Shown one piece after another: positions 1-64,000 of a stretch of 64,000 nucleotides of DNA. Source of the DNA: Caulobacteraceae bacterium (lineage in GTDB: Bacteria > Pseudomonadota > Alphaproteobacteria > Caulobacterales > Caulobacteraceae); assembly GCA_947441065.1 (NCBI GenBank), contig CANESI010000008.1, positions 1 to 64,000 on the forward strand. The letters are read 5' to 3'. The notes under the pieces were generated by a model. The model did not search any database, was not told where the DNA came from, and saw only the letters and a list, made by a program, of their open reading frames with translations. Position 1 is the stretch's first letter; each line of letters starts with the position of its first letter. The position numbers were made by a program, and so were the translations under genes.

Positions 1-73
1 AAGCCTTGGCGATGATTTCTGGCCCAATGCCTGCGGGATCACCGAGGCTGAGCGCGAGCACGCCTTGTGTCAC
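1..73 (-). CDS. pdxA: 4-hydroxythreonine-4-phosphate dehydrogenase, N-terminus only
   Basis: Only the first 24 codons are inside the window; the gene runs off the left edge. Translation from a GTG at 73 gives VTQGVLALSLGDPAGIGPEI and then IAKA, which matches the conserved start of PdxA (the GDPAGIGPE segment). PdxA oxidises 4-phosphohydroxy-L-threonine in the pyridoxal 5'-phosphate pathway. It begins 7 bases after the surA stop, and a surA-pdxA order is common in proteobacteria, so it is probably the last seen gene of the lptF-lptG-lptD-surA-pdxA chain. Confidence 0.85.
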   Translation of the reverse strand, partial: MTQGVLALSLGDPAGIGPEIIAKA

Positions 74-80
74 CGACCGA

Positions 81-1439
81 TCACCGGGTTTCGATCGTCG
101 CCGAGTTGCGCAGGTCGCGCAGATAACGCTTGGCAATCATCGCCAACTGTTGGCCGACGAGGCGGTTTTCCATCTCATCCTTGGTCGGAACCCGCCCACC
201 ATCCTGGCGCTTGGCGCAGACGGCGATGAGGTGGAGGCCCACCTGCGTACGGATCGGATCGCTGACCTGACCAATATCGAGCTTTTCAGCAGCCTCGCGG
301 AAGGCCGGAGCAAGGTCTTTGATTTCCGACTCGCCCAGATCGCCCGCGATCACGCCTGAAACGGTCGCGGCGGCGGATTCCATATTGGAGCAGTCTTGAA
401 TCAAGGGCTTAAGGGCCGTGAGCTTGGACTGAGCGGCAGCGACATCGGCGTCGGTGGAGGTCGCAGTCAGACGGATGGCGGCTTGCTTGAGGTCCACCAT
501 GGTGGCGCTGGCACCGGCCCGCTTTTCGCGCAGGGCCAAGATATAGACACCGTCGGTCACAGGGATCGGCTGAGACAACTGTCCGGGACGAAGCTGGTCC
601 AAGACCTGCAGCAGCGCGGGCTGCAATTCTTCACCCGTGACCCAGCCCATATCGCCGCCGGTCGCGGAGGTCGCAGCGGCGGAAAACTGCCGCGCCACAC
701 TGGCAAAGGGTGCGCCTTGCTGAAGCTGGCCGATCAATTGGTTGGCGCCGCGCAGGGCATTTTCAGCGCCGCCGACCCGTGTGGCCTCGATAAAGATTTC
801 GCTGACCAAAAACTGTGGTTTGGCAGCCGCCGCATTCTGGCGGGCCAAGGCGGACTCGATCTGGTCGTCACCGACCCGCAGGCGCGAGCCATAGCGGCCG
901 TTGATCCAGCGCTGCCAGCTAATTTCAGCGCGGATTTGCGCGCGCAAGGTTTCGGGATTGACCCCGGAGGCGGCGAGGGAGCCGACCAACTGCTCGGCGG
1001 TGGCGCGGTTTTCCTGCGCCATGCGGCCGATCTGGCGATCAATATCCTCGTCCTTGGCAATGATCGAGAACTTCTGTTCCTTCTCGACCCGGCGCAGTTC
1101 CTGCATCTGAAGGGCTTCGTCGACCAGCGACCGCAGAGACTCCCGTTCAATCTGGCCGAGGCTGTCAGCCGTGGGCTGCATGCCAGAGGTGACGATCAAC
1201 AACAGCATGCGCTGACGCAGGTCATAGGTCGAAATGATGCTGTCATTAATGACCGCAGCGACGCCTTCGCTGAGATAGTTGACCGTCGGGACCGGAGCAA
1301 CGGTCGCCTGCTCGCCTGCGGCCTGAGCCGACGCCGAGGTCGGCAGTGCCGCTTGAGCCAGCACGGATACGGCTGCAACCGCAGCCGCCAGATGTTTAAC
1401 CGTCAACGCGCGCATCATCGTGGATGTCGTTCCTCTCAT
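81..1439 (-). CDS. surA: Periplasmic chaperone and peptidyl-prolyl isomerase SurA
   Basis: A 452-residue protein with an N-terminal signal peptide (alternative Met at residue 8, hydrophobic core to about residue 39, ending in Ala-rich SASAQA). Residues about 55-190 form a SurA-N type helical chaperone region (VAAVINDSIISTYDL). Two parvulin (PpiC-like) segments follow at about 205-310 (GGDMGWVTGEELQPA) and 315-430 (GDLGESEIKDLAPAFREA). SurA escorts unfolded outer-membrane proteins, including LptD, across the periplasm. Lying 18 bases downstream of lptD fits that job, and the two are almost surely cotranscribed. Confidence 0.93.
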   Translation of the reverse strand: MRGTTSTMMRALTVKHLAAAVAAVSVLAQAALPTSASAQAAGEQATVAPVPTVNYLSEGVAAVINDSIISTYDLRQRMLLLIVTSGMQPTADSLGQIERESLRSLVDEALQMQELRRVEKEQKFSIIAKDEDIDRQIGRMAQENRATAEQLVGSLAASGVNPETLRAQIRAEISWQRWINGRYGSRLRVGDDQIESALARQNAAAAKPQFLVSEIFIEATRVGGAENALRGANQLIGQLQQGAPFASVARQFSAAATSATGGDMGWVTGEELQPALLQVLDQLRPGQLSQPIPVTDGVYILALREKRAGASATMVDLKQAAIRLTATSTDADVAAAQSKLTALKPLIQDCSNMESAAATVSGVIAGDLGESEIKDLAPAFREAAEKLDIGQVSDPIRTQVGLHLIAVCAKRQDGGRVPTKDEMENRLVGQQLAMIAKRYLRDLRNSATIETR

Positions 1440-1457
1440 GCGCCCGCCAGAGTGGCT

Positions 1458-3752
1458 CTAGCGGTCGTCATAGTCTGTGTATCCTGCATCGCCCAATGTG
1501 GCGAGGGTTAGGCGAATGAGCACATTATCGGACGGACCGAGCGTGCGGTTATAGGTTTCTTCGCGTTGATACACGATTTCGAGCCTTGTGCATTCGTCGC
1601 GATAGAGCAGGCCGATTTCGCGGTTGCGCCACACATCATTTTCAAGGTCGCGGACCCCAGCAAAGGTCAGGCCCCAGGTTTTGGAGATATAGACCTCTCC
1701 GGCCCCTTGGATGTCCTGCACAGCCGCGCCGCTGATGGCGGTCTTGTCGTCCAGATAGCGGACATAGCCACGGACGCGATCAAGACTGAGATTGGCCCCG
1801 GCCTCTTGGCGGCGGATTTCTAGACTGTCGGAATCAAGCCGCGTGCGCGCAAAGGCCGATAGGCCTGCAATCGGCGCAATCGAGACGGATGTCACCCAAT
1901 CGGACGCGGTGCCTTGCAAGCCTGTGCGCGCCTGCACCATTAGATCCCGATTGGTCCGAAAGCTGCGTCCCACCAGCAGGCGAGCGGTGCGTCCACCGCC
2001 CCAATCAACCGTGGTTCGCACCCCGACATTGAGCCTTTGACCACCATCATAGAGGTCAAATCCGGGATAGCGGTTGGCTTCGAACAGGTTGGTCTCGTCA
2101 AACTCGAACGAGATACTGTCTTCGTTTGGAATGCGGCTATCGCTCTGGGAATCGGGCGACAGGGCAATCTGGGCCATGGGCTCGACAATGATGGTCGAGG
2201 CACCGGCCTTGCGGATGAGCGGATAGCTTAGATCGACACCGACCGTGCCCATGGTTCGGCTGATCGACTGGCCCTTGGTGTTGGTCAGGGACTGGTCGGC
2301 GATGTTGTAATAGTCGGCGCGGGCTGAGACGAAGGGTTCCGCCCTCAGGCCATTGCTGAAGGTGTTGATCTGGCGCCATTCGCCTTCGCCGGTGGCCCTG
2401 CGGCTATCGACGCCGGGTTGCTCGGCGGAGGTGGGTGACTGATCGCGAAACAGGGCCACGCCGCTGCCTTGCAGACGCAGGCGGCCCCCAAAGATCGGAT
2501 CTGCCGGTTCATAGCGCGCCTCAATGAGGGGCGCGGCATAGGGGATGGCATGGTTATTGTCGGTGCTGCGCAGCCCTTGGAAACTCAAGGTCGACAGGGC
2601 CAGATAGCTCCGGTCAGTCTGGCGGGTGGCATAGAGCTGGGTCAGGAGGCGGCGGCTGTCGGTGTTGAACAGGCCGCGATTGTCCTGATAGACCCGCCCA
2701 ATATTGTACTTGTCGAACAGCAGGGCGTCAGAGGTCCGTTCAAGCCCAAAGCCCCAGTCCCACTTGTCATTGATCGTGAACTTGCCCTTGGCCAAGATAT
2801 AGCTGCGGGAGGTGTTGTCCCCAATCTTGCGAAGGTCGCCATTAATGGTCTCGAGGTCGCGTTCGTGGGTATAGCCTGCGCGGGCTTCAATCTCGCCGGA
2901 ATAGAACCGCTTGCGCCATTCCAGGTTCACGAACGGATTGACGAGTGTGTTGATCTGCGGGCTGATGACCAGATCTTGTGACGGTGAAATGACCACCAGA
3001 TAGGGCTGTTCGTAGCTGAAGCCTCGACGCTTCGACTGCTGAATACGCGGCGGCAGCATTCCTGAACTGCGCTCGGCCTGCGGGTCTGGATGCCAGAAGA
3101 TCGGGGCATAGAAGACCGGCACGCCCAGAACCTTGACGACCGCTTGGCGGTAATAGACCAACTGCCGAGCGCGATCCTGCACGATCCGCTGCGCGCTGAT
3201 GGACCAGCTTGGAGCCTTGGGTTCACCGGTCTTGGCGCAGATGTCACAGGGCGTATAGATGGCCCGGTTCAGCTCATTGACCGCTTCGGAGCGCCGAATG
3301 GCTGAGGAGGCGGCGAACTTGATGTTGGGCTCTAGGATGGTCGAGAAGCCGTAGGCGACACCGGCGCGAAGTTGGTCGTCGAGCGTAATCTCTTCAGCCG
3401 ATTGGACACCGGCATCGGCGCTGATGACCTGGGCCTTGCCCTTGGCCGTGATGATGCCGGTCTTGGTGTCATAGACCAGCTGCTGTGCGCGGATCGTGCG
3501 GCCCTGATAGCGCGCCTCAACATCGCCCTGAGCGGCAATGGTCTTGTTGGCATCGTCGCGGATCACCACGTCCGCTTCGAGATAGAACCCGTCGTCGCCC
3601 AAGCCATCATCGACGGCAGCAGGCTTGGCCGCATTAGGGGCAGGCGTTGGCACAGCGGCGAAAACAGGCGCGCTCACCAAGGCGCAGAGCAGCGCGCTGC
3701 CGCTAAGCAGTGCTGTTCGCCGTGCGCCAAGGAGCGATTGCCGCTCTGTCAT
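1458..3752 (-). CDS. lptD: LPS-assembly outer-membrane protein LptD
   Basis: A 764-residue protein. Residues 1-32 form a signal peptide (ALLSGSALLCALVSAPVFA). An OstA/LptA-like beta-jellyroll follows at about 55-160 (YLEADVVIRDDANKTIAAQG). From about 190 it is a long LptD beta-barrel domain with many alternating aromatic strands. A Cys pair (CDIC) near residue 172 sits where other LptD proteins carry disulfide-forming cysteines. LptD inserts lipopolysaccharide into the outer leaflet. It lies downstream of lptF/lptG, the inner-membrane permease parts of the same Lpt machine. Confidence 0.93.
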   Translation of the reverse strand: MTERQSLLGARRTALLSGSALLCALVSAPVFAAVPTPAPNAAKPAAVDDGLGDDGFYLEADVVIRDDANKTIAAQGDVEARYQGRTIRAQQLVYDTKTGIITAKGKAQVISADAGVQSAEEITLDDQLRAGVAYGFSTILEPNIKFAASSAIRRSEAVNELNRAIYTPCDICAKTGEPKAPSWSISAQRIVQDRARQLVYYRQAVVKVLGVPVFYAPIFWHPDPQAERSSGMLPPRIQQSKRRGFSYEQPYLVVISPSQDLVISPQINTLVNPFVNLEWRKRFYSGEIEARAGYTHERDLETINGDLRKIGDNTSRSYILAKGKFTINDKWDWGFGLERTSDALLFDKYNIGRVYQDNRGLFNTDSRRLLTQLYATRQTDRSYLALSTLSFQGLRSTDNNHAIPYAAPLIEARYEPADPIFGGRLRLQGSGVALFRDQSPTSAEQPGVDSRRATGEGEWRQINTFSNGLRAEPFVSARADYYNIADQSLTNTKGQSISRTMGTVGVDLSYPLIRKAGASTIIVEPMAQIALSPDSQSDSRIPNEDSISFEFDETNLFEANRYPGFDLYDGGQRLNVGVRTTVDWGGGRTARLLVGRSFRTNRDLMVQARTGLQGTASDWVTSVSIAPIAGLSAFARTRLDSDSLEIRRQEAGANLSLDRVRGYVRYLDDKTAISGAAVQDIQGAGEVYISKTWGLTFAGVRDLENDVWRNREIGLLYRDECTRLEIVYQREETYNRTLGPSDNVLIRLTLATLGDAGYTDYDDR

Positions 3753-3809
3753 TCGTCCTAGTCCTCTATCCGCCGCCCGAACTTACGGCGACGACTCAGT
3801 GATGTTGGT

Positions 3810-4916
3810 TCAACCGTCTTCGGTATAACAAAGCAAGGTGAACCCTGACAGAATTGCCAAGATTGGCGGTGCCCAAGCGGCTGCGAAGGGGGCTATCACA
3901 TCGGCCTTGCCCAAAGCACCGCAAAAGCTGTTGAAGAAGAAAAACATAAAGCCCAGCGCCGTGCCCGATCCCGCCAAGGCGGTCAGGCCGCCAAGCCGCA
4001 TCAGACGTAGCGAGAAGGCGGCGGCGAGGACGGACATGGCGGCAAAGAGGATCGGTGTGGCCAAAAGTTGCTGGAACCGCAAACGATAGGCCGTGGCCGA
4101 AAAACCCGCCTGCTCAGTTTGGGCAATCATCCGTGGCAAACCCCAGAACGGAATGGCCGTAGGAGATGCAAACTTCTCAAGCGCAGCGCGGGCATCGAGG
4201 GTCGATGGAATGACCAGGCTGTCATACTTGACCGAACTTGCACCGGGCGATGCCTCGCGGGCTCCGGTCAGTTTCCAATTGCCATCCACCAGGCGAGCCT
4301 CATCGGCCTCGATCCGGCGCGAAAATTCCAGATCGCCCTTGGGTCCGACGGTGGAAACGAACAGCGAGACACCCGATAGCCGCACCGCGCCATTGACGGA
4401 GTCCCGACCCCGGGCGCGGATGACCATCTGGGTGCGCTTGTCGCCCTGTCTCAGCCAAATGTCGGTTGGGGCCACAACCAGATAGTTTCTCATCATGGCA
4501 TCGCGGTTGCGCTCGAACTGGGCATTGAGGCTTGAGGCCAGAGGATTGAGCGCTATGACGGTCAAGGTGCCGATGACAAAGGCAGCGCCCGCCGCCGGGA
4601 AGATGAACCGCCAAGCCGAAACACCTGCCGCCCGCATGGCAATCAACTCGCTGCGGCGATTGAGGCCGACAAAGGCGGCCAAGGTTCCGAACAGGAAGGC
4701 GAAGGGCAAGAGCAGTAGAATAACCGAAGGGGACTTTAGCGCCGTAAGGCCCAAGATCTGCGCGGCCCCGACGTCGGCACGGACGCCTACGGAGCGGGAC
4801 AGTTCCACGAAATCGACCAGTACGATGATCGCACTGATGATACTCAGCGCCCCCATCACAGCCACCATCGTGTGGCCAAGGACATAGGATTCCAGACGGG
4901 TCAGACGGGTGCGCAT
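3810..4916 (-). CDS. lptG: LPS export ABC permease LptG (YjgP/YjgQ family)
   Basis: A 368-residue membrane protein read from ATG at 4916 (MRTRLTRLESYVLGHTMVAV). The open frame extends 32 codons further upstream but that part overlaps lptF and is not family-like. Two N-terminal hydrophobic segments, a periplasmic domain (about 120-270) and C-terminal membrane segments match the YjgP/YjgQ fold. With LptF it forms the permease that extracts LPS from the inner membrane, powered by LptB. Its ATG overlaps the lptF stop by one base (TGATG), implying translational coupling. Confidence 0.92.
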   Translation of the reverse strand: MRTRLTRLESYVLGHTMVAVMGALSIISAIIVLVDFVELSRSVGVRADVGAAQILGLTALKSPSVILLLLPFAFLFGTLAAFVGLNRRSELIAMRAAGVSAWRFIFPAAGAAFVIGTLTVIALNPLASSLNAQFERNRDAMMRNYLVVAPTDIWLRQGDKRTQMVIRARGRDSVNGAVRLSGVSLFVSTVGPKGDLEFSRRIEADEARLVDGNWKLTGAREASPGASSVKYDSLVIPSTLDARAALEKFASPTAIPFWGLPRMIAQTEQAGFSATAYRLRFQQLLATPILFAAMSVLAAAFSLRLMRLGGLTALAGSGTALGFMFFFFNSFCGALGKADVIAPFAAAWAPPILAILSGFTLLCYTEDG

Positions 4917-6058
4917 CAGGTGATCCACTCCACGTCCGGCTTTCGCGCGCCCAAAAGCCTTAGACCACCCGAGCGGGAGGATTTCTGCTTGAACAGCTTT
5001 GCCAAGGCCCACCAGGTGGCGATCAGGGGCACGGCATATTGCAGGACATTCAAGGCCGCATTGTCATCGCAGGCGGCTTGAACCGCAAAGCCCAGAATCC
5101 GAACAAAGGCGGCGACCCCGGCAATCATTGCGATCCGTCGGCCATAGCCAAGGCGGCTAAAGGCCCCGCCGATTACGGCATTGAGCGCCATGGCCATGAA
5201 GGCGAGGTTGTAGAGCGGTGACGAGAGGCGCGAATGGAACTCGGCGATCATCTTGACTTGGTTGCGCTGTTCCCACTCCTGCTGAAGGTCCGGGAACATC
5301 AGTTCGTGCATATAGCGGTCCGAAATCTTGTAGTGGACCAACTCGTAGGTGTTCATGAAGGGGGCGAGGTTGAAGATGTACTCGTCAAACTTCAGAAAGT
5401 TCAGAACCCCCTCGCTTGACAGTTCCTGATTGGAGCCCTGCCGCATGATCAAGATCGGCTCGCCATTGCGCTTGGCGATCTTGCCTTGCCGCGCAAAAAA
5501 GGTCGTTGAGCCGCCCTCAGCCTTTTCCTGATTGAGGAACATGTTCCGCATAATGCCCTGTTGATCAATGCTCTGGGCATAGACGGTCAGGTCGGAGGAG
5601 GGCTGAGAGAATTCACCGGCCCGCACAAGGCTGGCGGCCAGATCGGTCCGCACGGCGAACAGCTCATCGCGCATGGTGCGGTAGCAATAGGGCTGGACCC
5701 ACAGATTGACGACCAGCGTCACCAGCATGGCCAGCGAGGCCAGCTTGATCGCGGGGGATATCACCCGCCAGCGGCTCATGCCGCCGGCAAAACAGACAAC
5801 GATCTCTTGTTCCGTATGGAGCCGATTGAGCGCCACCAACGAGGCCACGAAAATGGCGATCGGCAGGATCATGTTCAAAAGCTGCGGCAGGGCCAAGAAG
5901 GTGATCTTGGCAAAGACCATCGCGCTTTGACGCTGCTCGACCATGATGTCCAGGGTGCCAAGGCTCTGGCTGAGCAGGGCCACTGCGACAAGCGCAAGGG
6001 TTGCCAGAAGGGTCGGGCCGAGCAGTTGCTTGAAGAGATAACGCTCGATCAGGCTCAT
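4916..6058 (-). CDS. lptF: LPS export ABC permease LptF (YjgP/YjgQ family)
   Basis: A 380-residue YjgP/YjgQ-family permease starting MSLIERYLFKQLLGPTLLAT. Hydrophobic segments lie at about 10-35, 55-80 and 100-125, then a soluble periplasmic domain at about 130-270, then three C-terminal membrane spans. It is the partner of LptG in the LptB2FG transporter. It is the promoter-proximal gene of the minus-strand chain and is divergent from pepA, with about 180 bases between the two starts where both promoters should lie. Confidence 0.92.
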   Translation of the reverse strand: MSLIERYLFKQLLGPTLLATLALVAVALLSQSLGTLDIMVEQRQSAMVFAKITFLALPQLLNMILPIAIFVASLVALNRLHTEQEIVVCFAGGMSRWRVISPAIKLASLAMLVTLVVNLWVQPYCYRTMRDELFAVRTDLAASLVRAGEFSQPSSDLTVYAQSIDQQGIMRNMFLNQEKAEGGSTTFFARQGKIAKRNGEPILIMRQGSNQELSSEGVLNFLKFDEYIFNLAPFMNTYELVHYKISDRYMHELMFPDLQQEWEQRNQVKMIAEFHSRLSSPLYNLAFMAMALNAVIGGAFSRLGYGRRIAMIAGVAAFVRILGFAVQAACDDNAALNVLQYAVPLIATWWALAKLFKQKSSRSGGLRLLGARKPDVEWIT

Positions 6059-6241
6059 AGGCTGGGAACGGTCCTCAAACAGCCGGAAGGATTGACGATA
6101 CCACAGCCATTGCAGCGGCGAACCGTGTCGCTATGTTCTACACGTCCCAAGGGGCTGGTGCCAACCGCTGAGCGCGCCTAAGTCCTATCTTGACGGGAAA
6201 CCGGATAATGTCGTCCCGTCTTGTGGACGCAGGAGCACAGA

Positions 6242-7726
6242 ATGCAAATCGAGTTTGTCAGCCCAAACACCGCCCTTTCGCCCCGAACGGCTGTTGCAGC
6301 ACTGGTTTTTGAGGGTGGAACCCTTGGATCAGCCGCGCAGCAACTCGACACGGCCACCAGCGGCGCAATCGGTCGGGCCATAGCGGCCAGCCGGTTTACG
6401 GGTGCCAAGGGCCAAACCCTTGATCTGATCGCACCTGCAGGCACTGAGGCCTCGCGGGTGATTCTCGTCGGCGCAGGCCCTGCCGCCAGCTTTACCGCCA
6501 AGATCGCCGAGTCCGTCGGTGCCAGCGCCTATCAGGCGGTTAAGCTTTCGGGCGTTGAAACCCTGTCCCTGATGTTGGCCGATCAAACCGATGCCATCGC
6601 CGCTCAAGCCGCTTTCGGTGTGCGCCTCGCGGCCTATCGCTTTGATCGCTACCGGACAACGGAAAAGGCCGACAAGAAGCCGTCAGTGACCAAGGTTCAG
6701 ATCGTCGTGGCCAATCCTGATCAGACCACTGATGCGTTCGATCCCCTGTCGACCTTGGCCGACGCGGTCTATTTCTCGCGCGACCTGATCTCTGAGCCAG
6801 CCAACATCCTCTATCCCGAAGAGTTTGCGCGCAGGGTTAAGCGCCTGGAGGCGCTCGGCCTAGAGGTCGAGATCCTCGGCGAGAAGGAAATGGCCGCTCT
6901 GGGCATGGGCTCCTTGCTCGGCGTGGGGCAGGGCAGCCGCCGCGAAAGCCAGATGGCCGTCATCCAGTGGAAGGGTGCGCCAGAGTCCAAAGACAAGCCT
7001 CTGGCCTTCGTCGGCAAAGGCGTCTGTTTTGATACGGGCGGTATCTCGATCAAGCCTGCCGACGGCATGGAAGATATGAAGTGGGATATGGGTGGGGCCG
7101 CGGCTGTCGCGGGCCTGATGCACGCTCTGGCCGGTCGCAAGGCCAAGGTCAATGTGGTCGGCATCTTGGGTCTGGTTGAGAATATGCCCGACGGCAACGC
7201 CCAGCGTCCGGGCGATGTCGTTACCTCCATGTCGGGTCAGACCATTGAGGTCATCAATACCGACGCCGAAGGCCGTCTCGTGCTGGCCGATGCGCTCTGG
7301 TATTGCCAAAAGCGCTTTGAGCCCAAGTTCATGGTCGATCTGGCCACCTTGACCGGCGCGATCATCATCTCCCTTGGCCATGACTATGCGGGCCTGTTCT
7401 CGAACAATGACGCCCTATCAGACAATCTGCTCGCCGCCTCCAAGGCCTCGGGCGAGAACCTCTGGCGCCTGCCGCTGCCCGCCTCCTATGAGAAGCAGAT
7501 CGACAGCATGATTGCCGACGTCAAAAATACTGGCGGACGGCCAGCAGGCTCGATCACAGCGGCCCTGTTCCTCCAGCGCTTCGTCAATGGCCTGCCTTGG
7601 GCGCACCTAGATATCGCCGCCACCGCTTGGAAGAAGCCCTCAGCCGATCCGACCATCCCGGAAGGGGCTACGGGCTTTGGCGTGCAACTGCTCGACCGCT
7701 TCGTCGCTGATCACTACGAGGCTTGA
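6242..7726 (+). CDS. pepA: Leucyl aminopeptidase (M17 family)
   Basis: A 494-residue protein. I chose the ATG at 6242 (MQIEFVSPN) because GGAG lies about 8 bases upstream; the frame is open seven codons earlier. The C-terminal catalytic domain has the M17 signature NTDAEGRL near residue 343 and the metal/substrate segment VGKGVCFDTGGISIKP near residue 260, with further Asp ligands at DMKWDMGG. These enzymes release N-terminal amino acids using two metal ions. It is followed two bases later by holC; a pepA-holC order is common in proteobacteria. Confidence 0.95.
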   Translation: MQIEFVSPNTALSPRTAVAALVFEGGTLGSAAQQLDTATSGAIGRAIAASRFTGAKGQTLDLIAPAGTEASRVILVGAGPAASFTAKIAESVGASAYQAVKLSGVETLSLMLADQTDAIAAQAAFGVRLAAYRFDRYRTTEKADKKPSVTKVQIVVANPDQTTDAFDPLSTLADAVYFSRDLISEPANILYPEEFARRVKRLEALGLEVEILGEKEMAALGMGSLLGVGQGSRRESQMAVIQWKGAPESKDKPLAFVGKGVCFDTGGISIKPADGMEDMKWDMGGAAAVAGLMHALAGRKAKVNVVGILGLVENMPDGNAQRPGDVVTSMSGQTIEVINTDAEGRLVLADALWYCQKRFEPKFMVDLATLTGAIIISLGHDYAGLFSNNDALSDNLLAASKASGENLWRLPLPASYEKQIDSMIADVKNTGGRPAGSITAALFLQRFVNGLPWAHLDIAATAWKKPSADPTIPEGATGFGVQLLDRFVADHYEA

Positions 7727-7728
7727 AT

Positions 7729-8187
7729 ATGAGCGCCGCCTGCGAGGTCTGGTTCTATCATCTAGAGCGCACGTCGCTGGACCATGCCTTGCCCGAACTG
7801 CTGGAAAAGACCTTGAAAAAGGGCTGGAAGGCGCGGGTGCGGGCGGGGTCGCAGGAGGGCGTAGATTTCTTTGACGACTGGCTTTGGCGCTATCGCAATG
7901 AGGCCTTCCTGCCCCATGCCAAGGACGGCGAGCCCTTTGCCGAGCGCCAGCCGGTGTTGCTCGGCACCGATGAGAGCAATCTCAACGGTGCCGAGGCCCT
8001 GTTTCTGATCGATGGAGCCGAACCCGGCGATGCCAGCGGTTATCAGCGCTGTATCGTGCTGTTTGATGGGCAAGATCAGGCGGCTGTGGCTCAGGCCCGG
8101 TCCCACTGGTCCAAATTTAAGGCCCAAGGCCTTGGCGTGTCCTACTGGCAGCAGGGGGCGGAGCGCGGGTGGGAAAAGAAGGCGTGA
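7729..8187 (+). CDS. holC: DNA polymerase III chi subunit
   Basis: A 152-residue protein starting at ATG 7729, two bases after the pepA stop. The fold starts CEVWFYHLERTSLDHALPELLEK and includes DDWLWRYRNEAFLPHA, both typical of HolC in alphaproteobacteria. Chi links the clamp-loader to single-stranded-DNA-binding protein at the replication fork. The N-terminal TTG six bases earlier is unlikely because it overlaps the pepA stop. The next gene starts inside its last codons, so the three genes probably form one transcript. Confidence 0.9.
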   Translation: MSAACEVWFYHLERTSLDHALPELLEKTLKKGWKARVRAGSQEGVDFFDDWLWRYRNEAFLPHAKDGEPFAERQPVLLGTDESNLNGAEALFLIDGAEPGDASGYQRCIVLFDGQDQAAVAQARSHWSKFKAQGLGVSYWQQGAERGWEKKA

Positions 8188-8522
8188 GGCAGGCCACGTC
8201 ATGGATGGCCTTGGCGCTGGTCCTGACCGCTTTGGCCGCCTGCGCCAAAAGGCCGCCTCAGTGGGCCGCGCCTGCGCCGATCATAACGCCTGTAACCCTG
8301 GCTAAGGCTGCGCCGGAACCGGGCAAGCCAGACCTTTGTAACGCGCAAAGCTTGACCTACCTGATCGGACGCCCGCGCATCGAGATTCCCATTCCTGTCG
8401 ATCCTTCAAGGCGCCAAGTGGTCTGTACCACCTGCATCGCGCCCGAGGATCAGTCCGACATGCGCCAGCGCATCCTATTTGACGCTGAGACTGGCCTGAT
8501 TACCGCTGTCGGCTGCGGCTAG
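8169..8522 (+). CDS. Small lipoprotein resembling peptidase inhibitor I78 family
   Basis: A 117-residue lipoprotein from GTG 8169 (or ATG 8205), overlapping holC by 19 bases. The lipobox is LAAC at residue 25. The mature part has the I78-like pattern: LCNAQSLTYLIGRPR, a short linker, a central Arg-rich turn, RILFDAETGLITAVGCG at the C-terminus. I78 members inhibit serine proteases such as subtilisin in the family's founding cases. Three extra cysteines (86, 89 and the terminal CG at 116, plus 57) suggest disulfides. The family assignment rests on pattern only; function is inferred. Confidence 0.55.
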   Translation: MGKEGVRQATSWMALALVLTALAACAKRPPQWAAPAPIITPVTLAKAAPEPGKPDLCNAQSLTYLIGRPRIEIPIPVDPSRRQVVCTTCIAPEDQSDMRQRILFDAETGLITAVGCG

Positions 8523-8525
8523 GCC

Positions 8526-9140
8526 CTACCAAGCATAGTTGAAGCTCAGGCTAATCCGATCTGTCTTGGCCGCGTTGGGTAGGACCTCGTGCCTGAGCCA
8601 GCTTTCCCACATCAAGATCGTTCCGGGCTCGGGGGCGAGGGCGATAAAGGTCTGAAGCTCGCGCGGGGCCTCGTCCAAGCGGGTCGGGGCGGCCATCATG
8701 CGCGATAGGCGAGGATCTTCGAGCCGGAGCGCGCCCGCGCCGTCAGGGACCGAAACATAGACCGTGCCGCTGAGCACGCTGTGGGGATGGATATGACCCG
8801 AATGCATGCCGCCGGGCTTGAGGATATTGATCCACAGACTGTCTAGCTTCAAACGTCGTCCGCCGAGGTCCAGATGCAGATCCTTGGCGAAGGCGGCAGC
8901 ATGTTTGTCGAGCTTGCGCTTGAGTTCATCGAACAGACTGTCGCGGCGCGTCAGGTCGTCGAGCGAGGCGTAGGACGTGTAGCCCCGATAGCCCTTTTCC
9001 CGGCTCCAAGCCTGTCCGGCCTTGTCCTGCTGAGCGATCTGGCGGCAAGCCTCCTCCAGATCGGTGACGAAGGCCTCACCCGCTGCGAGGTCAGAGCGGT
9101 AGGTCTTGGTGACAAAGAGGGTTTCAAGCGTGCGCGTCAT
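8526..9140 (-). CDS. Putative 2-oxoglutarate/Fe(II) oxygenase-like protein (TIGR02466 type)
   Basis: A 204-residue protein of the small conserved family often named TIGR02466 or PF13759. Visible marks are GMHSGHIHPHSVLSGTVYVS (His 116, 118, 120), then GTILMWESWLRHEVLPN (His 184) and DRISLSFNYAW at the very C-terminus (Arg 195), as expected for a double-stranded beta-helix oxygenase with Fe ligands and a 2-oxoglutarate Arg. The substrate is unknown. It converges with the lipoprotein gene, separated by only three bases. Confidence 0.7.
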   Translation of the reverse strand: MTRTLETLFVTKTYRSDLAAGEAFVTDLEEACRQIAQQDKAGQAWSREKGYRGYTSYASLDDLTRRDSLFDELKRKLDKHAAAFAKDLHLDLGGRRLKLDSLWINILKPGGMHSGHIHPHSVLSGTVYVSVPDGAGALRLEDPRLSRMMAAPTRLDEAPRELQTFIALAPEPGTILMWESWLRHEVLPNAAKTDRISLSFNYAW

Positions 9141-9202
9141 CCCTCGCCACTATGCTGTAGGCGTGATCCTGTCCAGTCTGTTGGGGGTGTTGGGCTTGAA
9201 AC

Positions 9203-9307
9203 AAGGCCCCCTTCGTCGCTTCGCGCCACTTCCCCCAAAGGGGGAAGATCTTGGCGTTCTAAATCTTCCCCTTTTGGGGGAAGTACCCGCGAAGCGGGGG
9301 TAGGGGG
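9203..9307 (+). repeat. Intergenic palindromic repeat family A, copy 1
   Basis: About 105 bases between the divergent starts of the oxygenase gene and the GMC oxidoreductase gene. It begins AAGGCCCCCTTCGTCGC and ends AGCGGGGGTAGGGGG. Inside are two nested hairpins made from CTTCCCCC/GGGGGAAG pairs around a variable centre. Four more copies occur in the window (11092, 11432, 20940, 25333), all in the same orientation. No coding content or transposase is seen; it resembles a REP or MITE-like element. Confidence 0.85.
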
Positions 9308-9435
9308 ATAGATCCGCGATCAAACATGACACCCGCGTCACCTTTTTTCATCTCCCCGAACCAATAGGACTTGCTCAGGCCCTTTGTGCGGGTCAATTTG
9401 CAGCCAAACCCCTGGATCAAAAAAGGCCGCGCGTC

Positions 9436-11088
9436 ATGGACCGTTACGACTACATCATCATCGGCGCAGGCTCGGCCGGTTGCGTGCTGGCCAATCGCCT
9501 GACGGCCGATGGCAAGACCACGGTTCTGCTGCTTGAGGCGGGCGGCAAGGACAATTCCATCCTGGTCAAGATGCCTGCCGGGGTCGGCGCGCTGATCAAG
9601 GACAAGAATGCCTATAATTGGGGTTTCTGGACCGAGAGCGAACCGCATCTCGAGGACCGCAAGCTCTGGTGGCCGCGCGGCAAGGGCTGGGGTGGGTCGT
9701 CTTCGATCAATGGCATGATCTATATTCGCGGCCATGCGCGGGACTATGACCAGTGGCGCCAGATGGGCCTGAGCGGCTGGTCCTATGCCGAGGTGCTGCC
9801 CTATTTCAAGCGCTCTGAGACGCTGGATACAGGCGGGGATGACTATCACGGAGGCGAGGGGCCTTTGTTCGTCTCCCACGCCTCAACGCCAAACCCGATC
9901 TTCTCGACCTTCATCAAGGCGGGTGAGCAGGCGGGATATAAGGTCACAGCTGATTTCAACGGCTATCAACAAGAGGGCTTTGGTCCCTACCAGTTGACCA
10001 TTAAGGACGGTGCGCGCTGGAGCGCGGCCAAGGGTTATCTGCATCCTATCAAAGATATACGCCCCAATCTTACGACACAGATTGATGCGCGAACGACCCG
10101 TATCCTGATCGAAGATGGCCGCGCCGTGGGTGTTGAATATGCCCAAGGCAAGAAGGCCAAGCGGACCAGCGTCTATGCCAAGTCTGAGGTTCTGCTCTGT
10201 GCCGGCGCCGTCCAGTCGCCCCAAATCCTGCAACTGTCTGGCATTGGGGATCCAGAGGCCTTGGCCAAGGTCGGCATGCCGGTCGTCCACGCTCTGCCGG
10301 GTGTCGGTAAAAATCTGCAAGATCACTTGGACGTTATTGTCTCGTGGGAATGCACCCAGCCGATCACGGCCTATGCCTACAATAAGGGGCTCAATAAGCT
10401 GGTCACCGGCATCAATTATCTGCTGCGCGGGCAGGGGCCGGGCCGTCAGAACTTCCTTGAGTCTGGGGCTTTCTTGAAGTCACGCCCGGACCTTGATCGC
10501 CCAGACCTGCAACTCCACTTCCTGATCGCCATCATGAAGGAGCACGGTAAGGTCATTATCGAGAAGAACGGTTTCTCGGCGCACATCTGCCAGCTTCGTC
10601 CCGAAAGCCGCGGTGAGGTGAAGCTAAAGTCTTTGGACCCGTTTGATGATCCCGCCATCTTGGCCAACTATCTGGCCACCGACGAAGACCGCCGGGCCTT
10701 GCGTGAAGGGGTGCGGATGATCCGGGCAGTGGTGGCCCAATCGGCCTTTGACGAGTTGCGCGGTACAGAGTTCCAGCCCGGCACCGACGTGCAAACCGAC
10801 GAGCAACTGGACGCTTGGATCCGGCAAACAGCCGAGACCATCTATCACCCCGTCGGCACCTGCCGAATGGGCCCCGCTGGCGACGAGTTGGCGGTCGTCG
10901 ATGAGACCCTCTGTGTCCATGGCCTGAAGGGTCTGCGCGTTGTCGACGCCTCAGTCATGCCGACCTTGGTGGGGGGCAATACCAATGCCCCGACCATCAT
11001 GATTGCCGAAAAGGCCGCCGACATGATCTTGGGCCGCGCACCGCTCGCTCCTGATGATGCGCCCGTCTATGAGGGGGCGGCGGCCTAA
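9436..11088 (+). CDS. GMC-family FAD oxidoreductase (choline/alcohol dehydrogenase type)
   Basis: A 550-residue flavoenzyme. The N-terminus carries the FAD Rossmann motif GAGSAGCVLANRLTADG, followed by the GMC signature region WPRGKGWGGSSSINGMIYIRG (about 78-98). CAGAVQSPQILQLSGIG near 255 is the second GMC signature. The C-terminal catalytic part has IYHPVGTCRMG (His near 474) and GGNTNAPTIMIAEKAADMI. The family oxidises choline, aromatic or aliphatic alcohols; BetA is one relative, but no betaine genes are nearby, so the substrate stays open. Confidence 0.88.
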   Translation: MDRYDYIIIGAGSAGCVLANRLTADGKTTVLLLEAGGKDNSILVKMPAGVGALIKDKNAYNWGFWTESEPHLEDRKLWWPRGKGWGGSSSINGMIYIRGHARDYDQWRQMGLSGWSYAEVLPYFKRSETLDTGGDDYHGGEGPLFVSHASTPNPIFSTFIKAGEQAGYKVTADFNGYQQEGFGPYQLTIKDGARWSAAKGYLHPIKDIRPNLTTQIDARTTRILIEDGRAVGVEYAQGKKAKRTSVYAKSEVLLCAGAVQSPQILQLSGIGDPEALAKVGMPVVHALPGVGKNLQDHLDVIVSWECTQPITAYAYNKGLNKLVTGINYLLRGQGPGRQNFLESGAFLKSRPDLDRPDLQLHFLIAIMKEHGKVIIEKNGFSAHICQLRPESRGEVKLKSLDPFDDPAILANYLATDEDRRALREGVRMIRAVVAQSAFDELRGTEFQPGTDVQTDEQLDAWIRQTAETIYHPVGTCRMGPAGDELAVVDETLCVHGLKGLRVVDASVMPTLVGGNTNAPTIMIAEKAADMILGRAPLAPDDAPVYEGAAA

Positions 11089-11091
11089 ACC

Positions 11092-11197
11092 AAGGCCCCC
11101 TTCGGCGCTGCGCGCCACTTCCCCCAAAGGGGGAAGATTTAGAGCTCCAAGATCTTCCCCCTCTGGGGGAAGTACCGGCGAAGCCGGGGTAGGGGGT
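11092..11197 (+). repeat. Repeat family A, copy 2
   Basis: Second copy of the about 105-base palindromic element, starting four bases after the GMC oxidoreductase stop. It has the same outer arms (AAGGCCCCCTTCGGCGC and GGGGTAGGGGG) and the two CTTCCCCC/GGGGGAAG hairpins. It sits between convergent genes, so it may act as a bidirectional transcription barrier, though no U-tract is obvious. Confidence 0.85.
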
Positions 11198-11215
11198 CTT
11201 GTTTGAAAAACAAGT

Positions 11216-11312
11216 AAGGCCCTCACTTAGGCCCTCTCCCATAGGGAGAGGGCTAAGAATGAACAGATAAGCCCTTTTCCCCCTTGAGGGGGAGAGGGTT
11301 GGGAGTGGGGGG
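11216..11312 (+). repeat. Repeat family B, copy 1 (CCCTCTCCC palindrome)
   Basis: A different element, starting AAGGCCCTCACTTAGGCC. It contains a small hairpin CCCTCTCCC-ATA-GGGAGAGGG and a mirror right arm GGGGGAGAGGGTTGGG. Two more copies lie at 11558 and 20840. Elements of this look are scattered in many proteobacterial genomes. Confidence 0.75.
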
Positions 11313-11391
11313 TATTCATCCACGGCCCTCTCCGCCGCGTTCGCTACAAGGGCGTAGGTCGGTGGTTCACTTGCGGCCTGAGTGAAAGGGT

Positions 11392-11427
11392 CTGGGTCCC
11401 CGCCTTCGCGGGGAAAGCGGGAGAAGG
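11392..11427 (+). repeat. Short hairpin repeat family C (CCCCGC-CTTC-GCGGGG)
   Basis: The segment CTGGGTCCCCGCCTTCGCGG followed by GGAAAGCGGGAGAAGG forms a six-pair stem CCCCGC/GCGGGG with a CTTC loop. It resembles the 'ccccgccttcgcgggg' intergenic repeats common in alphaproteobacteria. Only one copy is seen in this window. Confidence 0.55.
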
Positions 11428-11431
11428 AAAC

Positions 11432-11537
11432 AAGGCCCCCTTCGGCGCTGCGCGCCACTTCCCCCAAAGGGGGAAGATCATCGATCCGTAAATCTTCCCC
11501 CTCTGGGGGAAGTACCGGCGAAGCCGGGGTAGGGGGT
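11432..11537 (+). repeat. Repeat family A, copy 3
   Basis: Third copy of element A in the same 540-base gap between GMC oxidoreductase and gltD. It differs from copy 2 mainly in the spacer between the two hairpins (ATCATCGATCCGTAAAT versus TTTAGAGCTCCAAGAT), showing that stems are conserved and the centre is free. The gap 11089-11626 is filled by A-B-C-A-B elements and holds no gene. Confidence 0.85.
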
Positions 11538-11557
11538 TCGTTTTAAGGAAAACAGGT

Positions 11558-11600
11558 AAGGCCCTCGCCCCCTTGGGGGAGAGGGTTGGGTGAGGGGGGC
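11558..11600 (+). repeat. Repeat family B, copy 2 (short form)
   Basis: A 43-base version of element B: AAGGCCCTCGCCCCCTTGGG, then GGAGAGGGTTGGGTGAGGGG. The inner hairpin found in the other two copies is missing, leaving one stem. It ends about 27 bases from the gltD stop. Confidence 0.7.
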
Positions 11601-11626
11601 ATCCACCGTCCTCACCGCCCAAACCT

Positions 11627-13075
11627 CTACCGAATGACGGCGTTCGCACTCAGATAGGCATCTACCGCTTGGGCGCATTCGCGGCCTTCGCGGATGGCCC
11701 AGACGACCAAAGACTGACCCCGACGCATGTCACCGCAGGCAAAGATGCGCTCTTGCGAGGTGCGGTGGTCCTTGATCTCAGCCTTCACGGCCCCGCGCGG
11801 GCCGATCTCGACGCCAGACTGTTCCAATAGGCCTTCGGTGCGAGGACCGAGGAAGCCCATGGCCAGAAGGACCATATCGGCCTTGATCTGGAAGGTGCTG
11901 CCAGCAACCTCTTGCATCGACATCTTGCCATCGGCACCCGCCGCCCATTCAGCGCGGACGCACTCAATGGCTTCGACCTTGCCGTTAGAGCCGATGACGC
12001 GCTTGGTCAGGACCGAGAAGTCGCGCTCGCAGCCCTCTTCTTGCGACGAGGAGGTGCGCATCTTCAGTGGCCAGTCGGGCCAGGTCATGGCCTTGTTCTC
12101 GCGCGCAGGCGGCTGAGGCATGACTTCAAGCTGGGTTACAGCCACAGCGCCCTGACGGTTAGACGTGCCGATACAGTCCGATCCGGTATCGCCGCCGCCA
12201 ATGACGACAATGTGCTTGCCCTTGGCCGACAAGGTGCCTGTGGGCGCGGCAATGGTCTCGTCATCGCCGGCCACGCGGCGGTTCTGTTGGCCGAGGAAGT
12301 CCATGGCGAAATGAACGCCTTCAAGCTCACGGCCCGGAACCTCAAGGTCGCGGGGCCACTCGGCACCGCCGGCCAGAACCAGCAGATCATAATCGTCGAG
12401 CAGCCGCTGAACGGAGATGTCGACACCGACCTCGATACCGGTACGGAAGATCACGCCTTCGCCCTGCATCTGCGTGACGCGGCGGTCGATCAGGTGCTTT
12501 TCCATCTTAAAGTCAGGAATGCCGTAACGTAGCAACCCGCCGACCCGGTCGTTCTTTTCGAACACGGTTGGGTTATGGCCCATGCGTGCGAGTTCTTGGG
12601 CGCAGGCCAGGCCCGCAGGACCTGAACCAACCACGGCAACGCGCTTGCCGGTGCCGCGCTCCGACAGTTGCGGCTTGATCCATCCCTCGTCCCATCCGCG
12701 GTCAACGATCGCGCATTCGATGGTCTTGATGGTGACCGGCGTGTCCTGAATGTTCAGGGTGCAGGCGGCCTCGCAGGGCGCTGGGCAGACCCGTCCGGTG
12801 AACTCTGGGAAATTGTTGGTAGAGTGCAAGGCCTCAAGTGCCTTGGCCCAATCGTCCCGATAGACCAGATCGTTCCAGTCCGGGATCAGGTTATTGACCG
12901 GGCAACCGGTGTGACAGAAGGGAATGCCGCAATCCATACACCGCGAGGCCTGCTGACCAATTTCGGTCGGGGCCAGGGGCTGCACAAATTCTTGCCACGT
13001 CTTCAAACGCTCTTGCGGCGCGACATAGGAGCGGTCGCGGCGGCTGATCTCTAGAAACCCTGTGGGCTTACCCAT
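11627..13075 (-). CDS. gltD: Glutamate synthase (NADPH) small subunit
   Basis: A 482-residue protein. The N-terminal iron-sulfur region shows [17 protein letters not shown] (about 46-62) and [11 protein letters not shown] (about 97-107), which bind [4Fe-4S] clusters. The FAD fold starts at [20 protein letters not shown] (about 147) and the NADPH fold at [20 protein letters not shown] (about 290). It passes electrons from NADPH to the large subunit in the GS-GOGAT route of ammonia assimilation. It lies 26 bases after gltB and is surely cotranscribed with it. Confidence 0.96.
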
Positions 13076-13101
13076 GATCTTATCTCTCTCGAACGAACGG
13101 A

Positions 13102-17700
<4,599 letters not shown>

Positions 17701-17843
17701 CGCGGAACCCTCAAATATCTATCTCCCCAAGCGCGGGCGCGCGGGGCGGAGTGTTTTTGCCGAAAACTTCACCCATGTCGATCCTTTGGCGATGGATCGA
17801 TGAGATTGATTGCTTAATTGGAATAAAAAGACCTTTTGTCCAT

Positions 17844-17858
17844 AGGCGTTAAACGCCT
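17844..17858. promoter_or_regulatory. Perfect 15-base palindrome in the gltB / aminotransferase divergent gap
   Basis: AGGCGTTAAACGCCT is a perfect inverted repeat (7 + 1 + 7), sitting about 145 bases upstream of both start codons in the 301-base gap 17701-18001. The surroundings are AT-richer than the genes (TTAATTGGAATAAAAAGACC lies just upstream). It could be an operator for a dimeric regulator of either gene; no known box is recognised. Nothing else identifiable was seen in the gap. Confidence 0.3.
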
Positions 17859-18001
17859 TTGTATCGGCACGGTATAGAGCTACGGCGTCGTGGATATCGA
17901 TCGTCTTACGATTGGTTACATGGTTTGTCTGGCCATCTGCCCCCGAATTGACCTATCGCCGGAATGATCAAACCGTCCTTATGCCAATCAGCAGGACCCG
18001 C

Positions 18002-19162
18002 ATGACCATAGCCTTCATCGACCTCGCCGCCCAACAGAGCCGGATCAAGCCCGCGCTAGACGCCGCCATTGCGCGGGTCTTGGCGCACGGGGCCTATGTG
18101 ATGGGCCCAGAGGTTGGTGCCCTTGAGCGCGCCTTGGCCGAATTTTCGGGTGCCAAGTTTGGCGTGTCTTGCGCCAATGGCACAGACGCTATCGCCCTGC
18201 CGCTGATGGCGTGGGACATCGGGGCTGGAGACGCGGTCTTCTGTCCGAGCTTTACCTTTGCCGCAACCGCAGAAGTCGTGCCCTGGACCTTGGCTGAGCC
18301 AGTCTTTGTCGACATCTTGCCCGACACCTACAATCTCGATCCGCAAAAGCTCGAAGCCGCCATTGTCGCGGTCAAGGCCGAGGGGCGCCTGACGCCTAAG
18401 GCTGTGATCGCCGTCGATCTCTTCGGCCAGCCCGCCGACTATCCTGCTATTTCGGCCATCTGTCAGCGCCATGGCTTAAAGCTCATCGCCGATAGTGCCC
18501 AAGGCTTTGGCTGCACGCTGAACGGCCAGCATCCTGGGCATTGGGCTGATGTGACCACCACCAGCTTCTTCCCCGCCAAGCCTTTGGGCTGTTACGGAGA
18601 CGGCGGCGCGGTCTTGACCGATGATGCAGACTTGGCCGAGCGGATGGACAGTCTGCGCGTCCATGGCAAGGCGGTGAAGAGCGATATTGCCGGGCGCACT
18701 TTCGATCATGACCCGAAATATCTGAATATGCGCATTGGCATGAACAGCCGTCTGGACACGATCCAGGCTGCGATCCTGATCGAGAAGCTGAGCCTGTTCG
18801 CCGAAGAAATCGTTCTACGCAATCAGGTTGCGGACCGTTATGCCGCTGGTTTTGCCGGAAGCGCCGCAAAGGCCCCCACCGTCATCGAAGGCGGCGTCTC
18901 GACCTGGGCGCAATATACGATTGAGCATCCGGACCGTGACGGTCTGGCTGCCCATCTAAAGAGCCAATCGATCCCGACGGCGGTCTATTATCCCGTGCCC
19001 ATGCACATGCAGTCGGCCTACAGCCATTACCCCCAAGGGGCAGGCGGTTTGCCGGTGACGGAGGCCAAGGCCGGCAAGGTTATCAGCCTTCCCATGCACC
19101 CCTATCTGGACGCCGCGACCCAAGACCAGATCATTGAGGCGGTGCGAGGCTTTAACGGCTAG
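18002..19162 (+). CDS. DegT/DnrJ/EryC1 sugar aminotransferase, WbpE-like
   Basis: A 386-residue PLP enzyme starting at ATG 18002, with AGGA eight bases upstream. It closely follows the WbpE pattern: IDLAAQQSRIKPALD, SCANGTDA, DILPDTYNLDPQKLEAAI, TSFFPAKPLGCYGDGGAV (PLP Lys in PAKP), GMNSRLDTIQAAIL and SLPMHPYLD. WbpE aminates UDP-GlcNAc(3-keto)A to the 3-amino sugar used in O-antigens. The other genes of that pathway are not next to it, so the exact nucleotide sugar is inferred. Confidence 0.8.
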   Translation: MTIAFIDLAAQQSRIKPALDAAIARVLAHGAYVMGPEVGALERALAEFSGAKFGVSCANGTDAIALPLMAWDIGAGDAVFCPSFTFAATAEVVPWTLAEPVFVDILPDTYNLDPQKLEAAIVAVKAEGRLTPKAVIAVDLFGQPADYPAISAICQRHGLKLIADSAQGFGCTLNGQHPGHWADVTTTSFFPAKPLGCYGDGGAVLTDDADLAERMDSLRVHGKAVKSDIAGRTFDHDPKYLNMRIGMNSRLDTIQAAILIEKLSLFAEEIVLRNQVADRYAAGFAGSAAKAPTVIEGGVSTWAQYTIEHPDRDGLAAHLKSQSIPTAVYYPVPMHMQSAYSHYPQGAGGLPVTEAKAGKVISLPMHPYLDAATQDQIIEAVRGFNG

Positions 19163-19433
19163 GGCCCTGCATTCTGCTGCATCGCAGCAAAGCCTTGACT
19201 TTCAAGGCGAACTGACCGACAAGCCGTTCGCAGGTCTGTGATGGCCTGATATACGGTGCTCCAGCCGCGTGAGGGGACGGTCCTTTGTCCCAGCCTGTCG
19301 AGCGCCTGCGAATTTTCGCATAGATCGCCCAGGCCACGCGGGGCGCTTTCATAGATAAGCCTCGCGGCATCGCGCGGTCGGTCCGAGAGTCTCGGCCCCG
19401 CGCGACGATCGCTGTTTGAAAGAGAAGTCCTCC

Positions 19434-20831
19434 GTGACTCAATTTGCCGATCTACGTCTGAACCCGCTGCTGCTTAAGGCGCTGGCGGCTGAAGGCTATG
19501 AGACCCCTACACCCATCCAAGCCCAAGCTATTCCGCCCGTTCTCGAAGGCCGCGACCTGTTGGGCATCGCCCAGACCGGCACGGGTAAGACTGCAGCCTT
19601 CGCCCTGCCGATCCTGCATCGCCTCGCCGCCGACAAGAAGGCCGCGCCGCGCCGCGGTTGCCGCTGTCTGGTCCTGTCGCCCACCCGCGAGCTGGCCACC
19701 CAGATCGCCGAGAGCTTCCGCTCCTATGGCCGCCATATGGGCATGAGCGTTGCCGTGATCTTCGGCGGTGCCAAATATGGCCCGCAGATCAAGGCCCTGA
19801 CCACGGGTATCGACATTCTGGTGGCGACACCGGGCCGTCTGATGGATCACATGGCCGAGCGCACGGCGGATCTGTCGGCCTGCGAAATCCTCGTGCTCGA
19901 CGAAGCTGACCAGATGCTCGACCTCGGCTTTGTGGTGCCGATCCGCAAGATCGTCGCGACCATGAGCAAGAAGCGGCAAAACCTGTTCTTCTCGGCCACC
20001 ATGCCGACCGAAATCAGCCGCTTGGCCGGTGAGATGCTGGTGGATCCGGTCAAGGTCGCCGTCACCCCCGGCGCGACCACGGTTGAGCGGATTGACCAAA
20101 AGCTGATCTTCATTGAGGCGCCGCGCAAGCGGGCCCTGCTGGCCGATCTATTCTCCGACCCTGCCTTCTCGCGCACCATCGTCTTTACCCGCACCAAGCG
20201 CGGCGCAGATCGTGTGGCGCAATATATGGAAGCGGTCGGCGTCACGGCGGCTGCCATCCACGGCGACAAGAGCCAAGGCCAGCGTGAACGCGCTCTGGCG
20301 GCCTTTAAGGCTGGCAAGGTCCGCGCCTTGATTGCGACTGATATCGCGGCGCGCGGGATCGATATTGATGCCGTCTCGCATGTGATCAATTACGAACTGC
20401 CGCAGGTCCCGGAGGCCTATGTGCACCGTATTGGACGCACCGCCCGCGCTGGTGCCGATGGTTCGGCCATCAGCTTCTGCGCCGATGATGAACGCGGCCT
20501 GCTGCGCGATATTCAACGCACAACCCGCCAGACCATTCCTGCGATTGATCGTCGGGGCGATAAGGTCTTGGGTGAAATCGCTGCCCGCACCGTTTCCCTT
20601 CCGGTCCCTGAGCAGAGCTTGGCGCAGCCCAAGTCCCGCGAAGGCCGTGATGGTGGTCGTCCTCAGCGTCGCGGCGGCCCAGGTGGCGGCGGCGGTAATG
20701 GCGGCGGTGGTCGCGGTCGCGCCGGCGGCGGCGGCGGCGGCGGTCAACGCCAAGGCCAAGGTGGCCAACGTCAAGGCGCAGCCAAGCCTGCAGCGGCCTC
20801 GTCCGCACAGCGCTGGAGCCCTGTGGATTAA
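19434..20831 (+). CDS. rhlE: DEAD-box RNA helicase, RhlE-like
   Basis: A 465-residue helicase read from GTG 19434, after AAGAGAAG. All core motifs are present in order: Q motif (GYETPTPIQAQAIP), Walker A AQTGTGKT, PTRELATQI, TPGRL, DEAD, SAT, TDIAARGIDI and HRIGRTARAG. The C-terminal 60 residues are Gly/Arg/Gln-rich (RGG-like), encoded by a GGC-rich low-complexity stretch around 20680-20790, and should bind RNA. Such helicases help ribosome assembly and mRNA decay, often in the cold. The 271-base gap before it holds no gene I can support. Confidence 0.88.
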   Translation: MTQFADLRLNPLLLKALAAEGYETPTPIQAQAIPPVLEGRDLLGIAQTGTGKTAAFALPILHRLAADKKAAPRRGCRCLVLSPTRELATQIAESFRSYGRHMGMSVAVIFGGAKYGPQIKALTTGIDILVATPGRLMDHMAERTADLSACEILVLDEADQMLDLGFVVPIRKIVATMSKKRQNLFFSATMPTEISRLAGEMLVDPVKVAVTPGATTVERIDQKLIFIEAPRKRALLADLFSDPAFSRTIVFTRTKRGADRVAQYMEAVGVTAAAIHGDKSQGQRERALAAFKAGKVRALIATDIAARGIDIDAVSHVINYELPQVPEAYVHRIGRTARAGADGSAISFCADDERGLLRDIQRTTRQTIPAIDRRGDKVLGEIAARTVSLPVPEQSLAQPKSREGRDGGRPQRRGGPGGGGGNGGGGRGRAGGGGGGGQRQGQGGQRQGAAKPAAASSAQRWSPVD

Positions 20832-20839
20832 AGAAAAAC

Positions 20840-20928
20840 AAGGCCCTCACCCAACCCTCTCCCACAGGGAGAGGGCTTATCGGCTCTAGCCCTCGCCCCC
20901 TTGGGTGAGAGGGTTGGGTGAGGGGGGC
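20840..20928 (+). repeat. Repeat family B, copy 3
   Basis: Element B again: AAGGCCCTCACCCAACCCTC then CCACAGGGAGAGGGC, a short spacer and the mirror arm ending GAGAGGGTTGGGTGAGGGGG. It starts nine bases after the helicase stop, between convergent genes. Confidence 0.75.
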
Positions 20929-20939
20929 TTTTTGCAAAC

Positions 20940-21009
20940 AAGGCCCCCTTCGGCCCTTCGGGCCACTTTCCCCAGAGGGGGAAGTACCGGCGAAGCCGGG
21001 GTAGGGGGC
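20940..21009 (+). repeat. Repeat family A, copy 4 (shortened)
   Basis: A 70-base form of element A with the same outer arms (AAGGCCCCCTTCGGCCC and GGGGTAGGGGG) but only one CTTTCCCC/GGGGGAAG hairpin; the central spacer and second hairpin present in copies 1, 2, 3 and 5 are missing. It looks like an internal deletion between the repeated stems. It abuts the end of the DUF429-like gene. Confidence 0.8.
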
Positions 21010-21015
21010 TTCTTC

Positions 21016-21936
21016 CTAAGACCCGAGAATCCAGCCCTCTTCGGTTTGAGCAATGGCGAGGCTGGCCTCATCCACGCCCTTGGGCGCGGCGAAGAGTTCG
21101 CCAAATTTTCCGGCCTCATCCAGCTTTGCAAACTGTTCGGCGAGAGCACGAAGCTGGGCGATGGCCTTGGCCTCACCCGGCGCGGGATTGGCCTTGGCGG
21201 CCATAGGATCAACCTCTGCGACGACCAGATCAACGCCATCCAGTTCTGCCGGGGTTAGCGTTTGCCAGCCGGTTTCCATCGGCCAGATCTTCATGGCGTC
21301 AGCCTTGGCGGCCTTCAGGCGGCTCACCGCAGGGATGCCCAGGATGGTCTGCCCCCCGATTGAGCCCGCATAATAGAGTTTCCAGATCGAGCGCCCCGTC
21401 TTTGCGGCGATGTCTGTGAGACGCATCTCTGGCAGGTCGCCCTCGCCATGGTCGCGGGTCTTTTTGGGCTGCAGGGTCGTGAGCGTATCGCGCGGTGCAC
21501 AGCCCCAGAAGGGGAACGGCCCGTCGGTGACCCGGCGGTTGATCTCAGCGGCCACACCAAAGCGGTTATTGGTATTGTCCACCTTGTCCTTGACCATCTT
21601 GTCGAGCCAATTCCACACAGCGCGCCAGCGTGGCTCTGTGGTTAGCTTGAGGGCCGGTGCCAATCCCGTCGGGAAGCCGAGCGGGAAGTCAAAGCCGATA
21701 AAGGCCTTTTCGTTACGCTTCTTTAGATCCTCAAGGATCAGACCTAGCCGCTTTTCAGCCTCGGCCCGGGTTGTCGTGGTGAAAGAGTCAAAGGCCAGCC
21801 GAAAGCGAACATCGCGCTTGAGAACGCCAATCGACACACAGTCGGTCCCAGTCGCGGCCTTCGAGGCGGCGCTCCAGTCAACAATCACATAGGCACTAAA
21901 AAGCCGGGACACCGATAACTCCCAAAAGGTCGGCAA
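21016..21936 (-). CDS. Conserved hypothetical protein, DUF429-like (predicted RNase H-like fold)
   Basis: A 306-residue soluble protein. YVIVDWSAASKAATG near the N-terminus and FIGFDFPLGFPTG near residue 85 are the two acidic motifs seen in DUF429-like proteins, which are predicted to have an RNase H-like fold. The C-terminal part (VDLVVAEVDPMAAKA, about 235-250, and the Asp/Glu-rich end) would complete such a site. No substrate is known. It is monocistronic, convergent to the helicase gene. The family call is from motif memory and should be treated as tentative. Confidence 0.5.
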   Translation of the reverse strand: MPTFWELSVSRLFSAYVIVDWSAASKAATGTDCVSIGVLKRDVRFRLAFDSFTTTTRAEAEKRLGLILEDLKKRNEKAFIGFDFPLGFPTGLAPALKLTTEPRWRAVWNWLDKMVKDKVDNTNNRFGVAAEINRRVTDGPFPFWGCAPRDTLTTLQPKKTRDHGEGDLPEMRLTDIAAKTGRSIWKLYYAGSIGGQTILGIPAVSRLKAAKADAMKIWPMETGWQTLTPAELDGVDLVVAEVDPMAAKANPAPGEAKAIAQLRALAEQFAKLDEAGKFGELFAAPKGVDEASLAIAQTEEGWILGS

Positions 21937-22056
21937 GAATGGACAGGCGGGGCTTTAGCCGATCCACGGGATGAAAGGAAATGTTCGTCTTTGCTAAAGC
22001 CCGCCCTTTTTCATATGGCCGAGGCTAAGGCTTTCGAATGGGCCTGTTTTCGGGCC

Positions 22057-22833
22057 CTAGATGCTCTCCAAAGGTCGCGATGCAGGCTCGCGGTCACGCG
22101 AGGACATCAGGACCCATCCGTTGGGGCGCAGGATTTCAAGCGGGTTAAAGCGGGCCTTGTAGGCCATCTTGTCGCTACCCTTCACCCAATAGCCCAGATA
22201 GACCTTTGGAATGTCTCGGCTGAGGGCTTGATTGACGTGATCGAGGATGATCAGGGAGCCGAGACTCCGCTTTACCGCCTCCGGATTATAGAAGCTGTAA
22301 ACCAAAGATAGCCCGTCAGACAGTTGATCCACGAGCGCGCAGGCGATTAACGCGCCAACCCCGTGGCCTTCAGGCGCAAGTCGATATTCAACCATATGCG
22401 TGCGCACGCTGGTATCTTCGACCATGGCGACGAAGTCTGGCCAGGTCATGTCGGCCATGCCGCCTTCGGAATGGCGATGGGATAGATACCGCCTTAGGAG
22501 CTCAAACTGCTCCATGGTCGCTTCAGCCCTGACCTGATGGCGAACCAGATCTTGGTTACGGTCCAAAACACGCCGCTCAGAGCGAGAAAACACATAATCT
22601 GCAACCGGAATGCGTGCGGAGACGCAGCCGTCGCAACCGTCACAGGCCGGGCGATAGGCGATATTTTGTGACCGACGAAAGCCGATCTGGGTGAGGGTGT
22701 CATTGACGGTTGGTCCGTCAGCCATAGGCAGGTGCGCGAACACCTTTCTTTCAACCTTTTCAGGCAGATAGGGACAGGGTGCTGGTGCGGTCAAAAAGAA
22801 CCGTAGCTGGCGAGAGGCAAAATGGTGCGTCAC
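22057..22833 (-). CDS. bpt: Aspartate/glutamate leucyltransferase (N-end rule)
   Basis: A 258-residue protein taken from GTG 22833 (VTHHFASRQLRFFLTAPAPC), which matches the usual family start; the open frame goes 12 codons further. Motifs: CPYLPEKVERKVF near 22, RRSQNIAYRPACDGCDGCVSAR near 55, DGLSLVYSFYNPE and YLGYWVKGSDKMAYKARFNP at the C-terminus. Bpt moves leucine from Leu-tRNA to proteins with N-terminal Asp or Glu, marking them for ClpS/ClpAP. The call over Ate1 is based on size and bacterial-type sequence. Confidence 0.88.
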   Translation of the reverse strand: MTHHFASRQLRFFLTAPAPCPYLPEKVERKVFAHLPMADGPTVNDTLTQIGFRRSQNIAYRPACDGCDGCVSARIPVADYVFSRSERRVLDRNQDLVRHQVRAEATMEQFELLRRYLSHRHSEGGMADMTWPDFVAMVEDTSVRTHMVEYRLAPEGHGVGALIACALVDQLSDGLSLVYSFYNPEAVKRSLGSLIILDHVNQALSRDIPKVYLGYWVKGSDKMAYKARFNPLEILRPNGWVLMSSRDREPASRPLESI

Positions 22834-22939
22834 TGAATGATGGTGTCCTTGGCCCAACCCGAGCAGCAAGTCCCATTAGGCCAAATCCTGAACCACTACG
22901 CAACCAAAAGGCTTTAAGGGGCGTGCAAATATTGGGGCG

Positions 22940-23830
22940 TCAGATTCCGAGGTCTTCGGGTAGGACCGGGGCTTCGCGCAGCAAGGTGATGGAAATGCGA
23001 CGATTGCCCGGCAGGGTCGGATCATCGGGAAATAGGGGCTCGGAATTGGCCTTGCCTGTGACCTGAGCCACACGGTCCATATCCATACCGAACTGCTGCA
23101 TAACCCGGCGAGCGCCATCGGCTCGTCCGGAAGACAGGCCCCAATCCCCGTCGCTCATGCCCGCGCCCGCATCTGACACATTGGTGTGGCCCGCAATGAT
23201 GACGCGATTGGGTAGCTGATCGACAATATTCGTCACGGCCCTCAGCAGGACGCGGGCACGTTCATTGGGCCGAGTGGAGCCATTTTCGAACATCGACCGG
23301 CCTTCTTGATCAACAAGTTGGATGCGGAGGCCCTCGGGCGTTTGGTCGACAATCACCTGTTTGGACAGTTCAGCCAGCTCCGGCATGGATTGCATGGCTT
23401 GGCGCAAGGATAGGGCCGCGCTCTGGAATGAGGCCTGCTCGGCCGCTTGCGCCGCCTTGGCCTCTGCCGATTGGGCCGCTTTAGAGGATGCGGATTCGGG
23501 ATTATCCTCTGTGCTTTCACTCTGTGGCGCGGAATTTTGCATGATCCGCGCTGATCCATCGGCCTTTGCACCGTCCTGGCCGAGGGACGTGCCGCCCAAG
23601 ATGCCACCACTGCCGCTGTTGGATTGGGACACGCTGGCGGGCGCAAAATAGTCGGCAATGCCTAGCTTTTGTTCTGGCGAGGTGGTGTTGATCAGCCACA
23701 TCAGCAGGAAGAAGGCCATCATAGCGGTCACGAAGTCGGCATAGGCGACTTTCCACGCGCCACCATGGTGGCCGCCGCCGACCACCTTCTTGACCTTTTT
23801 GATCATGACTGCGGATTCTTTGGCCGCCAT
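22940..23830 (-). CDS. motB: Flagellar motor stator protein MotB
   Basis: A 296-residue protein. Residues 1-22 are basic, followed by a single membrane span WKVAYADFVTAMMAFFLLMWLI with the proton-channel Asp32. Residues 75-150 are a Ser/Ala/Glu linker. The C-terminal OmpA-like peptidoglycan-binding domain has IIAGHTNVSDAG (near 215) and GNRRISITLL. MotB anchors stators to the cell wall. motA is not next to it; in Caulobacter too the two are apart. Confidence 0.94.
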   Translation of the reverse strand: MAAKESAVMIKKVKKVVGGGHHGGAWKVAYADFVTAMMAFFLLMWLINTTSPEQKLGIADYFAPASVSQSNSGSGGILGGTSLGQDGAKADGSARIMQNSAPQSESTEDNPESASSKAAQSAEAKAAQAAEQASFQSAALSLRQAMQSMPELAELSKQVIVDQTPEGLRIQLVDQEGRSMFENGSTRPNERARVLLRAVTNIVDQLPNRVIIAGHTNVSDAGAGMSDGDWGLSSGRADGARRVMQQFGMDMDRVAQVTGKANSEPLFPDDPTLPGNRRISITLLREAPVLPEDLGI

Positions 23831-23860
23831 GGTTGGTCTCTCGCCCGTAAAACTCTAATT

Positions 23861-23880
23861 CGCACCTAAGATAAGGTGCG
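23861..23880. promoter_or_regulatory. Inverted repeat upstream of motB
   Basis: CGCACCTAAGATAAGGTGCG is a 7-base inverted repeat with a 6-base centre, 31 bases upstream of the motB start and about 70 upstream of the divergent flavin reductase. It may be a regulator site or an mRNA hairpin in the motB leader. No matching known box is recognised. Confidence 0.3.
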
Positions 23881-23950
23881 GACGTTAAGATGGGGTTGCG
23901 GTTAGCAGCCGTTCGGGGCAAATCCCGATAAACAGGATTTTCATTTGATC

Positions 23951-24445
23951 ATGGACGAAACGACCCGATATCGCCGGGCCCTCGGAACCTACGCCACCGG
24001 TGTCGCTGTCGTGACCATTGCCGCTGAGCCGAACGACGCCGATGTGGTTGCCTTGGGCATGACGATCAACTCCTTTGTATCGGTCTCTCTAGAGCCGCGC
24101 CTGATCCTATGGTGCGTCGATGATGCCTCCGAGCGCGGCAAAATCTTTGCCCTTGCCGATGTCTTTGCCATCAATGTCATTAGCGATAGCCAGCAAGGCT
24201 TGGCCGATCGCTGTGCCCGTCGTCAGAGCTATCGCCTGACCGCAAGCGATGTTCAGGCCGGACCGAGCGAGGGATCTGCTCCCGTGGTCAGCAACGCCTT
24301 GGCACGTCTGTCCTGCCGCGTTCATGAGCGCCACCAGATGGGTGATCATTTGGTCATTGTCGGTGAGGTCGTCGATTTTGAGGCCCTTGAGGGCGAGGGT
24401 CTGACCTATTTCCGGGGCCGGTATGGCCGTATTGAAGCCTCGTAA
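23951..24445 (+). CDS. Flavin reductase domain protein (RutF/HpaC family)
   Basis: A 164-residue protein. ATG 23951 is chosen; a TTG at 23945 has slightly better spacing from AGGA (23934) and would add two residues. The fold is the split-barrel flavin reductase type: YRRALGTYATGVAVVTI at the start, ALGMTINSFVSVSLEPRLIL around 40-60, FAINVISDSQQ, and the C-terminal HLVIVGEVVDFEALEGEGLTYFRGRYG. Such proteins reduce FMN or FAD with NAD(P)H for partner monooxygenases. No monooxygenase is adjacent, so the partner is unknown. Confidence 0.8.
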   Translation: MDETTRYRRALGTYATGVAVVTIAAEPNDADVVALGMTINSFVSVSLEPRLILWCVDDASERGKIFALADVFAINVISDSQQGLADRCARRQSYRLTASDVQAGPSEGSAPVVSNALARLSCRVHERHQMGDHLVIVGEVVDFEALEGEGLTYFRGRYGRIEAS

Positions 24446-24455
24446 GGAACAGCCT

Positions 24456-25310
24456 ATGCGCGTTGCTTTCATAGGACTTGGCGTCATGGGCTTTCCTATG
24501 GCGGGGCATCTGGCCAAGGCTGGCCACGAGGTGCGGGTGTTTAATCGCTCAGCAGTAAAGGCTCAGGCCTGGGCCGCAGAGCATGCTGGGACCGCCTTTG
24601 CGACGGCGTCCGAGGCCGCGCAAGACTGTGATCTGGTCGCGCTCTGTGTCGGCAATGATGAGGATGTGCGCGGCGTCGTGACCGAGATCTTGCCGTCCCT
24701 AGCGGCGAACGGATTGATCGTCGATCATACCACCACCTCGGCCAAGGTGGCTAAGGCGATGGCCCTGTTGGCCGCTCAGTCCGGCAGGGCCTTTCTCGAT
24801 GCGCCCGTGTCGGGTGGCCAGGCCGGTGCCGTCAATGGGGCTCTGACCATCATGGTGGGCGGCGATCTGGCGGCCTATGACCGGGCCGTGCCGGTGATCA
24901 GTGCCTATGCCAAGGCGGTGCGCCGCATGGGTGAGGCGGGAAGCGGCCAGTTGGCCAAGATGGTCAATCAGATCTGCATTGCTGGCGTGGTTCAAGGGCT
25001 GGCCGAGGCGGTTCATTTTGCCAAAAATGCCGGTCTCGATACGGACGAGGTCTTAGCCGCCATCAGTCAGGGCGCGGCCCAGTCTTGGCAGATGGACAAT
25101 CGCTGGAAGACCATGGCTGAGGGCCAGTTCGAGTTCGGCTTTGCGGTCGATTGGATGCGCAAGGACTTAGGTCTGGTTCTCGATGAGGCGCGGACCAATG
25201 GCTCCCATCTGGCCGTGACCGCGTTGGTTGACCAGTTCTATTCGGAAATCCAAGCCATGGGCGGCCAACGCTGGGACACATCCAGCCTCGCTGCGCGGTT
25301 GGAGCGGTAG
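24456..25310 (+). CDS. 3-hydroxyisobutyrate dehydrogenase-like beta-hydroxyacid dehydrogenase
   Basis: A 284-residue protein from ATG 24456, with AAGGA seven bases upstream and eleven bases after the flavin reductase stop. N-terminal NAD(P) motif AFIGLGVMGFPMAGHLAKAGH, substrate loop DAPVSGGQAGAVNGALTIMVGG (about 117-138) and catalytic Lys in GSGQLAKMVNQ (about 171). The family reduces or oxidises short beta-hydroxy acids such as 3-hydroxyisobutyrate, tartronate semialdehyde or glyoxylate. The neighbours do not settle the substrate. Confidence 0.85.
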   Translation: MRVAFIGLGVMGFPMAGHLAKAGHEVRVFNRSAVKAQAWAAEHAGTAFATASEAAQDCDLVALCVGNDEDVRGVVTEILPSLAANGLIVDHTTTSAKVAKAMALLAAQSGRAFLDAPVSGGQAGAVNGALTIMVGGDLAAYDRAVPVISAYAKAVRRMGEAGSGQLAKMVNQICIAGVVQGLAEAVHFAKNAGLDTDEVLAAISQGAAQSWQMDNRWKTMAEGQFEFGFAVDWMRKDLGLVLDEARTNGSHLAVTALVDQFYSEIQAMGGQRWDTSSLAARLER

Positions 25311-25332
25311 CGTTTCTTTTGGGGTGCAAAAC

Positions 25333-25438
25333 AAGGCCCCCTTCGTCGCTTCGCGCCACTTCCCCCAGAGGGGGAAGATCTAGAACCCTTAAATCTTCCC
25401 CCTCTGGGGGAAGTACCCGCGCAGCGGGGGTAGGGGGC
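25333..25438 (+). repeat. Repeat family A, copy 5
   Basis: Full-length copy of element A (AAGGCCCCCTTCGTCGC to GCAGCGGGGGTAGGGGG) with both CTTCCCCC/GGGGGAAG hairpins, between the convergent dehydrogenase and rnhB genes. Together with the hairpin at 25479 it fills the 311-base gap 25311-25621, in which no gene is seen. Confidence 0.85.
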
Positions 25439-25478
25439 TACTTCTACTGACTGACTGTGATTGGGTTGGTTAGTTTCC

Positions 25479-25579
25479 CGCGTCATTGCGAGGCGCGTCG
25501 CGCCGAAGCAAGCCAGGGCAACATCAATTCAGGTTCGTTTCAGCCCCCTGGGTTGCTTCGCTGCGCTCGCAATGACGCG
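25479..25579. repeat. 101-base long-hairpin repeat (CATTGCGAG family, family D)
   Basis: Perfect 14-base ends CGCGTCATTGCGAG and CTCGCAATGACGCG frame a near-complete second pair: GAAGCAAGCCAGGG on the left and CCCTGGGTTGCTTC on the right, around an AT-rich loop. This layout matches the well-known 'cgtcattgcgag ... ctcgcaatgacg' palindromic repeat found in many proteobacteria. One copy is in this window. Confidence 0.85.
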
Positions 25580-25621
25580 CCAAGATGCCAACGGGTTATG
25601 GCTCCGAGGGGGCAGGGAGAT

Positions 25622-26224
25622 TTACCCCGCGTTCAAGGCCACAATCGGTCCCCAGGTCAGGCGATGGGCCGAACAGGGCCCCAGCGTCCTAAGAGCCAGC
25701 GCGTGGGTGGGTACGCCATAACCCTTATGGGCCGCAAAGCCGTAGCCGGGATGTTGGGCTTCTAGCGCCACCATCACCCGGTCTCGCTCCACCTTGGCCA
25801 AGATCGAGGCGGCGGCGATGGACAGGGACCGGCCATCACCCTTGACGACCGTGCGAAGGGGGCAGGGCAGGTCAAAGCGATAGTTGCCATCGACCAGCGC
25901 GAAGGCGGGCGGTATCGATAGGCACTCCACCGCGCGGCGCATGGCCAATCCCGTGGCCTGTAGGATGTTGAGCGCGCAGATCTCCTCAGGCGAGGCGTGC
26001 CCAACGCCCCAAGCCAAGGCCTTGGCCTTGATCTCGATCTCCAGCCGGTCGCGCGCCTTTTCACTGAGCTTTTTGGAGTCGTTCAGGCCCACGGGCAGGT
26101 CGTCGATATTCAGGATCACCGCCGCAGCCGTCACCGGTCCTGCCCAAGGCCCGCGCCCGGCCTCATCAATGCCGCAGACCGGAGAGGGGCAATCGGCCTC
26201 GAAGGACCAGTCCGGCCCACTCAC
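25622..26224 (-). CDS. rnhB: Ribonuclease HII
   Basis: A 200-residue protein. I place the start at GTG 26224 because GTGA overlaps the tag stop TGA; an open frame extends 15 codons upstream inside tag. Catalytic motifs: [14 protein letters not shown] (first Asp-Glu pair), [15 protein letters not shown] (third Asp), and the late [21 protein letters not shown]. It cuts RNA in RNA-DNA hybrids and single ribonucleotides. The ygfZ-tag-rnhB genes overlap head to tail and are one transcript. Confidence 0.93.
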
Positions 26225-26832
26225 CTTGGGGGCCGCCCCAGCGCGAGGCCCTGTACATGGCGATGGCAAGGGCAGTGGGTCATATGGTCATTGACCATCC
26301 CGACCGCCTGCATGAAGGCATAGACGATCACCGGCCCGCAATATTTGAAGCCCTTGGCCTTGAGCGCCTTGGCCATTTCGGCGGCCAGAGGGGTCTGGGC
26401 GGGGACCTCTGACATGGCGGTGAAGTTGTTCTGGATCGGGGCACCGCCGACCATGTCCCAAAGGAAGGTCGAAAAGTCCTCGCCGCGCTCTTGCATATCC
26501 AAATAGATCTTAGCCCCGGCGATGGCCGCATCGATCTTGCCGTTGGAGCGGATAATGCCCGCATCAGCCATCAGGCGGGCGCGGTCGGCCTCGCCAAAGC
26601 GCGCGACGATCTCGGGGTCGAAATTGGCAAAGGCGGCGCGGAAATTGTCGCGTTTGCGCAGGATCGTGATCCAGGCCAGTCCGGCCTGAAATCCATCTAG
26701 CACCAGCTTTTCCCAAAGGGCGCGGCTGTCATATTCCGGCACGCCCCACTCATGGTCGTGATAGGCCTCATAGACCGGATCACCGTTCATGCCGCGCCAA
26801 GTGCAACGGTTCGAAAAATCGATTGGGCTCAT
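26221..26832 (-). CDS. tag: DNA-3-methyladenine glycosylase I
   Basis: A 203-residue protein. The N-terminus [24 protein letters not shown] gives the conserved Cys and His of the zinc site and the Tag signature; [26 protein letters not shown] is the helix-hairpin-helix part, and [13 protein letters not shown] near the C-terminus supplies the remaining Cys/His metal ligands. It removes 3-methyladenine from alkylated DNA. It starts inside the ygfZ stop (ATGA) and is followed by rnhB. Confidence 0.93.
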
Positions 26833-27659
26833 GGCGTTGTCGGGCTCGTAGATTGAGGTTCCATCCAGCTTGGCCAGTCGACATGGATGGGTCGTCCGTC
26901 AACGCTCAGCGTCCCTTCTAGCCGATCAAGCCTCATCGCGGCCATAGCCTGCCCGTCTTGACCGCTGAGAACCTGACCGGCGCGCAGCTCGCCATTGAGA
27001 ATTTCAGCACCGAAGGCGGGCGCAGGACCGTCAAAATGGATGGGGAGCATGCGGGTCTTGATCGTGCCGCGCCGCTTCATGCGCGATGTGGTTTCCTGAC
27101 CGACGAAACAGCCCTTCTTAAAGTCGATGCCGTTGAGCAGATCGAAATTGGCTTCGATGGGATAGGTCGTGTCACTGGGTGCGTCGGCCTCGGGATCTGG
27201 AACGCCGAGGGCGAGGCGGTGGGACTGGTAGGTGGCCTCTGACACCGCGAGCGCCCCTTCTGGCGGATGGGCATCATATCCACGTCGTCCAAGGGCACCG
27301 AGGCGCGGATCGGAAAGGAACCCTTCGGCGCTGTCGGTGTTCCATAGCGCGCTGACGACCATCGGGCTTGGGCTAATGGTGACCTTGGCGCGCAGCCGAT
27401 AGAGGGTTAGGCGCTGGATGAGGGCCTCGCGATGGCTTGCAGCCACGTCGAGCGAGCACCCCGTGTCTTGGGCCAGAATGAACAGGTCGTAGAGCAATCG
27501 TCCCTGAGGCGTCAAAAGCCCGCCAAAGCGAATTGTGCCTACAGCTTGGCCTTCCACATCCTGCGTGAGCAAGCCTTGCAGGAAGGTGCGCCAGTCTGGG
27601 CCTTCAACAGCGATAACGGAGCGCGAGGGGAGGGGGGCGAAGAGGGGCGACTGAGTCAT
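26829..27659 (-). CDS. ygfZ: YgfZ/CAF17-like folate-binding iron-sulfur repair protein
   Basis: A 276-residue protein from ATG 27659 (MTQSPLFAPLPSRSVIAV); the frame is open for 19 more codons upstream but these look non-coding. The YgfZ signature KKGCFVGQETTSRMKRRG lies near residue 182. This is the GcvT-related folate-binding family that supports Fe-S protein function, such as RNA-modifying MiaB. Its ATG-proximal end faces the divergent heptosyltransferase. Confidence 0.88.
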   Translation of the reverse strand: MTQSPLFAPLPSRSVIAVEGPDWRTFLQGLLTQDVEGQAVGTIRFGGLLTPQGRLLYDLFILAQDTGCSLDVAASHREALIQRLTLYRLRAKVTISPSPMVVSALWNTDSAEGFLSDPRLGALGRRGYDAHPPEGALAVSEATYQSHRLALGVPDPEADAPSDTTYPIEANFDLLNGIDFKKGCFVGQETTSRMKRRGTIKTRMLPIHFDGPAPAFGAEILNGELRAGQVLSGQDGQAMAAMRLDRLEGTLSVDGRPIHVDWPSWMEPQSTSPTTP

Positions 27660-27734
27660 GGTCCTAGTTTGACCCAAGCGACGATGAAGCGCTAGGGCTG
27701 GAGCCGAGGACTGCAAAGTCCTATAGAAGGTTTA

Positions 27735-28700
27735 ATGTCTCAAAAACCCTTCCCAATCCTGATCATTACGGCGACGCGCATCGGCGATGCGGTCCTGTCG
27801 TCGGGTTTGATCAAAAAGCTCTATGATGAAATTCCCAATGCGGAATTCACCATCGTGGTTGGGCCGGTGGCTGCACCGCTGTTTCGGGACGTGCCTCAGG
27901 TCAAAGAGGTCATCGCGCTGGTTAAGCAACGCAATGGCGGCCATTGGATCAAGCTTTGGCAAAAGGTTCGTCATCGGCACTGGGGACTGGTGGTCGATGG
28001 ACGCGGCTCTGCCCTTTCGCGCTTTATCAGGACGGAGCAGCGCACGGTTCACAAGAAGAGCGCCCTGATCGAGCACAAGGTCATTGAGGCCGCGCGCCTG
28101 TTGCGGCTGGAATCCGACCCGCCTGCGCCATACCTTTTCACGAGCCCTGAGACCGAAGCGCTCGCAGCGAGGATGGTGGGGCAGGGTGGCCCGATCCTAG
28201 CCATGGGGGCCGCCGCCAACTGGATCGGAAAGACCTGGCCGACCGAACGGTTTGCCCAGACGGCCCTTAAGCTGCTCGGCCCCGATGGTCCTATGCCGAC
28301 CGGGCGTCTGCTCATCTTGGGCGGACCCGATGACTGGCCTGCTGCAGAGGTTTTGCGCCGGACCTTGCCGAGAGATCGGTGGATCGACCTGACCGGTAAG
28401 GCCGACCTTTTGACCATCTATGCGGCGCTAAAGCATGCGCGGATGTTTATCGGCAATGATTCTGGCCTTATGCATCTTGCTGCTGCGGCGGGCATTCCCA
28501 CATTAGGGCTGTTTGGACCCTCCGATGAGCGTCTCTATGGACCCTGGGGCACCGATTGCCGCATTGTTCGCGGTGGACGAACCTTTGAGGGTCTAAAACA
28601 GATCGACCCCCATCTGAACCAAGCGGTCTGTCACATGCTGGACCTGCCTGTATCCAAGGTCGTAGCAGCCGCCTGCCGTCTCTTTGATGAAACCGTCTAA
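27735..28700 (+). CDS. Glycosyltransferase family 9 (heptosyltransferase-like)
   Basis: A 321-residue protein of the GT9 family. It starts PILIITATRIGDAVLSSGLI, the typical N-terminal motif that binds substrate; the C-terminal half has GNDSGLMHLAAAAGIPTLGLFGPS (about 247-270), the donor-binding site. WaaC/WaaF-type enzymes add heptose to the LPS inner core; the exact acceptor cannot be read. Twelve bases separate it from the dihydroorotase gene, suggesting cotranscription despite unrelated jobs. Confidence 0.85.
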   Translation: MSQKPFPILIITATRIGDAVLSSGLIKKLYDEIPNAEFTIVVGPVAAPLFRDVPQVKEVIALVKQRNGGHWIKLWQKVRHRHWGLVVDGRGSALSRFIRTEQRTVHKKSALIEHKVIEAARLLRLESDPPAPYLFTSPETEALAARMVGQGGPILAMGAAANWIGKTWPTERFAQTALKLLGPDGPMPTGRLLILGGPDDWPAAEVLRRTLPRDRWIDLTGKADLLTIYAALKHARMFIGNDSGLMHLAAAAGIPTLGLFGPSDERLYGPWGTDCRIVRGGRTFEGLKQIDPHLNQAVCHMLDLPVSKVVAAACRLFDETV

Positions 28701-28712
28701 CAGGAGCCTCCC

Positions 28713-30050
28713 TTGACCCAGACCTTCGACCTGATCGTTCGCGGCGGCACCTTGGTCAGTCATGCGGGGCAAGGCCTTGCTGATGTCGGCATAAGGGACG
28801 GAAAGATTGTCGCGGTTGGTGATCTGGGCCAGGCCAGTGCGGGCGAGATCTTTGATGCGCGCGGCCTGACCGTTCTTCCGGGCGTCATTGATAGCCAGGT
28901 TCACTTTCGCGAGCCGGGTTTGGAATGGAAAGAGGATCTGGAGACTGGCTCACGCGGCGCGGTTCTTGGCGGTGTGACCGCGGTCTTCGAGATGCCCAAT
29001 ACCGAGCCGACGACCACTGATCCTGACGCTTTGCTGGACAAGCTCAGCCGGGCCAAGGGGCGGATGCATTGCGATCACGCCTTCTATGTCGGCGGGACCC
29101 ACGAGAACACGGCCTTTCTGGGTGAGATGGAGCGGCTTCCCGGCTGCTGCGGCATCAAGGTCTTTATGGGCGCCTCGACCGGGTCGCTGCTGGTCGCCGA
29201 TGACGAGGGTGTCGAGGCCGTCTTGCGCAACATTTCTCGCCGAGCCGCCTTCCATTCGGAAGATGAATATCGCCTAGCTGACCGGCGTAGCTTGGCCCGG
29301 ACCGGGGACTGGACCAGTCATCCTGAGGTTCGTGACGCCCAATCGGCGATCCAATCGACAGAGCGTCTGGTGTCCATCGCCAAGCGCTTGGGCAAGCGCA
29401 TCCACGTCCTGCATGTGACGACCGCGCAAGAGATCGATTATCTCGCCCGTCACAAGGATGTGGCCAGCGTGGAATTGACCCCGCAGCACCTGACCCTCAC
29501 CGGGCCAGAGGCCTATGAGCGGTTGAAGGGCTTTGCCCAGATGAACCCGCCGATCCGTGACATTTCCCATCAGTCCGGCCTGTGGCGCGGTATCGCCATG
29601 GGCGTTGCCGATGTGATGGGCTCTGACCACGCGCCCCATACGCGCGAGGAAAAGGCACGGCCCTATCCGGCCTCTCCCTCGGGTATGCCGGGGGTTCAAA
29701 CACTAGTCCCGGTCATGCTGACCCACGTCAATGCGGGGCGCCTGAGCCTTGAACGCTTTGTCGATCTGACCAGTCACGGCGTGCAGCGGGTCTTTGGCTT
29801 GGCCGATAAGGGCCGCGTGGCCGAGGGCTTTGATGCGGACCTGACCATTGTAGACATGAAGGCGAGGCGGACCATCACCCACGAGCAGATGGCCACCCGC
29901 TCGGGCTGGACCCCGTTCGATGGTTTTGAAGCCACCGCTTGGCCGATGGCCACCATTATTCGCGGCAAGATCGTCATGCGCGATGATGAAGTGGTAGCCG
30001 AAGGGCAGGGCGAACCCGTAAGGTTCCACGAAACACTGGGCCCAGCATAG
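28713..30050 (+). CDS. pyrC: Dihydroorotase (class I type)
   Basis: A 445-residue amidohydrolase from a TTG at 28713, with AGGAG five bases upstream. Metal-site residues: the first motif reads IDSQVHFREPG, so the usual HxH is Q62-x-H64; then carboxylated Lys149 (GIKVFMGASTG), His181 (AAFHSEDE), His234 (HVLHVTT) and Asp305 (MGSDHAPHT). It closes carbamoyl-aspartate to dihydroorotate in pyrimidine synthesis. I recall the QxH variant in other alphaproteobacterial proteins of this class, so it may still be active. Allantoinase-like activity is the alternative. Confidence 0.8.
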   Translation: MTQTFDLIVRGGTLVSHAGQGLADVGIRDGKIVAVGDLGQASAGEIFDARGLTVLPGVIDSQVHFREPGLEWKEDLETGSRGAVLGGVTAVFEMPNTEPTTTDPDALLDKLSRAKGRMHCDHAFYVGGTHENTAFLGEMERLPGCCGIKVFMGASTGSLLVADDEGVEAVLRNISRRAAFHSEDEYRLADRRSLARTGDWTSHPEVRDAQSAIQSTERLVSIAKRLGKRIHVLHVTTAQEIDYLARHKDVASVELTPQHLTLTGPEAYERLKGFAQMNPPIRDISHQSGLWRGIAMGVADVMGSDHAPHTREEKARPYPASPSGMPGVQTLVPVMLTHVNAGRLSLERFVDLTSHGVQRVFGLADKGRVAEGFDADLTIVDMKARRTITHEQMATRSGWTPFDGFEATAWPMATIIRGKIVMRDDEVVAEGQGEPVRFHETLGPA

Positions 30051-30072
30051 GGCGACCAAATAGGGACGAGCG

Positions 30073-31863
30073 ATGGACGGACAGGTGAACATAGAAACGG
30101 CACCCTTCCGCGACGCGCGCTATGCCCCCCGCCAGTTGGTTGTCGAGCGCGGTGCTGATGGGGCGATGGTCCTCCGCAACCCAACGCCCTTTCGCCAAGA
30201 CTTCCTGACCATGACCGAGGTGCTCAACCACGGCGCAGCAACCCATCCCGACCGCCTATGGCTCGCCGAGCGTGATGGCGAGGGCTGGACCCAGCATACC
30301 TATGGGCAGGGTGCGGCAGCGGTAAAGGCCTTGGCTGGAGGTTTGGCAGGCCTTGGTCTGACCCGTGGTACGACGCTCCTGATCCTTTCGCGCAACAGCA
30401 TTGATCAGGCCTTGGTCTCCTATGCGGCCATGAGCCTTGGCGCGCCGATTGCGCCCGTGTCGCCGCAATATGGGTTGGCGGGAGCAGACCTGTCGCGGCT
30501 GGGCTATGCGGTCGATCTGATCAAGCCTGTGGCCGTCTATGTCGATGATGCGGCAGCCTTTGCCGGCGCGCTTGAGGCCCCGTTCCTTGCGGGCTTGCCG
30601 GTCATTGTCAGCCGTAACGGTCGGGCGGGCGATCACAGCCTTGCCGACCTTCTGACGGCCGACCCCATGGCCCCGACGGCGCAGCCAGGCGATATTGCCA
30701 AGCTGCTCTTGACCTCAGGCTCGACGGGTAAACCCAAGGCGGTGGTCGGATTGCACCGCAACATCTGTATCAATGCTGCCCAGATTACCGCCTGTTTTGA
30801 TGATCCAGAGCCGCCTGTTGTGGTCAATGCGGCCCCCTGGAGCCACAGCTTAGGTGCCAATTCGATCCTGCACATGGTCACCCATCGGGGGGGATCGCTC
30901 TATATCGATGCCGGCCAGCCGACCCCCGAGCGGTTTGCAGAAACCTTGCGCAATCTCAGAGAGATATCGCCAACCTATCACAATATGGTTCCGGCAGGAT
31001 GGGGCCTGTTTGCGGGTGCGCTCGAGCAGGATGAAGCGCTGGCTAGGACCTTCTTTGCTCGGGTTCGCGTCCTGCAATATGGCGGAGCCAATCTGGCCCA
31101 AAGCGTCTGTGATCGTATTCAAGCGGTCAGTGTGCGCCTGACCGGAGAGCGTCTGACCTTTGCCACGGGCTATGGCTCGACCGAGACCGGGCCCACAGCG
31201 TGCAATATTCACTGGCTCAATGATCGAACGGGAATGTGCGGCCTGCCGGTGCCGGGAACCTCGGTGAAGCTGGCGCCCGAGGGCAGCAAGTTCGAAATAA
31301 GGGTCAAGGGGCCTCAGATTTCCCCCGGCTATTATAATGATCCGGAAAAATCAGCCGCGGCTTTTGATGATGAGGGCTTCTACCGACTTGGCGATGCGGC
31401 CCGGTTGCAGGACGAGGCCGATCCAGAAGCGGGTCTGGTGTTCGATGGCCGTCTGGTCGAGAACTTCAAGCTGGCTTCGGGCACCTTTGTGGCGGCTGGT
31501 TCCTTGCAGATCACGGCCATTTCGGCGGTCGGCGGGGCAGTCGCCGATGCCGTGGTCTGCGGCGAGGGCAAGGATGGCGTTGGTCTTCTATTGTTCCTCA
31601 ATGCCCCGTTCTGCGCGAGGCTGGGCGATGCCAATGCGGTTCGTGTGGCTGTCCGTGCAGGGCTTCAACGCATGAATGCAGAGGCGCGCGGCGGCGGTGG
31701 CAAGGTGGCGAGAGCCATCATCCTGTCCGGTGCGCCGGACCCGCTTTCGGGTGAAATCACCGATAAGGGCTATATCAATCAGGCCCTGTCGCGTCAGCAG
31801 CGGGCCGCAGATGTCGAGCGCCTGTTCGCCATCACGCCCGACGATGATGTTCTGACCTTTTAG
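30073..31863 (+). CDS. Feruloyl-CoA synthetase-like AMP-binding enzyme
   Basis: A 596-residue adenylate-forming enzyme. The P-loop LLLTSGSTGKPKAVVGLHRN lies near 215, TGYGSTETGPT near 363 and YRLGDAARL near 438; the late part DGRLVENFKLASGTFV and GEITDKGYINQ are typical of the feruloyl-CoA synthase branch rather than fatty-acid ligases. It would activate a phenylpropenoic or similar aromatic acid to its CoA ester. Hydratase/aldolase genes expected for ferulate breakdown are not next to it. It starts 22 bases after the dihydroorotase stop. Confidence 0.78.
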   Translation: MDGQVNIETAPFRDARYAPRQLVVERGADGAMVLRNPTPFRQDFLTMTEVLNHGAATHPDRLWLAERDGEGWTQHTYGQGAAAVKALAGGLAGLGLTRGTTLLILSRNSIDQALVSYAAMSLGAPIAPVSPQYGLAGADLSRLGYAVDLIKPVAVYVDDAAAFAGALEAPFLAGLPVIVSRNGRAGDHSLADLLTADPMAPTAQPGDIAKLLLTSGSTGKPKAVVGLHRNICINAAQITACFDDPEPPVVVNAAPWSHSLGANSILHMVTHRGGSLYIDAGQPTPERFAETLRNLREISPTYHNMVPAGWGLFAGALEQDEALARTFFARVRVLQYGGANLAQSVCDRIQAVSVRLTGERLTFATGYGSTETGPTACNIHWLNDRTGMCGLPVPGTSVKLAPEGSKFEIRVKGPQISPGYYNDPEKSAAAFDDEGFYRLGDAARLQDEADPEAGLVFDGRLVENFKLASGTFVAAGSLQITAISAVGGAVADAVVCGEGKDGVGLLLFLNAPFCARLGDANAVRVAVRAGLQRMNAEARGGGGKVARAIILSGAPDPLSGEITDKGYINQALSRQQRAADVERLFAITPDDDVLTF

Positions 31864-31878
31864 ATACGGAGAGCTCCG

Positions 31879-33420
31879 ATGAATGGCGCTGACGTCCTGA
31901 TCCAAACCTTGGCGGATAATGGCTTGGAGGCCTGTTTCGCCAATCCGGGAACCAGCGAGATGCAGTTTGTCTCGGCGCTGGACCGCGAACCGCGCATGCG
32001 CTCGGTGCTCTGTCTGTTTGAAGGGGTGGCGACCGGGGCGGCCGATGGCTATGGCCGGATGGCGGGAAAGCCTGCTGTGACCCTGCTTCATCTGGGACCG
32101 GGCTATGCCAATGGCGGGGCCAATTTGCACAATGCGCGTAAGGCTGGAACGCCGGTGGTCAATGTCATTGGTGATCACGCGACCTATCACCGCCAGTATG
32201 ACGCGCCGCTCAATTCCGATATTGCGACCTGGGCCAAAGCCAATTCCAATTGGATCGCGTCCGCCGAAACCGCCGATCAGGTCGGAGACCTTGCCTCGCA
32301 AGCCATTGCCGCCAGCTATGGTCCGCCAGGCGGCTGCGCCAGCCTGATCCTTCCCGCCGACAGCGCCTGGTCCGAAGCCAGTCGCAAGGGGCCTGTCGTC
32401 GAGATCCCTCAGCGTGCGACGCCAGCGGTCAGCGCCATTGCCGCCACCGCCGCGAAGTTAAAGGCTGCCAAATCCCCTGTGGTCCTGATCGGCGGGTCTG
32501 CCTGTACCGAAGCGGGGCTGAGGGCGGCTGGGCGGTTAAAGGCTGCGGGTATTCGTGTCCTTACCGACACCTTTGTCGCCCGTCTGTCGCGCGGGGAGGG
32601 ACGGTTTAACCCCGACAAGATGCTCTATTTCGGAGAAATGGCGCTTAAGGATCTGGCGGGTAGCGACCTGATGGTGCTGGTCGAAACCGCCATGCCGGTA
32701 TCCTTCTTCGCCTATCCGGACATGCCCAGCGTTCTGGTGCCCGAGGGCTGCGCGCTTGAGCCCCTGTGCGACAGGTCACAGGACGGGATCGCGACCTTAA
32801 ACCGGTTGGCCGATGCGCTTGGTGCGCCGCAGGATGTCGCCTTGACCACCTATGCGCCGCAAGGCTGCCCGAGCGGGGAATTGACCGCCTACACGATTGG
32901 CACCTCCATAGCGCGGCACATGCCAAGCCAAGCTGTTATCTCCGATGACGCGGTGACGGCGGGCTTGCCGGTCTATACGCAAACAGCGCAGGCGCGGGCC
33001 CATGAATGGCTGATGCTAACGGGCGGGGCGATCGGGCAAGGCATTCCCTTGGCCATCGGCGCGGCGGTTGCCTGTCCCGACCGAAAGGTCCTGTCCCTCA
33101 ATGGTGACGGCGCGGCCATGTATACGGTGCAAGGGCTCTGGACGATCGCGCGCGAGAATTTGGACGTGACTGTGGTGGTCTTTGCCAACCATGCCTATCG
33201 CATCCTCAATATTGAGCTTGCCCGCACGGGGGCTGGAAAGCCTGGCACCGCCGCCAAGAAGCTGCTCGATCTTGGATCGCCGCGCATCGACTGGATGGGG
33301 CTAGCCAGCGCTCTAGGCCTGCCCTCCGTGCGCTGTGACACGGCAGAGAGCTTTGATGCCGCCATGGCCAGGGCCATGGGGCAGAAGGGGCCACAGTTCA
33401 TCGAGGCGGCCCTGCTCTAG
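31879..33420 (+). CDS. Thiamine-diphosphate enzyme, acetolactate synthase/benzoylformate decarboxylase-like
   Basis: A 513-residue ThDP-family protein with the usual three domains. The catalytic Glu47 is in LFEGVATGAADGYGRMAGKPA; the ThDP/Mg motif GDGAAMYTVQGLWT running to FANHAYR lies near 413-437. It is shorter than housekeeping IlvB and lacks a small subunit nearby, so an IlvB role is doubtful. It begins 16 bases after the CoA-ligase stop, with a clear GGAG site, so the pair is probably one unit acting on the same aromatic or alpha-keto acid route. Substrate unknown. Confidence 0.75.
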   Translation: MNGADVLIQTLADNGLEACFANPGTSEMQFVSALDREPRMRSVLCLFEGVATGAADGYGRMAGKPAVTLLHLGPGYANGGANLHNARKAGTPVVNVIGDHATYHRQYDAPLNSDIATWAKANSNWIASAETADQVGDLASQAIAASYGPPGGCASLILPADSAWSEASRKGPVVEIPQRATPAVSAIAATAAKLKAAKSPVVLIGGSACTEAGLRAAGRLKAAGIRVLTDTFVARLSRGEGRFNPDKMLYFGEMALKDLAGSDLMVLVETAMPVSFFAYPDMPSVLVPEGCALEPLCDRSQDGIATLNRLADALGAPQDVALTTYAPQGCPSGELTAYTIGTSIARHMPSQAVISDDAVTAGLPVYTQTAQARAHEWLMLTGGAIGQGIPLAIGAAVACPDRKVLSLNGDGAAMYTVQGLWTIARENLDVTVVVFANHAYRILNIELARTGAGKPGTAAKKLLDLGSPRIDWMGLASALGLPSVRCDTAESFDAAMARAMGQKGPQFIEAALL

Positions 33421-33450
33421 CCTGCGGGAAATCCTATCGCCGTCAACAAA

Positions 33451-33480
33451 AAACCCGCCGGAGTGATCTCCGGCGGGTTT
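33451..33480. terminator. Bidirectional rho-independent terminator
   Basis: AAACCCGCCGGAG, loop TGAT, CTCCGGCGGGTTT: a perfect 13-pair stem whose outer pairs are A-T, giving an A-run on one side and a T-run on the other. It sits 30 bases after the ThDP enzyme stop and 22 before the stop of the converging Cys-repeat gene, so it should end both transcripts. Confidence 0.92.
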
Positions 33481-33502
33481 GTCGTAAGACCCTTAGAGGG
33501 TC

Positions 33503-34855
33503 CTATTTCAGCGTATTACCGGGAAGCTTACAGCCGCCGCCAATACCCTTAGCTTGGGTGCAGCTGAGCACCGACTTGGGGGCTTCGACGCCAGCCGTAT
33601 ATTCGATGACCCAGCCGGGCAGGCCATCAGAGCAGGCCACTTCCAAGAACTCCGACGTTTCCGCGCGCCCGATCATGTTGACGTTTGACACAGTGCAGGT
33701 GGACTTGCCGAGCGACTTCAAGCTGGTGGTCAGCTTTGGATAGGCCAACTCTTGCTTGGAGTAGCTGCAACGATAGCCCGAAAGTTGCGAGCGCACGCAG
33801 TCTAGAATTTGCGGTTTCACACCAGCCGCCACAGGGAAGATGCCCACGGCGCCGTCGGGACGGTTCTTACAGGCCAGCTCGACAACTTCCTTGTCATTGC
33901 CCTGGACCGGAAAGACCCCGTACTTGTCGACGTCGCAGTTAAAACCGGCCTTCTTGGCAAGGCTGGAATAGAGGCCAGCCTGCTGAGTTTCGGCTTCGCG
34001 CGCATCGGTCAGGGTGCAGCCACCGCCAACGAAAGCCGCTTCCGCGCACTTGATCGTCTTGGCCAGCTGTTCGGCCTTAACCTGAAGCATGAAGCCTTCG
34101 CCCGACTGGCAGGCGATCTCGTAATATTCCGAGCCGTCGACAGTCGCCAGAACATAGCGGGTGCCGCTGATGTCACAGGTCTTGCTCGACTGGGTCATCA
34201 TGGCCTTGATCGGCTCAAGGTTCTGCTCAGGAGTGGTCAGTTCGCAGCTCTTGCCCGATTGGCCGAAAGCGACGCACGACATGGCCGTAATCTTGCGATC
34301 CGCCGTGGCTGGCATGCTGGCGAGCATCACCATGCCAGCGCCAGACTTACAGGCCAGTTCATAGTAGGCGCTGGCTGGGCTTTGACCAATATAGCGAGCC
34401 CTATCGATGGCGCAACTCGAACCCGTCTTGGCGATTAAGGGCTGCAGGCCCGCGACCGGATTGGCGTTGCCGGGCAGCAAGCAGGACAGGCTGTTCTTCT
34501 GAGGTTTGCCATCTGGCCCAATGGCAGGGGCTGACGTGGCCACGCAGTCATAGGTCAGGGGAACGGAGTCATCGGTCTTGGCTTGAATGATGTAGCCTAG
34601 GCCTTCAGAGCAGGCGACTTCGAAGAAAGCGGTCGTGACCTTCACGCCGTCCTTCTTTTCATCGGACGAACCGACAAATCGCGCGTCGGTTAGGCTGCAG
34701 GCCACGCCAGACTTGGCGATGATTTCGGGGGCCTTAGCCATCCCTGCCTTGCGTGCTACCTCGGGTATGCCAGCCGGTGCCTTGGGGGCAGCGAGAGCGG
34801 GCGATGCAATCGCGAAGGTGATTGCGGCGATGAGCCCCAGTCCAAATGGCCTCAT
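33503..34855 (-). CDS. Secreted protein of five four-cysteine tandem repeats, function unknown
   Basis: A 450-residue protein with signal peptide (residues 1-22, ends PALAA). The rest is five tandem repeats of about 80 residues with exactly four Cys each: 53/82/104/125, 148/169/194/204, 227/249/270/280, 307/329/353/363 and 387/408/432/442. Each unit reads roughly K-S/T-xx-C, R-Y/F-V/I-G, then YYE-V/I/L-AC-x-SG-x-G, C, and ends GGGC-x-L. There are no other cysteines. It is alone between a terminator and a divergent MBL gene. I do not recognise the family; periplasmic location and disulfides are inferred. Confidence 0.8.
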   Translation of the reverse strand: MRPFGLGLIAAITFAIASPALAAPKAPAGIPEVARKAGMAKAPEIIAKSGVACSLTDARFVGSSDEKKDGVKVTTAFFEVACSEGLGYIIQAKTDDSVPLTYDCVATSAPAIGPDGKPQKNSLSCLLPGNANPVAGLQPLIAKTGSSCAIDRARYIGQSPASAYYELACKSGAGMVMLASMPATADRKITAMSCVAFGQSGKSCELTTPEQNLEPIKAMMTQSSKTCDISGTRYVLATVDGSEYYEIACQSGEGFMLQVKAEQLAKTIKCAEAAFVGGGCTLTDAREAETQQAGLYSSLAKKAGFNCDVDKYGVFPVQGNDKEVVELACKNRPDGAVGIFPVAAGVKPQILDCVRSQLSGYRCSYSKQELAYPKLTTSLKSLGKSTCTVSNVNMIGRAETSEFLEVACSDGLPGWVIEYTAGVEAPKSVLSCTQAKGIGGGCKLPGNTLK

Positions 34856-35084
34856 GGGTACGTCTCCTGGAATTCCTGACCCTTGCGGGCTTATGATGGT
34901 TGCCTTTGACGGAGCATAAGCCCCTTCATGTGGGTCTGGTCAAGTTTGACTGTGACTGAGACCAAACTAAGACCGTGAATCAGGCATATTGTGCCTAGAC
35001 CGAGACCTCTATTGGCATCATTGGATTGCCACGACAATTGCTCGCATTATCGGCTTGGACCTTTAGCCGCAGGAGACTTTCGAC

Positions 35085-36155
35085 GTGCAGGACGGAACCC
35101 AAGAAGATCCCACCGACATCGCTGAGCGCCGTCCGGCTCTGGTTTACCCCTTTGAGACGGTTCCCGAAGATGGCGAGACCTTAGAGATCGCGCCGGGTCT
35201 AATTTGGATCCGCATGGGCCTGCCCTTCGCTCTGGCGCACATTAATCTCTGGGCGATTCGCGACGGCGAAGGCTGGGCAATTGTCGATACAGGGGTTCAG
35301 ACCCGCGAAACGGCAGCCGCTTGGCGCAAGATTTTCGCCGGTCCCTTAGAGGGCAAGCCTGTCACGCGGGTTTTTGTCACCCACATGCATCCGGACCATA
35401 TCGGCATGGCGGGATGGATCACGCGTAAGTTTGGCTGCCGTCTTTGGATGAGCCGGTTGGAATATATCTCTTGCCGCATGCTGACGGCCGATACGGGGCG
35501 CGAAGCCCCGGACGATGGCGTGCGTTTCTATAATGCGGCCGGTTGGGACGAAGAGTCGATCGAGACCTACAAGGCCCGCTTCGGTGGCTTTGGTAAGGGC
35601 GTTCACGCCATGCCCGACAGCTATCGCCGCCTCAGCGAGGGCGATGAGATCCAGATCGGGGACTATAGCTGGCGTGTTGTGGTTGGGTCGGGTCACTCGC
35701 CCGAACATGCCTGTCTCTATAATGAGGAACTGAAGTTACTGATTTCCGGCGATCAGGTCCTGCCGAAAATCTCATCCAACGTCTCGGTCTTTCCGACTGA
35801 GCCCGACGGCGACCCCTTAACCGATTGGCTAACCTCACTGGCGCGGATCAAGACCATGGTTCCGGACGATGTTCTGGTTCTCCCCGCCCACAATGAGCCT
35901 TTCCACGGTCTTCACGCTCGCCTTGATCACCTGATCCGGGGCCATGAGCGGGCCTTGACGCGGCTCTTGTCCTCGCTCGCCGTGCCAAAGCGCAGCATCG
36001 ATGTGTTTGGATCGCTCTTTGCCCGTAAGATTGGACCAGAGGTTCTGGGCATGGCCACCGGCGAGAGCCTAGCCCACCTGAACTGTCTGATGGGGCGGGG
36101 TCTGGTCGTCGCTGAACCGGATGAGCAGGGCGTGCTCTGGTACCGCGCGGCCTAG
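35085..36155 (+). CDS. MBL-fold metallohydrolase
   Basis: A 356-residue protein read from GTG 35085 with GGAG nine bases upstream. The metallo-beta-lactamase motif is FVTHMHPDHIGMAG (HxHxDH, near 100); GSGHSPEHACLYN (near 207), LLISGDQVLP and LPAHNEPFHG supply the other ligands. A C-terminal helical domain (about 280-356) resembles a winged-helix tail seen in several MBL subfamilies. No signal peptide, so cytoplasmic. The 229-base gap before it shows no recognisable site. Substrate unknown; its TAG stop shares CTAG with flbY. Confidence 0.82.
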   Translation: MQDGTQEDPTDIAERRPALVYPFETVPEDGETLEIAPGLIWIRMGLPFALAHINLWAIRDGEGWAIVDTGVQTRETAAAWRKIFAGPLEGKPVTRVFVTHMHPDHIGMAGWITRKFGCRLWMSRLEYISCRMLTADTGREAPDDGVRFYNAAGWDEESIETYKARFGGFGKGVHAMPDSYRRLSEGDEIQIGDYSWRVVVGSGHSPEHACLYNEELKLLISGDQVLPKISSNVSVFPTEPDGDPLTDWLTSLARIKTMVPDDVLVLPAHNEPFHGLHARLDHLIRGHERALTRLLSSLAVPKRSIDVFGSLFARKIGPEVLGMATGESLAHLNCLMGRGLVVAEPDEQGVLWYRAA

Positions 36156-36577
36156 GCGCTGCGGTTGAGGGTCAGGGACGTCGCATTGACCTTGGACGAT
36201 TGAGCGCCGGGCCCATAACCAGAGCCGGTTGGACGTGAAGACGCCACCTCTTCGGCAATGGCCCGCACCAGACCTTCGGTGACAAACTTTGCCGACTCGA
36301 CGGCTCGGCCATGTCGGGCCAAGACCGCATCAAAGGCCTCTGTCGCCGTGATCAGGCTTTGGCGGGCGGGCAGGGATGTTTCGGCCAAGACATGAGGCGC
36401 TTCACGCAGCCTTTGCGATTCATGGCGGTAGATATTGGCCAGCCGCGAGGTCTCATCGAGCGTCTTTGCCGCTTCGAGCGGTTTATTATCCTCGAAATCC
36501 TTACATTCCTTGGCGAGGCGCGCCGTCAGGATCTGTGTCAGTTCCGTCATTTGATTGATGCGGGCATCGGGGTTCAT
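36152..36577 (-). CDS. flbY: Flagellar protein FlbY (FlgN-like)
   Basis: A 141-residue mainly helical protein ([20 protein letters not shown] to LYR-like helices, then a Ser/Gly/Ala-rich tail). In Caulobacter the gene after cheL in the flgI operon is flbY, and this protein fits its size and place. It starts in the cheL stop (ATGA overlap). Sequence alone only says helical and small; the name leans on synteny. FlgN-like export chaperone function is an inference. Confidence 0.75.
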
Positions 36578-36921
36578 TTGACAGGTTCCTGAACGGTGGG
36601 GGTCGGGGATAGGCCTTGCATCTTGAGCATCTCTTGCGTGACCGAGGCGGCAATGCCGACCCCGCCCGCCTTGGTCATTTGCTTGGCAAAGGCGTCCATG
36701 AGGAAGGACTTGAAGGCCTGCTCACCTTGGCCGCCGCCAAAGGGTTCCGACGTATTGACGCCAGAAAACATGGTTTGAAAGGCGGTTGAGAGGAACACGG
36801 ACTCAAATTCCTTCGCCGTCTTTTCAATCCGGGCGCGAGGGTCAGTAACGGAGCCGTAGTTCGAAATCTGAGGCGTTGGCCGCATCAGGTCGATGGGAAG
36901 GGACGAAGCGCTCAAATTCAT
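36574..36921 (-). CDS. cheL: Rod-binding protein CheL (FlgJ N-terminal-like)
   Basis: A 115-residue protein with the FlgJ rod-binding pattern: [20 protein letters not shown] (about 38-57) then [28 protein letters not shown]. It lacks the muramidase half of enterobacterial FlgJ, as is usual in alphaproteobacteria, where it is called CheL. It should help rod assembly at the basal body. Its ATG overlaps the flgI stop by one base (TAATG). Confidence 0.88.
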
Positions 36922-38036
36922 TACATCACCTCAATATCGGCTTGCAGCGCGCCTGCCGCCTTGATGGTCTGGAGGATGGAGATCATGTCGCGAGGCGTGA
37001 CGCCGAGGCTGTTCAGCCCCCTAACGAGCGAGGCCAAGGATGCCCCATCTTTAAGGGTTATGAACTGCTTGCCCTTTTCCTCATCGACCGAGACCTGAGA
37101 CTGCGGTGTCACCGTCGTCTGGCCCTGCGACAGGGGATTGGGCTGGCTGACCTGAGGTGTTTCCTGAACCGTGATGGTCAGGTTACCTTGCTGAATGGCG
37201 ACGGTGGAGAGGCGAACATTCTCGCCCATGACGATGACGCCAGCGACCTCGTCGATAATGACCTTGGCCGGATTGTCAGGCTGGACCTCCAGCTGCTCGA
37301 TCTGGGTGATGTAGGTCACCAGATCGCGACCGGCAGCGGGGCGCACAGTGATGATGGAGGGATTGTCGGCTCTGGCCGAACCCGGAAAGCGCGCATTGAT
37401 CACTTCTGCGACGCGGCGGGCGGTGGTGAAGTCTGGATTGTGCAGGGTCAGACGCATCTGCGCCATGCTGGCCAGCTGAAACCCAACCTCGCGCTCGACA
37501 ATGGCCCCAGAGGCAATCCGCCCTGCCGTGGGCACGCCCTTTGAGATCGAAGAGCCAGACCCGCCTGAGGCCGAGACCGAGCCGGTCTGGACCGTGCCTT
37601 GAGCCACGGCATAGGCCTGGCCATCTGCGGCCAGCAAGGGGGTAACCAGCAGGGTGCCGCCAAGCAAGCTCTTGGCATCACCAAGGGCTGAGACCGTCGC
37701 ATCGACCTGCGATCCAGAGGCGGAAAAGGCGGGGAGGCGGGCGGTGACCATCACAGCGGCGACGTTCTTGGTGTTCATGGTCGCGTCGCGGGTATTGACG
37801 CCGAGACGCTCCAGCATGGCTTCGAGGCTTTGCTTGGTGAAGGGGGCGTTGCGCAGCGAGTCGCCGGTGCCGTTCAGGCCCACAACAATGCCGTAACCGA
37901 CCAACATATTGTCTCGCACGCCTTCGAACGCGACAATGTCCTTGATCCGCGACTTGGCGAGAACGGGTGTCGTGACCAAAGCGGCCGCAGACAGGGCGGC
38001 CATAACTGTTTTTAGAACCGAGCCGATGCGCATCAT
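36921..38036 (-). CDS. flgI: Flagellar P-ring protein FlgI
   Basis: A 371-residue protein from ATG 38036 ([20 protein letters not shown]), which gives a clean Sec signal peptide; the frame is open 11 codons further. The mature part has [32 protein letters not shown], the classic FlgI start, and ends [29 protein letters not shown]. It forms the P ring in the peptidoglycan layer. It heads the flgI-cheL-flbY operon and is preceded by a sigma-54 promoter. Confidence 0.96.
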
Positions 38037-38091
38037 AGCGGTCTGTTGATCCTTGGGTCTTGACGCCACGCGCGCCTAGCCTGATCTTTCA

Positions 38092-38108
38092 TGCGAAGTT
38101 CGTGCCAA
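38092..38108 (-). promoter_or_regulatory. Sigma-54 promoter of flgI
   Basis: On the minus strand TTGGCACGAACTTCGCA gives GG (38106-38105), ten bases, GC (38094-38093): the exact -24/-12 spacing of sigma-54, and TGGCACG is a full match to the -24 block (the -12 block is TCGC instead of TTGC). It lies about 56 bases upstream of the flgI start. Late flagellar genes in Caulobacter use RpoN with FlbD, so this fits. Confidence 0.75.
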
Positions 38109-38112
38109 GATT

Positions 38113-38120
38113 TTAACCAT
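38113..38120 (+). promoter_or_regulatory. Candidate CtrA half-site in the flgI-fliX gap
   Basis: TTAACCAT matches the left half of CtrA boxes (TTAA-N7-TTAAC), in the 248-base divergent gap; another TTAAC lies at 38197. Neither has a good second half at N7, so binding is not shown. In Caulobacter fliX is an early CtrA-controlled flagellar gene. Confidence 0.25.
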
Positions 38121-38284
38121 AAAAAAGGTTGTTGAATCAGGTTGCTAAAGTTTGGTCTTGCGAAAACGGCCTACCCACGGCAAATCCTGCCGAGCCTTAA
38201 CGTTACAGCAAGTGTGAAGGTACAAACTGTCGTCTTGCCGCCCTAGACCTTATGGGCTGCAGTTTTGGGTCAGATGGTATTGAG

Positions 38285-38716
38285 ATGAAAATCGGCGGTA
38301 CGAATGGTGTCGGGACTTCGGGTCCAGCACGGTCGGCCTCCCGCTCAGCGGGCGGTGACTTTCGGCTGTCCAAAGCCTCTGCAAACTCTGAGACCGCCTC
38401 GGCCGCTCGCGCCTCTGGTCCGACCGGCGTTGGCTCCATCGATGCGCTCATCGCGCTGCAGGAAGTCGGCGGTCCCCTAGAGCGACGCAAGAAGGCCGTG
38501 CGCCGCGCGAGTAAGATTCTCGACCTTCTCGACGATGTCCGCGACAGCCTACTGGACGATAATCTCTCATCTACGGCGTTAAACGGCCTGATGGCGGCGA
38601 TCCGAGAAGAGCGTTCAGGCGTGGATGATCCTCACCTTGAAGGCCTGTTAAACGATATAGAAACAAGGGCCTCGGTAGAGATTGCCAAGCTGGAAGTCGC
38701 CGCCCGTCGACCCTGA
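38285..38716 (+). CDS. fliX: Flagellar assembly regulator FliX
   Basis: A 143-residue protein from ATG 38285 (MKIGGTNGVG), with an unstructured Ser/Ala/Gly N-terminal half and a helical C-terminal half (SIDALIALQEVGGPLERRKKAVRRASKILDLLDDVR). This is the FliX pattern, and its divergence from flgI copies the Caulobacter layout. FliX couples early basal-body assembly to the sigma-54 activator FlbD. The open frame starts 11 codons earlier, but the family starts at MKI. Confidence 0.9.
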   Translation: MKIGGTNGVGTSGPARSASRSAGGDFRLSKASANSETASAARASGPTGVGSIDALIALQEVGGPLERRKKAVRRASKILDLLDDVRDSLLDDNLSSTALNGLMAAIREERSGVDDPHLEGLLNDIETRASVEIAKLEVAARRP

Positions 38717-38831
38717 ACCAACAAACTTAAATGGTTCAATCTGGAGAGGCACGTTGATTGGCCCTTCGGTTTTGGTATAAGCGGCCTCGCTTCACCCCGG
38801 AGCATCTATTTTTGCGAGCGTGAGGGCGTCA

Positions 38832-39260
38832 ATGCCGACGACCACAGTGCCGGTTCTTGATGCGGACTATCGTCCTTCTGAGGACGAGGAGTTCATGTGC
38901 GCGAACCATCGTTCCTATTTCCGCAAGAAATTGCAGGCTTGGAAAGAGGATATTCTGCGCGAGTCGCGCGGAACCCTGACCCACCTTCAAACGGAAACCG
39001 AGAACCATCCAGACCTTGCCGACCGGGCCTCGTCAGAGACGGATCGGTCCTTAGAGCTTCGCACCCGAGATCGACAACGCAAGCTGATCTCAAAGATAGA
39101 TGCAGCACTTCGACGCATCGACGATGACTCCTATGGCTTCTGCGAAGAAACCGGAGAGCCCATCGGCCTTGCCCGCCTTGAGGCCCGTCCCATCGCAACC
39201 ATGAGCGTGGAAGCCCAAGAGCGTCATGAGCGGCGCGAGCGGGTTCACAGAGACGACTAA
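38832..39260 (+). CDS. dksA: DksA-type RNA polymerase-binding regulator, single-Cys variant
   Basis: A 142-residue protein from ATG 38832 (GAGG seven bases upstream; GTG at 38820 also open). A coiled coil follows YRPSEDEEFM, with DLADRASSE at its tip holding the DxxD pair that reaches into the polymerase channel. The zinc finger is reduced: C104-x2-T107, 17 residues, S125-x2-A128, so only one of four Cys remains. Other alphaproteobacterial DksA proteins have this layout as far as I recall. It would act with ppGpp on transcription. It lies after fliX, as in Caulobacter. Confidence 0.88.
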   Translation: MPTTTVPVLDADYRPSEDEEFMCANHRSYFRKKLQAWKEDILRESRGTLTHLQTETENHPDLADRASSETDRSLELRTRDRQRKLISKIDAALRRIDDDSYGFCEETGEPIGLARLEARPIATMSVEAQERHERRERVHRDD

Positions 39261-39360
39261 CGCCAAAGGGCGCGGGCTTGGCCATTCGGCGGTCCTCGCC
39301 GAGATCGTTTGCTCCGGTGCTTAAAACCGGATCAGCCCCGTCTGCTAAGAAAGATCGACC

Positions 39361-40695
39361 ATGACCGTGAAGGTCCGCTTTGCCCCATCGCCCACGGGCC
39401 GTATCCACGTCGGCAATATCCGCGCGGCCCTAACCAATTGGCTGTTCGCCAAGCGGTTCGGAGGAACCTTTGTCCTGCGCATCGACGACACTGATCTGGA
39501 ACGTTCGACCCAAGAGTACGAAGACGGGATCGAGACGGACCTGAAATGGCTGGGTCTGGTCTGGGGCGAGCGTTATAATCAGTCCAAGCGCTTTGACAGC
39601 TACCAGATCGCCGCCGACCGCTTGAAGGCAGAGGGTAAGCTCTATCCTTGCTATGAGACCGGCGAAGAGCTGGATCGTCGCCGCAAGGTGCAACTGTCCC
39701 GCAGCCTGCCGCCGATCTATGATCGCGCAGCCTTGGCCCTGACCGACCAAGAGCGCGCCGCGCTGGAAGCTGAAGGCCGTCGCCCCCATTGGCGCTTCAA
39801 GCTCGATGGTCGCCGGGTCAAGTGGACCGATCTGGTACGCGGCGAGTGCGATGTCGATACGACCTCCATGTCGGACCCGGTCCTGATCCGCGAGGACGGC
39901 GCCTTCCTCTATACCCTGCCGTCGGTGGTGGACGACATTGAGATGGGCATCACCCACGTGGTCCGAGGCGAAGACCATGTGACCAATACCGGCGTTCAGA
40001 TCGAAATCTTCGAAGCCTTGGGCGGCGCGGTGCCGATCTTTGGTCACTTCTCCTTGCTGATCGGTGCCGATGGCGAGGCCCTGTCCAAGCGTCTGGGCTC
40101 CATGTCGATCATGGATATGCGGGGCAATGGCTATGAGCCCTTGGCCGTGACCAGCCATCTGGCCCGTCTGGGCACCAGCGATCCGCTAGAGGCCGGTTCG
40201 TCTCTGGAACAGTTGGGCGAAGGCTTTGACTTTTCCAAGATGGGCCGTGCGCCAGCCCGTTATGACCCGGCGGACCTGTTGCGTCTCAATGCCCAAGTGC
40301 TGCACGCCATGCCCTATGAGACCGCCAAGCCGCGTTTGGCCGCGATGGAGTCCGACCTTGGCGAGGCCTTCTGGCTGGCCATTCGCGCCAACCTGACCCT
40401 GTTTGCCGATGTTAGCGCGCTGGCTCAGATGGTGCGCGGTCCCGTAACACCGGTGGTCGAGGATCAAGCCTTCCTGACCGAGGCGCTGGCGGTCTTGCCG
40501 CAAACCTTGGATGCGGCCTCTTGGGGCGAGTGGACCAACGCGGTCAAGGAACGCACCGGGGCCAAGGGCAAGGGCCTATTCCAGCCCCTTCGGCGCGCCT
40601 TAACCGGCATGGATCATGGCCCGGAAATGGCGCCTTTGCTGGTCCTGATCGGACGAGATCGGGCAGCAGCCCGTCTGAGCGGCCTAACCGCCTGA
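39361..40695 (+). CDS. gltX: Glutamyl-tRNA synthetase
   Basis: A 444-residue class I synthetase. HIGH-like motif SPTGRIHVGNIRAAL (about 10-24) and KMSKS-like motif GEALSKRLGSMSI (about 240) are clear; DDTDLERSTQEYEDGI is the acceptor-binding part. The length fits the shorter of the two GluRS types often found in alphaproteobacteria, which may charge tRNA-Gln for later amidation. No zinc Cys cluster of the E. coli type is seen. Which tRNA it prefers cannot be told. Confidence 0.93.
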   Translation: MTVKVRFAPSPTGRIHVGNIRAALTNWLFAKRFGGTFVLRIDDTDLERSTQEYEDGIETDLKWLGLVWGERYNQSKRFDSYQIAADRLKAEGKLYPCYETGEELDRRRKVQLSRSLPPIYDRAALALTDQERAALEAEGRRPHWRFKLDGRRVKWTDLVRGECDVDTTSMSDPVLIREDGAFLYTLPSVVDDIEMGITHVVRGEDHVTNTGVQIEIFEALGGAVPIFGHFSLLIGADGEALSKRLGSMSIMDMRGNGYEPLAVTSHLARLGTSDPLEAGSSLEQLGEGFDFSKMGRAPARYDPADLLRLNAQVLHAMPYETAKPRLAAMESDLGEAFWLAIRANLTLFADVSALAQMVRGPVTPVVEDQAFLTEALAVLPQTLDAASWGEWTNAVKERTGAKGKGLFQPLRRALTGMDHGPEMAPLLVLIGRDRAAARLSGLTA

Positions 40696-40793
40696 TCTTT
40701 GCGTCGCGCGGGGCCTTGCTCCGGTCGTCTCATCGCTCTATGCCCCATCGGCCCGGTCATGACCGGCTCGGCAACTGAGGTATATCTAAGCGC

Positions 40794-43700
40794 GTGGCTT
40801 CTCCAACTGACCTGAAACGAATGGCCCAAGTGACGGGTCGCTTGGACATTACCGGCGCGCCAGAGGGCTTTGACGCTCTGGTCATGGCCGATCTGGTCCG
40901 GGCCAAGGGGGGCACCTGCGCCTTCGTGGCCAGAGATGGTGCGCGCGCCAACGCCTTTGCCGATGCGCTGACCTTCTTTGCGTCCGAGTTAGAGGTCATC
41001 CGCTTTCCGTCGTGGGACTGTCTGCCCTATGACCGTATCGGCCCCTCAGCGAGCGTTGCCGCCCAGCGTATGGCGGCCCTCAGCCAACTGACCAAGCCCC
41101 TTGAGGGCAAGGCCGCTCGGCTGGTCATCACCCAGGTCCCGGCCCTGATGCAGCGCGTGCCCTCGCGCGTGATCCTGTCCAAGGCGAGCTACAGCGCCGT
41201 TCTGGGCCAAGAGATTTTGCTCGCAGACCTCGAGCGTTATTTTGCGGTCAATGGCTATGTCCGGGCCTCTACCGTTTCGGCGCGGGGCGAGTTTGCCATT
41301 CGCGGCGGCGTCATTGATGTCTTCCCGTCCAACGCTGACGAGCCTGTGCGCTTGGACATGTTCGGCGACACGCTGGAGACCATTCGCGGCTTTGACCCCG
41401 ACACCCAGCGTTCGACGGGTCAACTGACCCGGGTCGATCTTCTGCCCGTGAGTGAAGTTCTGGTCGAACCTGAGGCCATTTCGCGGTTCCGCCGAGGTTA
41501 TATCGCTGCCTTTGGCGCGCCGATGGACGATCCCCTCTATGCCTCGGTCAGTGAGGGTGGTCGCCGGGCGGGGATGGAGCACTGGCTGCCGCTCTTCTAT
41601 GACGGCATGGAGACCCTGTTCGACTATCTGGGCCCTGATGCCCTGATCGGCATAGACCATCTGGCCTTTGAGGCGCGCGATGAGCGTCTGGCCATGATAG
41701 CTGACGCCTATGATGTGCGGGCCGACCGCACAGGCGGTCGCACGGGCTATAAGCCCTTGGAGCCGGATCAACTCTATCTGACCGCCGAAGAGTGGGACCG
41801 CAGGCTCGATAGCCTGCCCTCACGCCGGTTCACGCCGTTCCAGCAAGAGGGCTGGGAACAGGTCGATATGGGCGCGCGGCAGGGGCGAGGCTTTTCGGCG
41901 GAGCGGGCGCTCGATAGTGTCAATCTGTTCGAAGCTGCCGCCAATCACGCCAATATGTTGGCCAGTCAAGGCAAGCGGGTCCTGTTCGCCTCTTGGTCCG
42001 AAGGCTCGTCCGAACGGCTCGGCGCAATGCTGGCCGACCATGGCCTGAACCTCGTCTATTCACCCTATTGGCAGGCCGCAAAGGCAGCAGACCCTAAGCG
42101 CCCTCAGCGCGTGGTTCTGCCGCTCGATACCGGGTTTGAGACCGACAGTTTGGCGGTCATTTCCGAGACTGACATTCTTGGCGACCGCTTGGCGCGGCCC
42201 AATAAACGCAGGCGGGCCCAGAACTTCTTGGCCGAGGCCTCGTCCCTGACAGCGGGCGATCTGGTGGTCCATATTGATCACGGCATCGGGCGTTATGAGG
42301 GCCTAAAGACGCTGGATGTGGCCGGTGCGCCGCATGACTGTCTCGAACTGCAATATGGCGGCGATGCCAAGCTCTATCTGCCGGTCGAAAATATCGACCT
42401 TCTGACCCGCTATGGTTCCGAGAGCGAGGATGTGGTCCTCGACCGGCTTGGCGGCGCAGCTTGGCAGGCTCGCAAGGCCCGCGCCAAGGTGCGTCTGCGC
42501 GAGATGGCCGATGGCCTGATCAAGATCGCGGCGGCGCGGCTGCTCAACAAGTCCGAACCGATTGATGCGCCGCAGGGCCTCTTTGACGAGTTCTGCGCCC
42601 GGTTCCCCTATGAGGAAACGGAAGACCAGCTTAGCGCCATTGCCGATGTTCTGGCCGACCTGTCGGCGGGCCGTCCGATGGATCGCCTGATCTGCGGCGA
42701 TGTGGGCTTTGGCAAGACCGAGGTTGCGCTTCGGGCGGCCTTTGTGGTGGCCATGTGTGGACGCCAAGTCGCCATTGTCTGCCCGACCACGCTGCTGGCG
42801 CGGCAACATTTCAGGGCCTTTACCGAACGGTTCCAAGGCTGGCCGATCAAGGTGCGCCAACTTTCACGCATGGTCCCGGCCAAGGAAGCCTCCGAGACCC
42901 GCGCGGCTCTGGCAGCCGGTGAGGTGGAGATCCTCGTTGGCACCCACGCGGTCCTGTCGTCGCAGGTGTCCTTCAAAGATCTGGGCCTCGTGATCGTCGA
43001 TGAGGAACAGCATTTCGGCGTCAAGCATAAGGAAAAGCTCAAGGCGCTGCGGGCTGATGTCCATATGCTGACCCTCTCGGCGACGCCCATTCCGCGCACG
43101 CTGCAGATGGCGCTGTCGGGCATTCGCGAACTGTCGATCATTGCCACGCCGCCGGTCGACCGTTTGGCCGTGCGCACCTATGTCATGCCGTTTGATCCTG
43201 TCGCAGTGCGCGAGGCCCTGCTGCGCGAGAAATATCGTGGGGGCCAAGCCTATTTCGTCACCCCGCGCTTGGCCGATCTGCCCAAGCTGGAGACCTTCCT
43301 GCGCGAGCAGGTGCCAGAGGTGAAGGTTGTTGTCGGTCACGGTCAGATGGCGCCGACCCAGCTCGAAAACGTCATGAGCGCCTTCTATGACGGTCAATAT
43401 GACGTGCTGCTCTCGACCACCATCGTGGAGTCCGGCCTCGATATTCCCGCTGCCAACACCATGATCATCAACCGCGCCGATATGTTTGGCCTGTCGCAGC
43501 TCTATCAGCTGCGCGGGCGGGTCGGGCGGGCCAAGACGCGGGCCTATGCCTATATGACCACGCCGGTGGATCGTCAGATCACGGAATCGGCTGAGCGACG
43601 GCTGAAGGTCTTGCAATCGCTGGATAATCTGGGCGCGGGCTTCCAGTTGGCCAGCCATGATCTGGACATTCGCGGCGGCGGCAATCTGCTGGGCGATGAG

Positions 43701-44261
43701 CAATCGGGCCATATTCGCGAGATCGGGGTCGAGCTCTATCAACAGATGCTCGAAGATGCGGTCACCGAACTGAAATCCGCCGATGTGGACCTGACGGTGG
43801 ATCGCGGCTGGTCGCCGCAGATCAATACCGGGGCCTCGGTCCTGATCCCCGAATATTATGTGCCCGACCTGAATGTGCGTCTGGCGCTCTATCGGCGCCT
43901 GTCCGATGCCGAGCGGGCCGAAGATCGCGAAGCCATGGCCGCCGAACTGATCGACCGCTTTGGTCCCTTGCCCGAAGAGGCGGGGCAGTTGCTCAAGGTC
44001 GTGGCCATCAAGGGGCTGTGCCGTCAGGCCAATGTCTCAAAGATCGATGTCGGGCCCAAGGGCGCGGTCGTGGCTTTCCGCAAGGATGAGTTCAGCAACC
44101 CGATGGGTCTGGTCGTCTTTGTTCAGAAGAACAGCATCGCGTGGCGCCTTCGCCCCGACCAGAAGGTGGTCATCAAGGGCGAGTGGGATACGCCCAATCA
44201 GCGCCTGGGCGCGGCTGAGCGTATCCTTACCGAACTGGCCCGCATCGCCTCTGCGGCCTAG
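40794..44261 (+). CDS. mfd: Transcription-repair coupling factor Mfd
   Basis: A 1155-residue protein of normal size, from GTG 40794 (ATG 40821 is an alternative). The N-terminal UvrB-like part (about 1-340) binds UvrA; the RNA-polymerase-interacting domain has GDLVVHIDHGIGRYEGL (near 489). Motor motifs: GDVGFGKTEVALRAAF (Walker A, near 640), DEEQHFG (Walker B), SATPIPRTLQ, and QLRGRVGRAKTRAYAY. It pushes stalled polymerase off lesions and recruits UvrA. Its TAG stop and the phaC stop share the four bases CTAG. Confidence 0.96.
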   Translation: MASPTDLKRMAQVTGRLDITGAPEGFDALVMADLVRAKGGTCAFVARDGARANAFADALTFFASELEVIRFPSWDCLPYDRIGPSASVAAQRMAALSQLTKPLEGKAARLVITQVPALMQRVPSRVILSKASYSAVLGQEILLADLERYFAVNGYVRASTVSARGEFAIRGGVIDVFPSNADEPVRLDMFGDTLETIRGFDPDTQRSTGQLTRVDLLPVSEVLVEPEAISRFRRGYIAAFGAPMDDPLYASVSEGGRRAGMEHWLPLFYDGMETLFDYLGPDALIGIDHLAFEARDERLAMIADAYDVRADRTGGRTGYKPLEPDQLYLTAEEWDRRLDSLPSRRFTPFQQEGWEQVDMGARQGRGFSAERALDSVNLFEAAANHANMLASQGKRVLFASWSEGSSERLGAMLADHGLNLVYSPYWQAAKAADPKRPQRVVLPLDTGFETDSLAVISETDILGDRLARPNKRRRAQNFLAEASSLTAGDLVVHIDHGIGRYEGLKTLDVAGAPHDCLELQYGGDAKLYLPVENIDLLTRYGSESEDVVLDRLGGAAWQARKARAKVRLREMADGLIKIAAARLLNKSEPIDAPQGLFDEFCARFPYEETEDQLSAIADVLADLSAGRPMDRLICGDVGFGKTEVALRAAFVVAMCGRQVAIVCPTTLLARQHFRAFTERFQGWPIKVRQLSRMVPAKEASETRAALAAGEVEILVGTHAVLSSQVSFKDLGLVIVDEEQHFGVKHKEKLKALRADVHMLTLSATPIPRTLQMALSGIRELSIIATPPVDRLAVRTYVMPFDPVAVREALLREKYRGGQAYFVTPRLADLPKLETFLREQVPEVKVVVGHGQMAPTQLENVMSAFYDGQYDVLLSTTIVESGLDIPAANTMIINRADMFGLSQLYQLRGRVGRAKTRAYAYMTTPVDRQITESAERRLKVLQSLDNLGAGFQLASHDLDIRGGGNLLGDEQSGHIREIGVELYQQMLEDAVTELKSADVDLTVDRGWSPQINTGASVLIPEYYVPDLNVRLALYRRLSDAERAEDREAMAAELIDRFGPLPEEAGQLLKVVAIKGLCRQANVSKIDVGPKGAVVAFRKDEFSNPMGLVVFVQKNSIAWRLRPDQKVVIKGEWDTPNQRLGAAERILTELARIASAA

Positions 44262-46330
44262 CTGCGGACCTTAACGAACGAGCCGGGGGCGTCCTCCAGC
44301 GGGGTGAACGGCCCCTTGGCGGGATCGCGGGCCGGGACCATCTTGCCGGACTTTTCCGCCAGCCAAGCGGCCCAATGGGGCCACCAAGAGCCGGGATGTT
44401 CAACCGCCCCGGCAATCCATTCCTCGACCGTGCCGGGCAGGGCGCTATTGGTCCAGTGCTGATATTTCTTGGCCACGGGGGCATTGATCACCCCGGCAAT
44501 ATGGCCCGACCCCGCCATGGTAAAGGTCGTCGGCCCGCCATAGAGCCGCGCGCCGCGATAGGCTGAGCAGTAGGGCACAATATGGTCATCGCGCGAAGAC
44601 TGCACATAGACCGGCACCTTGATCTTGCTCATGTCCAGGGTCTCGCCGCCCATGACCAGTTCGCCCTTAGACAGCAGATTTTCCTTATAGAACTTGCGCA
44701 GGTAGAACATGTGCAGGGTCTTGGGCATCCGCGTCTGGTCCGAGTTCCAGAACAGCAGGTCGAACGGCTTGGGCTCCTTGCCCAGCAGGTAATTATTGAC
44801 GAAGAAGCTCCAGATCAGATCGTTGGAGCGCAGGGAATTGAAGGTGTCGGCCATGGACTGACCCGACAATATGCCGCCGCCCTGATCGATCTGGGTCTCA
44901 ATATCCTTGAGCCAAGCCTCGTCGGTGAAGAGCAGCAGATCGCCCGCCTCGGTAAAGTCCTGTTGCGCGGCAAAGGTCGTGGCCGAATTGATTCTTGTGT
45001 CCCCCTTGGCCGCCATATGGGCTAGGGCGCAGGCCAGAAGGGTGCCGCCGATGCAATAGCCGACCGTATTGACCCGCTCGACGCCGCACTGTTTGCGCAC
45101 CACGTCAGCGGCCTCATAGATGCCTTCATACATGTAATCTTCGAAGGATTTCTGAGCCAGCTTGGCGTCTGGATTGACCCAACTGGCCACGAAGACGCTA
45201 AAGCCTTGGGCTGTCAGCCAGCGGATCAGCGAGTTCTCGACCCGCAGATCCATGATGTAGAACTTATTGATCCAAGGCGGGAAGATCAGCAGCGGGATCT
45301 CGTGAACCAGCTCGGTGGTGGGGGTGAACTGTAGAATCTGCAGGATGTCGTTCTGGAAAATGACCTTGCCCGGCGCGGTGGCGACGTTCTCGCCCACGAT
45401 GAACTGTTCGGCATCGGTTTGACTGATGGCCAGCTTGCCACCGCCACGTTCCAGATCTTCGGCAAAGTTCTCCATGCCGCGCACCAAGCTCTCGCCGCCC
45501 GTCTCGATCACTTCGCGCAGGGCGGCGGGGTTGGAAGCGAGGAAGTTGGTCGGGGCAATGGCGTCGGTCATCATCTTCATGAAGAACTCGACCCGGCGCT
45601 TGGTCATCGGATCGACATCATCGACGCCCGACACCAGATTGTTCAGCCAGTTGGAGGTCAACAGATAGGACTGTTTCATCACGTCAAAGACCGGATTGTC
45701 CGACCAATCCTTGTCGTTGAAACGCTTATCGTTCGAGGCGGGCCGCACGATGGGTTCGGGCGATTCGCCGCCCATCCGTTTGGCTGAATTTTGCCACAGG
45801 TCCATATATCGGCTGTAGAGATCGGCTTGGGCGCGCATCAGCCGGTCCGGCTGGGACGCCAGCTTGCCAAAAACCTCGTTCAGGGCTGGGCCGACATGGA
45901 AGGGGTCTGGGCTAAGTGCCGCAGGGCGATCGGCCTGACGCAAGGCCGCCTCCGCGAACGCGCCTTGGGCCGTCATGGCCGCGCGGGCCAGATTGACCGA
46001 CAGCTTTTCGATGGTCTCACGCTGCTCAGCCGTCAGGGCGGCGGTAGCTTCCGCAAAGCCCATGGGGTCAGTAGAGGCGGCAAAAGGCGAGGTTTGCGGC
46101 GCAGAGTCAGGTTTTGGAGCCTTAGGCGGTGCCATTTTCGCCTTGGGGGCGCTGGTTGCCTTGACCTTGGCGCTCGCCTTCGGGTCGGTCTTGAGCGCAG
46201 GCTTTTTGGCTTTCCCGGTCGCCGCCTTTTTGGCCTTTAGGGCAGGGGCCTTGACCGTCTTGGCCGCCTTGGACTTGGCGCTAGCCTTAACGAGCTTTTT
46301 GGCTTTGGCGGTTTTGATGTCGTCGGACAT
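44258..46330 (-). CDS. phaC: Class I poly(3-hydroxyalkanoate) synthase with Lys/Ala-rich tail
   Basis: A 690-residue protein from ATG 46330 (MSDDIKTAKAKK; GGGAG upstream). Catalytic triad: Cys426 in GYCIGGT, Asp581 in SSRDDHIVPY, His610 in GSGHIAGV. The synthase core starts about residue 90. Residues 5-74 are 23 Lys in 70 residues with Ala, Pro and Ser, almost no acid: a histone-H1-like tail that could bind DNA or granules, similar to PhaF-type phasins. It polymerises hydroxyacyl-CoA into storage granules. No phaA/phaB/phasin genes adjoin it. Confidence 0.93.
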   Translation of the reverse strand: MSDDIKTAKAKKLVKASAKSKAAKTVKAPALKAKKAATGKAKKPALKTDPKASAKVKATSAPKAKMAPPKAPKPDSAPQTSPFAASTDPMGFAEATAALTAEQRETIEKLSVNLARAAMTAQGAFAEAALRQADRPAALSPDPFHVGPALNEVFGKLASQPDRLMRAQADLYSRYMDLWQNSAKRMGGESPEPIVRPASNDKRFNDKDWSDNPVFDVMKQSYLLTSNWLNNLVSGVDDVDPMTKRRVEFFMKMMTDAIAPTNFLASNPAALREVIETGGESLVRGMENFAEDLERGGGKLAISQTDAEQFIVGENVATAPGKVIFQNDILQILQFTPTTELVHEIPLLIFPPWINKFYIMDLRVENSLIRWLTAQGFSVFVASWVNPDAKLAQKSFEDYMYEGIYEAADVVRKQCGVERVNTVGYCIGGTLLACALAHMAAKGDTRINSATTFAAQQDFTEAGDLLLFTDEAWLKDIETQIDQGGGILSGQSMADTFNSLRSNDLIWSFFVNNYLLGKEPKPFDLLFWNSDQTRMPKTLHMFYLRKFYKENLLSKGELVMGGETLDMSKIKVPVYVQSSRDDHIVPYCSAYRGARLYGGPTTFTMAGSGHIAGVINAPVAKKYQHWTNSALPGTVEEWIAGAVEHPGSWWPHWAAWLAEKSGKMVPARDPAKGPFTPLEDAPGSFVKVRS

Positions 46331-46449
46331 GCCTCTAACTCCCTGACTTTCGCCCCCCGTTCGCGCATTAACGGATCGGCGGACTTTCGCTTTTGGCCAT
46401 GATCGCATAAGACCTTAACGATACCGTATGTTGAACGTCTGGTTTTTCG

Positions 46450-46905
46450 ATGCCCTGGGCAAGTCCTTTCCTGCTGAAGTCCGTCTGGCGCCTGTCACTC
46501 TGTGCGGGTTTGCTCGGATCTGCGGCGGCTTGTGTGCAGGTCAGCCCCTTTGCGACCCAGCCCGTGGATGCCGGGTCGCCCATCGCGGCAGATGTCAGCG
46601 CGGCCTCGACGGCTCAAACCGACTTTCCAACCTTCGCCAATATTCCTTCGGCCCCAACCGATGTTCGCTCGCCTGAGGCTTGGCGCAAATCGGTTGCGAG
46701 CGCGCTGAAGGATAAGCGCGTTCTGGAGACCCAGGCCGAGGCCAATCCTGCGACCCTGTTCAATGCTGAAGCCTTTGCGAGTGCCGCGCGAGCGCGTGCT
46801 GCGATCAAGCCCGGTGACGTGCCATCCACCACGTCCCGCGCTGAGACTGAGGCCTTCGCTCAGGATCTGCGTGAGCGAGCTACGCCGCCTCCGCCGCCTC
46901 AATAG
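46450..46905 (+). CDS. Hypothetical lipoprotein
   Basis: A 151-residue protein with an N-terminal hydrophobic signal (WRLSLCAGLLGSAAAC) and a likely lipidated Cys28, then FPTFANIPSAPTDVRSPEAWRKSV at about 58-81, and a proline-rich tail (TPPPPPQ). No enzyme motif is visible. It is divergent from phaC, with 119 bases between, and 109 bases before the next gene. No clear ribosome site precedes the ATG; TTG or other starts are possible. I do not recognise the family. Confidence 0.65.
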   Translation: MPWASPFLLKSVWRLSLCAGLLGSAAACVQVSPFATQPVDAGSPIAADVSAASTAQTDFPTFANIPSAPTDVRSPEAWRKSVASALKDKRVLETQAEANPATLFNAEAFASAARARAAIKPGDVPSTTSRAETEAFAQDLRERATPPPPPQ

Positions 46906-47014
46906 GCGCCGGGGGCGTAAATGACCCATTCGTTCGTTGCGGCTTTGACCCCTGATGGGTTGGCGGCAACCTAAGTCTCTCAGATCTAAATCGTCCCCCG
47001 GAGGGGACAGTGTC

Positions 47015-48238
47015 ATGACCAGCAGTTTCGATTTTCACCGTATCCGACGCCTGCCGCCCTACGTCTTTGAAGAGGTCAACAAGATCAAGGCGCGCCTGCG
47101 TGCCGAAGGCACCGACATCATCGACTTCGGCATGGGCAATCCTGATATGCCGACGCCGCCTCACATCATTGAAAAGCTGGTGGAAACGGCCCGCGCACCC
47201 AAGACCGGCCGCTATTCAGCCTCCAAGGGTATCAGTGGTCTGCGTAAGGCGATGGCCGGCTATTATGACCGCCGTTATGGCGTCAAGCTCGATCCAGACA
47301 CCGAAGTCATCGCCACCTTGGGCTCGAAAGAAGGCTTCGCCAATCTGGCCCAAGCCCTAACGGCGCCGGGCGACGTGGTGATCTGTCCAAACCCGGCCTA
47401 TCCGATCCATGCCTATGGCTTCATCATGGCGGGCGGTGTGATCCGTCACGTTCCGGCCCTGTCACCGGAAGAATACCTCTCAGGCATTAGCCGCGCGGTC
47501 CGCCACTCTGTGCCGCCGCCCAGCGTCTTGATCGTCAGCTATCCCTCGAACCCCACCGCGCAGTGGGTCGATCTGGATTTCTACAAAGAGATCATCGCGC
47601 TGGCCAAGAAGCACAATCTCTTGGTCCTGTCCGACATCGCCTATTCGGAAATCTATTTCGAGAACAATCCTCCGCCTTCGATCCTGCAGGTCGAGGGGGC
47701 AAAGGATATCGCTGTCGAGATCAATTCTCTATCCAAGACCTATGCCATGGCCGGTTGGCGGGTTGGCATGGTGGTCGGTAATTCGCGTATGTGCGCCGCC
47801 TTGGCCCGCGTGAAGTCCTATCTGGACTATGGGGCCTTTACGCCGATTCAGGTCGCTGCCGCCGCTGCGCTCAATGGCCCGCAAGACTGCGTGGATGAGA
47901 TCCGCGCCATCTATAAGGGCCGCCGCGATACACTGGTCAAATCCATGAAGGCGGCAGGGTGGGATATCCCATCGCCTCCCGCCTCGATGTTCGCTTGGGC
48001 CCCGATCCCCGAGCCCTATCGCGCCGCCGGATCGATGGCCTTTGCCAAGATGCTGATCGAAGAGGCGGGCGTGGCCGTCGCCCCAGGGCTTGGCTTTGGC
48101 GAATATGGCGAAGGTTTTGTGCGCATCGGGCTGGTCGAAAACGAGCATCGCATTCGCCAAGCGGCCCGCAATGTTAAAAAGTTCATCCAGAATGCGGATG
48201 ACATCCTCAGCTGCTCGCCTGTCATGGCGGGCCTTTAA
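47015..48238 (+). CDS. alaC: Class I/II aminotransferase, AlaC / LL-DAP-aminotransferase-like
   Basis: A 407-residue PLP enzyme from ATG 47015 (GGAGG upstream; the frame is open 20 codons further). Motifs: DFGMGNPDMPTPPHI, SYPSNPTAQWVD, SDIAYSEIYF and PLP Lys in SLSKTYAMAGWRVG (about 235). The family includes AlaC (glutamate-pyruvate transaminase) and is often misnamed LL-diaminopimelate aminotransferase. Being 29 bases before hom, with AAGGAG between, hints at an aspartate- or alanine-family role. Confidence 0.8.
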   Translation: MTSSFDFHRIRRLPPYVFEEVNKIKARLRAEGTDIIDFGMGNPDMPTPPHIIEKLVETARAPKTGRYSASKGISGLRKAMAGYYDRRYGVKLDPDTEVIATLGSKEGFANLAQALTAPGDVVICPNPAYPIHAYGFIMAGGVIRHVPALSPEEYLSGISRAVRHSVPPPSVLIVSYPSNPTAQWVDLDFYKEIIALAKKHNLLVLSDIAYSEIYFENNPPPSILQVEGAKDIAVEINSLSKTYAMAGWRVGMVVGNSRMCAALARVKSYLDYGAFTPIQVAAAAALNGPQDCVDEIRAIYKGRRDTLVKSMKAAGWDIPSPPASMFAWAPIPEPYRAAGSMAFAKMLIEEAGVAVAPGLGFGEYGEGFVRIGLVENEHRIRQAARNVKKFIQNADDILSCSPVMAGL

Positions 48239-48267
48239 CGGCTGAAAGCCTCTAAGGAGCCATGATC

Positions 48268-49572
48268 ATGGCGGATCAATCGAGCGGACAAAAGGTTTGG
48301 CGCGTTGGCGTAGCGGGACTGGGCACAGTCGGCGGAGGGCTGCTCAGCTTTCTGGCCGAATGCCCAGACTTTGCCCCTGCCGGTGGCCGCGCAGTCGTGA
48401 CCGGTATCTGCGCGCGCTCTCGGTCGCGTGCGCGGACGGTGGATACAGCCGCCATGACCTGGTTCGATGATCCGGTGGCCCTGGCCAAGTCACCGGACAA
48501 TGACATCTTTGTTGAACTGATCGGTGGGTCCGATGGACCGGCCAAGGCCGCCGTCGAAGCCGCGCTGGCTCTGGGCAAGCCTGTCGTCACCGCCAATAAG
48601 GCCCTGATCGCGACCCATGGCGCGGAACTGGCCAAGCTGGCTGAAGCCAATGGCGCGCCCTTGCTTTTCGAGGCCGCCGTGATGGGCGGAACGCCAGCGG
48701 TCAAGATCTTGCGCGAGTCGCTGGTCGGTGAAGATGTGGTCAGCGTTTCAGGCATCCTGAACGGCACCTGTAACTATATCCTCACCGAGATGGAGACCAA
48801 GGGCAGCAGCTTTGCCGACGTCTTGGCCGAGGCCCAAAGGCTTGGCTATGCCGAAGCCGATCCCTCCACCGATGTCGGGGGCTTTGACGCGGCCCACAAG
48901 ATCACGATCCTCGCCGCGCTAGCCTTTGGCGGCGCACCGAACTTTGCGGCGGCTGAGATCGAAGGCGTGGATCAGGTCGAGCTCGAAGATATCAAGCTCG
49001 CGCACGACCTCGGCTACCGTATCCGCCTGGTCGCGTCTGCGGTTCGAGAGGGCTCGGGCGTCGCTGTCCGCGTCCATCCCGCGCTGGCGCCCTTTGGTCA
49101 CCCCTTGGCCGAGACGCGCGGCGCGCTCAATGCCCTCTTCATTGAAGGTCGTCGCATTGGCCGGATCTTCATCCAAGGCCCCGGCGCAGGGGCAGGTCCG
49201 ACTGCCGCCGCCGTCGCTGCCGATATTGCTGACGTCATGACCTTAGCCAAGCGGCCGGTGTTCCAATCCCCCGCCAGCACGCTGGTTCCAGAGCCTGCCA
49301 TCAGTGCGGCTGACCGCATTAGCCGGGTCTTTATCCGTCTAAAGGTCAAGGATCAGCCCGGTGTGATCGCGGCTGTGTCTGAAACCTTGGCCGAGGCCGG
49401 TGTCTCGATTGATGGCTTTCTGCAAAAGCCGTCGCAAGGCGAGGGGGCTGTCCCCATCGTCCTGACCACCCATGCCACCGCTGAGTCTGTCGTGCTTGAG
49501 GCGGTCGAACGGATCGCGCGCTTGCCCGCCATGTTAGAGCGACCCAAACTATTGCGTATCGCGCGGGTTTAA
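48268..49572 (+). CDS. hom: Homoserine dehydrogenase
   Basis: A 434-residue protein; ATG 48268 is eight bases from AAGGAG, better than ATG 48262. The NAD(P) fold has VGVAGLGTVGGGLLSFL; substrate part TANKALIATHG, NGTCNYILTEME and EADPSTDVGGFDAAHK (catalytic Lys). A C-terminal ACT domain (about 350-434: RLKVKDQPGVIAAVSETLAEAGVSIDGF) should allow feedback by threonine. It reduces aspartate semialdehyde to homoserine for Thr and Met. It is upstream of glpX by 41 bases. Confidence 0.96.
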   Translation: MADQSSGQKVWRVGVAGLGTVGGGLLSFLAECPDFAPAGGRAVVTGICARSRSRARTVDTAAMTWFDDPVALAKSPDNDIFVELIGGSDGPAKAAVEAALALGKPVVTANKALIATHGAELAKLAEANGAPLLFEAAVMGGTPAVKILRESLVGEDVVSVSGILNGTCNYILTEMETKGSSFADVLAEAQRLGYAEADPSTDVGGFDAAHKITILAALAFGGAPNFAAAEIEGVDQVELEDIKLAHDLGYRIRLVASAVREGSGVAVRVHPALAPFGHPLAETRGALNALFIEGRRIGRIFIQGPGAGAGPTAAAVAADIADVMTLAKRPVFQSPASTLVPEPAISAADRISRVFIRLKVKDQPGVIAAVSETLAEAGVSIDGFLQKPSQGEGAVPIVLTTHATAESVVLEAVERIARLPAMLERPKLLRIARV

Positions 49573-49613
49573 GAATCTACCGATAATAGCCCTATGGGCA
49601 GGAGAAGCCGACT

Positions 49614-50567
49614 ATGAGCTCGAACAATCTAGACCGCAGCCTCTTGATGGATGCCGTGCGCGTTACCGAAGCCGCCGCAATCGCATCCTGGTCAGAGGTT
49701 GGCCGGGGTGACGAAAAGGCCGCTGACCAAGCCGCTGTGGACGCTATGCGTACCGCGCTGAATGAATTGAACATTGACGGCGTCATCGTCATTGGCGAGG
49801 GCGAGCGCGACGAAGCCCCGATGCTCTATATCGGCGAGAAGGTCGGCACAGGTAAGGGGCCACGGGTCGATATCGCTCTTGACCCGCTAGAAGGCACGAC
49901 CTTGACGGCGAAGGCCATGGCCAATGCTCTGGCCGTGATGGCTTGGGCGCCTGCGGGCACGATGCTGAACGCGCCAGACACCTATATGGACAAGATCGCC
50001 TGCGGTCCGGGCTATGAGGACGGCATTATCGATCTGGACAAGAGCCCTGCCGACAATGTGCGGGCGCTGGCCAAGGCCAAGGGCGTTGAGCCTTCGGACA
50101 TTACGGTCTGTGTTCTGGACCGTCCTCGCCATGCCGAGATCATTGCCAGCCTGCGTTCGGTGGGCGCGCGCGTCTATCTGATCACCGATGGCGACGTTGC
50201 CGGTGTGATGAACACTGCTGACCCCGACACGGGTGTGGATATGTATGTCGGTCAAGGCGGCGCGCCTGAGGGCGTTCTGGCCTGCGCGGCGCTGAAATGC
50301 GTTGGCGGTCAGTTCCAAGGTCGTCTGGTGTTTCGCAATGCCGATGAGCGGGCCCGTGCGGCGCGTCTGGGCATTACCGACCTGGACAAGAAATATACCC
50401 TTCACGAGATGGTCCGCGCCGATGCGATCTTCGCGGCGACGGGCGTCACCAAGGGGGCCTTGCTCGACGGGGTGACCCTGAAGGACGGCTTTGTTCATAC
50501 CCATACTTTGGTCATGAACTCCTCGACCCAGACCGTGCGTGAAATTCGGATGAAGCGCGCCCTCTGA
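49614..50567 (+). CDS. glpX: Class II fructose-1,6-bisphosphatase
   Basis: A 317-residue protein of the GlpX family: AAIASWSEVGRGDEKAADQ, IGEGERDEAPMLYIGEK, DPLEGTTLTA (metal site) and LITDGDVAGV. It removes the C1 phosphate of fructose 1,6-bisphosphate in gluconeogenesis. One base separates its stop from the recJ ATG, and the ribosome site is inside glpX, so the genes are translationally close; hom-glpX-recJ is a plausible transcript. Confidence 0.95.
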   Translation: MSSNNLDRSLLMDAVRVTEAAAIASWSEVGRGDEKAADQAAVDAMRTALNELNIDGVIVIGEGERDEAPMLYIGEKVGTGKGPRVDIALDPLEGTTLTAKAMANALAVMAWAPAGTMLNAPDTYMDKIACGPGYEDGIIDLDKSPADNVRALAKAKGVEPSDITVCVLDRPRHAEIIASLRSVGARVYLITDGDVAGVMNTADPDTGVDMYVGQGGAPEGVLACAALKCVGGQFQGRLVFRNADERARAARLGITDLDKKYTLHEMVRADAIFAATGVTKGALLDGVTLKDGFVHTHTLVMNSSTQTVREIRMKRAL

Positions 50568-50568
50568 C

Positions 50569-52374
50569 ATGACCACTGACGGGGCGACCGTTGGCTATCT
50601 GGGTGTGTCTCGCTCACTGAGCGGGCGCGCTTGGAGGCTGCGGCCTGCGGCTGACAGTGATGTGCGTGGGTTGCAGCAGGCCACGGGGCTCAGCGAGCCT
50701 CTGGCGCGGGCTCTGGCCTCCCGTGGCATTAGCCGCGACCAGGCCGACAACTATCTGAACCCGACCCTGCGCGGTCTGTTCCCCGACCCGTCTAGCTTCA
50801 CCGATATGGACCGCGCCGCCGAGATCTTGGTCGATGCGCTGGAGACCAAGCGGCCCATGGCCGTCTTTGCCGACTATGATGTCGATGGGGCCTCGAGCGC
50901 GGCGCAACTGGTGCGCTGGTTTAGGGCCATGGGCCAAGACCTACCCATCTATGTGCCGGACCGGATCCTTGAGGGCTATGGCCCCAGCCCGGTGGCCTTT
51001 CGCCGATTGAAGGATCAGGGGGCGGAACTGGTCATTACGGTTGATTGCGGTGCAGCGGCCTATGATGCCATCGCCTCTGCCGTCGATATTGGCCTTGAGG
51101 TCGTGGTCATAGACCATCACCTGATGCGTGAAGATCCGCCTAAGGCCGCTGCGGTGGTCAATCCCAACCGTCCAGGCTGTCAGTCCGGGCAAGGGGTTCT
51201 GGCGGCGGCAGGCGTGGTCTTTGTGCTGTTGGCGGCCCTGAACCGCGAGGCCCGCCGCAGGGGGCTGTTTGCAGGCCGCTCAGAGCCTGATCTGCGCCAA
51301 TGGCTCGACCTTGCCGCCATGGGCGCGATCTGTGACGTGACCAGCCTGACGGGCTTTAACAGGGCGCTGGCGTCGCAAGGCCTGAAGGTCATGTCCAACT
51401 GGGGCAATCCGGGCCTAAAGGCGCTGCTCGATGTGGCTGGAAGTAAGGGACCGGCAGGCGTGTTCCATGCGGGCTTTATCCTAGGGCCGCGCATCAATGC
51501 CGGCGGACGGGTTGGGCGCTCTGACCTCGGTGCCCGGCTTTTGTCGACCGACGATCCTGAAGAGGCGAGAGATATCGCCGCCCAACTGGACCTGCTCAAT
51601 GTCGAGCGCAAAGAGGTTGAAAAACAGGTTCTCGATGAGGCGATCGAGCGCATCGAGCACGAAACCAACCTCGATCCTGACGCGCCGGTGATCTTGGTGT
51701 CTGGGGATGGCTGGCATCCCGGTGTGATTGGCATTGTCGCAGGCCGCTTACGGGAGCGCTATCGCAAGCCGGTCATGGTCATTGGCATTGATCGCCCGGC
51801 CAATGTCGGCAAGGGCTCGGGTCGCTCTCAGACCGGCTATAATCTGGGTAGGGCGGTGCAGGGGGCCTATGAGGCGGGTCTGCTCTTGTCGGGCGGCGGC
51901 CATGCCATGGCGGCGGGCCTTTCGGTGCGGCCAGAATTAATCCCCGAGCTTCGCGCCTTCCTCGAAGAAAAACTGTCCCACGAGCGTGAAGAGGCCGAGG
52001 CGGCTGATCTGTTCGATATTGACGCTCTGGTCTCTGCGGGCGGGGCGGGGCGAGCCCTCTATGATGACTTCCAGCGCCTGACCCCCTTTGGCCCCGGCAA
52101 TCCAGAGCCGGTCTTCGCCGCAGCGGGCCTAAGGGTCGATCAGTCCTCCTCGCTGAAGGGCGGCCATGTGCGCTGTACCCTGACCGACGAGCGCGGCGGA
52201 AAGCTGCGGGCGGTGGCCTGGCGCGCCGGGGACACAGAGATCGGCAAGACCCTTCTGCAGCGCGGGGCTCTGGTCCATGTGGCGGGCCGTCTGAAGGCGG
52301 ATGATTGGAACGGTCGTAACGGCGTCGAGCTCGAGATTGACGATGCCGCCGACCCCCGTCTTTGCCATGGCTAG
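50569..52374 (+). CDS. recJ: Single-strand-specific exonuclease RecJ
   Basis: A 601-residue DHH-family nuclease. DHH motifs: FADYDVDGASSAAQL (near 105), VITVDCGAAAYD, VVVIDHHLMRED (near 180) and the DHHA1 part GRINAGGRVGRSDLG / LLSGGGHAMAAGLSV (near 445). The C-terminal OB-like domain ends RLKADDWNGRNGVELEI. It degrades 5' single strands in recombination and mismatch repair. Confidence 0.95.
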   Translation: MTTDGATVGYLGVSRSLSGRAWRLRPAADSDVRGLQQATGLSEPLARALASRGISRDQADNYLNPTLRGLFPDPSSFTDMDRAAEILVDALETKRPMAVFADYDVDGASSAAQLVRWFRAMGQDLPIYVPDRILEGYGPSPVAFRRLKDQGAELVITVDCGAAAYDAIASAVDIGLEVVVIDHHLMREDPPKAAAVVNPNRPGCQSGQGVLAAAGVVFVLLAALNREARRRGLFAGRSEPDLRQWLDLAAMGAICDVTSLTGFNRALASQGLKVMSNWGNPGLKALLDVAGSKGPAGVFHAGFILGPRINAGGRVGRSDLGARLLSTDDPEEARDIAAQLDLLNVERKEVEKQVLDEAIERIEHETNLDPDAPVILVSGDGWHPGVIGIVAGRLRERYRKPVMVIGIDRPANVGKGSGRSQTGYNLGRAVQGAYEAGLLLSGGGHAMAAGLSVRPELIPELRAFLEEKLSHEREEAEAADLFDIDALVSAGGAGRALYDDFQRLTPFGPGNPEPVFAAAGLRVDQSSSLKGGHVRCTLTDERGGKLRAVAWRAGDTEIGKTLLQRGALVHVAGRLKADDWNGRNGVELEIDDAADPRLCHG

Positions 52375-52415
52375 CGATCAGTTCGCATTTCCTTGGGATT
52401 TTCGCATAGACAAGC

Positions 52416-52444
52416 TTGCGCCCTCCAAGGAACGCGGATATACG
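52416..52444 (+). promoter_or_regulatory. Candidate sigma-70-type promoter of tRNA-Glu
   Basis: TTGCGC (52416-52421), 17-base spacer, TATACG (52439-52444). The tRNA starts 18 bases after the -10 block, a normal distance. The gap 52375-52713 otherwise holds only the tRNA and terminator. Confidence 0.5.
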
Positions 52445-52461
52445 GCGTCTCCCATCGATGA

Positions 52462-52536
52462 GGTCCCTTCGTCTATCGGTTAGGACATCAGATTTTCAAT
52501 CTGGGGAGAGGGGTTCGACTCCCCTAGGGACTACCA
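52462..52536 (+). tRNA. tRNA-Glu (anticodon TTC)
   Basis: A 75-base cloverleaf. Acceptor GGTCCCT pairs with AGGGACT (one G-T pair at the end), discriminator A, encoded CCA. Anticodon arm TCAGA-TTTTCAA-TCTGG gives TTC. T arm AGGGG-TTCGACT-CCCCT. Reading Glu codons GAA and GAG. Confidence 0.95.
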
Positions 52537-52583
52537 TCGCTGGATAAGGTCTTTGCGGCTTCCAAGCCCCATCGACCGCACAG

Positions 52584-52607
52584 AGGCCTCCTTCGGGAGG
52601 CCTTTTT
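52584..52607 (+). terminator. Rho-independent terminator of tRNA-Glu
   Basis: AGGCCTCC-TTCG-GGAGGCCT followed by TTTTT: an eight-pair stem capped by a stable C(TTCG)G loop, 47 bases after the tRNA end. The right part, 22 bases (52594-52615), is repeated exactly at 52616-52637. Confidence 0.9.
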
Positions 52608-52637
52608 GTTTCTGGCGGGAGGCCTTTTTGTTTCTGG
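52594..52637 (+). repeat. Tandem 22-base duplication of the terminator right arm
   Basis: CGGGAGGCCTTTTTGTTTCT plus GG occurs twice in a row with no gap (52594-52615 and 52616-52637). The second copy has an arm and T-run but lacks its own left arm. It looks like a replication slippage product. Confidence 0.9.
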
Positions 52638-52713
52638 GCCTAGAGCTTGCGCACCTGCCCCTTCCGCGTAAGATCATCTCTTAATCGCCGTTCAACAGGC
52701 GAGCGGAGGCGAG

Positions 52714-53979
<1,266 letters not shown>

Positions 53980-53983
53980 TTCT

Positions 53984-55414
53984 ATGAGCATGGATGACTA
54001 TTGCGACTATGACGGCCTCGGCCTGGCTGACCTCGTCGCTCGCAAGGAGGTGTCGCCTGCTGAACTGGTCGAGGCGGCGATTGAGCGCGTTGAGCGTCAT
54101 AATCCGTCGCTCAATGCGGTGGTCTATAAGGGCTATGAGGATGCGCGAAAGGCCGCCCTTGGCCCCTTGCCCGATGGGCCGTTCAAGGGGGTTCCCTTCC
54201 TGATCAAGGACCTTGGCATGCCGGTGGCCGGTTGGCCGCGCAGTTCTGGCAGCCGGTTTGCGCAGCATATGGTCGATCACGCTGATGGCGGCCTGACCCG
54301 GCGCTATCGCGAGGCGGGGGTGATCCCGCTTGGGAAAACCAACACGCCCGAATATGGCATTACCGGCACGACCGAGGGGGCGCTGCTCGGCCCCTGCCGC
54401 AATCCTTGGAACCCGGCCCACATTTCAGGCGGATCATCGGGAGGATCGGCCTCAGCGGTGGCGGCGGGGATCGTGCCCATGGCTCACGCGAGCGATGGTC
54501 TTGGTTCGATCCGTATTCCTGCGGCCTGCTGCGGTCTTGTCGGCCTAAAGGTGACGCGCGACCGTAATTTGAACCTGCCCGACGGCACTGACTATGCGAT
54601 TGGCTTTGTCGTCGATCACGTGGTGACCCGCACGGTTCGCGACAGTGCCGCCATGCTCGATGCCACCGGAAGGCCAGAGATCGACGATCCCTATCCCGCG
54701 CCGCCCAAGGCTCGGCCCTATATGGAAGAGATCGAACAATCGCCTGGCCGGTTACGCATTGCCTGGTCGTCAGAGACGGCGTCGGGCCGACCCATTGATC
54801 CGGAGATCCAAGCTGCGCTCGAGCGCACGGCGGCGCTGTTGCAGGGTCTTGGCCATGAGGTGGTTGAGCAGGGGATGGGGATCGACTACCGCGCCCTCTA
54901 TACGGCGCGAGGACCGGTTTCTGGCGCGAACTTTGCCGCCATGATGGGCCGCCTGATCGATGAGATTGGCCGCGAGCCCGAACCGCATGAACTGGAACCC
55001 CTGACATGGGCCGCGCTGAAGGGCGGGCGCAAGGTCACCGGTGAGCAAGCCCTGCGCGGCATGCAAGAACTGCGCATGCTCAATCGCCAGACCTTGGCCT
55101 TCTTCAATGACTGGGACATCTATCTGTCGCCGGTCCTTGGCACCCCCGTGCCCGAGGTGGGCTTCATTGACCCGGTTGCGCTTGAGCCGCGCGAACTGAA
55201 CCGCAGGCAAGGTCAGGTCTTCCCCTTTACGCCGCCGTTCAACTTCTCAGGCCAGCCATCCCTGTCCTTGCCGCTGGAAATGTCGGCCAGTGGTCTGCCG
55301 GTCGGGATGATGTTCACGGCCCGTTATGCTGACGAGGCGACCCTCTTTAGGTTGGCGGCCCAGTTGGAAAAGGAAGCACCTTGGCAGGGGCGTAGGCCTC
55401 AAATCTGGGGCTAA
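53984..55414 (+). CDS. Amidase signature family enzyme
   Basis: A 476-residue protein with the full amidase Ser-cisSer-Lys site: Lys in FLIKDLGMP (near 75), the Gly/Ser stretch SGGSSGGSASAVAAGI (near 150) and the nucleophile Ser in DGLGSIRIPAACCGL (near 175). It hydrolyses amides or, as GatA, transfers ammonia, but gatB/gatC are not here and the N-terminus (MSMDDYCDYDGLGLADLV) is of the general amidase type. It is four bases from the aminotransferase gene, likely coupled. Substrate unknown. Confidence 0.85.
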   Translation: MSMDDYCDYDGLGLADLVARKEVSPAELVEAAIERVERHNPSLNAVVYKGYEDARKAALGPLPDGPFKGVPFLIKDLGMPVAGWPRSSGSRFAQHMVDHADGGLTRRYREAGVIPLGKTNTPEYGITGTTEGALLGPCRNPWNPAHISGGSSGGSASAVAAGIVPMAHASDGLGSIRIPAACCGLVGLKVTRDRNLNLPDGTDYAIGFVVDHVVTRTVRDSAAMLDATGRPEIDDPYPAPPKARPYMEEIEQSPGRLRIAWSSETASGRPIDPEIQAALERTAALLQGLGHEVVEQGMGIDYRALYTARGPVSGANFAAMMGRLIDEIGREPEPHELEPLTWAALKGGRKVTGEQALRGMQELRMLNRQTLAFFNDWDIYLSPVLGTPVPEVGFIDPVALEPRELNRRQGQVFPFTPPFNFSGQPSLSLPLEMSASGLPVGMMFTARYADEATLFRLAAQLEKEAPWQGRRPQIWG

Positions 55415-55565
55415 TATAGGTCGCAGAGAGAGGCTTGGTGTTTATTAGGCCTCAAAAGAGTGATTGACGATTTTTGACTTGGGTCACACTGTTCTTTCCA
55501 ACACATTGACCGCCATGACTGTGACTATTCCGAAGGGAAGCGCAGGCTAGGGCCAGAGGGACTCT

Positions 55566-56165
55566 ATGTCTGGTTTTGACGATGAGGGGGAGGGGCCACA
55601 GGCACCCGCTGTTCAGATCAGCGGGCGCGTGAAGTGGTTTGATCCTGCCAAGGGCTATGGCTTCATTGTCCCCGACGATCCGCAGATGACGGGGCGCAAT
55701 GATGTCCTGCTGCACATCACCGCCTTGCGCCATTATGGCAAGGATGACGCCCTAGAGGGATCGGTCATCGTCTGTCAGGTCGCCAAGCGCGCCAAGGGTT
55801 GGCAGGTTGACGAGGTGCTGGAACTCGACCAATCGGAGGTTCAGACCTCTGGTGCCAGCATGGCGGACCGGACCAAATCGGGCCGAGAAGGGCCTGCGCC
55901 CCGCCGCGACAGTCTTGATGGCGCGCTGCGATTGCTAGAGGCGACCGGTCCGGCAGAGCGGGCTGTGGTCAAGTGGTTTAACCGCACCAAGGGCTATGGC
56001 TTTGTCGTGCGCGATGCTGAGCCCGGCGATATTTTCGTCCATATTGAGACCCTGCGCCGTGGGGGACTGGATGACCTCCAGCCCGGCACCGAGGTGATGG
56101 TACGCTTCGCCAATGGCCCTAAGGGACTGGTCGTGGCTGAGATCGCGCCGATTGAGCGGGCATAA
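55566..56165 (+). CDS. cspD: Two-domain cold-shock protein
   Basis: A 199-residue protein with two cold-shock domains: one at about 18-90 ([19 protein letters not shown]) and one at about 130-197 ([28 protein letters not shown]), both with RNP1-like KGYGF. A charged linker separates them. Caulobacter has similar double-domain CSPs (CspC and CspD); the D assignment is by general fit. It should bind single-stranded RNA or DNA. The 151-base gap before it is AT-richer and probably holds the promoter. Confidence 0.8.
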
Positions 56166-56257
56166 AGCGCTCTGATCTTGCCAATTTGGTTGGACCTAAG
56201 GCCGCGCTTGGCTATTGCTGAGGCTTAGGCCTAATCGTGGTCAAAGGAGTTCGCATC

Positions 56258-56743
56258 ATGCCTGCAAACCAGATGGCGCGCCGAAGCCTACTGGGCCTTG
56301 TTGCCTCTGTTCTGCTTCTGATGGGCACGGGTCAGTCGAGCCCGACCCATGCGGCGACCCTGCGCCAAGAACCGCTGGAAATCACGACCTCCAAGGCCAC
56401 AATCAAGTTCACGGTCGAGATTGCGGACACCGAAGAGACTCGTAATCGCGGCATGATGTATCGCAAGTCTCTGGCACCCGATAAGGGCATGTTGTTCGAC
56501 TTCAAGACCCCGCGTGAAGCGGCCTTTTGGATGAGAAACACGCTGATTCCCTTAGATATTATCTTCATAACCCAGGATGGCCGTATCCTGACCATTGCGC
56601 GCAATGCCGTGCCTCACTCCGAGGTGCCGATCCCCTCTGGCGGCGTCATTCGCGGCGTGTTGGAGCTGGCCGGAGGGCGCGCGGCGCAACTGGGCATCTA
56701 TCCCGGCGACCGGGTCAAACATAGGATCTTCAAGCGTGACTGA
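56258..56743 (+). CDS. DUF192 family exported protein
   Basis: A 161-residue protein from ATG 56258 (AAAGGAG eight bases upstream; GTG 56237 is also in frame). Residues 1-35 form a signal peptide (LLGLVASVLLLMGTG). The DUF192 core is at about 45-160: IADTEETRNRGMMYRKSL, AAFWMRNTLIPLDIIFI, VPHSEVPIPS and RGVLELAGGRAAQLGI. The family role is unknown. The next gene starts eight bases before its stop. Confidence 0.85.
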   Translation: MPANQMARRSLLGLVASVLLLMGTGQSSPTHAATLRQEPLEITTSKATIKFTVEIADTEETRNRGMMYRKSLAPDKGMLFDFKTPREAAFWMRNTLIPLDIIFITQDGRILTIARNAVPHSEVPIPSGGVIRGVLELAGGRAAQLGIYPGDRVKHRIFKRD

Positions 56744-57167
56744 GACCAAGCCCATTCCGGCGCCCCCAGAGGGCTTCGTCGAGTCCCGTAATCGCGGACC
56801 CTTCACGCTCCATAATGGACCCTATTTCCACCGCGTTGATGAACATGGTTTCGAGCAGGCCTTCTATGCCTTGAACCGTCACTGCAATGGCATGGGCATC
56901 GTCCATGGCGGCATGTTGTCGACCTTTCTAGATGGGGTATTGGCCACAGCGGTTCATCGCGCCGTCGGCACGGCCTCGGTCACGGTACACCTGTCCGTCG
57001 ATTTCCTCAGCATGGCGAGGGCCGGGGAGTGGGTCATCGGCACAGGACGCGTCACCCGCAAGACCAAGGATCTAGCCTTTGTCGAGGGCGTCATCCGGGT
57101 TGGCGAGCGCGAAGTGGTGCGCGGAACCGCGATCTTTAAGCTGATGCGCAAAGCAATTAGCGTTTAG
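56736..57167 (+). CDS. PaaI-type hotdog thioesterase
   Basis: A 143-residue protein taken from GTG 56736, overlapping the DUF192 stop by eight bases; the longer frame from 56595 is just DUF192 in another frame. Hotdog motif [24 protein letters not shown] (near 45, His-Gly-Gly) and [21 protein letters not shown]. It should hydrolyse acyl-CoA, perhaps aromatic acyl-CoA as PaaI does. No pathway neighbours. Confidence 0.82.
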
Positions 57168-57226
57168 AAGTAAGAGGTCCATTGCGGTTCTGTCTCTGAC
57201 GTGTCACAAGCCCACCACTGACGGAA

Positions 57227-57303
<77 letters not shown>

Positions 57304-57358
57304 TCAGACGTCTTAGGCGGCAACGCCAAGACAGACCCATCTTGTTCGGGGCCAAGAC

Positions 57359-57664
57359 ATGCTCGCCAAAATCTATCGTCCTGCAAAATCCGCGATGCAA
57401 TCGGGCAAGGCCAAGACCCATGAGTGGGTTTTGGAATTTGAAGCTGCCTCGGCTCGCGCACCGGACATGTTAGTGGGTTGGACCCAATCTTCGGACATGG
57501 ATGGTCAGGTTCGCCTGCAATTTGCCAGCAAGGACGAGGCGGTCGCCTATGCCAACGCTCATGGCATCGCCTTCCAAGTCACCGAGCCCAAGACCCCCCG
57601 CAAGATCATCAAGGCCTATGCCGACAATTTCGCCTATGGCCGCAAGCAGCCTTGGACTCACTAG
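57359..57664 (+). CDS. NDUFS4-like accessory subunit of respiratory complex I
   Basis: A 101-residue protein: MLAKIYRPAKSAMQSGKAKT, then WVLEFEAASARAPDMLVGWT, then AVAYANAHGIAFQVTEPKTP near 65-85 and the ending FAYGRKQPWTH. This is the ETC complex I NDUFS4-type family, found in alphaproteobacteria and mitochondria, where it stabilises NADH dehydrogenase. The nuo operon is not in the window; being apart from it is usual. It sits between tRNA-Pro and tRNA-Arg. Confidence 0.88.
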   Translation: MLAKIYRPAKSAMQSGKAKTHEWVLEFEAASARAPDMLVGWTQSSDMDGQVRLQFASKDEAVAYANAHGIAFQVTEPKTPRKIIKAYADNFAYGRKQPWTH

Positions 57665-57688
57665 CCTCCAGACCTTTGCCTCAAGCCT

Positions 57689-57765
57689 CACCCCGTAGCT
57701 CAATTGGATAGAGCATCCGCCTTCTAAGCGGACGGTTACAGGTTCGATTCCTGTCGGGGTGGCCA
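57689..57765 (+). tRNA. tRNA-Arg (anticodon TCT)
   Basis: A 77-base cloverleaf: acceptor CACCCCG pairs with CGGGGTG, discriminator G, CCA encoded. Anticodon arm TCCGC-CTTCTAA-GCGGA gives TCT. T arm CAGG-TTCGATT-CCTG. A transferred-looking OLD gene starts 74 bases downstream, and tRNA 3' ends are common integration sites. Confidence 0.95.
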
Positions 57766-57838
57766 TTTTGCTTGAACATTAAGCGAACATCACGCAATAT
57801 ATCGGTGCGTTTTTATTATATCGCCCGGGAGTTGGTTG

Positions 57839-59752
57839 ATGAGGCTCAAATCAGTGCAAATCAAGCATTTCAAACATGTCTTGGATTCCACTTTGGTGGA
57901 TATCCACGAGGACATTACGTGCTTGGTTGGTAAGAATGAGAGCGGAAAGAGCACATTTTTGGAAGCCTTGCGCAGGCTCAAGCCTGCCCAAGGCGACGTT
58001 AAATTTGATTCTTCTAAACACTATCCAGCATGGCTAGAAAAGCGACATCGCCGTGAGGCTCAGTCGTCGGGCGGCGACTTGGAAAAGTCGAAACCGATAA
58101 CAGCAACTTTTGTGCTTGATCCATTAGACATACAAGCGGTCTCAAATGTACTTGGCAATGACGTACTAATATCTGAATTTTTTGAAATCAGCCGATTTTA
58201 CAACAACGGCTACCATTATTCTTTACAGGTGAACGAGTGCCGCGCTCTAAGCAATTTTTTGGATAAATTTGATTTATCAATTCAACTTGAAGCTTTGAAG
58301 TCTAGCAAGACGATTGACGCGCTACGAGTTGAAATCACGAAATTATTAACCATTGACGAGTTGGTTGAAGAAGTACAGCCCATATCAGATGGTATCGATG
58401 ATGTGTTCCCTCGGGGGCAGAGTTTGAGTCGAATCGCTTGGAATATATTGTTCCCTCGAGTGCCTAGTTTTTTCTATTTCTCCGATTACAGTCGATTGCC
58501 AAGTACTCTGCGCATTCGTGATCTCCTAGAGTCAGATGAGTCACACCTGAGTGATGATCAACAAACCGCTTTGTCGTTGTTGAGGCTAGCGGGAAGCGAT
58601 GATGAATACCTTCTCGATCCAGACTATGAAACACGGAAACGAGAACTTGAGAATGTCGCTAACGAAATTTCTCAAGATGTCCTTAAATATTGGACGACCA
58701 ATAACGATTTGCGTGTCATGATCGACATTACTCAGAAGACGGAGCAGAGGTTAGACGGTCAACACGCAGTACATGATGAAATGTACATTCGGATCTATGA
58801 CAATAGACATATGCTGTCTCTGCAATTTGATGAACGCTCGTCCGGATTTCAGTGGTTTTTTTCGTTTTTGGCTGCCTTTTCTCGTTATGAGTCAGACAAT
58901 TCACCATTGATCATCCTCCTCGATGAACCGGCTCTTGGGCTTCATGCGAAGGCTCAGAAGGATTTCCTACGGTTCATTGAGGAGAGATTGGCGAAGCGCT
59001 GTCAGGTTATCTACACCACTCACTCGCCGTTTATGGTCCAGCCTGATCATCTTGAGCGCGCGCGTCTTGTCGAGGATAAGGGCCGTGACATAGGTTCTGT
59101 TACGACTTCAGATGTTCTCACGACTGACCGTGATACCCTATTTCCCCTCCAAGCCGCGCTTGGCTATGACATTGCCCAGCATCTTTTCATCGCAAAGGAC
59201 AACCTCGTTGTTGAGGGGCCGTCCGACTTCCTGTTTATGCAGACCATCTCATCTCACCTGTTTGATAACGGACGCGAGGGGTTGAACTCACGTTGGGCCA
59301 TTATGCCCTTAGGCGGAGCAGACGTTATTCCGGCCTTTGTGGCTCTCTTAGGGAATCACCTTGATGTAACGGTTGTTGTGGATGCCCGTAAGGAAGGGCA
59401 CCAGAAGTTGTCGGGATTGGCCAAGGCCGGGTTCTTGGCGGAGAAGCGGATTATCACTATCGGCGAGATAGCCAACACCAAGATAGCTGATATTGAGGAT
59501 CTATTTGACAAAGATGACTATGTAGCTCTCTACAACACCGCTTTCGACAAGAAGATAAAGGCTGCTGATCTGAAGGGCACTGACCCAATTGTGCAGCAAA
59601 TTGCCAGAGCGGAAGGGGTCGCACGCTATGATCACAACGCTCCTGCGGAAGTTTTGTTGCGCGAGCGGGCGAACCGTGTTGCGAACCTTTCGTCGGCGAC
59701 GTTGGATGCGTTTGAAGCTCTGTTCAAGCGGATCAACGCCACACTTAGTTGA
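57839..59752 (+). CDS. OLD-family ATPase with C-terminal TOPRIM domain
   Basis: A 637-residue protein from ATG 57839 (GGAG seven bases upstream). ABC-type ATPase: Walker A VGKNESGKST (30-39), signature-like FDERSSGFQW (330-339), Walker B LIILLDEPALGLH (357-369), His395 in YTTHSPF. TOPRIM: NLVVEGPSDFLF with Glu459, VVVDARKEG at 513-521 where the usual DxD reads D-A-R, and IADIEDLF near 549-556. No UvrD-like or TerB-like partner is adjacent. Base use is AT-rich (58141-58200 has 19 G/C of 60), unlike neighbours, so transfer is likely. OLD proteins often act in phage defence; here that is inference. Confidence 0.85.
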   Translation: MRLKSVQIKHFKHVLDSTLVDIHEDITCLVGKNESGKSTFLEALRRLKPAQGDVKFDSSKHYPAWLEKRHRREAQSSGGDLEKSKPITATFVLDPLDIQAVSNVLGNDVLISEFFEISRFYNNGYHYSLQVNECRALSNFLDKFDLSIQLEALKSSKTIDALRVEITKLLTIDELVEEVQPISDGIDDVFPRGQSLSRIAWNILFPRVPSFFYFSDYSRLPSTLRIRDLLESDESHLSDDQQTALSLLRLAGSDDEYLLDPDYETRKRELENVANEISQDVLKYWTTNNDLRVMIDITQKTEQRLDGQHAVHDEMYIRIYDNRHMLSLQFDERSSGFQWFFSFLAAFSRYESDNSPLIILLDEPALGLHAKAQKDFLRFIEERLAKRCQVIYTTHSPFMVQPDHLERARLVEDKGRDIGSVTTSDVLTTDRDTLFPLQAALGYDIAQHLFIAKDNLVVEGPSDFLFMQTISSHLFDNGREGLNSRWAIMPLGGADVIPAFVALLGNHLDVTVVVDARKEGHQKLSGLAKAGFLAEKRIITIGEIANTKIADIEDLFDKDDYVALYNTAFDKKIKAADLKGTDPIVQQIARAEGVARYDHNAPAEVLLRERANRVANLSSATLDAFEALFKRINATLS

Positions 59753-59815
59753 AGCGCTTACTTACCAAATGTAAGATCAATTTCGTTGACGATGGGTGGT
59801 CACCGTTCTCGAAAG

Positions 59816-61039
59816 TCAATTGAAAGCCGCACTATAGGCCGCCAGCCCCTCGGCCAGATCAGCTTTTAGGTCTGCGACATCTTCCAATCCGATATGCAGA
59901 CGGATCAGGGGGCCTTGTAGCCTTGGGTCAGCGGCGGTGCGGACCAGTTGGGGGTCGCACGGGATGGCGAGGCTTTCATAGCCGCCCCAGGAAAAGCCAA
60001 GACCGAAGAGCTGGAGGCTGTTGATCAGGGCATCAACCGCCACCTTGGGTCCGGGCGTCAGGATGAAGCTGAACAGACCGCATAGGCCGTCATAATCTCT
60101 GGCCCAGATCTCATGACCGCGAGCGCCGGGAAGAGCGGGGCAGAGGACCTCGCTGACCTGGGGCTGCTCGCGCAGCCATTGGGCGATATCGAGTGTGCTC
60201 TTGCCATGTCGCTCTAGCCGTACCGACAGGGTGCGAAGGCCGCGCAGCATCTGATAGGCATCTTCGGACGAGGTGGCCCACCCGACCTGCCAGACCCCGT
60301 CATCGAGCATTTGTAAGAGGGCCGGGTCGCGCGTCGAGGCCGAACCCATAAAGACGTCCGAATGGCCGCCGACATATTTGGTCAGGGCTTGGATACTGAT
60401 ATCGATCCCATGGGCCAGCGGCTTGAACAGCAGGCCCGCGCCCCAGGTATTGTCCATCATGCTGATGATCCCGCGCGCCTTGGCGATGGCGGCGATAGCG
60501 GGGGCGTCTTGCATCTCAAAGGTCAAGGAGCCGGGCGACTCGATTAGCACGACGCGGGTGCGCGCCGTTGCCAAGGCCATGATCCCTTCGGCACTGGCGG
60601 TCGGGGGGAAATAGATAATCTCCATGCCCAGACGCTTGAGGACCGTGTCGCAAAAGCGGCGGGTCGGCGCATAGGCGCAGTCTGGCACCAGCACCCCGTC
60701 ACCGGCCCTCAAGACCGACAGCAGCGCGCCGGTAATGGCGGCCAGCCCCGAGGGGAACAGGCGCGTACCGATGGCCCCTTCGAGGTCACTGAGGGCCGCC
60801 ATCAAGGTCTGATGGATCGGCAGTCCCGCTCGGCCATAGGTCAGAAGGTCATGGTCATAGAGGGCGTCAGAGTCGGCCATCAGGATCGTCGAGCCGCGCT
60901 GAACCGCCGGATTGACCGTTCGGACCGCTTCAAACGTGCCTTTACGGTCATGAAGCAGACGGGTTTGCTGGCCAAGGGCGTCGTGAGGGTCCAAACTTGG
61001 CGCGATGACGCTGGATTCGGGCGTTTTGGAATGGGTCAT
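59816..61039 (-). CDS. metC: Cystathionine beta-lyase (Cys/Met metabolism PLP enzyme)
   Basis: A 407-residue protein from ATG 61039 (the frame extends 11 codons). The family pattern is clear: YGRAGLPIHQTLMAALSDLEG, GAIGTRLFPSGLAAITGALL, SMMDNTWGAGLLFKPLAHG and ALTKYVGGHSDVFMGSAS with the PLP Lys. WAT-SSEDAYQMLRGLRTL and the ending GYESLAIPCDP and RLHIGLEDVADLKADL fit beta-lyase. It makes homocysteine from cystathionine. The first seen sulfur gene on this end, with sseA and cysK on the same strand further right. Confidence 0.9.
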   Translation of the reverse strand: MTHSKTPESSVIAPSLDPHDALGQQTRLLHDRKGTFEAVRTVNPAVQRGSTILMADSDALYDHDLLTYGRAGLPIHQTLMAALSDLEGAIGTRLFPSGLAAITGALLSVLRAGDGVLVPDCAYAPTRRFCDTVLKRLGMEIIYFPPTASAEGIMALATARTRVVLIESPGSLTFEMQDAPAIAAIAKARGIISMMDNTWGAGLLFKPLAHGIDISIQALTKYVGGHSDVFMGSASTRDPALLQMLDDGVWQVGWATSSEDAYQMLRGLRTLSVRLERHGKSTLDIAQWLREQPQVSEVLCPALPGARGHEIWARDYDGLCGLFSFILTPGPKVAVDALINSLQLFGLGFSWGGYESLAIPCDPQLVRTAADPRLQGPLIRLHIGLEDVADLKADLAEGLAAYSAAFN

Positions 61040-61126
61040 GAGCGCGTGACGATCCCTCGCAAACTGTCGCAAGTCCTGACTGTTAGTCCCCTGCGCAGCG
61101 AGCGTCGAGGGCTGAGCCGATTATGG

Positions 61127-62215
61127 ATGGGATTCCTTGCGGTTCTGATGCTGGCGGCCTGCAACGGCCCTTCTGATCGCCCGACATCTGACCAAGTCTC
61201 TACCAAGGCGGCGGCGAGCCAGGCGGCTGAAACCGATCTCAAGGCTCCAAAATCTGGCCAGACCCTTAAGGCGGTCAAGGCGCGGGGTGTGCTGCTCTGC
61301 GGGATCAATACCGGCTTGGCGGGCTTTGCCTTGAAGGACAATCGGGGCGTATGGCGCGGCTTTGATGTCGACTATTGCCGAGCCCTGTCAGCAGCGGTTC
61401 TGGGCGATGCCAATCGGGTGCAGTTCGTGCCCGTGGATACGGCCTCGCGTTTGACGGCCTTGCAGTCAGGCAAGGTCGATGTGCTGGCGCGCAACACCAC
61501 CTGGACCCTGCAGCGGGACGTGGCGATGGATCTCGACTTTGCCGGGGTCAGCTATTTTGATGGCCAAGGCCTGTTGGCCCCGCGGGCCCTGAAGCTGCAA
61601 TCGGCGGCAGACCTGAATGGCGCGCGCATTTGCGTGCAGGGCAATACCACCACCCAAAAGGCGCTTGATGAGTATTTCAAGGGGCGCGGCCTGAGCTACA
61701 CAGCCGTTCTGGTACCCTCCGAAGCGGCGGGGCGGCTCGCCTATCAAGCGGAGAAATGCGACGTCTTTAGCGCCGACATTTCCGCCCTTGCTGCGGCTCG
61801 GTCCTTGCTTAACAGTCCGGATAGTCACGTGATCTTGCCCGTCGGTGCAGTAATGCAGCCCTTGGGGCCTGTGGTGCGCGGGCAGGATCAGCAATGGGCC
61901 CATATCACCCGATGGACCCTCAATGCCCTGATCATGGCCGAAGAGCTTGGCCTGACCTCCAAAGGCGTTGAGCAGGCCCGTAAGACCTCCGCCATGCCTG
62001 AAGCGCGCCGCCTTTTGGGGGTGGAGCCCGGCTTTGGCCAGATGCTCGGCCTCGATGATGGCTGGGCCTATCGCGCCATTGGTCAGGTCGGCAACTATGG
62101 CGAAATATTCGAGCGCAATATCGGTGCCCAGTCGCCGCTCAAGCTGGAACGTGGCCTTAATGCCCTGTGGAGCGCGCCGCGCCCGGGACTGCTCTATTCG
62201 CCGCCGCTGGTCTAG
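61127..62215 (+). CDS. Orphan amino-acid-binding lipoprotein (ABC solute-binding type)
   Basis: A 362-residue protein if read from ATG 61127 (MGFLAVLMLAAC, lipobox LAAC at Cys12); a GTG at 61046 is in frame but would overlap the divergent metC promoter region. After a Ser/Ala linker the family-3 solute-binding domain has CGINTGLAGFALKD, RGFDVDYCRALSAAVLGD, VDVLARNTTWTLQRDV and FDGQGLLAPRALK, the AapJ/BztA pattern for broad L-amino acids. No permease or ATPase genes adjoin it. Confidence 0.75.
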   Translation: MGFLAVLMLAACNGPSDRPTSDQVSTKAAASQAAETDLKAPKSGQTLKAVKARGVLLCGINTGLAGFALKDNRGVWRGFDVDYCRALSAAVLGDANRVQFVPVDTASRLTALQSGKVDVLARNTTWTLQRDVAMDLDFAGVSYFDGQGLLAPRALKLQSAADLNGARICVQGNTTTQKALDEYFKGRGLSYTAVLVPSEAAGRLAYQAEKCDVFSADISALAAARSLLNSPDSHVILPVGAVMQPLGPVVRGQDQQWAHITRWTLNALIMAEELGLTSKGVEQARKTSAMPEARRLLGVEPGFGQMLGLDDGWAYRAIGQVGNYGEIFERNIGAQSPLKLERGLNALWSAPRPGLLYSPPLV

Positions 62216-63000
62216 GGCGAGGTCAGCCAGACCTTTCCGTCGATCAAGCTGATCTTCGGGGCCGCTTCCAGCGTCAGGCCACGTCCGTCACAGCTCTGAC
62301 CGGTACGAACATCAAAGCGGTAATCGTGCCATGGACAGCGCACCGTGCCATCCTCGACCGGCGTTTCATCCAGTGGGCCAAGCCAGTGCGGGCAAAGGGC
62401 GGAGAAGGCGGTCAACTGACCGTCGATCATGGCGAGCCGCACAGGTCGCCCTCCGGCCTCGACCGTTAGGGGAAGGCGCTCCATCAGGGCATCGCTTGGG
62501 CCAAGGTCGATGGGGGCAAAGGGGGCGGAATCGGGCAAGCGGCTGGTCTGCTCGCGCCGGATCATCATGGCCTCATCCTCATCCCAAAGGCGGGTATAGA
62601 GGGCGACAAAGCCTTCTCCGATGGCGGATAGCCGGTCTGGGTCCTGTTCGGCGATATGATAGGTGATGATCACCCGCGTCTGGTCGGTGCAGAGGGGCTG
62701 CATTTGAACCCGGATCTCGGATCCAGCGCCTGAGCCCTCTTCAGTGACAACCACATATCGATGGTCGGCACGGTCGGCGTGGAGCTTGACGATCTGGCGG
62801 CGACGCTCACCGCCGGGCTGGCTGGTCAGGGCCACGCGCCAGCCCGCAGCATCCATGCCGACCAGCTCACAGGCCGCAAAGCTCGTATCGTGCAGGGAGG
62901 GCAGATGTTGCCAGTCGAAGACATTTTCCCAGATACGCGCCACGCTGGCCTGAACCAGACGCTCATAGGTCGTCGCCGTCGAGAGGGGCTGCGAACTCAC
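62212..63000 (-). CDS. SRPBCC-like domain fused to C-terminal Rieske [2Fe-2S] domain
   Basis: A 262-residue protein from GTG 63000, overlapping the sseA stop (GTGA). Residues 1-150 look like a START/SRPBCC pocket (TYERLVQASVARIWENVFDW, VVVTEEGSGAGSEIRVQ). Residues about 180-262 are Rieske: Cys203-x-His205 and Cys222-x2-His225 (CPHW and CPWHDYRF). Usual Rieske oxygenases have the Rieske part first; here the order is reversed. It could be a small electron carrier or oxygenase; substrate unknown. Confidence 0.75.
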   Translation of the reverse strand: MSSQPLSTATTYERLVQASVARIWENVFDWQHLPSLHDTSFAACELVGMDAAGWRVALTSQPGGERRRQIVKLHADRADHRYVVVTEEGSGAGSEIRVQMQPLCTDQTRVIITYHIAEQDPDRLSAIGEGFVALYTRLWDEDEAMMIRREQTSRLPDSAPFAPIDLGPSDALMERLPLTVEAGGRPVRLAMIDGQLTAFSALCPHWLGPLDETPVEDGTVRCPWHDYRFDVRTGQSCDGRGLTLEAAPKISLIDGKVWLTSP

Positions 63001-63848
63001 GCTGGACCTGTCACCACGGGCATGTCGTCCAAGCTGCCCCATTCGGCCCACGAGCCGTCATAGACCGGGGTGCGCCAACGACCGAGCCTTGCCAGAGCAA
63101 GGGCCAGCAGAGAGGCGGTAATGCCCGAGCCGCAGGTGGTCACGATAGGCTTTGTGACATCCACGCCCGAGGCGGCAAAGACGGCCTCGAGTTGGTCCGC
63201 AGGCAGCAAGGTTCCATCGGCAGCCGTCAGCAGACTGGCGGGCAGATTGTATGAACCGGGCATGTGACCACTGCGCAGACCGGCGCGGGGCTCTGGAACC
63301 TCGCCCGTAAAGCGTCCGGCTGGGCGGGCGTCAAGGAGTTGTTCCTTGCCGCTGTCCAGATCGCGCTTCACTTGCGCGGCAGTGCGGACCAGATCGGCAT
63401 TGTAACGGGCGGTGAAGTGGCGTTCGCGGGGTGGCGGGGGCAAGTCTTCGACTGGGCGGCCCTCGGCGAGCCATTTGCGCAGGCCGCCGTCCAGAACCAC
63501 CACATCCTCATGGCCCATCAGCCGGAAGGTCCACCAGACCCGCGCGGCGGAAAAGACGCCGTGGCTGTCATAGACGACGATCCGATAGCCGTCGCCGAGG
63601 CCCATCTTGCGAACGCGCGATGAGAACTTCTCAGGCGGCGGGGCCATATGCGGCAGGTCGCTGGCCGTGTCGGATATTTCGTCAATATCGAAAAATACCG
63701 CGCCGGGGATATGGCCTTGCTCATATTCCGCGCGGGCATCGCGCTCGACACCGGGCATGAACCAGGTGGCATCAATGACGCGCACATCGGGGGCGGAGAG
63801 GTGCTCAGCGAGCCATTGGGTGCTGACGAGGGGGTCTTTGGTGATCAT
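62997..63848 (-). CDS. sseA: 3-mercaptopyruvate / thiosulfate sulfurtransferase
   Basis: A 283-residue double-rhodanese protein from ATG 63848 (MITKDPLVSTQWLAEHL); the longer frame has 42 non-family codons. First domain VRVIDATWFMPGVERDARAE, DSHGVFSAARVWWTFRLMGH; second domain QLLDARPAGRFTGE with active Cys in TTCGSGITASLLALAL. CGSG-type loops favour mercaptopyruvate over thiosulfate. It begins seven bases after a cysteine-synthase-like gene and ends overlapping the Rieske gene. Confidence 0.92.
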   Translation of the reverse strand: MITKDPLVSTQWLAEHLSAPDVRVIDATWFMPGVERDARAEYEQGHIPGAVFFDIDEISDTASDLPHMAPPPEKFSSRVRKMGLGDGYRIVVYDSHGVFSAARVWWTFRLMGHEDVVVLDGGLRKWLAEGRPVEDLPPPPRERHFTARYNADLVRTAAQVKRDLDSGKEQLLDARPAGRFTGEVPEPRAGLRSGHMPGSYNLPASLLTAADGTLLPADQLEAVFAASGVDVTKPIVTTCGSGITASLLALALARLGRWRTPVYDGSWAEWGSLDDMPVVTGPA

Positions 63849-63855
63849 GGGTGCT

Positions 63856-64000
63856 TCACAGCCAAGAGGGAACGGGAAGGTCACGCTCGCGAAGGAACGC
63901 GGGGTTAAAGAGCTTACTTTGATAGCGCGAGCCGTGGTCGCACAGGATGGTGACGATGGTCTTTCCGGGGCCAAGATCGCGGGCGAGCCGAACGGCGCCG
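63856..64000 (-). CDS. Cysteine synthase family protein, C-terminus only
   Basis: Only the last 47 codons are in the window. Translation ends GKTIVTILCDHGSRYQSKLF, NPAFLRERDLPVP, SWL then stop. That is the C-terminus of the O-acetylserine sulfhydrylase / cystathionine beta-synthase PLP family. It continues past the right edge. Being just before sseA suggests a cysteine-metabolism unit. Confidence 0.8.
   Translation of the reverse strand, partial: GAVRLARDLGPGKTIVTILCDHGSRYQSKLFNPAFLRERDLPVPSWL

Follow-up and report, generated by a model that had tools for sequence, protein, structure and literature searches.

BLIP, BVU2987, SmpA_OmlA and PepSY share a BLIP-like arrangement (PMC2954215). Members of this superfamily, among them BVU2987 with its family PF11396, are periplasmic or secreted, set a helix by four strands and occur in tandem copies, and in these respects they resemble the protein family described here. 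BLIP and BVU2987 have a helix-loop-helix in each module, our predicted module has a single helix and four strands, and the invariant set of four cysteines in our units is not among the BLIP-like features described (PMC2954215). For the Dsb pathway, C. crescentus has been reported to have two putative DsbA proteins, one putative DsbB, no DsbC, and ScsC acting as isomerase (PMC8900818).

Within the window, by which we mean the whole stretch of 64,000 nucleotides analysed, a gene on the minus strand encodes a protein whose mature part consists of five homologous units of ~80 residues (78–100 as cut). The initial annotation had placed this gene correctly, without naming a strand, and a count on the sequence bears out its statement that the 20 cysteines all lie in five groups of four, with none outside the units. 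The spacings it gave are also right, with C1–C2 at 29 residues in unit 1 and 21–22 in units 2–5, and C3–C4 at 21 and 10 residues, respectively. Its motif AC(S/K/Q)-x-G is present in four units but not in unit 4, which reads ACKNRPDG, and its description of the repeats as exact holds for the cysteine count but not for the sequence, unit 5 being only 16–25% identical to the other four. Profiles of single unit positions, built from 19 orthologs with the window protein among them, nevertheless each recovered the other four units in a five-sequence search (E 8e-16 to 1.4e-3), and the five are thus true internal repeats, more than chance would give, despite the low identity of unit 5.

Table 1 Coordinates of the five-unit gene, its parts and flanking features, and of a phage gene whose product has a similar predicted fold (window positions unless a locus is given).
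Feature	Position	Strand	Remarks
Whole coding sequence	33503..34855	minus	450 aa + stop; ATG at 34855, stop 33503-33505
Sec-type signal sequence	34790..34855	minus	residues 1-22; read by eye
Unit 1	34469..34768	minus	Cys 53, 82, 104, 125
Unit 2	34232..34474	minus	Cys 148, 169, 194, 204
Unit 3	34004..34237	minus	Cys 227, 249, 270, 280
Unit 4	33755..34006	minus	Cys 307, 329, 353, 363; NRPDG after second Cys
Unit 5	33518..33760	minus	Cys 387, 408, 432, 442; unit modelled alone
Candidate promoter	34914..34943	minus	TTGACC-18 nt-TTATGC; alignment and pattern search
Likely intrinsic terminator	33451..33480	minus	22 bases past stop; 13-pair stem, 4-base loop, T-rich tail
Divergent MBL-fold hydrolase	35085..36155	plus	Lactamase_B + B_lactamase-like_C; conserved neighbour
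Phage AH2 gp9	L117:3322-3579		small exported two-cysteine protein

Orthologs with as little as 39% identity still have every one of the 20 cysteines, and each of 494 units from 115 distinct homologues has exactly four cysteines and a glutamate three residues before the second, a residue that the initial annotation missed; the profile used to detect units contains these invariant positions and may have introduced a small bias, although most loci came from full-length searches. Glycine at C2+3 and C2+5, valine or isoleucine at C1+2 and leucine at C4+2 are strongly favoured. The repeat region holds 4, 8, 12 or 20 cysteines in all 115 homologues and never another number, and relatives with one, two or three units, including the single-unit homologues that the initial annotation had proposed to look for, reveal that the copy number of the module varies. 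With no cysteine lost in any of the 494 units, co-loss is uninformative on disulfide pairing. In a tree of units the sequences group by position (12 label changes, where shuffled labels give 41.5), so that the units were already distinct before the genera diverged and have stayed so. Unit 4 is the most conserved across genera, with a mean pairwise identity of 0.51 compared to 0.40–0.46 for the others.

Modelled alone, unit 5 is predicted with confidence (pLDDT 89.3, pTM 0.79) as one helix followed by four strands (H3-16 E24-32 E36-43 E50-55 E61-65). In the full-length model, at a pLDDT of 83.8, a largely similar order of elements recurs five times, and the pTM of just 0.55 makes the arrangement of the modules uncertain. 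Sequence searches of Pfam, NCBIfam, PHROG and the PDB gave no match over threshold for the window protein, and no protein of solved structure matched significantly in sequence; scans of 78 units and 19 full orthologs against Pfam, and of the same 19 against NCBIfam, produced weak scattered touches, none above the curated cut-off. A Foldseek search of one unit against the PDB likewise returned nothing significant (best E 0.59; TM-scores up to 0.44 among the best 50). The family is thus unnamed in every library tested, and a literature search, a weak negative in itself, found no paper on the five-unit protein. The initial annotation, which did not recognise the fold, had said that a match to a known domain family would remove the novelty and that a loss of cysteine spacing in homologues would weaken the repeat model; the results of both checks favour the repeats. 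A beta-propeller or lectin fold was considered and rejected, since the 48 Foldseek matches of the full model at E<=0.001 have TM-scores of about 0.10–0.15, reflecting a local four-strand pattern and no fold in common.

Among the viral models listed by Foldseek, the best geometric match to one unit is the predicted fold of Burkholderia phage AH2 gp9 (UniProt I6NLH6; TM 0.64/0.61, rmsd 2.8), the accession being equated with gp9 by its 85-residue length and content, as gp26, the other 85-residue candidate, is without a signal sequence. As in the unit, gp9 and two Phyllobacterium zundukense plasmid proteins have one helix and two cysteines 24 apart, behind a signal sequence, the second cysteine lying in (V)(T/A)C-D-D; they differ in having one module, no C3–C4 pair and no glutamate before the second cysteine (LTVAC, VRVTC). 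A profile comparison puts both cysteines in register (hhalign P 0.0064, probability 5.9%, with a shallow template of 3 sequences). With a Foldseek E of 1.1 and an hhalign probability of 6%, we regard kinship as a suggestive but weak lead; if related, these proteins would favour C1–C2 pairing, and hence C3–C4. A wider search for gp9-like proteins gave one match at E 4.7e-4 and one at E 0.004 in 385 and 357 genomes, respectively, the former not looking like such a gene.

The family is present in 294 of 299 Caulobacteraceae genomes, covering all 22 genera sampled, and in 266 of the 267 with at least 90% completeness and at most 5% contamination. Across an order-wide sample of 249 genomes, matches were confined to Caulobacteraceae bar one at E 8e-4, which spans ~60 residues with two stops and was taken as chance; on sequence, the family is not credibly present in other Caulobacterales families. 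In class- and phylum-wide samples, searched with a one-unit profile, a single outside genome (G819, of another alphaproteobacterial family) has an ortholog (L097:206-1267) of 353 residues, with a signal sequence, three units and a long glycine-rich insert in the first. On the tree its units lie closest to those at positions 1, 2 and 3 in Caulobacteraceae. As four other genomes of its family are without the protein, transfer or contamination is possible. Searches of plasmids, phages and viral contigs gave no match, and carriage as plasmid or phage cargo was dismissed. In genus g2, which may be Brevundimonas, the protein encoded at this MBL-flanked locus mostly has three units, with five units kept in two of its genomes; g22 may be Caulobacter. 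Near-universal presence in one family together with absence from its sister families points to a family-specific function. Caulobacter is a model for cell-envelope and cell-cycle biology, and a core exported protein of its family is here still without a domain name.

We asked which role fits a protein of this build, and favour, at a probability of about one half, a disulfide-braced, multi-module binding protein that is periplasmic or secreted, probably rigid and acting in the cell envelope. The protein would be exported by the Sec route to the periplasm or cell surface, where the Dsb pathway would oxidise its cysteines, most likely as C1–C2 and C3–C4, giving two disulfides per module. The chain is predicted by the model to fold into five tandem alpha-beta4 modules, which may form a stiff chain that binds an envelope partner, different units offering different surfaces and unit 4 being the likeliest main site in five-unit members. 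An enzyme is improbable on the sequences, because the sole invariant side chain besides cysteine is the glutamate by C2, whose role looks structural. Good support for the initial annotation's view of a modular, exported protein of disulfide type comes from the signal sequence, the invariant cysteines, the DsbA- and DsbB-family proteins of the genome and the confident one-repeat model, which it had suggested making; for its further proposal of a repetitive ligand we found no direct evidence. A bolder version is speculative and on balance doubtful: the unit would be a disulfide-braced alpha-beta4 module of a new kind, its fold absent from the PDB, and would found a core family of Caulobacteraceae whose units, each specific to its position, attach to separate faces of a single machine in the envelope. 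Alpha-beta modules braced by disulfides and strung in tandem in the bacterial envelope would be of a known kind, and the new fold is, on the model, so far a candidate.

The most specific rival, itself a particular form of binding protein, would inhibit or regulate an enzyme of the envelope in the manner of BLIP, PepSY or Spi, its modules wedging onto a protease or cell-wall hydrolase. The exported module, with its helix and four strands in one to five tandem copies, does resemble the BLIP-like arrangement (PMC2954215), and two of 78 units touch the Spi protease inhibitor family (Pfam PF13734) weakly (best E 0.0044), as does one of 19 full proteins (E 0.022; residues 29–89, from the helix to C2 of unit 1). 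This last touch scores 15.7 bits against a gathering score of 25, the unit touches are about what chance gives over 78 scans, and neither units nor full proteins reach the cut-off of BLIP, PepSY, SmpA_OmlA, PF11396 or Spi. None of these families appears among the best 50 structure matches of one unit, and BVU2987-type modules have a helix-loop-helix in place of the single helix predicted here; we consider this role unlikely, if worth keeping in view.

A role in binding repetitive polymers of the envelope (peptidoglycan, a glycan of the capsule or holdfast, or S-layer) at one site per unit, with ligands of the class proposed in the initial annotation, would suit an exported chain of tandem modules, each with one invariant glutamate and frequent aromatic residues. 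However, the position-wise divergence of the units argues against five equivalent sites, and grouping by position is not what such sites predict. With the other units 16–25% identical to unit 5, with propeller lectins in the full-model Foldseek list at TM-scores near 0.12 and therefore of no shared fold, and with no known glycan-binding domain above cut-off, we judge polymer binding quite improbable. Less probable again is a structural element or spacer of the envelope, for instance a rod or part of a layer stabilised by disulfides: near-universal presence and a kept scaffold with a surface free to drift would fit, but no anchor, lipobox or other retention signal was seen in the protein, and unit number varies from 1 to 5 among relatives. 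A metal or redox buffer working through cysteine thiolates is very improbable, since the 20 cysteines, and a touch of Pfam Metallothio_Pro by one ortholog at E 0.52, are set against spacings of 10–29 residues without CxxC or CxC pairs and an export signal leading to an oxidising compartment.

For the favoured binding protein, the features of a disulfide-rich exported protein are in place: a signal sequence (by eye), an even number of cysteines per unit and a Dsb system in the same genome. The signal sequence reads MRPFGLGLIAAITFAIASPALA followed by AP, with likely cleavage after ALA and no lipobox seen, both by eye. Nine places in this genome match Pfam DSBA and one matches DsbB. Nine is a large set for a 2.9 Mb genome, and four of the nine are two pairs on one contig (G000:C21:2255-3344 and 21045-22342). 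With ten likely disulfides, the protein would lend itself as a substrate to tests of the Caulobacter Dsb/ScsC pathway.

The TTGACC part and a GGCTTA-GCT part of the candidate promoter are kept in an alignment of four same-genus genomes, and the promoter pattern occurs twice in 64 kb against 0.26 expected; a generic sigma-70 scan did not call this site. The terminator scan found 1 site against 1.6 terminator-like sites in shuffles, a count that is no evidence in itself, and the call as a likely terminator stands on stem length and position. Given the terminator just past the stop and the largely kept upstream element, the five-unit gene most likely forms a transcription unit by itself. Its dN/dS is 0.11–0.17 against three same-genus orthologs, compared to 0.02–0.12 for its neighbours, which lie below it in each same-pair comparison (a misframed flgI comparison with L050 was left out). 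The gene is under purifying selection, and so working, and evolves faster than its neighbours, in keeping with a scaffold that is held constant while its surfaces vary.

The MBL-fold hydrolase gene lies divergent to the five-unit gene in 38 of 45 genomes tallied; shared regulation is possible. No signal sequence is evident by eye in the hydrolase, and the two proteins therefore probably work in different compartments. Beyond it (36152–38716) lie an unmatched 141-aa gene, a rod-binding (FlgJ/CheL-like) gene, flgI and a divergent fliX; a flagellar link was set aside, as flgI, flgJ and fliX adjoin in the window and its own genus and were not found close by in any other genus of the sample. On the other side, genes for an amidohydrolase, an AMP-binding ligase and a TPP-dependent enzyme stand in a row (28713–33420), often downstream of the five-unit gene on the opposite strand and beside it in many genera; they look like a catabolic cluster, of which the MBL-fold hydrolase is perhaps a part.
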